Below, one piece after another: positions 1 to 37,536 of a DNA stretch of 37,536 bases. The notes beneath the pieces were generated by a model. It did not search any database, was not told where the DNA came from, and saw nothing but the letters and a program-made list of their open reading frames with translations. Numbering within the stretch: the stretch's first letter is position 1; every line of letters begins with the position of its first letter. Position numbers and translations under genes: made by a program. Source of the stretch: Longitalea arenae (GTDB lineage Bacteria > Bacteroidota > Bacteroidia > Chitinophagales > Chitinophagaceae); contig NZ_JAFFJX010000029.1 in assembly GCF_016924755.1 (NCBI RefSeq), forward strand, positions 1-37,536, given 5' to 3'.

Positions 1-224
1 GCTGTTTTGAGCTTTTTGTTGCCTTTGCCATTCTTGCGGTTCCCGCTAGCCCGCTGCTCTTCATCCAGATGGCCTTCAATCTCGCCCTGAAGAGCGGCTT
101 CAAGTATATCTTTTAATAACGGGGCAAACGCCCCATCTTTACCAAATAGGGACTTACCGGAACGTAATTGCTCAAGGGTCCTGCGCTTGAGCTCTTCATA
201 GTCGAATTTTTCTTTTTTGTCCAT
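1..224 (-). CDS. IS256-family (Mutator-type) transposase, N-terminal part, runs off left edge
   Basis: The minus-strand frame from ATG at 224 gives about 74 residues before the window ends, starting MDKKEKFDYEELKRRTLEQL. It goes on with a Gly/Lys/Asp-rich stretch (SGKSLFGKDG) and then LEAALQGEIEGHLDEE, with NRKNGKG near residue 65. The EAALQGEIEGHL and RNGK-type motifs are the hallmark of the N-terminal region of IS256/Mutator DDE transposases, just before the catalytic core. Full-length members are about 400 residues, so only the first fifth is here. The catalytic DDE residues are outside the window and integrity cannot be judged. Confidence 0.88.
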   Translation of the reverse strand, partial: MDKKEKFDYEELKRRTLEQLRSGKSLFGKDGAFAPLLKDILEAALQGEIEGHLDEEQRASGNRKNGKGNKKLKT

Positions 225-283
225 AAAAAAACTGTATTAAAGGTCTTGATTTTTTAACCTTTGACACAGTTATTTTACAGTCT
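1..283 (-). mobile_element. Truncated end of an IS256-family insertion sequence
   Basis: The transposase N-terminus (start codon at 222-224) is followed outward by about 60 bases that resemble the terminal region of IS256-type elements. The stretch at 264-283, read on the minus strand, begins GAGACTGTAAAATAACTGTG, the kind of sequence seen at such ends. The outer boundary is therefore placed near 281-284. The rest of the element lies left of the window, so the other inverted repeat and the 8-9 bp target duplication cannot be seen. The boundary is an inference. Confidence 0.6.
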
Positions 284-377
284 CAAGTCCACCGAGTAAA
301 AAATGTTGACCACTAGTCGTTGTCGAAAAATGTACCGCCAAAACATAGTTCCATCTTAAAATGCTCAGCAATACACA

Positions 378-1436
378 TTATTTCTGATCCTCTTTACTTT
401 TAAAGTCCGTGATGGTCTTTCCATCATAACGATATACTCCTTGATAAAATCCGAACCAAATACTTCCATCGTTAGCTTCCAAAAGTCCCAAAAGACCTGG
501 TTGTCCTGTCATAATTTCGGTTACAGCAGGATTTTCGTTGTACAAGGACTTGTGATCATAACGAGAAAGTGCCCACACGGCCCTACCTGAGCCATCCTTA
601 AAAAATTGACCCAACGAGGCATTGCTACCTGTAGTCCATATATTTCCTTTTTTATCTTCGATGATAGCATAAGCTCCCCGTTGCGATACCTTAGTAAAGG
701 TTCTGCCGTCATAGCGCCAAAGACCATCAACGTCACCAAACCAGATGTTTCCTTTTTTATCTTCAATTACTGACCAAACGTTCTTAAACGCTTTGCCATC
801 TTTGTTTTTTAAAACGGTAAATGTTTTTCCATCATAAAAACAGGCATCGCCTCTTGTGCCAAACCATAATTTCCCGGTTTTGTCTTCCATGATAGAATTA
901 ATATCGTCATTAGGAAGTCCGTCTTTCGTTGTAAAATTTCGAAAAGATTTCCCATCGTAACGGCTTGCTCCATCTACAGTGGCGAACCAAATATTACCGG
1001 CTTTATCTTCATAAATTTTTTTAACCCCATTACTGGGAAGCCCATCCTTTGTTGTAAAATCCTGAAAGGATTTCCCATTGTAATAATAGACACCCGAAAG
1101 TAGGGAAGCGAACCAAAGATTTCCTTTTCGATCTTCCAGAACATCCCAGAAGCTGGCGAAGCGGGGCGAAATTGCTTTACCTGTTAGATTGGTAAAAGAT
1201 GTTCCATCGTATCGAAACACGGCTAACCAAGAAGCAATCAAAATGTCTCCGTTCCTGGCTTTCCTTACATGCCGAACCATACCCACAGGTACCCCCTTGT
1301 TGGTGGCCGCCTCTTTGAGTTGAGACTCGGTGTATCCTTGTCTAGTATTATCTTGTGGTGAGTTTGTTTGGTTTTGTCCACAGGAGGTGTGAAAAACAAG
1401 CATCAGGAACAAAGTACAGATGAGTACGTATTTCAT
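378..1436 (-). CDS. Two-component-regulator-type propeller lipoprotein (Reg_prop repeats)
   Basis: A 352-residue protein with a lipoprotein signal: charged start, hydrophobic stretch, then FHTSC-G, so Cys19 is the likely lipidated residue. The rest is a series of roughly 40-residue repeats containing EDK.GN.WF / YDGK.F / TKDGLP, the Reg_prop (PF07494-like) blade motif normally found in the sensor half of Bacteroidota hybrid or propeller kinases. Seven or eight blades are visible, enough to close a beta-propeller. No transmembrane helix, kinase or output domain follows, so it is a free-standing surface or periplasmic propeller. It may bind a ligand or partner. It has no operon partner: flanking genes are transposon debris. 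Function is unknown beyond the fold. Confidence 0.85.
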   Translation of the reverse strand: MKYVLICTLFLMLVFHTSCGQNQTNSPQDNTRQGYTESQLKEAATNKGVPVGMVRHVRKARNGDILIASWLAVFRYDGTSFTNLTGKAISPRFASFWDVLEDRKGNLWFASLLSGVYYYNGKSFQDFTTKDGLPSNGVKKIYEDKAGNIWFATVDGASRYDGKSFRNFTTKDGLPNDDINSIMEDKTGKLWFGTRGDACFYDGKTFTVLKNKDGKAFKNVWSVIEDKKGNIWFGDVDGLWRYDGRTFTKVSQRGAYAIIEDKKGNIWTTGSNASLGQFFKDGSGRAVWALSRYDHKSLYNENPAVTEIMTGQPGLLGLLEANDGSIWFGFYQGVYRYDGKTITDFKSKEDQK

Positions 1437-1876
1437 GATTTTTCTTTTTAATTATTGGGAACAGAAACACTGTTAGACCTATCTACTGCATTACTTTTTT
1501 TTAGATATCGAGCTGGTAATCGACATCCTGAGCGCTATGTTTGTGCTGGGTTTGTGCAGGAGAGTGAATTAGTCCTTCCAGCATGATGAGCAGGCTGCAA
1601 AACGTGTCCTTTAGTTTCATGTCCTATTAAAGTTTGCTACAGCGAAACTACTTTGATCCTTTCAGCTTGAAGGGTTAGGATTGTAAATTAAAGTGTAAAC
1701 TTTGTAAATTATTGTAAATAGTACCTTGGACCTTAGAAACTCATTGCTTAAGATCATCACTGACTGCAAAAAGGTTGCTGCTCCGTGAGATGGACGACGA
1801 ACGGATTGCGACGCAACGAAGCTGTCCAAGGAACCGGAAGCTGGTACCCAAACAATTTGGTTAATTTGTAACACCC
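1437..1876. other. Intergenic region with a degenerate TGTAAA repeat cluster
   Basis: No convincing gene. A 39-codon minus-strand reading frame (1501-1620) begins with a weak hydrophobic stretch and has no recognisable family; it could be a remnant. Four copies of TGTAAA lie at 1682, 1694, 1703 and 1713 on the plus strand, spaced 9-12 bases. IS66 tnpB, which would normally follow tnpA here, is not present: none of the three minus-strand frames shows its motifs. Confidence 0.4.
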
Positions 1877-2191
1877 TTAACGCATTAATTCTTTTAAATA
1901 ACTTACAGGTACCTCCTTGTATAGCTTCAGCCCATTATATTCCGCGAATAATTGAGCGCTGTTATGCGCATCATCATTGAGTTCTAAGAGGCTAAAATTT
2001 TCTGTAGGCTGCCCAACAACTGAACTTGCATCATTGACATATTTCTTTCGCCAATAGTAAAAGCAAGTTTCTGATATTTTTTTCTGTTCACAGAATGTTT
2101 TTACCGGTAATTCCCCGGCTTGCTGCTCCTGTATCAGGGAAAACATTTCCTGGGCGGTTCGTTTGGGATTGGATACTTCGGCTTCCAGCAT
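1877..2191 (-). CDS. tnpA: IS66-family accessory protein TnpA, orphan
   Basis: A 104-residue protein with the layout of the Bacteroidota IS66 first ORF: RTAQEMFSLIQEQQ near the N-terminus, then a helix-turn-helix ending FCEQKKISETCFYYWRKKY (about residues 33-51), and a variable tail ending in EVPVSYLKELMR. In IS66 elements TnpA is followed immediately by TnpB and the DDE transposase TnpC. Here neither follows, so this is a stranded fragment of an element and not a functional IS. The reading frame itself is intact. TnpA is thought to help the transposase, probably through DNA binding, but alone it should do nothing for transposition. Confidence 0.78.
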   Translation of the reverse strand: MLEAEVSNPKRTAQEMFSLIQEQQAGELPVKTFCEQKKISETCFYYWRKKYVNDASSVVGQPTENFSLLELNDDAHNSAQLFAEYNGLKLYKEVPVSYLKELMR

Positions 2192-2902
2192 CGAATTTCA
2201 GTTTTGGTGAATCGTAAATTTAGATGCTTGGCTGTTTGTGCTTTTTAAACTTCCCGGAGGGATACTTTAGGTCCGAGTCCCAACTGTAACATTGAAGCTT
2301 TCACGGCTTCCGCCTGTTATTAAGGCAATCTTTGTCATTTGATGTCTTTTTATTTTTGCAAAATTGCAATGCTATTTGTAAATAAACTTAGTCAAATCTG
2401 TGTTTGACTTAGCCTAAATTTGCACTTATAAAACCTTTTGGCATTTATTTGGAGTTAGACCTTGAAACCTTGTTGAATTTTTCCTGCGCTTTCAAACGAG
2501 AATTTGGACTGACACCAACCAAACTGACTGGCCGAAAATCGAGACCAACTGCAACAACATGCAACAGCTGTAAAACAATACGTGGCAGGTGCAGATGATG
2601 TTTTACCAAAGCCTTTTAAAATAGCGGCGTTGCGTAGTATAGTTGCCAAATAAATTTATCTGATTTTCTACTTTCCACTTAAGCCAGGCTTTGTCATCAA
2701 CCGCTTTTCCAACTGGAGGTTTGTAGTGTAATTGCACGTTGTTTAACAACCCTGTCGTGGACGAACTTACGCTTATAAAGATAGCCTTGGCTCTTGAAAA
2801 GGATTCAATTATTACTATTTTTATATATAAAAATCTGTATGCCTGACAAAAATTTATTACAGGAATTCGATAGCATCAGGCCAGCAAAATTAAACCTATA
2901 AA
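2192..2902. other. Gene-poor decayed region between IS66 tnpA and the DUF3885 gene
   Basis: No intact gene. It holds a response-regulator remnant (2528-2653, listed separately). The other two thirds are AT-rich with short reading frames that lack family motifs. The plus-strand frame just upstream of the remnant spells FSCAFKREFGLTPTKL near 2478-2525, reminiscent of an AraC-type recognition helix. It is too short and too isolated to call. Confidence 0.4.
2528..2653 (+). pseudogene. Remnant of a response-regulator receiver domain (C-terminal end)
   Basis: After an in-frame stop, the plus-strand frame reads 41 residues that include VAGADDVLPKPFKIAALRSI and then a stop. GADD-x-LPKPF is the conserved beta5-alpha5 segment of CheY-like receiver domains: the Lys of KPF is the invariant lysine and the Gly-Ala-Asp precedes it. 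The N-terminal two thirds, including the phosphoacceptor Asp, are missing and no start codon fits. This is therefore a gene fragment, presumably left by rearrangement. The match is by motif only, so confidence is moderate. Confidence 0.5.
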
Positions 2903-3590
2903 ATGGATCCGGAAGATTTGGAAAAAGTAAACGAAATGCTACGACAAAAATTACAATCCTATCTTGACAAGGTTTACCCTGGTTCTCAAATTATCACTCA
3001 GCATACACTTGGAGGCCAGGTCCCATATCAGATTCGAACTTGGTGAGGGCTTTCCAAACGGTTCTACAGAAAGGGTAAATCAAGCGACGGAAAGGGCAAC
3101 TACTCTATTTACGGATACATTTAAAAATCCGGACAATGAGATTTTTGTATTAATTTATGAATACCAAAATGCAAACATTTTAGAGGTAACGAGAGAATAT
3201 TTACATCACCAATTTCCTGATGACATATTTAATAGGTTCTATAATCAGTTAGAAGTTGCAAATGCCAATTCCTTTACAACAGATGAAAACGGGAATAAAG
3301 CTCTTGAAACATATGAAGTAAGAATTATTATCGGAAAGCTACCCGTTAAATACATTAATGCAAGAAATATTTTTAATGGTATAGCCAATACAGAAATGGG
3401 TTTTGACCCTGGCATTGACCAAAGTATATACTTTTTTGACCCACTAACCGACAAAGGATTTTATATGTATGACGACAGGGGCTGCTATGTATGGAGTAAT
3501 AGTGCAGATAAAATCCGTGACATCTATATTAATCGAAATAACTGGATTGTCGATTATCATAGGCCGGAGATTGATGAGTATTTTAAATAA
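2903..3590 (+). pseudogene. DUF3885-family protein, disrupted by a frameshift near 3020-3035
   Basis: ATG at 2903 opens a frame reading MDPEDLEKVNEMLRQKLQSY and on to PGSQIITQHTLGGQVPY, then a stop at 3044-3046. The second frame carries on with HIRFELGEGFPNG, ERVNQATERATTLF and EIFVLIYEYQ, and ends with YDDRGCYVW and NNWIVDYHRPEIDEYF. These are characteristic DUF3885 features (the I-H/R-FELG start and the YDDRG...W...DYDRP-EI end). The two parts are consecutive in the family, so one gene has been broken by one extra base or by loss of two (or five) bases around CCATATCAGATTC. Combined length is about 228 residues. Its downstream neighbour is a SUKH gene, a common partner type in immunity-gene clusters. 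The biochemical role of the family is not known to me. Confidence 0.72.
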
Positions 3591-3667
3591 TGATAGATAT
3601 CGGTAAGACTCAAATGAATGATTTTCATTTTTATTTAGGGAATGTAATACACTGAATTTTACTTAAA

Positions 3668-4108
3668 ATGGAAATACGTCACAGCAATGAATTCGGGAAA
3701 ATAAGAGTACAGGATATAATCGATTTCGAAGATGCAAACGATATTAATCTTCCTGAAGATTATAAGCAATTCCTTATTGAACACAATGGGGGCAGACCCT
3801 ACCCCTGCATTTCACCTGTTGTTAAAAGTGATGTTCAATGGATTTATGGTATGGTGCACGAACCTTATTATGCCAGCCTGTTTCAACACATAGACATGTT
3901 TCAAGGGCGCATCCCAAGCTGGTACTTTCCTATAGCCAATGATTCTGGCGGAAACTTATACCTAATGTCTTTATACCATGAAAATTTTGGCCTGATAGCA
4001 TTTTGGGATCATGAAGGAGAAACAGATGGCGATGCGGATCAATATTTTGATAATATGAAAGTTCTGGCGAATTCGTTTGCAGAGTTTTTAAATCAACTAA
4101 TTAATTGA
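3668..4108 (+). CDS. SMI1/KNR4 (SUKH) family protein, possible orphan immunity protein
   Basis: A 146-residue protein with the SUKH signature near the N-terminus: IIDFEDANDINLPEDYKQFL followed by EHNGGRPYP (about residues 17-45), then a WYFPIANDSGGNLYLMSL segment and a C-terminal AEFLNQL helix. SUKH proteins are most often immunity proteins against polymorphic nuclease toxins in bacteria and regulatory proteins in fungi. No toxin gene lies next to it; the neighbour on the left is the broken DUF3885 gene, on the right the hipBST-like operon. An orphan immunity role is therefore an inference from family and context only. Start ATG at 3668 fits the family's usual N-terminus. Confidence 0.82.
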   Translation: MEIRHSNEFGKIRVQDIIDFEDANDINLPEDYKQFLIEHNGGRPYPCISPVVKSDVQWIYGMVHEPYYASLFQHIDMFQGRIPSWYFPIANDSGGNLYLMSLYHENFGLIAFWDHEGETDGDADQYFDNMKVLANSFAEFLNQLIN

Positions 4109-4188
4109 ACTGCAACCATAGTATAATCGTAACGCTAAAAACTAACTTTTTTAAATTTTCGGATTGATTATCAAGTTACTAAAATATG

Positions 4189-4331
4189 AACTGGAATTAT
4201 ATTTCCGATTTCAGTAGTTTTACGCACTTTCCTCAATTTTTAATGCAAAATCAGAAATATATTTCTGATTAATAAACTTATTGCACGTATTTCTTTAAAT
4301 TTACCAAAAAATCAGTATTATATTTCCGATG
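4189..4331 (+). promoter_or_regulatory. Three 22-bp operator dyads in front of hipB
   Basis: A perfect 22-bp inverted repeat sits at 4249-4270 (half-site AATCAGAAATA and its exact complement). Imperfect copies lie at 4189-4210 (AACTGGAATTA / TATTTCCGATT) and 4310-4331 (AATCAGTATTA / TATTTCCGATG). The last overlaps the hipB start codon at 4329. Centres are about 60 and 61 bases apart. This is the arrangement expected for cooperative autorepression by a HipB-type XRE repressor: repeated sites ahead of its own gene, one occluding translation or transcription start. The dyads are seen directly; binding by HipB is inferred. Confidence 0.8.
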
Positions 4332-4535
4332 ACAATTCAGGAATTAGGGACGGCAATTAAGTTTCGAAGGGACTTTTTAAAAATTCGGCAAGAGGATCTT
4401 GCTGAGTTGAGCGGTGTAACTGTGAAAACAATTCACTTAATTGAAAGCGGTAATGGCAATCCATCGTTTGAAACGATTGAAAAAATTGCTGTTGTATTGG
4501 GTATGGAACTGGTATTGCATGTTAAAAAGGCGTAA
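4329..4535 (+). CDS. hipB: HipB-like XRE-family repressor/antitoxin
   Basis: A 68-residue single-domain Cro/C1-type helix-turn-helix protein: LGTAIKFRRDFLKIRQEDLA, then LSGVTVKTIHLIESGNGNPS, then a short helix ending in VLGMELVLHVKK. The SGxGNPS...LGLEL pattern is typical of HipB repressors, which end in a short beta strand that dimerises. It is first in a three-gene operon, with 3 bases between its stop and the next start. In hipBST systems HipB represses the operon and assembles with the other two products. Three matching palindromes upstream support autoregulation. Small size and absence of extra domains fit the family. Confidence 0.88.
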   Translation: MTIQELGTAIKFRRDFLKIRQEDLAELSGVTVKTIHLIESGNGNPSFETIEKIAVVLGMELVLHVKKA

Positions 4536-4538
4536 TAA

Positions 4539-4865
4539 ATGGCTAAAGCTGAAGTTTATAACAATAATATTCTGGCTGGTTATTTGGAAAAAAAAGCGCC
4601 GGATTTTTATGTGTTTACTTACGCTGACAGCTATCTTGCGAACCCAGCTCTACCCTCAATTAGCCTAACCCTTCCTCGAACACAAGCAGTACATGAAAGC
4701 TTGGTACTGTTTTCTTTTTTCACAGGTTTGTTGGCCGAAGGGATTAATAAAGACATTCAATGCCGGTTATTACGCATCGACGAAAATGATGATTTTACGC
4801 GTCTGTTGAAAACGGCTGGAGGTGATACGATCGGAGCTATTACAGTTAGAGAGATTAATATTTAA
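4539..4865 (+). CDS. hipS: HipS-like protein (free-standing HipA N-terminal subdomain 1)
   Basis: A 108-residue protein equal to the N-terminal couple_hipA domain of full-length HipA kinases, here a separate gene. It reads KAEVYNNNILAGYLEKKAPD, then FTYADSYL, LPSISLTLPRTQAV and a helical FFTGLLAEGINKDIQ, finishing with DDFTRLLKTAGGDTIGAI. The last motif (LL...GDTIGA) marks the end of this subdomain in HipA. In the described hipBST system the small HipS protein is itself toxic and is countered by the kinase HipT, reversing the usual HipA logic. Whether that holds for this Bacteroidota version is an inference. It sits 3 bases after hipB and 3 bases before the kinase gene, so the three are certainly co-transcribed. 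Confidence 0.82.
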   Translation: MAKAEVYNNNILAGYLEKKAPDFYVFTYADSYLANPALPSISLTLPRTQAVHESLVLFSFFTGLLAEGINKDIQCRLLRIDENDDFTRLLKTAGGDTIGAITVREINI

Positions 4866-4868
4866 CCT

Positions 4869-6095
4869 ATGTGTCCAGGATGTTATAGATCAGATTATGA
4901 TAGCTACTGCAGGCTTTGCTTACGCGCGATGTTTGATGGCGTCAAAGTATCACATGTTTTAATGTTTGATGCTCCTAAGGCAGACAATTTTCCTGATTAC
5001 CAGGAAAAAACGAAGCGTTTGTCTATTTCAGGTGTTCAGCTCAAATACTCTTTGCGACTTGAAGGCAAACAACTCAAGCTGGTAGAAACCGGTGGGCAAT
5101 ACATTTTGAAACCGATCCCTCCAACTGCTTTAATTGTCAATACTGATCAGGCGCCCGAGAATGAACATCTTACAATGCAGATCGCTTCACAATTGTGCCG
5201 CATCCGGACAGCGGCAAATGCGCTTATCTATTTTAAAGATGGAACTCCAGCATATATAACTCGCCGATTCGACGTAAATGCCGACGGCAGTAAGAGTCTT
5301 CAGGAAGATATGGCACAGATCAGTGGGCGAACAAAACATACGTCAGGTGAAAATTTTAAATACGAAGGGACATATGAGGAGATCGGCCAGCTAATCCGCA
5401 AACACGTAGCTGCTTACCCGCCAGCACTGGAAAGTTTCTTCAGATTGGTATTATTTAATTACTTGTTTTCAAACGGCGATGCTCATTTAAAGAACTTTTC
5501 ATTGATTCGTACGGAGATGGGAGACTATGTGTTAACTCCTGCCTACGATCTTATGTCAACTGTCCTACATACACCGGGTGAACATGATACGGCTCTTGAC
5601 CTTTATGCTGGATATTTGGATGCTGGATTTTATGGCACTTATGGCTTTTTAGGCCAACCCAATTTCAGAGAGCTTGGTGAAAAAATCGGGATTCAGGAGG
5701 TCAGAATGAAGCGGATAATTACACAATTGCTTTCAATCCAAAATGAAGTACTCCAAATGATTGATCAATCATTCCTTTCACAAAACATAAAAGAGAAATA
5801 TATAGCAGCTTACAAAGATAAAATCAGACGTATGGGTATGACAAAAGAAATGATCGCAAAAGCTATCAACCCTGAATTTCCGAGTGTGTATGCTCCCACT
5901 GATCAACCAACGAAACTTATATTCAGAGATGGTAGTATAAAAGTCGGCTATTTCCAGCATACTGCCGATATAGACAAATTAGAGAAGGAAAATAAATACA
6001 CTTTTATTGAATATAAGAATAAAGGAAAAGAAGATCCATTTACGATTATCGAAGGGGATCAATTAAGTGAAGTTGAGTATCCTTCACTTCCGTGA
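4869..6095 (+). CDS. hipT: HipT-like serine/threonine kinase with an N-terminal Cys4 motif and extra C-terminal domain
   Basis: A 408-residue HipA-type kinase lacking the first subdomain, which the preceding gene supplies. C2-x2-C5 and C14-x2-C17 form a likely zinc knuckle at the very start. LSISGVQLKYSL (residues 51-62) carries the SIS motif whose serines are autophosphorylated in HipT. Lys81 in YILKP is the likely ATP lysine. The catalytic loop is NGDAHLKN (202-209; Asp204, Asn209) and the metal Asp227 is in PAYDLMS. From about residue 340 to the end there is an additional small domain (TKLIFRDGSIKVGYF ... FTIIEGDQLSEVEY), not part of a minimal kinase. All catalytic residues are present, so it should be active. 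The target is unknown; HipA/HipT relatives phosphorylate aminoacyl-tRNA synthetases. Confidence 0.87.
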   Translation: MCPGCYRSDYDSYCRLCLRAMFDGVKVSHVLMFDAPKADNFPDYQEKTKRLSISGVQLKYSLRLEGKQLKLVETGGQYILKPIPPTALIVNTDQAPENEHLTMQIASQLCRIRTAANALIYFKDGTPAYITRRFDVNADGSKSLQEDMAQISGRTKHTSGENFKYEGTYEEIGQLIRKHVAAYPPALESFFRLVLFNYLFSNGDAHLKNFSLIRTEMGDYVLTPAYDLMSTVLHTPGEHDTALDLYAGYLDAGFYGTYGFLGQPNFRELGEKIGIQEVRMKRIITQLLSIQNEVLQMIDQSFLSQNIKEKYIAAYKDKIRRMGMTKEMIAKAINPEFPSVYAPTDQPTKLIFRDGSIKVGYFQHTADIDKLEKENKYTFIEYKNKGKEDPFTIIEGDQLSEVEYPSLP

Positions 6096-6228
6096 TTATA
6101 TTTTGCGGCTATTACAATTACTAATTATTTTCTTTTTTCTACATAGCAAAAATGGCTGTCTCTTTTAGGAGTCAACCATTTTTGCATAAAGCCTTTATTG
6201 AGCTAGTTCTTAAATATCAAAAGCATTA

Positions 6229-6552
6229 TTACATCTTCTTTCTCTCATCCAACATTTTTTCCAGCAAAGCAATTTTTTCATCCTTCTCTTTCAGCAAGGC
6301 TGCATTTAACTTTTTTATTTCTTCAATAGATTCCAACCACTTTTCCATTGAGTTGAAAACAGGCTTGTAATTAACTGAAGAGTTATCATTAAAATTACAT
6401 GCGATATTATTTATAGCAGCTTCCTCGTTAAAATTATTAATTGCATCCATCGGTACTTTCAACACTTCAGCAATTCTCTCAAGGGTATCCGGATCAATTG
6501 TTTCCTTAGTTTCCAGCAATGAAACACTTCGCTGGCTTATGCCAAGTTTCGG
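6229..6552 (-). pseudogene. XRE-family regulator, N-terminally truncated
   Basis: The minus-strand frame reads PKLGISQRSVSLLETKETID, then DTLERIAEVLKVPMDAINNFNEE, an Asn-rich linker and a charged coiled-coil-like tail ending KEKDEKIALLEKMLDERKKM. This is the second half of a Cro/C1 helix-turn-helix domain plus the long C-terminal helix typical of Bacteroidota XRE regulators. Helix 1 and the start codon are missing: homology stops near 6552, exactly where the upstream region of an integrase-like fragment on the other strand begins. A TTG at 6519 could in principle start translation but would give half a DNA-binding domain. It is therefore called a truncated gene. Confidence 0.7.
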
Positions 6553-6592
6553 TAGCCAGAGTTTCCTAAAAAAACATTTATATATTCGGATT

Positions 6593-7492
6593 ATGGAACC
6601 TGTTCAAAAACAAAAAAAGATAACCATAAAGTTCTTCCTCAACCGCTTACTTGAATCTGCTTCTGGCAGTAAAGGAGAAGTATACTTTCCCCTGTATATC
6701 CAGGTTACCTATAACCGTAAGAATATGCAGTTAAAGAGTAAGTATGGGTTATATTATTTGAACCTGGAAGAAGTAACGCCAGGATTACTGGATCAGGAAG
6801 ATAATTCAATTGAAAGATCATGTATTTATATTTTGTATAAAGGTGAAAAAAGCAGGGAATTGGGTAATGAGAAGATCAGGCAATGGCTCAGAAGCTACCA
6901 TAAAGAAGCGGTATTGCAATTAACTGAATCGCCAAACGCATTTACCCAGATTTTTTCAGATGAAAACCATCCGTTTGAAACAAAATTTACGCTGATTGAG
7001 GGAACTGAGCAGAACTGGAATGATCTGTTAAAGCAGTTGTCGGCTGATCGGAAATTGTACTTTGAAGCCGGCCCCAGTTCTTTAACAAAGAAAACGGTAA
7101 AGGTGAAACTGGATCATGACCATATGGCTGCTTATGGAATCGATGCTTATACGATTGAACGCAAGCTTGAAAGTCTTTTTAGTGCAACAAACGTTGCTGA
7201 AAAATCAAATTTTGGTGATAATGAAGCAATTAAATTAATAAACACATCGCAGACCATTGATGCTATTGATCACGCTAATGTAATAGCGCACAACGGAGAA
7301 TCTTATCCGATAAGAAATTTTATTCATTTTAGTATTTCCGAAAGGCCAAGGTTTATTACCGCTGATATGAATGGTGAATTCAGATCGATAATATTTACCA
7401 ACGTTGAAGACCCCGGGTATTTAATGGAAGCGACCAGGGCAGTCGCTGTCAAAAATAACTTTCTCGTTCGCCTTAATCTGCGACCGGCTTAA
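6593..7492 (+). pseudogene. Chimeric frame: integrase arm-domain N-terminus fused in frame to an internal RND-pump fragment
   Basis: The first ~78 residues (from ATG 6593) read KKITIKFFLNRLLESASGSK, then VYFPLYIQVTYNRKNMQLKS and YGLYYLNLEE. That is the N-terminal arm DNA-binding domain of Bacteroidota tyrosine recombinases. Without a stop the frame turns into sequence resembling a porter domain of an RND efflux permease: ILYKGEKSRELGNEKIRQWL, ESPNAFTQIF, KVKLDHDHMAAYGIDAYTIE, SYPIRNFIHFS and ADMNGEFRSIIF. Neither half is complete: integrase core and catalytic Arg/His/Tyr are absent, and an RND pump would need about 1000 residues and 12 membrane helices. The homology breaks off near 7425-7445, where the TraG frame starts. 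I call it a junk fusion. The integrase half is clearer than the RND half. Confidence 0.6.
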
Positions 7493-8135
7493 CAAGATTA
7501 TAAACCAGCCTGGCCGGTACAAATGCGCGACCATCTATGACGAGTTCGCTACGATCAGGGCTTCGAGCGTACTGAGGGTGATTGGCCAGGGGCGATCAAA
7601 CGACATCATCTGCATAATCGCCGTACAGGATTACAGTCAATTAAAACAGGTCTATAGCCGTGAGGAAGCTGAAGCGATTTTCAATATGACGGGAAACATC
7701 ATAAGCGGCCAGGTAAGCGGGGAAACCGCCAAGCTTCTGTCGGAACGTTTTCCCAAAACCATGCAAGATCGCCAAAGCATGTCGATCAACAGTAGCGATA
7801 CATCGATAAGTCACTCAAAACAACTGGAAGCGTCAATACCACCGAGCACGATTTCAAGTTTGTCGAGCGGTGAATTTGTCGGGATCACAGCTGATAATCC
7901 GGACCAGCCGATTGAACTGAAAGGCTTTCACTCCCGAATTATTAATGATGTGCCGGCGCTTGCTGCGGAAAAGGCTGCATTTAAGGCTTTGCCGGAATCG
8001 GAAAAAGCCAATGATCCAGTGGAGATCCAGCGGGTATTTTTCGAAATTAAGCAGCATGTGCAGGACATTGCCGAAGTGGTTATGGAGCGAATGTTGAACG
8101 ATCCGGCAAAAGAACATTTGGTTATTCAAAAGTAG
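7425..8135 (+). pseudogene. traG: C-terminal fragment of a TraG/VirD4-type conjugative coupling protein
   Basis: From the last upstream stop the frame gives FALICDRLNKIINQPGRYKC, then ATIYDEFATI (Walker B, Asp-Glu), GQGRSNDIICIIAVQDYSQL, NMTGNIISGQVSGETAKLLS, SINSSDTSISHSKQLEASIP and SSLSSGEFVGITADNP. These are successive motifs of the type IV coupling protein of Bacteroidota conjugative transposons, which has about 650-800 residues. Only the final 235 or so are here; Walker A and the N-terminal membrane helices are missing. No other tra gene is present, so this is a remnant of a lost integrative conjugative element. A later internal start at 7578 is possible but would omit Walker B. Confidence 0.82.
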
Positions 8136-8523
8136 GATAACTTAAGACAGTGCTACTCTAAACAGCATTACTGTTTTCAATTGCAAATGCAAACGATCTC
8201 CGTACAAATTAGCTGTTCTCACTCTAGAGGCGTAGTTTTTAATCCTTATTAAAATTAACTAAACACTTACATTATCGGAAAAACAAATTTCGTCGCTTTT
8301 TTTGAGAGATACCAAAGTAGAAGCTATTTCCCTCCACTTCTGCTGTTGACCGGAGTTCTATCGAACCGCTTCTCTCCTTTCTGTTATTTATTCAAACGAT
8401 GAAATCGGCTTACAACCAATTATCTGTGATTTGAATCATTTACGGGGAACCAGGATCAGTCCTTGAAACATAAAGCAGGCGAAAAAATTATCATCAATGA
8501 AGATATAGCCTTCACAGGCATTT
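8136..8523. other. Gap without a recognisable gene
   Basis: Between the TraG fragment and the Crp/Fnr operator no frame shows a family motif. A short plus-strand frame (about 8450-8552) reads HKAGEKIIINEDIAFTGIFV but has no start and runs through the operator, so it is not called. On the minus strand, where a gene driven by that operator would be expected, only frames of under 30 codons are open. Confidence 0.45.
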
Positions 8524-8563
8524 TTGTAACCTCGGGTACAAGTGGTTGTAACTAAGGTTACAA
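8524..8563. promoter_or_regulatory. Tandem Crp/Fnr-type operator overlapping the crp stop codon
   Basis: Two 18-bp dyads of the form TTGTAAC-N4-GTTACAA lie at 8524-8541 (one mismatch in the right half, GGTACAA) and 8546-8563 (perfect). They are separated by four bases (GTGG), giving a 22-bp period, two helical turns. The same double site recurs at 19869-19908 with spacer GTAA. The second dyad contains the stop codon of the Crp/Fnr gene. The most likely reader is that regulator, by inference. No gene now starts next to the site. Confidence 0.72.
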
Positions 8564-9202
8564 ATCCTTGAGCAATTTTATTTGTTTGTTGTAAATAAGC
8601 AATTTCTTTTCGTTCTCCAGTTTTTTTAACAGCCTTGAGATCACCACGCGGTTGGTGCCAAGATCATCTCCTATTTGCTGATGGGTAAGATTGATAACAG
8701 AAGAGCCGCTGATCTTTGATTTTTCTTTCAGATAATTGATCAGACGCTCATCCATCTTTTTGAAGGCAACCTCATCAATGGACTTGATCATTTCCGTAAA
8801 GCGACTTAACATAGTCGTCATTACGTATTTTTTCCAGGATGGGTATTTGACCATCCATTGTTCCATCAGGGCCACCGGGATACAAACCAATACACTGTCT
8901 TCTTCCGCCGTTCCTTTTATGACGCTTGTTTGCGCAAGCATGCAGCAATTAAATGTCATTGCGCAGCTTTCACTTTCCTTTACATAGTACAATAATAACT
9001 CCTGGCCATCATCGTTAATGCGGCTTACTTTGATAGTGCCGCTGGCAAGCAGTGGTATGGCCCTGATCGCCTGCCCGACATTGAGCATAACATCGCCACT
9101 TTTTACTTCCATGATCATTGACTTTTCCTGCAGCTCTGCAAGCAGCGCCGGTTCAAAAAACTCCGAAAATTTACTGCTGTAGTCCAGTGATTGCCCTATC
9201 AT
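8558..9202 (-). CDS. Crp/Fnr-family transcriptional regulator
   Basis: A 214-residue protein. The N-terminal cyclic-nucleotide-binding-like beta barrel (about 15-125) contains VKSGDVMLNVGQAIRAIPLL, then GTIKVSRINDDGQELLLYYV and an ESCAMTFNCCML segment. That Cys-rich variant is common in Bacteroidota Crp/Fnr proteins, where it may sense redox or sulfur species (inference). A long dimerisation helix follows, then a winged helix with LTHQQIGDDLGTNRVVISRL (about 173-192) as recognition motif. It is the last gene of the minus-strand block. Matching palindromes overlap its own stop codon and precede the DUF2892 gene 11 kb away, which suggests those sites are its targets. Confidence 0.9.
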   Translation of the reverse strand: MIGQSLDYSSKFSEFFEPALLAELQEKSMIMEVKSGDVMLNVGQAIRAIPLLASGTIKVSRINDDGQELLLYYVKESESCAMTFNCCMLAQTSVIKGTAEEDSVLVCIPVALMEQWMVKYPSWKKYVMTTMLSRFTEMIKSIDEVAFKKMDERLINYLKEKSKISGSSVINLTHQQIGDDLGTNRVVISRLLKKLENEKKLLIYNKQIKLLKDL

Positions 9203-9244
9203 AATAAATAATTATTTGTATTTAAGGTTTCATCGTTGATGAAC

Positions 9245-9439
9245 TTATATAAGTACATATTTCTTTTTACAATGCTCGCACTCATAGTATTTGGGTTTGA
9301 TCTTTCCAAAGGAAACGAGTTTTACCAAACGTGCTGCAAAGGATACTTTTTTAGCAAGCAGGTTTCCCTCACAGCATGTACAGCGAATGCCTATGACAGT
9401 ACGGTGTACTATGATCTTATCCAGGTCAAGCAGTCCCAT
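9245..9439 (-). CDS. Small zinc-ribbon-like protein
   Basis: A 64-residue protein with two CxxC pairs: R-C-T-C-C in the middle and YECEHCKKKYVLI at the C-terminus, separated by a basic LLAKKVSFAARLVKLVSFGK stretch. The spacing resembles the small zinc-ribbon proteins of Bacteroidota whose two knuckles bracket a hydrophobic or amphipathic linker. It lies 42 bases upstream of the Crp/Fnr gene on the same strand and could be co-transcribed with it. Overlapping plus-strand frames have no motif. The start (ATG at 9439) is the only ATG giving both knuckles, but is not proven. Function unknown. Confidence 0.55.
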   Translation of the reverse strand: MGLLDLDKIIVHRTVIGIRCTCCEGNLLAKKVSFAARLVKLVSFGKIKPKYYECEHCKKKYVLI

Positions 9440-9538
9440 ATTGAACGCAAAAATGGGACTGGCCGGTGAAAGGGCAAAAAAACTGGGATGAACCGCTTTG
9501 TTCTGGGACGAATGAATGGAATGTGGTGTAAAAACGGG

Positions 9539-10276
9539 TCAATTATCTTTAATTCCAAGCGCCTTAAAGAGGGCTTCCTTGTATGATTTACCTATGGGAA
9601 TGATGATGCCCTGCAAAACTACTTCTGCAGGAAACACATGTTCAACTTTATTAATATTAACGGAATAACTCCGGTGTATCCTGACAAAGTTTCTTTGATC
9701 TATCTGTCTAGTAAGGTCATTAATCGTTGACCGCACCATTACTTTTTTTTGCGACTGCAGGTGAATGATAACATAATTGGCGTTGCTTTCAAGATAAAGT
9801 ATTTCGTGCAGGTATATCTTCTTAAAAAGATGGCCATCTTTTACAAATACATGGTCTTTGCCGGTCGATGTAGTTGCTTCGGTTTGCTTACCGGAGTGAT
9901 GGCCGGTAAAATTATTGAATGCAATTTCAATAGCTGCAAACAGGTCTTCTTTGCTGAACGGCTTTACAATATAGGCATGCGGTTTTACTTTTTTGGCCAG
10001 GTCTATTGTATCGGGGTCACTGTTGGCGGTTAAAAAAATGAAAGGGATGGCGTATAACTCATTTATTTTTTGCGCCACGTCAAAACCGTCTTTTTTGCCT
10101 GATAACTGAATGTCGAGTAATAACAGGTCTGGTTTATTGTTCACAAGCATGTCAATGGCCTCGGTGTAATTAATAGCCGGGCCGCAATGCGCATAACCCA
10201 ATTCCTGTAGCGTACTGATTATTGTCCGCGCTATTACCAGCTCGTCTTCTACAACGCCTATTTTTAAACCTGACAT
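9539..10276 (-). CDS. LytTR-family response regulator
   Basis: A 245-residue response regulator: receiver domain (residues 3-125) with acidic pair E10/D11, phosphoacceptor Asp55 in LLLLDIQLSG, and Lys in YIVKPFSKED. A linker is followed by a LytTR DNA-binding domain (about 140-240) with ILYLESNANYVIIHLQSQKK, MVRSTINDL and FVRIHRSYSVNINKVE. ATG at 10276 is chosen because the receiver begins right after it; a longer reading frame would read into the kinase gene. The start lies four bases past the stop of the histidine-kinase gene, so the two form an operon and very likely a cognate pair. Confidence 0.93.
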   Translation of the reverse strand: MSGLKIGVVEDELVIARTIISTLQELGYAHCGPAINYTEAIDMLVNNKPDLLLLDIQLSGKKDGFDVAQKINELYAIPFIFLTANSDPDTIDLAKKVKPHAYIVKPFSKEDLFAAIEIAFNNFTGHHSGKQTEATTSTGKDHVFVKDGHLFKKIYLHEILYLESNANYVIIHLQSQKKVMVRSTINDLTRQIDQRNFVRIHRSYSVNINKVEHVFPAEVVLQGIIIPIGKSYKEALFKALGIKDN

Positions 10277-10280
10277 ATCT

Positions 10281-13200
10281 TCAATCTTCTGTTTTCCGCA
10301 GGTTGCGGTTTGTAAAGGTAATTGTAAATTGAGCGATTTTATTTTCATATAACACGTTGCCGCCAATTTGCCTACTCAGGTCATTAATCAACTGAATGCC
10401 CAGCGTGCTGCCCCTGAACAGATCAAAATCGGCCGGAAGGCCGGGGCCATTATCGGAATACACCAACTCGTATTTCCCGTCTGTTACTACATTGATCTTT
10501 ATATTTATTTTGCCATATTCAATTTTGTTAAAAGCATATTTAAATGAGTTGGATAAGAGCTCATTCAGGATGAGGCCAAGAGGAACTGCCGAGTCAATAT
10601 CTAAATATAAAACCGGCACCGCTATACTTATTGATACGTCCTTTTGCTTTTTGTAAAGCGCCTCCACCTGCCGGCAAAGGTCTTTTACAAACTGGCTCAA
10701 CTCTATGGCGCTCAGGTTTTCAAACTGGTACAGGTTCTGGTGTATCAGTGCAATGCTTCTTACTCTGTTGCGGCCTTCCATCAAGGCTTCTTTTGCGTCA
10801 GCATCCAGGTTTCTGCTTTGCAGTTCCAGTAACCCGGATATTACCTGTAAGTTGTTTTTCACCCGGTGATGTATTTCTTTCAGCAGTACATCTTTCTCTG
10901 CAAGTAAGGTTTCCTGTTCTGACAATGCCTTTTTCAAAAGGGCTGTTCTTTCATTCACCGTTCGTTCCAGTTTGTTCTTATCTGCTGCCAATTGTTTGGT
11001 TCTCCATTTTATGACCCAGCAAACTATCAGGATCAACAACAGGGTAAGTAAAACGAGGAACCACCACTCCACATAAAAAGGCTTCAGCACCAGCAATGGA
11101 ATACGTAATTCGCTTTTACTCCAGGCACCCTCGCCATTTTGTGCTTTTATATGTAATGTGAAGTTTCCATAAGGCAAACCGCTGATGCGTATGGAGTTTT
11201 CGTTAATATAGTTCCAGTCTTTGTCTACTCCTTCAATTTGATAGGCATAGCGGTGTACGTCGGTTTTTGCATAATCCAGTAATTGAAATTCAAGGGTAAA
11301 AAATTTATCGCCAGGTTTAAGTATAATATTTGAGGTGGTCAATAGCTCGTTTATTTTATTGACCAGGCCGTTTTCAGAACCAACATACTGGTTAAATGCA
11401 ATAATGCGTAAGGGTACATTAAACGTGCTGCTGTCTTTTATAAAGTCGCCGGGGTTGAATTCATTTATGCCATCTATGCCGCCAAAAAACAGCCTTCCGT
11501 CGTTTGCTTTAAAGGATGAGCTTCTGTTAAACTCATTATGAGCAATGCCATCGGCTGTGGTAAAGGTTGTTGCGGAAAATGTTTTTTTGTTAAAGCGGAT
11601 AAGCCCGTTGTCTGAACTGATCCATAGGTTATCCCAGGCATCGGATTCTATCCTGTAGAGCACATCGGATGGCAACCCGCTGGCAATATTGAATTGCTGA
11701 AAAGTATTTTCGTTTTTATTCCATTTATATAAACCTTCCCCGTTGGTGGCCAGCCAGTATATGCCATCCCTATCTGCAAAGGCATCCAGTAAACTAAGCC
11801 CTTCTGTAAATGACGATTGATAGCGGGTGATGACCAACTGACCGTTCTTCGGCGTTATTGTAAACAATCCATTCTCTGCTACCGCCCATATAGTATCGGC
11901 ATTGGTTTTGAAAAAACGGTAAATAAAGACTGGCTCTTTATTATTGGAAGAGGCATACAGGAGTGATTTAAATTTACTGCTGCGGGAATTGTATAATGAA
12001 ACGCCATTGCTTCTTCCCAACAATAACAAGCTGTCATTTAAAGACAACATTGACCAGATTTCAGTACCTGTACCGCCTGGTATTGGCTGTAAGCTGTTGT
12101 CTTCTTCGCGGTACCTAAACAGATTAAAGCCCCCTGAATACAAGGCACCATCATGATCAACCAGGGCATACTTGATCTCATCCGCATTGACAACATACTG
12201 CATGCTGGCTTCCCGTTGCAGAAAGGTATGCCACCATATATTGGCAGCCACCCGGCCCGAATTGTCGGCATATATGCCACGTGCCTGACTGTTGCGCTGA
12301 ACACTTTGTTGCTTTGTGGTAAAGTATTGTCTAAAACGGTTCCTTTCTATCTTTAACTGAATGATACCAAGCGAGGTGCAAAGCCAGAGATTATCCTGGT
12401 TGTCGGCAAAAAGCCGGTATAGAAATAAACTTTCAAATGCTTTCAGCTCCGATTTGTCAACCACCTTTAAAAAAGCATTTTGCTCCCATACGTACAATGC
12501 ATCGGGGCCGATATAAAATGCGCAGGCATTGCCGTTTCCGGCGCTGGCCGACTGATACCAATATCTTCCCTGCAGGTTGTTTAAACTATATTTACTCCAG
12601 TCAACATTCGATACTATTTTCCCATCAGGCGTTAACATGCCAACGACAAAGTGGTCGGAGTTGGAAGCAAAATTGAAAGTAAGCAAAAGCGCATCCTCCT
12701 CATTAAAGCCGATGGGAAGCGACCTTAATACATCCTTTTGGGTAAATGCAATCACTTTATCATTCGATACCAGGTATTGGGGTAGCTGGTTCGATAATTT
12801 TAACAGTGTTTTCCCATTTGCAAACATACACAGCGGCCCAGTGCTGCGATAATCGGAAAAAGCCAGTGAGTCTTTTGTTACCCAGTTTTTAATTTCATAA
12901 CGAAGGATAAATCCTTTTTTGGTGGAATATTTCCAGAGTCTGAAAGGCCAGGCCGTTAGAAACTTAACTTCATCAGTACCGTCATTCGATATCCAGTAAA
13001 CATCCTGCTCTTTGAAAGGCAGGTTGGGAAAAGCTGCCGTAAGCGTTTTTATTTCATGGGTAACGGTATTCAATACGTCTATCATGCCATTAGTGGTCAA
13101 TTGAAAACCATTGCTGCCATATTCAATGAACAGGTTGCCAGCATCGTCTTTTGCCAGTTGCACCACTTTGTTGTTCTGCAGGTTGTTTCGCTGACGGGTA

Positions 13201-13442
13201 AAAAGCAAACAGTTTTTACCATCGTAGCGGTTCAACCCGTTGCGGGTGCCAAACCACATAAAGCCGGCATTATCCTGTAAACCACAAAATACTTCGTGAG
13301 AGGCTAGTCCGTCTTCAATGGAGAGAAACCTTTTGCTGATAATGTAAGCGGGGTTATTGGCGGTGCTTTGAGCTGCTACAGAAAGGCTGTGTAACATCAA
13401 AGTGCCCAGGATGCAGGTAAAAAGAAATAAACGGATCATCAA
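10281..13442 (-). CDS. Propeller sensor histidine kinase (Reg_prop, Y_Y_Y, HisKA_2, HATPase)
   Basis: A 1053-residue membrane sensor. A signal peptide (about 1-25, ending SVAAQS) leads into a periplasmic seven-bladed-type double propeller of Reg_prop repeats (FMWFGTRNGLNRYDGK; WLCTSLGIIQL; WISSDNGLIRF) to about 690, then a Y_Y_Y domain (ending PYGNFTLHIKAQNGEGAWS). One transmembrane helix lies at about 794-815, then a coiled coil. The kinase is of the HisKA_2 type: EIHHRVKNNLQVISGLLELQ with the phosphorylated His around 858. The ATPase N-box is NELLSNSFKYAF (about 960) and G-box DNGPGLP. No receiver is attached, so the signal passes to the LytTR regulator encoded next. A strong terminator separates it from the giant surface-protein gene upstream. 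Confidence 0.93.
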   Translation of the reverse strand: MMIRLFLFTCILGTLMLHSLSVAAQSTANNPAYIISKRFLSIEDGLASHEVFCGLQDNAGFMWFGTRNGLNRYDGKNCLLFTRQRNNLQNNKVVQLAKDDAGNLFIEYGSNGFQLTTNGMIDVLNTVTHEIKTLTAAFPNLPFKEQDVYWISNDGTDEVKFLTAWPFRLWKYSTKKGFILRYEIKNWVTKDSLAFSDYRSTGPLCMFANGKTLLKLSNQLPQYLVSNDKVIAFTQKDVLRSLPIGFNEEDALLLTFNFASNSDHFVVGMLTPDGKIVSNVDWSKYSLNNLQGRYWYQSASAGNGNACAFYIGPDALYVWEQNAFLKVVDKSELKAFESLFLYRLFADNQDNLWLCTSLGIIQLKIERNRFRQYFTTKQQSVQRNSQARGIYADNSGRVAANIWWHTFLQREASMQYVVNADEIKYALVDHDGALYSGGFNLFRYREEDNSLQPIPGGTGTEIWSMLSLNDSLLLLGRSNGVSLYNSRSSKFKSLLYASSNNKEPVFIYRFFKTNADTIWAVAENGLFTITPKNGQLVITRYQSSFTEGLSLLDAFADRDGIYWLATNGEGLYKWNKNENTFQQFNIASGLPSDVLYRIESDAWDNLWISSDNGLIRFNKKTFSATTFTTADGIAHNEFNRSSSFKANDGRLFFGGIDGINEFNPGDFIKDSSTFNVPLRIIAFNQYVGSENGLVNKINELLTTSNIILKPGDKFFTLEFQLLDYAKTDVHRYAYQIEGVDKDWNYINENSIRISGLPYGNFTLHIKAQNGEGAWSKSELRIPLLVLKPFYVEWWFLVLLTLLLILIVCWVIKWRTKQLAADKNKLERTVNERTALLKKALSEQETLLAEKDVLLKEIHHRVKNNLQVISGLLELQSRNLDADAKEALMEGRNRVRSIALIHQNLYQFENLSAIELSQFVKDLCRQVEALYKKQKDVSISIAVPVLYLDIDSAVPLGLILNELLSNSFKYAFNKIEYGKINIKINVVTDGKYELVYSDNGPGLPADFDLFRGSTLGIQLINDLSRQIGGNVLYENKIAQFTITFTNRNLRKTED

Positions 13443-13501
13443 TTGTTTCCCCCGGATGAGGCTAGGTTAAAAATTTGACAATATACATAAAAAAATGGCA
13501 A

Positions 13502-13535
13502 AAGGTGGGTCCCCTCTTTAAGAGGGACCCACCTT
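13502..13535 (-). terminator. Strong hairpin terminator after the giant surface-protein gene
   Basis: An inverted repeat with arm AAGGTGGGTCCC, extended by CTCTT/AAGAG with one bulged C, forms a 16-17 bp stem and a minimal loop. In the minus-strand direction it is followed by TTTTGCCATTTTTTT. It lies 18 bases after the stop codon of the surface-protein gene and about 60 bases before the kinase start, so it probably ends that transcript and isolates the kinase operon. Confidence 0.88.
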
Positions 13536-13552
13536 ACAATTTACGCTGTAAT

Positions 13553-16500
13553 TTATTGTTTTACGAACCTGTATGTACCTAAACTGGTTTTAACGTTATA
13601 GATACCCGCAGGCCAGTTGCCGATATTGATGCGGGTATTGTTGGTGAGCACTACATTGTCTACCAACATGCCTGCGGTATTATACACCTGCGCCTGTCGC
13701 CCGATGAGCGCCGGATCTTTAATTGTAAGGGTGACAAAACTGTTGGCCGGGACTGGCGTAATCTGCAAACCATCTTTGGCCGCAAATTTCAAGAGCGCAG
13801 TTTTGCTGTAGGTAAATTGACCGTCTATGTCAACCATTTTCAGGCGGTAGTAATTGTTGCCCGCAAGCGGGTTTTCATCGGTAAATGAATAAGGGTGTGC
13901 GCCGCTTCCCATGGCCGCCAAAGCGTCAAGTTTGATAAAGCTAACGCCATCGGCACTGCGCTCTATTTGAAACATGGATGTATTTTCTTCATCGGCTGTT
14001 TTCCATTTAAGTACTGCTTTGTTACCCGCTGCCTGGCCGGTAAACTCAAGCAGGGTGAGCGGTAGTGCAGAAAGCACGTTCAGGGTAACGGCATTGCTTA
14101 AGTAGGTTACGGTTCCTGTTACGCCGGCAGGCCAGGTTACCGAAGCAAAACTTCCTGTTACCGTGGCGCCGGTGATGAAGGTAAACGTTTGGCCGGCTGC
14201 CAGGGTAAAGCCATTAATAGTGGAGACGGTGAGCGTACCGCCAACCGTAACGGCTCCACTAACTGCCAGCTGATCGTATTGTGTGCCGGCAGTGGTGCCG
14301 CCGATCTCTGCCTGTAAGACGCCCTGGTTTATTAAATTGCCGGTAACACTGAGTATGCCCAATGAATTGCCCGGCGCAAGTATGCCTGTATTGGTAAAGT
14401 TGGCGTTTACAATGGCGCCTGCGCCTTTAATAGTCCCGTTGTTAATGAGCGTACCGGTTGCACTAAACGTACCGGTTGCACCGATGGTAACAGTACGACC
14501 CGTGGCTATTTCAATAGAGCCGGTGGAGATCGAATTATTAACCGTTAATTCTCTTACCACACCGGTAGCAGGAAATAAAACATTTTTTCCTGCGCCGGGT
14601 ACTGTTCCATTGGCCCAGTTGCCTGCAGTATTCCAGGCAGGGCTTACATTACCGGTCCAGGTATATACGCCTTCATATTCAAGTATTACTGCATTTCCTG
14701 TATAAATTACTTTCCAATACGATGGTAAACCTGTAACTGTAGCAAATGTGCCTGAAACGGCATTGGCGCTGAGGATGGTTACCTGGTCGCCTATTGCGGG
14801 GGTATAGTTCATCGTTACTGCCAGCGTACCGCCCAGCGTTGCTGTACCATTCACCACTAGCTGGTCAAAATCGGTTCCGGCTACGCCCTTACCATTTACG
14901 TCTATTGACAGGGTATTGTTGTTAAAGGTTTCATCGGCATCAAAAGTCATAACGCCAATGGGAGCGCCCGGCGCCAATGTGCCGCCTGCATTTTCATACC
15001 GGGCCGCGGTTATGCTGCCTGCGCCTTTAAGTATCCCACCGGTAATGTTGCTGAAAGTATAGCTGCCAGTACTGATCAACAGGCCCGGAATGGCGGCAGA
15101 CCCGCCAATGGTAATTGTTGCCGCATTGTCGAAGTGGCCTAAATTATAGATCGCCGTAATGGTCACCCGGTTGATCCTGATCAGGCTGCCAGCATTATTG
15201 TAAAAGAGGGAATAATTTTGAAGGCCATACTGCCCTGAAGCAGCACTTGCGCCAATGGTAATGCCACCGGCACTGGTAAACCTGCTTTCATAATCATTGT
15301 ACAACGCAACAGCAGTAGCCCGGTCTATATTGATCTGCCCACCCGTATGGTTAAAGGTTCCTGAATTGTTAATACCATACTGGCCTGCTGCCTCGGTGGC
15401 GCCGATGGTAATGTCGCCGGCATTGTTAAAGGTGTTTCCGGAAGTATTTCGAATTCCCGCTGTTGATACCTGATCAATGATGATATTTCCACCCGAACTG
15501 TTGGTGAAATTCGCGACGCCGTTGTTTAAGCTGGAGTTGATGATGCCATACTGTCCTGAAGCGGCATTTGCGCCAATGATAATACCAGCGGCATTGGTAA
15601 AAGTACTGCCTTGATAATTGTACAACGCCACAGAAGTAGTCCGGTCTATATTGATCTGCCCGCCTGTATTATTGTTAATGACGCCATAGTTTTCAACACC
15701 CCGTGGGCCGGTACCTGCTGTGGCGCCGATAGTAATGGCGCCGGCATTGGTAACAGTTTTGTTGACATTATTAAAAAGTCCTACCATGGTTACCTGGTCA
15801 ATGATGAGCTTACCACCCGTAGTATTGTTGAAAGATGCGTTGTTGTAAATGCCATACTGTCCCGCAACCGCATTAGCCCCGATCGTGATGACGCCGGCAT
15901 TCGTAAAGACGCCAACTGCGTTATTGATGGCAGCTTCGCGGGCAGCGGCCCGGTCGATATTAATTTGAGCGCCTGCATTGTTGTTGAAATTGGCTTCATT
16001 GCGGATCCCGTTCATGGCTAATACCGAAACGTTACCGATGGTAATGATGCCATTGTTTTGTACCGTTCCCTTGTTTATGATGCCCTGTCCCAGATCGCCA
16101 TTAATGGTCAAACTACCAGTGTTGGCGATCGTTAAAGAACCTTCGGGCATAACGGTGACAGACTTTGCCACCCCGGCCGTTGCGCTGATGATTGGGTCAT
16201 TGACCACATCAGGGATGACTGCGTCCAGGGTTGCAGTAGGCACACCTGCCGTCCAGTTGCCAGCGGTATTCCAGTCAGTATTTACCGCGCCGGTCCAGGT
16301 GGTAGGCGGGTTGGAAGTACAAACCAGTACAACCGATTTATCTTCATAGATAATTTGGCAGTTTGTTGGAAGACCGGTTATAGTATTGAATGCGCCCGCA
16401 ATCGAGTTGGCGGTAAGGATAACCACCCGGTCGCCAATGACAGGCGTATAATTTATGGATAAGGCCAGGGTGCCACCAAGTGTTGCTGTGACAATTACTT

Positions 16501-19462
16501 TCACCTGGTCGAAATCGGTTCCGGCTACCCCGGTACCATTCACGTCTATTGACAGGGTGCCGTTACTGAAAGTTTCACGGTAATCAAAAGTCATGATGCC
16601 GATGGAAGCACCTGGCGACAAGGTGCCGCCGGCATTTGCATACCGGTCTGCGGCTATGATACCTGTACCTTTAAATACGCCGCCGGTGTTATTGCTGAAG
16701 GTACCGCCGCCAGTATTGCTCAACAGGATGGGGACGCTTGAAGACGCGCCGATCGTAATGGCGCCTGAATTGTTAAAGAAGTTTCTATTAGCTGTGATAG
16801 CTGTGTTTACCCGGTCAATATTGATCTGCCCACCTGTGTTGCTAAAATCATTATCACTGTAAATACCATAACCGATGGTATTGCCGGCGCTCAACGAACC
16901 CATGGTAATGGCGCCCGCGTTGGTAAAACCAGCGCCATTGTGATAGATACCCGCGCTTGTTACCCGGTCTATCCTGATTTGCCCACCTGTATTGTTGTTG
17001 AAGATTCCGGAGTTTTGGAGTCCATCTGCGCCGGCAGCGGCGTTTGCGCCAATGGTAATTGCTCCAGCATTGGTGAAGGTGTTGGCCATATTGTGGATCG
17101 CAATGGTCGTTACCTGGTCAATATTGATTTGCCCACCCGCATTATTGTTGAAGGTGCTGTAGTTCTTGATGCCGGATACTCCTGAAGCAGCGTTTGCGCC
17201 AATGGTAATATCCCCTGCATTGGAGAAGGTACCGGCGTAATTGTAGATAGCTATAGACGTTACCTGATCGATATTGACTTGCCCCGTGTTGCTGAAAGTG
17301 GCTGTATTGTTGATCCCATACTGTCCCGAAGGCGCATTAACTCCGATGGTGATGGCGCCTGCATTGGTAAAGACGCCACTTACATTACTGAGTGCAGCTT
17401 CGCTGGCAGCGGCGCGGTCAATTTTTATTTGTGCGCCTGCGTTGTTGTTGAAAATGGCCTCATTATATATACCGCTGGCGCCTAATGCCGACATGTTACC
17501 GATGGTAAAGACGCCATTGTTTTGCACCGTTCCCTGATTCACGAGGCCTCGCCCGAAATCGCCCTGGAGGGTCAGGCTGCCTGTAGCGGCGATCGTCAAA
17601 GAACCTCCGGGCTGCACGGTGACAGACTTCGCCCATCCGGCCGTTGCGCTGATGACCGGATCGTTGACCACATCAGGGATGAATGCATCCAGTGCCGCAG
17701 CAGGCACACCTGCCGTCCAGTTGCCGGCAATATTCCAGTTGGTGTTTACTGCGCCGGTCCAGGTAGTTGCGGGGGCAGGTATAGAAGGGGAACCATATGC
17801 CAGTACCACCGTATTATTTTCGTAGAGCACATTCCAGTTGGCCGGAAGCCCGGTTACAACACTGAATGTTCCCGACAGCGATGTGGAACTCAGGATAACC
17901 ACCCGGTCGCCCACGGCTGGCGTATAGTTTATTGACAAAGCCAGGGCGCCGCTAAGGGTGGCCGCGCCATTTACAACTAGCTGATCGAAATCGGTACCGG
18001 CAACCCCCGCGCCATTCACTTCTATGGACAGGGTGCTGTAGCCAAAAGTTTCATCCCCCGTAAAAGTCATAACGCCAATGGATGTACCGGGCGCCAGACT
18101 GCCGCTGTTATTGGCAAACCGGGCCGCATCTATGCTACCGGTACCTTTTAACGTACCACCGGAGCTGTTACTGAAAGTACCGGTTCCGGCACTGGAAAGC
18201 AGCGTTGCCACGCCGGCCACTGCGCCAACGGTAATGGTTCCGGTATTGTTCAACATGTTATTACCGACTGCCAAAGCCGAACTGGCACGATCAATATTGA
18301 TCTGCCCGGTATTGTTAAAATTTCTCTGGCTGAAGATACCTTCGTCGAACGTGTTGCCACCACCCAGCGAACCCACCCTGATGGTGCCTGCATTGGTAAA
18401 GCTAATACCGGTGTTAGCTATGCCTATACCGGATGATTGATAGGGGTGATCGATGGTGATCAGCCCGTCTGCGGTATTGTTGAAGATTGCCTCATTTCTA
18501 AGGCTGATAAGGGCGGTTGGCGCGTTTGCGCCTATAGCAATTGTACCGGCATTGGTAAAAGTGCTGCTGCGATGGTCAAGTGCTATGCCAAAATTTTTAC
18601 GATCGATATTGATTATGCCACCTGTATTATTGTCGAAAGGCCCATAGTTTTCCAGGAATGCACTGAAGCCATATTTCGATCCGATGGTAATGGTGCCCTG
18701 GTTCTGGAAGGTACCCGTGTTCCTGAAACTACTGACAATGCAATTATACGTAATAAATCCACCGGCGTTATTGTTGAAGCTGGCATTGTTATGGAAACCG
18801 CCATTGCTCATTCCTATATCCATACTAATTGAACCTGCGTTGGAGAAGCTGCCGCTATAATTGTAAAGCGCCGTATTTACCTGACCAATGTTGATGTTCG
18901 CACCGGTGAGATTCTCGAAAGCGCCGTCGTTGCGGAGGCCTGTAGTAACGTATCCTGTGGTTGTACCGATATTGATCGTACCTGCATTGGAAAAGGTGCC
19001 GCGAAGATTGTAAAGCCCTGTTCCGCTTACCCGGGCGCCGATAGTGATTATGGCGCCTGAACTATTATTGAAGACACCCTGGTTGCGGATGCCATTTCCG
19101 ACCGTTGCATTACTTAAAAATGTGATGACGCCGTCGTTCTGCACCGTACCCAAATTATCAAAACCCAGCCTGTTAGCGCCTTCATGTATAGTCAGGATAC
19201 CTGATGTGCTGATCGTTAGTAAAGCCCCGGAATCAATCTGTACAGAGTTAACGGCTGCAGTAGCTGAACTGATCACCGGGTCGTTGGTTACATCGGGGAT
19301 GATGACATGGGAGGTTGCATTTGGCACATCTGCCGTCCAGTTATCTGCCCTATTCCAATCCGTGTCGACATTTCCCGTCCAGGTGGTTTGAGCATGCAGG
19401 TTATATGCTGCCACAAAAAATAAAAGAACGAAAGATAATAGTACGCGTTGAGCAAAAGCCAT
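13553..19462 (-). CDS. Giant T9SS-exported repetitive surface protein
   Basis: About 1969 residues. ATG at 19462 is chosen because a signal peptide (MAFAQRVLLSFVLLFFVAAY...HAQ) starts there; the open frame extends 39 codons further without sense. Three long modules follow, each opening with TTWTG-x-V-x-T-x-W-N...NWTA-V and PDV-x-NDP-x-IS. Each continues with some six or seven ~45-residue beta-helix repeats (FTNAGAITIGANAASGQYGI / FNNNAGGQINIDR) and closes with a GT-L-x-PG...DFDQL-x-V...GDRV-x-IL segment. Module starts are near 19395, 17775 and 16310; a shorter fourth module starts near 14670. Then come a fibronectin-like domain (LEFTGQAAGNKAVLKWKTAD...IERSADG) and a type IX secretion sorting domain (PVPANSFVTL...GIYNVKTSLGTYRFVKQ). 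Likely an adhesin or stalk-like surface protein. Confidence 0.92.
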   Translation of the reverse strand: MAFAQRVLLSFVLLFFVAAYNLHAQTTWTGNVDTDWNRADNWTADVPNATSHVIIPDVTNDPVISSATAAVNSVQIDSGALLTISTSGILTIHEGANRLGFDNLGTVQNDGVITFLSNATVGNGIRNQGVFNNSSGAIITIGARVSGTGLYNLRGTFSNAGTINIGTTTGYVTTGLRNDGAFENLTGANINIGQVNTALYNYSGSFSNAGSISMDIGMSNGGFHNNASFNNNAGGFITYNCIVSSFRNTGTFQNQGTITIGSKYGFSAFLENYGPFDNNTGGIINIDRKNFGIALDHRSSTFTNAGTIAIGANAPTALISLRNEAIFNNTADGLITIDHPYQSSGIGIANTGISFTNAGTIRVGSLGGGNTFDEGIFSQRNFNNTGQINIDRASSALAVGNNMLNNTGTITVGAVAGVATLLSSAGTGTFSNSSGGTLKGTGSIDAARFANNSGSLAPGTSIGVMTFTGDETFGYSTLSIEVNGAGVAGTDFDQLVVNGAATLSGALALSINYTPAVGDRVVILSSTSLSGTFSVVTGLPANWNVLYENNTVVLAYGSPSIPAPATTWTGAVNTNWNIAGNWTAGVPAAALDAFIPDVVNDPVISATAGWAKSVTVQPGGSLTIAATGSLTLQGDFGRGLVNQGTVQNNGVFTIGNMSALGASGIYNEAIFNNNAGAQIKIDRAAASEAALSNVSGVFTNAGAITIGVNAPSGQYGINNTATFSNTGQVNIDQVTSIAIYNYAGTFSNAGDITIGANAASGVSGIKNYSTFNNNAGGQINIDQVTTIAIHNMANTFTNAGAITIGANAAAGADGLQNSGIFNNNTGGQIRIDRVTSAGIYHNGAGFTNAGAITMGSLSAGNTIGYGIYSDNDFSNTGGQINIDRVNTAITANRNFFNNSGAITIGASSSVPILLSNTGGGTFSNNTGGVFKGTGIIAADRYANAGGTLSPGASIGIMTFDYRETFSNGTLSIDVNGTGVAGTDFDQVKVIVTATLGGTLALSINYTPVIGDRVVILTANSIAGAFNTITGLPTNCQIIYEDKSVVLVCTSNPPTTWTGAVNTDWNTAGNWTAGVPTATLDAVIPDVVNDPIISATAGVAKSVTVMPEGSLTIANTGSLTINGDLGQGIINKGTVQNNGIITIGNVSVLAMNGIRNEANFNNNAGAQINIDRAAAREAAINNAVGVFTNAGVITIGANAVAGQYGIYNNASFNNTTGGKLIIDQVTMVGLFNNVNKTVTNAGAITIGATAGTGPRGVENYGVINNNTGGQINIDRTTSVALYNYQGSTFTNAAGIIIGANAASGQYGIINSSLNNGVANFTNSSGGNIIIDQVSTAGIRNTSGNTFNNAGDITIGATEAAGQYGINNSGTFNHTGGQINIDRATAVALYNDYESRFTSAGGITIGASAASGQYGLQNYSLFYNNAGSLIRINRVTITAIYNLGHFDNAATITIGGSAAIPGLLISTGSYTFSNITGGILKGAGSITAARYENAGGTLAPGAPIGVMTFDADETFNNNTLSIDVNGKGVAGTDFDQLVVNGTATLGGTLAVTMNYTPAIGDQVTILSANAVSGTFATVTGLPSYWKVIYTGNAVILEYEGVYTWTGNVSPAWNTAGNWANGTVPGAGKNVLFPATGVVRELTVNNSISTGSIEIATGRTVTIGATGTFSATGTLINNGTIKGAGAIVNANFTNTGILAPGNSLGILSVTGNLINQGVLQAEIGGTTAGTQYDQLAVSGAVTVGGTLTVSTINGFTLAAGQTFTFITGATVTGSFASVTWPAGVTGTVTYLSNAVTLNVLSALPLTLLEFTGQAAGNKAVLKWKTADEENTSMFQIERSADGVSFIKLDALAAMGSGAHPYSFTDENPLAGNNYYRLKMVDIDGQFTYSKTALLKFAAKDGLQITPVPANSFVTLTIKDPALIGRQAQVYNTAGMLVDNVVLTNNTRINIGNWPAGIYNVKTSLGTYRFVKQ

Positions 19463-19592
19463 TGGTAGTTTTTTAACAGGTGCTAAACTGTTTCGATAAC
19501 AGAATGCGATGGAAAAATGGGATAAATTACGTTGCGGTGAGATCAATGCCTCGTAGTAAACAAGGGCATGAGGGCACAAGTTAGTTTCCGGA

Positions 19593-19808
19593 TTATTTAT
19601 TTTGTTGAATTTCTTTTTGTTTACCCGATACCAGTTTTGTAATAAACAGCAGGCTTGGACAAATACCGGTAATGGCGGCGAACAACGAAACAGCCGCCGG
19701 CAGGTACAGCAGCCAGTTTACGGTTGTAAAACCAGTAAAATATATTCCGGTCCAGAGCATACAGCTCATAAAGGCAAAGAAGAGTCGCAGCGAAACAGAA
19801 GCTTTCAT
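19593..19808 (-). CDS. DUF2892 (YgaP-type) small membrane protein
   Basis: A 71-residue protein with two hydrophobic helices (LFFAFMSCMLWTGIYFTGF and WLLYLPAAVSLFAAITG) and the DUF2892 ending ITGICPSLLFITKL. The GxCP-L motif between helix 2 and the tail is the family's signature, as in the membrane domain of YgaP rhodanese proteins. DUF2892 genes in Bacteroidota often stand with Crp/Fnr, rhodanese or MBL genes in sulfur-related loci, which is family knowledge and not shown here. A double Crp/Fnr-type operator lies 61-100 bases upstream of its start, so it is probably controlled by the regulator at 8558-9202 or a paralogue. Confidence 0.82.
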   Translation of the reverse strand: MKASVSLRLFFAFMSCMLWTGIYFTGFTTVNWLLYLPAAVSLFAAITGICPSLLFITKLVSGKQKEIQQNK

Positions 19809-19868
19809 GATGTTTTATTTAGCAGGTTGGGAATACATCACAAAAGTGCAGCAAGCAGTTAAGTGTTT

Positions 19869-19908
19869 TTGTAACACTCGTTACAAGTAATTGTAACAAA
19901 TGTTACAA
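19869..19908. promoter_or_regulatory. Tandem Crp/Fnr-type operator upstream of the DUF2892 gene
   Basis: Two perfect dyads, TTGTAAC-ACTC-GTTACAA (19869-19886) and TTGTAAC-AAAT-GTTACAA (19891-19908), separated by GTAA, give a 22-bp period. Same architecture as at 8524-8563. The position, 61 bases before the DUF2892 start on the minus strand, fits an activator site upstream of the core promoter. Confidence 0.82.
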
Positions 19909-20084
19909 ACCGATACCAACCGGAGCATGCGACGGTATGAGAACCTGGTATTTTGGGGGCATATTGTGTTTACGTGATCTACAGGAAGTATGGCAATATT
20001 GAAAACAACAGGTCGATGCTGACTTATTATGAAAAATAATTACAATATATGTTCACGTCGCTTCCCTTTCTTCTTTTCAAATAG

Positions 20085-20399
20085 CAGGCACTCACAGGTT
20101 GGGCAATAGAAGATTATCCCTATCCCGTTAGAACCTACCCGGTTGATCTTCGGTTTGTTTTTATTGATACCCCCCAAGAAGGCATTCTGCTGCACCTTCA
20201 CTATAGTCAAGACCTGTTTACTTCGGAAACGGCTACACAATTCATCTACCATATTATTTAAAAAGCGGAACATTTCTGTCAGTATCCCGATGACCTCATC
20301 AGTATGACCATCTTACAGGAAGAAGCAATTACCTTGGTGAGCGATTCTATACCAGATTCCGTTAAGGAAATTTTAATTTTTATTTTCTTTGATTTGTAA
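20085..20399 (+). pseudogene. Fragment of a nonribosomal peptide synthetase condensation domain (C-terminal end)
   Basis: The plus-strand frame reads QALTGWAIEDYPYPVRTYPV, then DLRFVFIDTPQEGILLHLHY, SQDLFTSETATQFIYHII, a TAA stop (about 20248), and continues in the same frame with KAEHFCQYPDDLISMTILQE and EEAITL. YPV-x-L...L-x-L-x-Y-x-x-DLF-x-x-ETA...H is the last part of an NRPS condensation domain, followed by the pd-x-x-i-x-x-i-x-L-x-EE linker toward the adenylation domain. The frame opens after a stop and no start codon fits. It contains an internal stop and is not followed by an A domain, so it is a short dead relic. The minus-strand frame over the same bases has no motif. Confidence 0.7.
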
Positions 20400-20804
20400 A
20401 AACATCCCATTACCCTATGTTTCAGGCTAAGTATTGGTAACGAGAACAGAAGGCATTGAACTATAGGCAATAGTACAGATGGCCGCAAAACATTAATGGA
20501 GCTTTTACTTACAACTCTCCAGTGGTCTCATTTTAAGTCACATTCATTGTAAATCGCTTGATTCGTTAAGCATATTTTAAAATTTTCCCCTGGTGAATCC
20601 TCTTAAGGCGGACTGTTATTTTGCTGTCAATCGGCATAAAATCTTACATTCTACTACTTCTAATTTTTCCATTTAGCCGATATTTGTTGAACCTATGACG
20701 TCCCGATGGATGCGGGGCTCATAAGTTGTTGTAATTTCATAAATTATGCACGGCTAAGAGGTGCGATGCGAAATTGCATTATAATCATTATTACAATCTG
20801 AAGA
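20400..20804. other. Gap before the hybrid sensor kinase
   Basis: No gene recognised. The region is AT-rich with stops in all frames and presumably contains the promoter of the kinase gene; no clear Bacteroidota -33/-7 pair stands out. Confidence 0.4.
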
Positions 20805-23800
20805 ATGGTAGAACCCAACATTCCGCCACATAACGAGCTTCACTTTCTGCAAGGTGGCGGGCAAATGGGGGCATTGATCCGCAGCTACGACTGGACTGCC
20901 AGTCCGCTTGGCGCCCCCATAACATGGCCAAATAGTTTAAAAACGTCAATAGGTATTATGCTGGGCTCTCCTTACCCCATGTTTGTTTGGTGGGGAAAGG
21001 AAATGATTATGTTTCACAATGACGCATATGTACCTGTACTCGGAAAAAGGCACCCAGAAGCACTGGGTAAGTCGGGGCCTGTGATTTGGGCCGATGTGTG
21101 GGAGTTTATTGGTCCGCTCATGAACGATGTATTGTATAATGGCAAAGCCTATTATTTCGAGAAACAACTGCTTATCCCGGAAAGAAAGGGCTTCAAAGAA
21201 GAAACGTATTTTACCTTTTCATACAGTCCTATTCCTGCTGACGATTCCGGCATAGGGGGAATATTCTGTGTTTGCTCTGAAGACACGTCGCAGGTTTTAC
21301 ATGCAAGGCGGTTTGCAACCCTAACCAAGCTTTCGCAGATGGTGGCTACAGATCGTACAAACGAGGTTTTTGAGAACGCGGCTGCCATACTGGAGGCGAG
21401 CACCAACGATCTGCCGTTTGGGCTATTTTATGCACTATCTGTTGAGGGCAGAACAGCGGAACTGGCAGGAATATTTGGCCTTCCCCAAGACGAACAGATT
21501 GCACCACTTACAATCTCCGCAAAACCTGGAGAAGATACAGCCTGGCCCATTTTTGATGTGAAGTCAGAAGAGAATACGCTTGTAATTGTCGACGATCTGC
21601 AGAAGCGCTTTCCCCCACTGCCTGCTCATCCTTGGGACGAACCGGTTAGACGTGCTGCAATTATTCCGCTTCTAAAACCTGCAGACAATCAACCGGCCGG
21701 GTATTTTATCGCCGGGCTTAGCCCCAGGCTTGAACTAGACCAGGAATATAAAGCGTTTCTGTTGTTGGTTGCAGGACAGGTTACAACAGCGCTTGCCAAT
21801 GCAATAACCCGACACCAGGAAGCTGAGCGGATAAAAAAACTTGTCGCGCTTGATAAAGCAAAGACCGACTTTTTCAGCAACGTAAGTCATGAATTCAGAA
21901 CACCGCTAACGTTAATATTGGGTCCTATCCGGGAAATTCTGTCATCCCAAAAGGATTCGGCGGTCGGAAAAGAATTAAAAACAGTGTATGAAAATATACT
22001 GCGTCTGCTGAAGCTCGTCAATACATTGCTTGATTTCTCGCGGATCGAAGCAAAAAGTATGGAGGCCTCTTATGAGCCAGTAGATCTTTCCTTACTTACC
22101 CGTGGTCTGGCCAGTCAATTTAGTTCAGCAATTGAAAAAGCAGGTTTAACCTACATTATAGATTGCCGGCCTCTATCAGAACCGGTTTATGTAGACGTTT
22201 CCTTATGGGAAAAGATTGTTTTAAACCTGATCTCCAACGCATTCAAGTTTACTTTTGAAGGCAAAATTACAGTGGCATTGACTGAAACGGCTAAACACGC
22301 CGTCCTGACGGTGCAGGACAGCGGCGTTGGCATCCCTGAAAAAGAGCTGCCCTAACCTATTTATCAGGTTTCATCGAATCCAAAATACACGTTCCCGGTC
22401 TTACGAGGGCTCGGGGATAGGTCTCGCGTTGGTGAAAGAACTTGTTGAGTTGCATGGAGGAACGATCGAGGTGAGCAGCGTTGAAAACCACGGAACCGTC
22501 TTTACCGTAAAAATTCCACAAGGCAGGTTGCATTTAGACCAGGATAAAATCGTTCCTCAGAAGCCTCAAGCACTCAATAGCGAAGAGAAAGAAGCACACA
22601 TCTACGAAGCGCTCCTATGGACGGATAATAGTTCGACTAACGACTCAATAAGACTATCGGAAAACGGCCGTCCACATAGCAGGATAGCAGCTAACAAAGC
22701 GGTGCAAATTCTTGTTGTGGACGACAATTCCGACATGCTTAAGTATTTAGCCGGGGTGATAAATCCATATTGGACCGTAGAAACAGTTAAAGATGGTATC
22801 CAGGCGTTGGAATCTGTTAAGCGCAGGATCCCTGATCTGATCCTCAGCGACGTCATGATGCCGAACATGGATGGCTTTCAACTCCTCTCCCATATTCGCA
22901 ATGACGTCAACACGCATCACGTTCCATTTATCCTGCTGTCGGCCAGAGCTGGAAACGAAGCAATCGTAGAGGGCCTTGAAAGAGGAGCCAATGATTACCT
23001 GGTAAAACCGTTTTCGCCGCTTGAACTGATAACCCGCATAACAACCCAACTCGAATTAACGGGTTCCAAAGCCGTTGCCAGAAGGCTTGAAAAATTAGTA
23101 GCTGAGCGCACGCACGAACTCGCCCGAAGCAATGAAGACTTGCAACAGTTCGCACACGTTGCAAGTCACGATTTGAAAGAGCCAGCCAGGAAGATAATAG
23201 CCTTTTGCAGTCTTTTAGTTAGCGAGTTTCGGGACGTGTTACCGCCCGAGGCAAATATTCATCTTGAAAAAATAAAAAATGCGGCAGCGCGAATGCACAA
23301 CCTGATTGAAGGGATATTGCAATACTCATCCGCGAATAACACTGCACTGGACACGCAGCAAGTTAACTTGAATGCCATACTACAAAATGTGCTGGTGGAC
23401 CTCGAAGTTGTGATACAGGAAAAAAAAGCAGTTGTTCAGTCGGACAGATTACCCTCTATAGAAGGTTCCAATACTTTACTGCACCAGCTATTTTACAACC
23501 TGGTTAATAACTCGCTTAAGTTCTCTAAATCAGGAACCCCACCTTTCATACAAATAACCTCGGGCAAAGCGGCTGCAGAAAACGTTCTAAATGAAGAGCT
23601 ACCCTTGAATAAAGAATATATTCAAATATCCTTTAAGGATAATGGAATTGGGTTCCACCAGGACAGTGCGCAAACGATATTTAACAATTTCAGCAGGCTG
23701 AATCCCAAGCATGCATACGAAGGCACCGGACTTGGATTAGCACTTTGTAAAAAAATAGCTAAGCGACATGGTGGAACAATCTTTGCAGAAGGACGCCCAC

Positions 23801-23844
23801 TCGACGGTTCTACGTTTACCATTATACTCCCTTTGAAGCAGTAA
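20805..23844 (+). pseudogene. Hybrid sensor histidine kinase (PAS, GAF, HK, REC, second HK), split by a 1-base frameshift at 22350-22352
   Basis: Frame 1 (20805-22355): an N-terminal PAS-like domain (QMGALIRSYDWTASPLGAPI...MFHNDAYVPVLGKRHPEALG), a GAF-like region, HisKA with His362 in NVSHEFRTPLTLILGPIREI, and an ATPase with NLISNAFKFTFEGKI and DSGVGIPEKELP. It stops at 22353. Frame 2 (to 23844) continues exactly where frame 1 ends: NLFIRFHRIQ, then GSGIGLALVKELVELHGG. A receiver follows (VVDDNSDMLKYL; Asp in LILSDVMMPNMDGF; YLVKPFSPLE), then a second HisKA (HVASHDLKEPARKI) and ATPase (GTGLGLALCKKIAKRHGG). Removing one C from the CCC at 22350-22352 restores a single ~1012-residue protein. No membrane helices, so cytoplasmic. 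If the shift is real the first kinase lacks its G2 box. Confidence 0.88.
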
Positions 23845-23879
23845 CAATAGCAGGAAATATCTCTCATAACGTGGGGTTT

Positions 23880-23923
23880 TGTTATTACCGCGTTTGATGG
23901 AAGATATCTTAAGGGTAATAACA
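23880..23923 (+). terminator. Inverted repeat after the hybrid kinase, possible terminator
   Basis: TGTTATTACC (23880-23889) pairs perfectly with GGTAATAACA (23914-23923) over a 24-base loop, 36 bases after the kinase stop, between convergent genes. It lacks a good T-tract, so its role as terminator is tentative. Confidence 0.4.
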
Positions 23924-23934
23924 TAATCTCATAA

Positions 23935-23959
23935 GATTGCAAGACAGATCATTGCAATC
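23935..23959 (-). terminator. Inverted repeat at the 3' end of the HxlR gene
   Basis: GATTGCAA (23935-23942) and TTGCAATC (23952-23959) form an 8-bp stem with a 9-base loop, ending 4 bases before the HxlR stop codon at 23963. A weak terminator candidate for the minus-strand transcript. Confidence 0.35.
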
Positions 23960-23962
23960 GAG

Positions 23963-24343
23963 TCATTGCATAGTGTTTCTAGTAGGCTCAACCGCATCAT
24001 TTTTTTGCATCGCTGGATTCTTTTCAAGTTGTTGTTCTGCCCACTGCATAACGATCTCTATAATTGGGATAATGCGCTTTCCTTCATGAGTAATACTGTA
24101 CTCTACCTTTGGTACTTTTTCTGAATGTTCTGTACGTGTAAGCAAACCATCTGAGACCAGTTCCGACAATGTCGTGGTGAGCATTTTGGTTGTAATTCCT
24201 GCTATCATCTTTTTTAATTCCCCAAAACGCAAAACCCCCAACTCATTCACGTACCAAAGTATTCGGGCTTTGTATTTGCCGCCTATACGTTTAAAGCCAT
24301 ATTCTATGGTGCAACCGGCATATAAAAGTTGTTTGTGTGTCAT
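23963..24343 (-). CDS. HxlR-family transcriptional regulator
   Basis: A 126-residue winged-helix protein: CTIEYGFKRIGGKYKARILW at the start (family pattern C-P...ig-GKW...IL), FGELKKMIAGITTKMLTTTL as recognition helix region (about 41-60), then LVSDGLLTRTEHSEKVPKVE and YSITHEGKRIIPII. The cysteine near position 11 is the one that senses electrophiles or oxidants in HxlR/HypR relatives. It is divergent from the MBL-fold hydrolase gene with about 120 bases between the start codons. The usual logic is that an HxlR protein represses or activates the divergent enzyme gene; that pairing is inferred from arrangement. Confidence 0.92.
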   Translation of the reverse strand: MTHKQLLYAGCTIEYGFKRIGGKYKARILWYVNELGVLRFGELKKMIAGITTKMLTTTLSELVSDGLLTRTEHSEKVPKVEYSITHEGKRIIPIIEIVMQWAEQQLEKNPAMQKNDAVEPTRNTMQ

Positions 24344-24466
24344 ATTTTTTTACCTTTTTAAGCTGGTTTACAACGTAAATAGTGAATTATTACCTAGTTA
24401 CTTTTAAGTGTCTACTTTCATGTCATATGCAGTCGGTATAATTTTATGCTGTTAAAATACAAAACT

Positions 24467-25381
24467 ATGTATACGACAAACAGCATTTCCAGAAAAGCGG
24501 GCTTTCATCGTTTTGGATTAGGAACTCTTGAGCTAACTGTGGTATCCGATGGGTTTATTGTTTTCGATCCGCCTCAGCCTATTCTGGCGCCTGAAACCAG
24601 TAAAGCATGCTTCAAAAGCGCATTAGAGTCACATTTTTTGCCTTCTGGTTTTGTAAAGATAGCACTGAATATGCTTGTGATCAAAAACGGAGCGCAGGTT
24701 ATATTAATAGACGCCGGCGCAGGTAATACCATGGGAGACAGCTCTGGATGGTTGATCCCTAATCTCGAACTTGCTGGTATACGTCCAGCGGAGGTGACCA
24801 ACATCCTCATAACGCATGCACATTCAGACCATATTGGTGGGATACTTACTTCTACAGGGGATTTGGCCTTCCCGAATGCCAAGGTTTATATGCCGCGAAA
24901 TGAATATGAATTTTGGGATTCCGGAACAGTAAATTTATCAAAGAGCAAGTTGGTTGACAAGGAAGGCTTTATTCGTTTTTCTGTACCAATCATACAAGCT
25001 GTCAAAAAAGCATTGGGTGCAAAGTTGATCTTGTTTGAACCGGGTCAGATATTATTTGATTTTATTAAAGCTATTCCGACACCGGGCCATACACCTGGCC
25101 ATACTTCTTATTTGATAATGTCTGAAGGACAGGAATTGATACATATGGGCGACCTCACTCACCATTTATTACTATTCGAATATCCTGATTGGGGTTTTGA
25201 GGCGGATTATGACTTCAAAGAAGGTATTGTTACGCGCAAGGAAATGCTGCACCGCTTAGCAGAGACTCGGCAACTAGCCTTTTCCATTCATCTTCCATGG
25301 CCTGGTCTAGGACATGTAAGGAAGAAAGGAGGAGCTTTTGAATGGGTAAGCGAGCATTTCACAAGTTTTAGTGCAATGTAA
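24467..25381 (+). CDS. MBL-fold metallo-hydrolase
   Basis: A 304-residue metallo-beta-lactamase-fold enzyme. The metal motif is ITHAHSDHIGG (His117, His119, Asp121, His122 from ATG at 24467). Further ligands are the His in TPGHTPGHTSYLI, Asp in IHMGDLTHH and the His in FSIHLPWPGLGHV. This is the pattern of hydrolases related to AiiA-type lactonases and AttM-like or aryl-sulfatase-like enzymes of Bacteroidota; the substrate cannot be told. The start at 24467 is preferred over an ATG seven codons upstream because the family's N-terminus begins near there. No signal peptide is seen. Probably regulated by the divergent HxlR protein. Confidence 0.88.
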   Translation: MYTTNSISRKAGFHRFGLGTLELTVVSDGFIVFDPPQPILAPETSKACFKSALESHFLPSGFVKIALNMLVIKNGAQVILIDAGAGNTMGDSSGWLIPNLELAGIRPAEVTNILITHAHSDHIGGILTSTGDLAFPNAKVYMPRNEYEFWDSGTVNLSKSKLVDKEGFIRFSVPIIQAVKKALGAKLILFEPGQILFDFIKAIPTPGHTPGHTSYLIMSEGQELIHMGDLTHHLLLFEYPDWGFEADYDFKEGIVTRKEMLHRLAETRQLAFSIHLPWPGLGHVRKKGGAFEWVSEHFTSFSAM

Positions 25382-26159
25382 ATATATTGGGCAGGTTTGC
25401 TTCATGGCTTCGTAATTTTCATAATTCGCAAAGCACAATAATTGCCAATTGATTCCACATTATAGCCCGGCAGTTCCGGGCTTTAATGTGTCAGTAGATG
25501 CCTCCTACCGAGTCAGCAATAGGATTTACACACCTATATTCCATTTATTGCGCATTGCGTTCCCGTCTCCTTTAGTTGGAGAAAAAAATAGTGGCGGCCT
25601 GCACAATTACTGCAATATTTCAGCGCATCTTTTAGGGTCTGGGGCTTACGTTATATACAGAAGTCCGAATAAAATGTTTTGACGTACATGGCGCTAGGCC
25701 GGCGGTGAATTTCTCACAAGCCATGGAATGCTTTCATACGATTCTCTGGATCGCACTCGCATTATTAAATTCATAAAATCGCGATTAAGCCCAGGGCGGC
25801 GGCGGATTGAAACTCAGAAATCGCAAATACGCTCCTTTTTTTACTTCACGATAACAAATGTCGTATTAGAAATGGAATTGGGGCACTTGTTTGGGTCTGT
25901 AAGCAAGTAGTTGCTGGGACTAGCGAAATGACAAGGCGATCGAATGAGACAAGAAGACAGGTATATTAGATAGATCCAACTATCTAATGGGTAATTTACG
26001 ACTTAGTAACAATTAAATCGTTTGTTCCCTATCATTAAGAAAAAAAACCAGTTACAATACGAGTCTTTTCTAATGAAAAAACTGAGACTGGTTATAATGT
26101 GAGGATACTGCGCGTGTTTAATCTGGACTTTGTTACGATCGTAAAAATGCCACTAGAAT
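25382..26159. other. Long non-coding stretch with one strong dyad
   Basis: Nothing recognisable as a gene in about 780 bases. Short frames on the plus strand (25449-25682, 25728-25910) have no family motif, no partner and atypical composition. The one clear structure is the hairpin at 25456-25490. A weaker inverted repeat, AACCAGT near 26046 and ACTGGTT near 26090, flanks a 38-base spacer. Confidence 0.5.
25456..25490 (+). terminator. 35-base near-perfect hairpin downstream of the MBL hydrolase
   Basis: CACATTA, T, AGCCCGG, five-base loop CAGTT, CCGGGCT, T, TAATGTG: two 7-bp stems separated by a single T-T mismatch. It begins 75 bases after the MBL stop codon and is the only structure there. 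It could be its terminator although no T-run follows, or the end of a small repeat element. Confidence 0.55.
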
Positions 26160-26438
26160 TTACAACTTTCTTGTTTGTTCACCTTCTTTAGCAGCCATCA
26201 TCAGCAATTTTTTGGCATCATAGCCGATCAGATCTGCTAGTTTATAAATTTCTTCGAGTTTCCACATCGCCGGGTTCTCAGTTAGTTTCTTCATCCGATT
26301 GTTATTTGTGCGAAATTCTTTTGCTATAGTGCTATGAGGGATCCACTCAAATATTTCTGTAAATTTTTTAATTTCCCCAGATCTAAGGAGACTTTTTATT
26401 GTATCGAATCGTGCATCAGTCATTTCCGCACAGATCAT
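26160..26438 (-). CDS. Small putative DNA-binding protein
   Basis: A 92-residue protein: ARFDTIKSLLRSGEIKKFTE, IFEWIPHSTIAKEFRTNNNR, then a helix pair MWKLEEIYKLADLIGYDAKK. The order (short helices, STIAKEFRTNNNRMKKL as turn-recognition helix, then a leucine-rich scaffold) resembles the Cro-like small regulators often found in Bacteroidota mobile DNA. I recognise the type but no named family. An ATG five codons in (residue 6) may be the real start. An 18-base dyad (CGGTTGT-TAAG-ACAACCG, 26462-26479) lies 23 bases upstream and could be its operator. Neighbours are an ISL3 remnant and an AAA ATPase. Confidence 0.6.
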   Translation of the reverse strand: MICAEMTDARFDTIKSLLRSGEIKKFTEIFEWIPHSTIAKEFRTNNNRMKKLTENPAMWKLEEIYKLADLIGYDAKKLLMMAAKEGEQTRKL

Positions 26439-26461
26439 AAATTAATTTATATTACAGTCAA

Positions 26462-26479
26462 CGGTTGTTAAGACAACCG
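26462..26479. promoter_or_regulatory. 18-bp dyad upstream of the small DNA-binding protein gene
   Basis: CGGTTGT and ACAACCG flank a TAAG spacer, 23 bases before the start codon at 26438. Position and symmetry fit an autoregulatory operator; this is inference only. Confidence 0.4.
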
Positions 26480-26620
26480 CAAACCACCTCTCCTAATAGA
26501 TACCGATAATATAAATTTATGATGCAGGATTCGCTTAATTAATGACGGTCGTCAGCGTTTAACATGTTTTTGACTAATTATATTTAGTCTTGTGTAAATT
26601 CCGTTGATTCTGGTTCTTCG

Positions 26621-27290
26621 TCAAGCTTGGTTGTTTACTAATCTTTTTCTTAAAAGCTCAAAACTAGCCCTACCGTACATTTGACGCTTGAATATTTTCA
26701 ACTTTAAAGCCTTCTACCGGGCCATTACTCCATGGTAATTTTACGCCATTTTCGATTGCCTCGAAATCAGAAAGTAATCCTTTTGCAAATCCTCTGATTT
26801 CTTTGACGTTTGATGACATAGCATTTTTGATCCATGCATTTAACATTGAACCGTCTTTTTTCTTGAGCATGCTTTTGAATTGCCGTATGAGTTTTGTAGC
26901 CCTTTTAATTTCTTTACTCTCCGTGCATAGGGTATTAATAAACAATTTCACTTCCTTTGATAAGCGTCCTCTATCAATATAAAAGAGATTGCTGGCTTTA
27001 GGTGGCACCCAGAATATTGTTGCCAACTGATTCGTAGTATTATTTATTTTTCCTTCCCGCAATTTTCTGACATTCTCATAGCACATTGTTGTTGATCCGT
27101 TGTACCCCATTTCTGTAATTTTCTCTAAGACTTCCTTTGTTTCAATCCTTGGATTTTCATCCAGCATTTTACTTACTGCTTCATCACAAAGGTGCATGTT
27201 GGTCGTTCTGGATGACCTCTTGGCGGGCAGAAAGTCAAATGACTTCCACTTTCTGCAATATAGATGAACTTGAAAAATGAAAAAGATAAT
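26621..27290 (-). pseudogene. ISL3-type transposase, C-terminal half, with a frameshift near 26703-26712
   Basis: The minus-strand frame is open from 27290 and starts inside the protein: VHLYCRKWKSFDFLPAKRSS, then ETKEVLEKITEMGYNGSTTM and a core ending LPWSNGPVEGF. WSNGPVEG is the signature around the catalytic Glu of ISL3-like DDE transposases. The frame then goes wrong and stops at 26670. In the next frame the missing end is intact: LKIFKRQMYGRASFELLRKR and LVNNQA, stop at 26621-26623. The N-terminal zinc finger and the first catalytic Asp are absent. The element is therefore both truncated and frameshifted, and inactive. Confidence 0.8.
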
Positions 27291-27325
27291 TTAGATGTTA
27301 CGGTTGGCGTTGTAAAGATGTCAAT

Positions 27326-28618
27326 TTATTCATTTTCAATCGGTGGGTCAAACAAATTACCTTGCATGCCTATTTTGGGTATTGCATTATATCTTCCTAT
27401 AAGATAATCCTTTTCAAACGATGCATCATTTCTTACCTCAGGATACTTTGCATGAAGAGACGACATTGAAGAATTCCCTATTTTATCCTTTTCCATAAAA
27501 AGGATTTGATCGCGTCTCAAACCTTTTTTAAGAGGATGTAAATTATGTGCGGTAAATATAATCTGAGCCCCGTTAGGATTGAACTTACTTGAATTATAAA
27601 GTTTGATCACTAAATCAAATAACAATGTATGAAGATGCGCATCTAACTCATCGATAAATAAAATCTTTCTTTTTTTTAACGATTCTAAAATTGGTCCAAT
27701 AATTCCGAAAAATCTTTGCGTACCTAATGATTCATTTTTTAATAAGTCAAAGAATACTCGGTTTGTCACTTTCGAATTTTCATCATACTCATTGTGCAAA
27801 GTCATAACTTTATAATCCATTGAACCCTCCTTAACAACCGACATAACAAAATCATAAAATGAACTTTTCGGTTTTTCGGAGTTAATTAGATGTTCTTCTA
27901 TATTCTCAATTCCTAAATCTGTTTTGCGAAATATCTCATTAATCAAACTACGGTAATCAGAGATAGCCATCAAAGATGCTGTATATTCGATTAAATTTAA
28001 GTGATCATTGTCCTTTGATATCATGAGTTCTGAAAACCATTCGGAAATGGATAAACAAATTGGGCTGTTGAACTGAGCAAGCACTGAAAGGAATAATACA
28101 TTAGGACGTGTAACTTCTGCAAATAATTCAAATTTACCTTTTAAGCCGGCTTTAAATACCTTTTCAAAGGTATAGTCTTGTTTAGCTCTAACAAACAGTT
28201 TTTCTTCCTTTCTTTTATCCGAAAAAAACAACCATTCACTTTCTACATATCTCTGGGTAACCGAAAATCCATACCTATATCGCTTTTCTTCTATATAGAA
28301 AACCACTTCAAATGAGGAAGGCTTATGCTTTGCTACTGATGATAGCAAAAAGGGTTGTACAGGAATTGACTGGTTTGATTGGCTCTCTTTTGACGAATTG
28401 AGTACGAAGAATCTGATAAAATCTATAGCCTTTATCAGATTAGACTTTCCGCTACCATTGCTTCCAAAAATTGCAAGAGACTTTAATAGATTGACTTTGC
28501 TTCCAGGTAAGGGGGAAAATTGACTTTCCTTATATTCTTTTATATTATCTGCAATGAAGTCAATTTTTAAAGGCTCCCGTATTGAAAGATAATTTTCTAC
28601 TGAGATGCTGACCAACAT
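27326..28618 (-). CDS. AAA ATPase of the RloA-like/COG1106 type (ABC-ATPase fold), possible defence protein
   Basis: 430 residues from ATG at 28618, chosen because the family begins with a phrase like LVSISVENYLSIREPLKIDF; the frame extends 18 codons upstream without similarity. Walker A is GSNGSGKSN (52-60). An ABC-type signature-like ESLGTQRFF lies at about 296-304, Walker B KILFIDELDAHLH at 318-330, and a switch His in FTAHNLHPL. This is the split ATPase of AAA_15/AAA_21 type found in RloA, OLD-related and several phage-defence proteins. It has no TOPRIM or nuclease domain of its own, and no RloB-like partner lies beside it: flanks are an ISL3 remnant and a small broken frame. A stand-alone defence role is plausible but not shown. 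Confidence 0.82.
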   Translation of the reverse strand: MLVSISVENYLSIREPLKIDFIADNIKEYKESQFSPLPGSKVNLLKSLAIFGSNGSGKSNLIKAIDFIRFFVLNSSKESQSNQSIPVQPFLLSSVAKHKPSSFEVVFYIEEKRYRYGFSVTQRYVESEWLFFSDKRKEEKLFVRAKQDYTFEKVFKAGLKGKFELFAEVTRPNVLFLSVLAQFNSPICLSISEWFSELMISKDNDHLNLIEYTASLMAISDYRSLINEIFRKTDLGIENIEEHLINSEKPKSSFYDFVMSVVKEGSMDYKVMTLHNEYDENSKVTNRVFFDLLKNESLGTQRFFGIIGPILESLKKRKILFIDELDAHLHTLLFDLVIKLYNSSKFNPNGAQIIFTAHNLHPLKKGLRRDQILFMEKDKIGNSSMSSLHAKYPEVRNDASFEKDYLIGRYNAIPKIGMQGNLFDPPIENE

Positions 28619-28798
28619 ATACCCAAATTCTTTAAAAAGGTTGCAAAGGTAATATTTGTGAAAAGTAAACAAAATAAATTTACCCTCACACCTTGTGGAT
28701 TACTTTTTTGAGCAATTTCTGAGAAAAAAGCTCAGTTTTGCTATGTAATCGCGTAAAGCAATTTGAAATGAAGGATGCCAGCGATGATTGTAAAGAGA

Positions 28799-28836
28799 AA
28801 AGCCCCCAGCAGTTCTAGGAAAACTGTTGGGGCTTT
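28799..28836 (-). terminator. Intrinsic terminator-like hairpin (minus-strand orientation)
   Basis: AAAGCCCC (28799-28806) pairs with GGGGCTTT (28829-28836); after one bulged C the stem continues with AGCAGTT/AACTGTT. On the minus strand the hairpin is followed by TTCTCTTT, T-rich as in a terminator. It implies a minus-strand transcription unit ending here, although only a broken small frame lies to the right. Confidence 0.65.
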
Positions 28837-29005
28837 GAACCAGTAAGTTGGTATACAGGTTCCGTGTTCTTATCGACCTCAAAGATAATAGTTGGATTGA
28901 TATAGTCAACTCCCACCCCGGGTAAACCGTATTTCTTTGAACAAACTCGCTCTCTTTTACACCAACGGCTACAACGCCTCCTAATCCGGATAATATTGGA
29001 GGCAT
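28815..29005 (-). pseudogene. Possible broken small gene ending in the hairpin
   Basis: From ATG at 29005 the minus-strand frame reads MPPILSGLGGVVAVGVKESE and FVQRNTVYPG. A second frame then takes over with VDYINPTIIFEVDKNTEPVY and QLTGSKPQQFS, with its stop at 28815-28817 inside the terminator stem-loop. The second part looks protein-like (regular hydrophobic alternation), and a stop just inside a terminator is typical of a real gene end. No family recognised. Confidence is low because the joining frameshift is assumed. Confidence 0.25.
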
Positions 29006-29032
29006 TTATAACCCATACAAAACAATATACAT

Positions 29033-29263
29033 ATGGGAAAAAATCAGCATGTCATTCCCCATAAGGGAAACTGGGGTGTAAAGGGAGCTGGTAACAAGAA
29101 GGTTACCGAAGTTTCTCCTACCCAAGCGCAGGCAATCGACCGCGCCAAGTCCATTGCAAAAAATCAGGGCTCCGAAGTGGTCATTCACGGGAAGAATGGT
29201 AAGATCCGTGATAAAGACAGTTACGGAAATGACCCTATTCCACCAAAAGACAACAAGCATTGA
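29033..29263 (+). CDS. DUF2188-family small protein
   Basis: A 76-residue protein matching DUF2188 along its whole length: GKNQHVIPHKGNWGVKGAGN, KKVTEVSPTQAQAIDRAKSI, EVVIHGKNGKIRDKDSYGND and PIPPKD. The family folds as a small alpha/beta unit, and its role is unknown to me. It precedes the MBL/E2-E1-JAB/patatin operon on the same strand, but a terminator-like hairpin at 29272-29301 lies in the 95-base gap. It is probably its own transcript, perhaps only partly read through. It has no Gly-Gly tail, so it does not look like a conjugated ubiquitin-like protein. Confidence 0.88.
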   Translation: MGKNQHVIPHKGNWGVKGAGNKKVTEVSPTQAQAIDRAKSIAKNQGSEVVIHGKNGKIRDKDSYGNDPIPPKDNKH

Positions 29264-29271
29264 CATTACTC

Positions 29272-29310
29272 AACCGGATAGTCATTGATGGCTGTCCGGT
29301 TTTAATTTTT
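29272..29310 (+). terminator. Intrinsic terminator after DUF2188
   Basis: AACCGGA (29272-29278) pairs with TCCGGTT (29295-29301), extended inward by AG/CT after one T-G pair, with a ten-base loop. It is followed by TTAATTTTTT. It starts 9 bases after the DUF2188 stop codon and so should end that transcript ahead of the MBL gene. Confidence 0.8.
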
Positions 29311-29358
29311 TAAGATGGAAACACACCAAATACTCAGCAACCCTATTAAAAACAACAT

Positions 29359-30516
29359 ATGGATAAGATAAAATACTACCCCGTTGGCAACGGGGATATG
29401 TCGTTGATAATATTGCGTGATGGTACCACTATCGCTATTGATTGTAATATACGTCAGACATCAGTGGATAGCACCGACGGCACCTGCTTCGATGTAAAAA
29501 AGGACGTCCTAGCTTCTATCAAAAAGCGTAATGATAATCCTTTTATAGATTCTTTCGTACTTACACATGGCGACCTGGATCATTGTCGAGGCTTTAAGAA
29601 CCACTACTACTGCGGCGATCCTAATGCCTATAGCCAAGAGGACAGGGATAACAAACTAATCCTTATCGATGAATTATGGTTTTCCCCGATGATAGCTGAG
29701 GAACACAGTAATGACGACGAAGATGCGTTCCAGCAGGAGGCAGAGCGTCGGCTGGACCTTCACATCACCGAACACCCCGATAGAAATTTACCTGGCAACA
29801 GGATACGTATCATCGGCTATGACGGCAACAAGGACTACCAGAAGCTGAACTATCTGCGACTTACGCCGGGCAAAGTGGTTAGTACGTTCAACGAAAAAGC
29901 GCAAACTACCTTTTCGCTGTTCATCCATGCCCCTTTCAAAGAAACCCTGGCGTCAGCTGAACCAGGCAAGAACACAAATAGCATCGTCTTCCAGGCAAGA
30001 TTCAAGGAGAAGGCAGATGATGACGACTTTGCGGTACTGGCTATGTTTGGTGGTGACGCAGACTATATCGCCTGGGAGATCATTGTTACCAAAACTATTG
30101 AATCTGGTAAAGCAGAGTCTGAAAAAGCACTGGATTGGGATATTTTCCTGGCTCCCCACCATTGCTCCTGGACCTTTTTCAATGAACATAATGAAAAAGA
30201 GGAAGCGAAGGAAAGCTCCCTTGAGGTACTTCGTTACCGCAGGAGCGGTGGTCTGATCATCTCTTCTAGCAAAAAAATTGAGGACGATGACGATAACCCA
30301 CCCTGTTACCTAGCGAAAACAGAATATTTGAAAGTGCTGAACAAGTCGTCAGAATTTATCAATACGGCCGAACATAAATCAGAGGAGTATCAGGAACCTA
30401 TTGAATTTACCATCTCCGCCAACGGTCCCGTGCAACCAGTCAAGTCCGATGTATCTGCTGCCCGCGGATCGGCGGGAGGTTCTGGCGCTGCAGCTATTAC
30501 TATATACCAAGGCTAG
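29359..30516 (+). CDS. ComEC/Rec2-type MBL-fold protein, first gene of a ubiquitin-like conjugation operon
   Basis: A 385-residue MBL-fold protein. FVLTHGDLDHCRGF carries the HxDxDH metal motif (His70, Asp72, Asp74, His75), the ComEC/Rec2 variant in which Asp replaces the second His. MFGGDADYIAWE (Asp233) and LAPHHCSW (His267/268) are the later ligands. TTIAIDCN is the first strand turn. The C-terminus is unusual: after the catalytic fold comes a flexible tail, ARGSAGGSGAAAITIYQG, ending in glycine. The stop is 11 bases before the E2-E1-JAB start. It may be a nuclease or phosphodiesterase, or the protein that is conjugated; both are inferences. MBL genes have been noted beside some bacterial E1/E2/JAB genes. 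Confidence 0.87.
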   Translation: MDKIKYYPVGNGDMSLIILRDGTTIAIDCNIRQTSVDSTDGTCFDVKKDVLASIKKRNDNPFIDSFVLTHGDLDHCRGFKNHYYCGDPNAYSQEDRDNKLILIDELWFSPMIAEEHSNDDEDAFQQEAERRLDLHITEHPDRNLPGNRIRIIGYDGNKDYQKLNYLRLTPGKVVSTFNEKAQTTFSLFIHAPFKETLASAEPGKNTNSIVFQARFKEKADDDDFAVLAMFGGDADYIAWEIIVTKTIESGKAESEKALDWDIFLAPHHCSWTFFNEHNEKEEAKESSLEVLRYRRSGGLIISSSKKIEDDDDNPPCYLAKTEYLKVLNKSSEFINTAEHKSEEYQEPIEFTISANGPVQPVKSDVSAARGSAGGSGAAAITIYQG

Positions 30517-30527
30517 AAAATCTGATA

Positions 30528-32774
30528 ATGTTATACAGCGCAGATTACCAGCCCTTTCGGGGGGTGTTACCAGATAGTGTAAAAGAGTGCATTGCTGAAA
30601 TAATTCAATATTTTGGCAATGCCTCCTTGCCGGTGCTTCGGCTTGACGAAGACCATATTGTTGTTCCTGTAAGTTTCCATGTGCCGCTGCCTACGCGTGG
30701 AGCGCTTGGAGGCATTGATATCCGGGAAATAGAGCCGATGTTGATCAAGATTTCGCTGTCTGAATACCCGCATAAAATGCCGATGCTGCTGAGTGACAGG
30801 AAAAACTTTCCTCACGCACAGTTACCGCATCTTTATGTGAAACGTGTGAACCAACCTGCATCGTTGTGTCTGGTAAGGAACAGTCCTAATGAGTGGTTTG
30901 CCAACAAAAGAATGTCTGATCTGCTGTCAGTGGGATTGGAATGGCTACAGAAAGCAGGCATGGGAAAGTTGGCTGACGACAATAATGAGTTTGATCCCAC
31001 AAGGTTGGAAAACTTCTATGGGACACATGTGTATAAATACAACACTTTGCATGAAACAGTGAAAGATAAGGTTCCTTTCATCAAGGGTTTACCCGCCAGC
31101 GTCCTGATGGGATGGCTTGATGAAAACGATGAGTTCGACTCCGGATATTACAGTGCTGGTCCCATTCCTTATGTTTCGCTGCCAGATACTCGTGATGCGC
31201 TTCGAAGTGTAACTGAAAAAATGAAGACGCATAAGCGGAAGTTCATGTTTTCGTTGGTTGTATGGCGGGATGACGGCCAGGCAGAAGAGAGCTATAGCAC
31301 CAGCTTGCCTGAAAACTTCGCCGCGCTGAAGCTTTATTTCACTGGCAGAGGAATTGATATCATAGCCATCCTCAATGCATACATGAAGCTAGATCTCCAA
31401 TTCCTCAACGGAATATTGATCACCTTCGCTAATAGGAGACCAAAAAAAATGGTGGGTTATGACGGTCCTTATGAGTTTACCAGCTTTATCGTCAATGCTG
31501 GAAATTTTGCCACCGGCAAGTGCCTAGACGACGCACAAGTCTGGACCCTTCAACATATAGAACCCTTCACAAAAGAACTTGGGGCAAGGCTTTCCGGGGA
31601 AAACAGAGAAGAGAAAACACTATATATAGGTGGAGGTTCCTTAGGCAGTAAAATGATCATGCATGAGGCTAGGAGTGGCAACACCGATATTAAAATAATT
31701 GACCATGACAAGTTACTTCAACACAACCTTGCCCGGCATACATTATCCAGAGAGCATGTAGGGAGAAATAAAGCGAAAGCAATCGTAACGGAATTAGAAT
31801 CGCTTTATGTATTGCAGGATACCGCTTTTAAAGCACATGCCAGCCGCATTGACCAGTCTTTTGATAAGGTTGAACCAGGTTATTCCCGAATAGTAGATAC
31901 CTCTGCCAGTCTGAGTGCCCTTAATTTTTTGACTACGGCCACTCTGCCGCCTTCTGTAATACTATCGAAATGTGAAATTGCCGATGATGGACGCCTCGGA
32001 TTTCTTTATACCGAAGGAAATAACAGAAACCCTAGAATAGATGATCTGGTATCCCTCACTTTCTTCCGCTCGCTTACTAATCCGCACCTGGCTGGTTGGC
32101 GTGAGCGAGATATGCATCGCGTCCTCACCACGCTCGATGTGGGTCTCGGATGCAGTTCCACAACGACAGTGATGCCTGATGATACCATCTCTCTGCATGC
32201 CAGCGCCTTTTCTAGGGTGTTGTACAAAAATACCGGCAACGCTGTAAGCAAAGGCGAGGGCCTGCTATACATGAATATTTGTGAAGAGGAAGACCTCCTC
32301 TCACTTTCGAGCAAAACGGAGCTGGTAAAACCGTTCAATGTACTAATGTGCGCGGCAGGTAGCGGCTGGTCTGTCAGGATAATGGCAGGTATACAGCAAC
32401 AGTTATGGGATTTGTGCAGACAAAAGGCGCCGACAGAGACTGGCGGTGTATTAATTGGCTTAGCCAACTATAAGACCAAGACGATTCATGTCTTCGATAT
32501 CATCGTAGAACCCCAGGGCAGTAAGGGTAGTTGTACAGGATTTGAAAGAGGCACAAAAGGACTACCGGAGGCGGTTGATCAAATCAAGGAGCGGTCGGGC
32601 AATACCATAGGCTATATAGGTGAATGGCACTCGCATCCTATGGACCTGGAAAAGCTCAGCGCGCAGGATATTGCCACGATTGAAGAGTTAAAGAAGATCA
32701 ATAGGAAAATCCCAATTCCTACTTGTGCCTTCGTAGTTACCAATACAAAATTATTGGCTTTTGTTTTTGAATAA
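30528..32774 (+). CDS. E2-E1-JAB triple fusion (ubiquitin-like conjugation and deconjugation enzyme)
   Basis: 748 residues. Residues 20-145: a prokaryotic E2-like fold (LIKISLSEYPHKMPMLL, then HLYVKRVNQPASLCLVRNSP with candidate catalytic Cys114, then WFANKRMSDLLSVGLEWL). Residues 160-340: a linker domain with no clear identity. Residues 360-600: a ThiF/E1 adenylation domain with nucleotide loop YIGGGSLGSKM (Gly368-Gly370, Gly373), Asp392 in IIDHDKLLQHN, Asn400 and Arg403 in HNLARH, Lys415/417, and candidate catalytic Cys542 in VGLGCSSTTT. Residues 625-748: a JAB/JAMM isopeptidase with Glu638 (TETGGVLIG), His701, His703 and Asp714 (EWHSHP-x9-D), all present. In type II CBASS, Cap2 is an E2-E1 fusion and Cap3 a separate JAB; here all three are in one chain. 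Patatin follows after 23 bases. Confidence 0.9.
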   Translation: MLYSADYQPFRGVLPDSVKECIAEIIQYFGNASLPVLRLDEDHIVVPVSFHVPLPTRGALGGIDIREIEPMLIKISLSEYPHKMPMLLSDRKNFPHAQLPHLYVKRVNQPASLCLVRNSPNEWFANKRMSDLLSVGLEWLQKAGMGKLADDNNEFDPTRLENFYGTHVYKYNTLHETVKDKVPFIKGLPASVLMGWLDENDEFDSGYYSAGPIPYVSLPDTRDALRSVTEKMKTHKRKFMFSLVVWRDDGQAEESYSTSLPENFAALKLYFTGRGIDIIAILNAYMKLDLQFLNGILITFANRRPKKMVGYDGPYEFTSFIVNAGNFATGKCLDDAQVWTLQHIEPFTKELGARLSGENREEKTLYIGGGSLGSKMIMHEARSGNTDIKIIDHDKLLQHNLARHTLSREHVGRNKAKAIVTELESLYVLQDTAFKAHASRIDQSFDKVEPGYSRIVDTSASLSALNFLTTATLPPSVILSKCEIADDGRLGFLYTEGNNRNPRIDDLVSLTFFRSLTNPHLAGWRERDMHRVLTTLDVGLGCSSTTTVMPDDTISLHASAFSRVLYKNTGNAVSKGEGLLYMNICEEEDLLSLSSKTELVKPFNVLMCAAGSGWSVRIMAGIQQQLWDLCRQKAPTETGGVLIGLANYKTKTIHVFDIIVEPQGSKGSCTGFERGTKGLPEAVDQIKERSGNTIGYIGEWHSHPMDLEKLSAQDIATIEELKKINRKIPIPTCAFVVTNTKLLAFVFE

Positions 32775-32797
32775 CTACTTTAAATTGATATAAACGT

Positions 32798-34483
32798 ATG
32801 GATGAGCAACCATCCCTTCCACCGGAAGATCTAACGATTGCGATCGCGTTTTCGGGTGGCGGTTACCGCGCAGCTGCATTTAACCTAGGAGTGATCAGTT
32901 ACTTGAGAGAGGTAACGCTTGATACCGGCAGCCTGCTGGATAAAGTATGTGCCCTTTCCACCGTAAGCGGTGGCACTATCACCGGGACCCGTTATGCCCT
33001 TGGTGTTCAACGCGGGGAGTCCTTCCGGGATATCTATCATGCGTTGTATGAATTTTTGACCAAGAAAGACCTTGTGAACCTGACACTGGACAAGTTGCTT
33101 AAAGCCAATCATTGGAGCCCTGAGCGTGTTCAGTCGCTGATCAGTGCGATAGCAGACGTATATGATGAGCAATTGTTTAACGGTGCGTTGTTTGGTGAGT
33201 TGATGACAGAGAGACCAGAAACACACCTGAGGCATATGTCTTTTAATGCAACAGAGTTCGCCAGCGCTTTACAGTTCCGGTTTCAGTGGTCAGAAAGGAT
33301 CTTTCAGCTCAAAAAGAATTTGCCTGACCGCGGGCTGATAGGTAATAGAAACATCCGCATTCCGCATGAAGTGGCGCGCCATATTCGGCTAGCAGACATC
33401 TTAGCTGCCTCCAGCTGTTTCCCAGGTGCTTTTGAGCCGATCAACTTCCCAACAGATTTTGTATTGAGTGCAGTTCCTGCCGTCACCTCTTTTAAAACAG
33501 CGCCAAATTTCCCAGTAGGACTGATGGACGGGGGGATTGTTGATAACCAAGGCCTTGAACCATTATTGCTGGCCAATGACAGAATGATGTTACATCGTAA
33601 AAACGTAACAGATAAACAAGATCAACAGACCTGCATCGACCTGATCATCGCTTCCGATGTGGCCAGTCCCTATATGGAGCAATTCAAAGCCAGTATCCAG
33701 CACAAGCAGAACTGGTGGCGCGGTTTGACGCCAAAACAAATTCTGGTCGCTGATGGGGCATTGTTATTAACATCGTTCGTTCTGCTCGGTTATTTTCTTT
33801 ACCTCGATCAGATCTGGCTGGCCGTTCTGTTCGCAACTTTATCAACATTCTTTCTGATAATTCTATTTGTAGGAAAATTTTTGAAAGGTCAGCCGAAAAA
33901 ACTAGGCGTGCCCGCTCATTTTCTATCTCCCTTGGGTAAGCTACTGCGGTTAAATCTGCGTGTCTATGAAAACATGCTGTCCAATCGCAAAGATTCCGTG
34001 ATGAAAATGATGAACGAAGTATTTCTCAAACGGATAAGGCAATTGGTTTATAACAATGTTTATCATAAATCGGAGTGGAAAAACAGGCGTATCATGAATG
34101 CAGTCTATGAGCTTCGGCCGGGTGAAGAGAAGAGGCAGGAGAAGTTACAAAAAGGTGAATTACCTACCTATCTCGACCCCTCCGCAGCCATTCAGGAGGT
34201 GGCCCAGCAGGCAGCGAGTATGGATACGACTTTATGGCTCAGCCCAAAAGATGTTGAAAGCAAAATGCTGGACGCCGTTATTGCTTGTGGTCAGTTTACC
34301 ATTTGCTGGAACCTGCTGGAATATATTGAGAAGGTAAAAAAAGATCCCTCCAACACAGGTGCAACCCATCAAAAACTTCTCAGCCTAGAAAATCAGCTAA
34401 AGCTTCACTGGGAGCAGTTACAGATAAACCCTTATTGGCTATTCGAACAATACCACTCACCGGTAAATATCGATGCAGGATAA
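32798..34483 (+). CDS. Patatin-like phospholipase with two transmembrane helices, likely effector
   Basis: 561 residues. The oxyanion loop is AFSGGGYRAAAFNLG (17-31). The nucleophile elbow is STVSGGTITG (54-63) with Ser57, nearer the cPLA2 VSGG form than the plain GxSxG. The catalytic Asp244 is in LMDGGIVDNQG, so the dyad is intact. After the catalytic part come two hydrophobic helices (about 318-336 and 339-361), separated by a short charged turn, then a soluble helical C-terminal domain ending VNIDAG with a C-terminal glycine. Patatin-like lipases are common membrane-damaging effectors in bacterial defence (for example CapV in CBASS), although those lack this membrane anchor as far as I know. 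Last gene of the operon, 23 bases after the conjugation enzyme gene. Confidence 0.9.
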   Translation: MDEQPSLPPEDLTIAIAFSGGGYRAAAFNLGVISYLREVTLDTGSLLDKVCALSTVSGGTITGTRYALGVQRGESFRDIYHALYEFLTKKDLVNLTLDKLLKANHWSPERVQSLISAIADVYDEQLFNGALFGELMTERPETHLRHMSFNATEFASALQFRFQWSERIFQLKKNLPDRGLIGNRNIRIPHEVARHIRLADILAASSCFPGAFEPINFPTDFVLSAVPAVTSFKTAPNFPVGLMDGGIVDNQGLEPLLLANDRMMLHRKNVTDKQDQQTCIDLIIASDVASPYMEQFKASIQHKQNWWRGLTPKQILVADGALLLTSFVLLGYFLYLDQIWLAVLFATLSTFFLIILFVGKFLKGQPKKLGVPAHFLSPLGKLLRLNLRVYENMLSNRKDSVMKMMNEVFLKRIRQLVYNNVYHKSEWKNRRIMNAVYELRPGEEKRQEKLQKGELPTYLDPSAAIQEVAQQAASMDTTLWLSPKDVESKMLDAVIACGQFTICWNLLEYIEKVKKDPSNTGATHQKLLSLENQLKLHWEQLQINPYWLFEQYHSPVNIDAG

Positions 34484-34837
34484 ACAGTCCCAGTGATGCT
34501 ACGAACGTAACGCCATCAGGAACCGGATCCATAAAAGGTTGATGCAAAAGCATGCAAACTGGCATGAGTGCTAATAAACAATAATAACCGTAACAAAGAG
34601 TATTTTAACTGGCCTTCAAGACAATGCATTGCTGGAACTGAGCACTGAAAAAATCACTCGTAATAGAGCCCGAGAACGGCTAACGTAGTAATATTGATAT
34701 GTCTTGCCATAGCTATATAGTACACCGTTTTCTGCTCCAAAAAACACAGATAAATAAATTACAATGATTTCGTTAAATTATTTAAAATATGATCGCTACA
34801 GTTAAAACTGTAATATTGAACCCCTAAAATTTAAAGT
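34484..34837. other. Gap after the patatin operon
   Basis: No gene recognised in about 350 bases. The right part is strongly AT-rich and probably holds the promoter of the gene at 34838. It also contains a 16-bp dyad at 34797-34812. Confidence 0.45.
34797..34812. promoter_or_regulatory. 16-bp palindrome upstream of the orphan gene
   Basis: TACAGTT and AACTGTA flank an AA spacer, 26 bases before the start codon at 34838. It fits an operator or promoter-proximal site; the binding protein is unknown. Confidence 0.4.
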
Positions 34838-35204
34838 ATGGCACATTCTGGACAACATATTATTAATACGGTATTAAAAAAACATCCGAAACCGGAACCT
34901 ATTATTATTCTCAACCAGAGCGATGAAAACCTGGAAGCAAGTATACAGTTCACCAAGCAGTACATTATAGGCGTCACACAACGGGATCACTCAGGTGGTA
35001 TTGATAATTACAGAAGTCGGTTTCAAAAAGCATTGAGCAATAATATCAATCCCCAATTTTATCGATTGTTTACCCTTCCCTTTTGAGCCTCATGATCTGG
35101 AAGAAATGCAGCATGTACTCGAAGAGGTTGCTGTGTATTACAATGTCCACTGCGATCAGCGAATAAGAGGGATTTTTACTTATGTGGCCAAAACTTTTGT
35201 TTGA
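34838..35204 (+). pseudogene. Unknown protein, split by a 1-base frameshift at 35081-35084
   Basis: From ATG 34838 the frame gives MAHSGQHIINTVLKKHPKPE, PIIILNQSDENLEASIQFTK and so on, to a stop at 35084-35086. In a neighbouring frame the sequence goes on without a break: FEPHDLEEMQHVLEEVAVYY, NVHCDQRIRGIFTYVAKTFV, stop at 35202-35204. Deleting one T from TTTT at 35081-35084 joins them into about 121 residues. The second part has good helical periodicity and codon use, so the join is likely real. No family recognised. The same frame stays open for 27 more codons after the stop, which may be chance. Confidence 0.5.
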
Positions 35205-35375
35205 GCCCACGACTTTGCATTCACACTATCTCCGAATGAAAGGAAGTCTTCAAGGTATAACGCCATCATGCCGATTGTGCTAGAAACAGCAATTGCGAGT
35301 TGACGACCGACTTCCTAACAATCTCACAACATTAAAATATGGGTGATAGAATAGGGGGGGCAATGTTTGCTGACG

Positions 35376-35954
35376 TCATAGACCGCTTTTCTTGCCAAAC
35401 ACTGGTTTATAATGATCCCACAACGCTTGTTCAATTAATTCTACAAATGGTCGCTCCAGCCTTCCGTCTTGTTTATGTCTGATGACGTATGTTGATAACG
35501 TAATATTATACACTAGGTCATTAGCCCATTTGGATAAGTGCAAACTGTAAGTTCTAAAATTTCCACCTCCCAAATGTTGTTTTATACGTCCTGGAATATC
35601 GTTCATAGAACTTCCAAGATACAAAGTCTCAGAATCTACATTGTTGAACCTTGATACATTCAAACGATCTTTGCCTCTTGTCTGAATAGCATTCCGAATT
35701 TGAAATTCTTGAAAGCGACTTATTAACTGTCCCCGCTGGACTTCATCAGCACAACTAATATTATAGACAATCGGATAGTTACTCTTTCTAATTTTAGAAA
35801 TTAAATTTGTTAATCTTTGTTTGTCACAAAATTCAGATGATGAAAAGCTAAGTTCAGTAACAGGCGTAATCTCTATGTAAGTTAGTAATTTTTCAAACAT
35901 GGTCAATTGATCTTGAACGGTTGATAATATTCTATTTTGATCGAAGCTCATCAA
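35376..35954 (-). CDS. GIY-YIG-like nuclease-domain protein
   Basis: A 192-residue protein. The C-terminal two thirds resemble a GIY-YIG fold: YPIVYNISC at about 79-87 in place of the GIY strand, then ETLYLGSSMNDIPGRIKQHL (the YIG-type strand and the Gly-x-x...R-x-x-x-H helix). It continues with a TYSLHLSKWAND strand-helix and a C-terminal acidic-aromatic VELIEQALWDHYKPVFGKKS, where the Glu fits the metal-binding Glu of the family. The first 75 residues are a helical extension with no match. Start ATG at 35954; the next residue is also Met. Stand-alone, not in an operon. Target unknown. Confidence 0.6.
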   Translation of the reverse strand: MMSFDQNRILSTVQDQLTMFEKLLTYIEITPVTELSFSSSEFCDKQRLTNLISKIRKSNYPIVYNISCADEVQRGQLISRFQEFQIRNAIQTRGKDRLNVSRFNNVDSETLYLGSSMNDIPGRIKQHLGGGNFRTYSLHLSKWANDLVYNITLSTYVIRHKQDGRLERPFVELIEQALWDHYKPVFGKKSGL

Positions 35955-36142
35955 TTACTGTTAACGGTGAAGTCTTTCGTTGGAAGGGCATGTGTAAGTA
36001 CCACTCGACTACAAAGGACCATTGAATAATTTACGACCAAGTTAAGGAAATTGCTGAATGTGCAACCAAAGAGCTCGATTATATCAGAATAGAAATAGTG
36101 AAGGTTGAAGAATCATTCGTCGTCCCACTATTACACTCTTTG

Positions 36143-36766
36143 TTACCTGCCGTTATCCAGATATCGTATATGCCTGAAACTCCAATCCAGCACAACTCCT
36201 GGCCTACCTGAATAGTGGAGCCAAATTTCTTTTTCATCAATTAGCGTAAAGCTTTCCGGGGTTTCAAATCCAAATTTTATTTTATTGATAATTTTCTTTT
36301 GTGCTGTGTCAAACAGAATTGCAATATCACAATCTTTATTATTGCTATTAGCTGTTATGAATATAGCAAAGCGACTAGAATCACTAATGCCATTGTTAAG
36401 TAAGTTTGCTCCAAGCTTCTCTTTTAAAAGAACTTCGCCGGTTATACTTATGCAATATGCAACAGAGTTTGTATTATCTCCCCAAAGCCAGTCGTTAATA
36501 ACAAAAGAGCCATTATTACCTATTTTGCCGTCATTAGGTCTTTGAAGTTCCCCCATCATCACTGTCTGCCCATTTTTGGAAACGAAAAAGTGCCCACAGC
36601 CAGATTTTCGATAACCTCCAACTCGCTGTTTGGGATCATAATCACAAACAGCTAAAATAAAATCTTTATTTTCTGACTGGTGATATTCACAATAAAGATC
36701 GTAGTTATTAAAGCATATTCTCGCGTATTTTTCATCTCTGAGAATTATATCAGGAAGCTTTGGCAT
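36143..36766 (-). CDS. Hypothetical protein, probably all-beta (propeller-like)
   Basis: A 207-residue protein with no signal peptide and no membrane helix. Short strand-like stretches with Gly/Asn turns recur (VSKNGQTVMMGELQRPNDGK; GSFVINDWLWGDN; YCISITGEVLLKEKL; AILFDTAQKKIINKIKFGFE). The pattern is reminiscent of WD40/propeller blades in which a gene product compares present values and history. I do not recognise a family. It stands alone between a GIY-YIG-like gene and an AT-rich gap, on the same strand as the former. Confidence 0.6.
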   Translation of the reverse strand: MPKLPDIILRDEKYARICFNNYDLYCEYHQSENKDFILAVCDYDPKQRVGGYRKSGCGHFFVSKNGQTVMMGELQRPNDGKIGNNGSFVINDWLWGDNTNSVAYCISITGEVLLKEKLGANLLNNGISDSSRFAIFITANSNNKDCDIAILFDTAQKKIINKIKFGFETPESFTLIDEKEIWLHYSGRPGVVLDWSFRHIRYLDNGR

Positions 36767-37296
36767 AAGAGTTTTACAATGGGTTATATAATATTCTGTT
36801 ATTATACGCTATTTTACAAAATATCAATTTTTGAAAGCTATTATTTTTACTACTTAGAAAAATCAGAAGCCTACAACTAATCAAAACCCTTTGAATAGTT
36901 CAAAGTATTTTGATCGTGATCTACGTACTTCCAAGATTCGAGATTACAAAAATTCTATAAACTGTAGAAGGGTGTTTTCACCCATTTTGCCTAGTAAAGT
37001 AAAAAGAATGTTTTTCACGTATTCAGGCAATCTTTTGTTCGAACTAAATCCCCTTCATCGACTTACGAACTCTTTAATATTGACTGTTGAAGCTTATGCA
37101 AATACCTATCGTAAAAATCTACAATTTTATTAAGTTCTACCCCAAAGAGGTTCGAAAGTTGTAACCTACAGGCCGCGAGTAAATCGCACGAAACCCGTTC
37201 TCAGAGCTGTTTTCGTTATTTTGGGTCTATCTGTAGGTCTATCAAAAATAGACCACCATTTTTAGGATCAAGTCAAATTTTTGGGGGATGAGGTAG
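36767..37296. other. AT-rich gap, last part probably inside an insertion sequence
   Basis: No gene recognised. Short plus-strand frames (36680-36880, 36891-37133) show no motif. From roughly 37150 to 37296 the sequence is the untranslated end of the IS whose transposase starts at the right edge. It contains a small inverted repeat around GGTCTAT...ATAGACC (37232-37252). The exact IS end could not be placed. Confidence 0.4.
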
Positions 37297-37536
37297 TTAA
37301 GCATAGATTTTCTGGAGTCTGAATAGGAAGAAATTAATGTCCCGAACTCCCCGTGCAGAAGATCTAAAGGCTTTAATTTTTGCATTGAAGGATTCGGCAG
37401 AAGCGTTGGTACTTCTGTTATTAAAGTAATTCAATATACCCTCGTAGTGAGTTTCAATGGAGCGGTACACGGTTCTGAAAGATTCAATTCCTGCATCTTC
37501 AACCTCATTGAACCATAAGGCCAATCGTTTAAACGC
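37297..37536 (-). CDS. ISL3-type transposase (ISAon1-like), C-terminal part, runs off right edge
   Basis: The minus-strand frame enters from the right edge and ends at 37297. It reads RLALWFNEVEDAGIESFRTV, YRSIETHYEGILNYFNNRST, NASAESFNAKIKAFRSSARG and VRDINFFLFRLQKIYA. The NNRSTNA-x-AESFNAKIKAFR motif is the end of the DDE core (catalytic Glu) in ISL3-related transposases of Bacteroidota. At least 80 residues are visible, and the upstream catalytic aspartates lie outside the window. The frame is open to the last base, so it may belong to an intact element. Confidence 0.82.
   Translation of the reverse strand, partial: AFKRLALWFNEVEDAGIESFRTVYRSIETHYEGILNYFNNRSTNASAESFNAKIKAFRSSARGVRDINFFLFRLQKIYA

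Follow-up and report, generated by a model that had tools for sequence, protein, structure and literature searches.

A 6A-MBL operon of Longitalea arenae with a patatin as third gene and a candidate conjugated metallo-beta-lactamase-fold protein

Three consecutive genes in the window, a 37,536-nt stretch of DNA from Longitalea arenae, encode a metallo-beta-lactamase (MBL)-fold protein, an E2-E1-JAB triple fusion and a patatin-like phospholipase. We consider it moderately probable, from sequence comparison and from analogy with type II CBASS, that they form a 6A-MBL operon with a patatin effector, in which Gly385 of the MBL protein would be conjugated in the manner of a CD-NTase and the patatin would be unleashed to kill the infected cell.

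Results

Three tightly packed genes with conserved catalytic sites

The initial annotation described three tightly packed genes, and the open reading frames confirmed this arrangement. All three are on the forward strand, with 11 bases between the MBL gene and the fusion and 23 bases between the fusion and the patatin (Table 1). Pfam domains were found in the fusion (Prok-E2_A, ThiF and Prok-JAB) and in the third gene (Patatin, PF01734, 52.6 bits, cut-off 27.7); the MBL protein had no Pfam match. Alignment of 26 MBL sequences, including that of the window, revealed invariant H70, D72, D74, H75, D233, H267 and H268, so that the HxDxDH site is intact as annotated. In the fusion, C114, G368, G370, G373, C542, E637, H701, H703, S711 and D714 were invariant across 23 sequences including the window. 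The catalytic residues first assigned to this protein were correct for C114, GGGSLGS, C542 and H701/H703/D714, but the JAMM glutamate, given there as Glu638, proved to be Glu637. The annotated patatin dyad was likewise upheld, S57 and D244 being invariant together with the GGGxR oxyanion motif in eight sequences (the window and seven relatives), and its two membrane helices were recovered by a simple hydropathy scan as hydrophobic stretches at about residues 315-333 and 341-359.

Table 1. Features of the operon, with positions in the window
Feature	Position	Strand	Evidence
6A-MBL MBL-fold protein, 385 aa, ComEC-type metallo-beta-lactamase fold	29359..30516	+	NF058524, metal site, fold match
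HGDLDH 70-75, GGD 231-233 and HHCS 267-270 in the MBL protein	within 29359..30516	+	
C-terminal MBL tail, residues about 356-385, ending in Gly385, the proposed E1 substrate	30424..30516	+	
E2-E1-JAB triple fusion, 748 aa, Cap2-like and Cap3-like	30528..32774	+	NF058523, Pfam, PDB matches
Fusion sites: E2 Cys114; E1 GGGSLGS 368-374 and Cys542; JAMM E637/H701/H703/D714	within 30528..32774	+	
Patatin-like phospholipase, 561 aa, Ser57/Asp244, membrane hairpin past the catalytic domain; proposed membrane effector	32798..34483	+	

The core of the operon is an already named system

NCBIfam release 20 holds two equivalog models, NF058523 and NF058524, named for the "anti-phage 6A-MBL system". The MBL protein scored 388.2 bits against NF058524 (cut-off 220), and the fusion, encoded by the adjacent gene, scored 564.9 bits against NF058523 (cut-off 320). 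The available text of Iyer, Burroughs and Aravind 2006 (PMC1779556) lists the same pair, in which one gene encodes a specialised metallo-beta-lactamase and the other a protein combining E2, E1 and JAB, as operon type 6a. Because both core genes exceed their cut-offs and the pair is listed as type 6a, the core of the operon is assigned by sequence to the named 6A-MBL system. The locus had been put forward as a candidate new system, a claim that is not supported, as two of its three genes exceed the cut-offs for a named one. The name of the NCBIfam models suggests that an anti-phage result for 6A-MBL exists. The order of an MBL-fold gene followed by the triple fusion is shared with type 6a, which according to that text is usually limited to two genes; here a patatin follows. 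What our analysis adds to the named core are two further points, the MBL protein as a proposed conjugated tag and an exchangeable slot for the third gene.

The system was left unnamed by PADLOC, whose generic models for E1-E2 and for JAB matched the fusion. The MBL protein showed a weak resemblance to LmuA (32.6 bits), and none of the PADLOC models matched the patatin. The third gene of the window exceeded no NCBIfam cut-off and, at the limits applied, had no match among PADLOC or PHROGs families.

The fusion resembles Cap2 and Cap3 of type II CBASS

A structure model of the fusion (pLDDT 83, pTM 0.68) was compared with the PDB using Foldseek. The top match was the Cap2-CdnD02 complex 7to3 (E 2.9e-24, TM 0.38 by query), and the other matches included Cap2 entries with the CdnD02 C-terminus, Cap3 (9ild, E 2.5e-8) and BubCD structures. 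Cap2 was also the top match by sequence profile. The CBASS Cap3 model gave 38.6 bits on the fusion, far below its cut-off of 200. As a resemblance of the predicted structure, the matches to Cap2 7to3 and Cap3 9ild support the proposal that the fusion is of the ubiquitin-like conjugation type.

Cap2 is the nearest solved structure to the 6A fusion, and the operon shares with type II CBASS, as set out in the available portion of PMC10097602, an E1-E2 fusion, a JAB peptidase, a partner (here a proposed one) with a conserved C-terminal Gly and exchangeable effectors. It differs in that the MBL protein takes the place of the CD-NTase and in that the JAB domain is fused onto the E2-E1 chain. The annotation had noted that a CD-NTase was missing. 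This was corroborated with the Pfam SMODS model (PF18144), the one model used in the CD-NTase search, which had no match in the whole genome; a Pfam scan of 17 ORFs of the window gave none either. Since no CD-NTase of the SMODS type was found in the genome, a cyclic-nucleotide route appears unlikely.

The Bil/Bub operons, which have a role in defence and are related to types 6d and 6e of the Iyer 2006 classification, share E1 and JAB domains with the operon studied here. Types 6d and 6e contain a beta-grasp ubiquitin-like gene, as stated in the available text (Iyer 2006, PMC1779556). No beta-grasp ubiquitin-like Pfam family was found in the ORFs scanned near the operon, a search in which small beta-grasp genes may be missed.

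The MBL protein has a ComEC-like fold and an invariant metal site

The structure model of the MBL protein (pLDDT 85) had its best PDB match in the beta-lactamase-like domain of ComEC (9ic4, E 5.7e-12, TM 0.72 by target, rmsd 6.1). A sequence-profile search of the PDB returned only two hits, both of them ComEC proteins. As the fold is nearest to this nuclease domain and the metal ligands are invariant, the MBL protein probably has an enzymatic activity as well. Unlike ComEC, it is free-standing, lacks the membrane channel and carries a long tail with a terminal Gly.

A glycine is conserved at or near the C-terminus of the MBL proteins

G385, the final residue of the window's MBL protein, is the sole fully invariant column beyond residue 356 in the 26 aligned sequences. 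The match to NF058524 ends at residue 356, so the C-terminal Gly is not covered by the model. Residues 363-382 have pLDDT values below 50, and the tail is thus predicted to be disordered. To extend the comparison, we collected 46 tails, from every locus with an MBL end except L063, in which the gene is in pieces. These proteins include many close relatives and form 15 clusters at 60% identity. Gly is the final residue in 19/46 and is followed by one to five residues in the other 27. It is preceded by Tyr, His, Gln, Phe or Ala; this group of residues was defined after the tails had been viewed.

The background frequency of such ends was estimated from the other ORFs of at least 200 aa in the same loci, against a set of 45 MBL tails that includes L061 and leaves out L044. 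A terminal Gly was present in 19/45 MBL proteins compared to 22/407 other ORFs, and a Gly within the last six residues in 45/45 compared to 107/407. By the latter measure the figures were 7/43 for the third genes and 5/45 for the fusions. Second MBL genes (n=8) had a Gly within the last six residues in three cases and a terminal Gly in none.

The conserved Gly could be a by-product of gene overlap, whereby the start codon of the next gene, read as T-ATG-G, would impose Tyr-Gly on the end of the MBL protein. The overlap is genuine: in 23/46 loci the Gly codon shares bases with the fusion's start codon. The remaining 23 have no overlap and keep the Gly, among them the window, which ends in Gln-Gly with an 11-base gap to the fusion, and 10 of the 15 clusters contain a non-overlapping member. 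In the overlapping loci Val, Ala, Asp or Glu would also be possible at that position, yet Gly is found in 23/23. Judged by these codons, Gly is not forced by the overlap in the 23 overlapping loci, and we regard the by-product explanation as very unlikely.

A small control was drawn from MBL relatives outside 6A operons. Nineteen of 296 genomes matched the MBL alignment at E 1e-4; seven of these were known 6A loci, and the other 12 matches were weak (E 1.3e-8 or worse), nine of them in frames of at least 800 aa. Four of the 12 were inspected. The scripted tail motif found nothing in L122, L127 has a Gly five residues from the end that is preceded by Leu, and L136 (also L121) ends in Tyr-Gly-Glu but is not an MBL relative by profile. 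The fourth, L137 (also L120, genome G279), is an MBL relative outside the set whose last residues are Tyr-Gly-Arg, with the ATG of the downstream gene overlapping this end. What can be read of the downstream gene before the contig stops, about 260 bases on, resembles a membrane protein and not a fusion. A Tyr-Gly end with overlap can therefore perhaps occur without a conjugation enzyme, which favours the by-product explanation, and the control seems in part to count against the MBL protein as a modifier.

The pattern resembles that of the CD-NTases conjugated by Cap2. In the available portion of Jenson 2023 (PMC10097602), Cap2 is reported to bind the CD-NTase through a thioester at its C-terminal Gly; the Gly is required for conjugation, the penultimate residue varies, and Cap3 cleaves at the C-terminal residue. 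In the same text, a C-terminal Gly or Ala of the CD-NTase is conserved where full Cap2 and Cap3 are present and not in other CBASS operons. Because of this resemblance, the MBL protein is probably a conjugated modifier. Of the two roles first suggested for it, that it may be a sensor or the modified partner, the second is favoured by the comparison of tails, Gly being kept at or near the end of all 46. One difference is that CD-NTases end in Gly or Ala, whereas residues follow the Gly in 27/46 MBL tails; trimming by the JAB domain is assumed for these.

If the MBL protein were not the modifier, the fusion might use a housekeeping beta-grasp protein such as ThiS or MoaD, with the MBL protein acting as a nuclease effector or as a target. 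The use of a housekeeping protein of this kind is among the possibilities raised for these operons by Iyer 2006 (PMC1779556, available text), and the MBL protein retains both a complete metal site and a fold like that of ComEC. Elsewhere in the genome another JAB gene adjoins a MoeB-rhodanese-like gene (named by eye), which makes it likely that the genome provides for sulphur-carrier chemistry. This alternative, which we judge to be improbable, would leave unexplained why a Gly is conserved at the end of a disordered tail. The other JAB gene was also considered as part of a second conjugation operon and was set aside, as its neighbour reads as MoeB with rhodanese, that is, sulphur transfer.

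The third gene occupies an exchangeable slot

We tabulated 49 loci: the window, L033, L038-L069 and L078-L092 (L061 being the Chitinophaga tropicalis locus, L034/L061). The initial annotation had looked to homologous operons for the recurrence of both the MBL and the patatin gene. This held for the MBL gene, present in all 47 loci that do not run into a contig end (L060 and L068 do), but not for the patatin, which lies within about 1.1 kb past the fusion in 10/49 (in L091 on the opposite strand). Small membrane proteins occupy this slot in 33/49 loci and belong to three families, 4TM-A (16), 4TM-B (14) and a 192-aa two-helix protein (3). In total, 43/49 loci carry a patatin or a member of these families in the slot, a count that rests on helices from a simple hydropathy scan and on profiles built from the same genes, whose members therefore match by construction. 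Among the six others, L058 has a different small membrane protein directly past the fusion and L067 has one upstream of the MBL gene; L083 and L068 have a 4TM-B gene that is either divergent or about 4.3 kb further along, and no third-gene family was matched in L079 or L092.

On a tree of 39 fusions (without L042, L060, L061 and L063, and with long-branch warnings for L091, L064 and L065), the four slot labels need 10 changes, compared to a mean of 19.9 when shuffled and a minimum of three. The small membrane proteins matched no Pfam family in 2/2 cases and no NCBIfam family in 5/5 (L033, L038, L043, L046 and L058), and none of eight scanned third genes of relatives exceeded any NCBIfam cut-off. 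Among 247 genomes of the class, 4TM-B was found once, beside a known 6A operon; 4TM-A was found in none, so that search is silent on its context.

Together, these results suggest that the genes in the third position of the operon are exchangeable. Since 33 loci without a patatin carry small membrane proteins in the same position, effector swapping is indicated over chance neighbours. It is in any case highly improbable that the patatin is an unrelated gene that by chance lies downstream of a two-gene 6A-MBL operon. Its nearest relatives do stand alone in other genomes, as described below, and type 6a is usually limited to two genes in the available text of Iyer 2006 (PMC1779556), but the patatin shares the strand of the fusion at a spacing of 23 bases, and slot patatins occur in nine other loci, in 8/9 on the fusion's strand.

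The third gene may instead be a membrane target or anchor of conjugation and not a killer, with the MBL nuclease, tethered through it to the membrane, as the effector. This would suit the small membrane proteins in 33/49 slots, whose families are absent from Pfam and NCBIfam in those tested, and the intact nuclease-type site of the MBL protein. It is at odds with the patatins in 10/49 slots, whose dyad is invariant in the eight aligned, and with L087, an operon that carries both a patatin and a 4TM-B gene. We regard the anchor role as unlikely. The patatin as a membrane effector, as first proposed, is favoured by the comparison of loci, in which the slot appears exchangeable. CapV of type II CBASS is likewise a patatin.

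The window's patatin is related to free-standing membrane patatins

In the fusion tree the window groups with the patatin loci L041, L078, L086 and L087 (support 97/88). Its patatin, in contrast, is only 21-27% identical to seven other slot patatins and 40% identical to a free-standing patatin. The free-standing family, found in nine other genomes of 395, has two hydrophobic helices past the catalytic domain, like the window's protein, whereas the L041-type patatin has its helices at about residues 86-138. Such helices are present in 7/10 slot patatins, and L065, L088 and L090 have no predicted membrane helices. The 11-12 kb around each free-standing patatin gave no hit with the profiles of the MBL protein, the fusion or the small membrane proteins. 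By sequence identity and helix position, the window's patatin is a member of the family of free-standing membrane patatins, to which the slot patatins of the window's nearest relatives do not belong. As the window clusters with patatin loci and yet its patatin differs from theirs, this patatin looks like a replacement, and the slot seems to have been entered by membrane patatins of two kinds.

Discussion

The best reading of these comparisons appears to be a CBASS-like conjugation system without a CD-NTase and with a patatin effector. Given a Cap2-like fusion and the analogy of the conserved Gly, we take the MBL protein as the likely conjugated partner, filling the place of the CD-NTase of type II CBASS. 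Upon infection, the E1 domain would adenylate MBL Gly385, and the MBL protein would be transferred via Cys542 and then Cys114 onto target proteins or lipids, from which the JAB domain would detach it. In relatives with one to five extra residues, the JAB domain would first trim the C-terminus to Gly. Counting against this reading, besides L137, are these extra residues in 27/46 tails, the Gly near the end of three of eight second MBL genes, the three slot patatins that have no predicted helices, the six loci with none of the third-gene families in the slot, and the many close relatives among the loci. Conjugation, or ComEC-like catalysis by the MBL protein, would then unleash the membrane patatin, which would degrade phospholipids so that the infected cell dies. 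A fuller version, which we advance tentatively and at slightly less than even confidence, is that a 43-kDa ComEC-type nuclease serves as the modifier, is matured by the JAB domain to a single Gly and works with swappable membrane effectors, a free-standing patatin having replaced the relatives' patatin in the window.

If this is true, the 6A-MBL system gains a testable substrate, MBL Gly385, and an effector. A large enzyme would then stand in for ubiquitin in a second instance, the first being the CD-NTase in type II CBASS, and Cap2-like enzymes would seem to accept varied partners via a C-terminal tail. Effector slots for patatins or small membrane proteins would be common to otherwise different conjugation-based defences.

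Distribution of relatives

NF058524 was exceeded in 8/395 genomes of the phylum and NF058523 in 3/198 genomes of the order, the window's genome (7.28 Mb in 40 contigs) being counted in both. A peptide-pattern scan of the genome collection yielded 32 loci (L038-L069). A tblastn search of plasmids gave 290 records, 22 of them with at least 80% query coverage, from which eight regions were retrieved. Two scans of viral contigs yielded no relative of the fusion, and a search of the phage collection yielded none of the MBL protein, which gives no support to an origin in phages or as a counter-defence. In five distant loci, the MBL protein was above its cut-off in 5/5 and the fusion in 4/5; the fusion of L091 was slightly below (318.3 bits against 320), with its MBL protein above. 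As labelled in the records, the relatives belong to Bacteroidota, Pseudomonadota and Candidatus Cloacimonadota.

Genes upstream of the operon in the window

Upstream of the operon of the MBL-fold gene, the E2-E1-JAB fusion and the patatin, the window carries an AbiLi-like ATPase gene adjoined by a piece of an ISL3 transposase, surroundings of mobile or defence type. The 2008-aa repeat-rich protein encoded further upstream was judged by eye to be a secreted surface protein.

Features of the window and of related loci
Feature	Locus	Position	Strand	PADLOC match
Repeat-rich protein, 2008 aa	window	13553-19579	-	
ISL3 transposase piece	window	26670-27197	-	
AAA_21 ATPase, AbiLi-like	window	27326-28672	-	281 bits
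Second MBL-like gene	L041	12564-13448		candidate PDC-M48B, 432 bits
Second MBL-like gene	L044	3004-4026		candidate PDC-M48B, 103 bits
MBL relative with flanking membrane-protein genes	L137 (genome G279)	259-2032		

Variation among related loci

Some 6A-MBL loci, those with the MBL-fold gene followed by the fusion, contain an additional, different MBL-like gene (L041 and L044; L045, L054, L055, L060, L083 and L089, for which the gene was chosen by eye from ORF listings). In L137, the gene for an MBL relative outside the 6A set is preceded by a membrane-protein gene, and its end is overlapped by a second apparent membrane-protein gene. The fusion gene was not found in the remaining 260 bases of the contig. 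The L137 locus may be related to the PDC-M48 candidate.

In L087 (G375:C1), both a patatin and a small membrane protein of the family that we term 4TM-B follow the fusion in a single operon. The window's patatin is related to a free-standing patatin family with a membrane hairpin (L104-L112); the neighbours of two members, L111 and L112, resemble type I restriction-modification genes by eye.

Several frames were needed to cover the MBL and fusion genes of L063 (Niabella defluvii). Since both genes are split, this suggests that L063 is a decaying 6A-MBL copy. On three plasmids (L078, L081 and L082), a divergent WYL-domain gene, possibly a regulator, is annotated directly upstream of the 6A operon.
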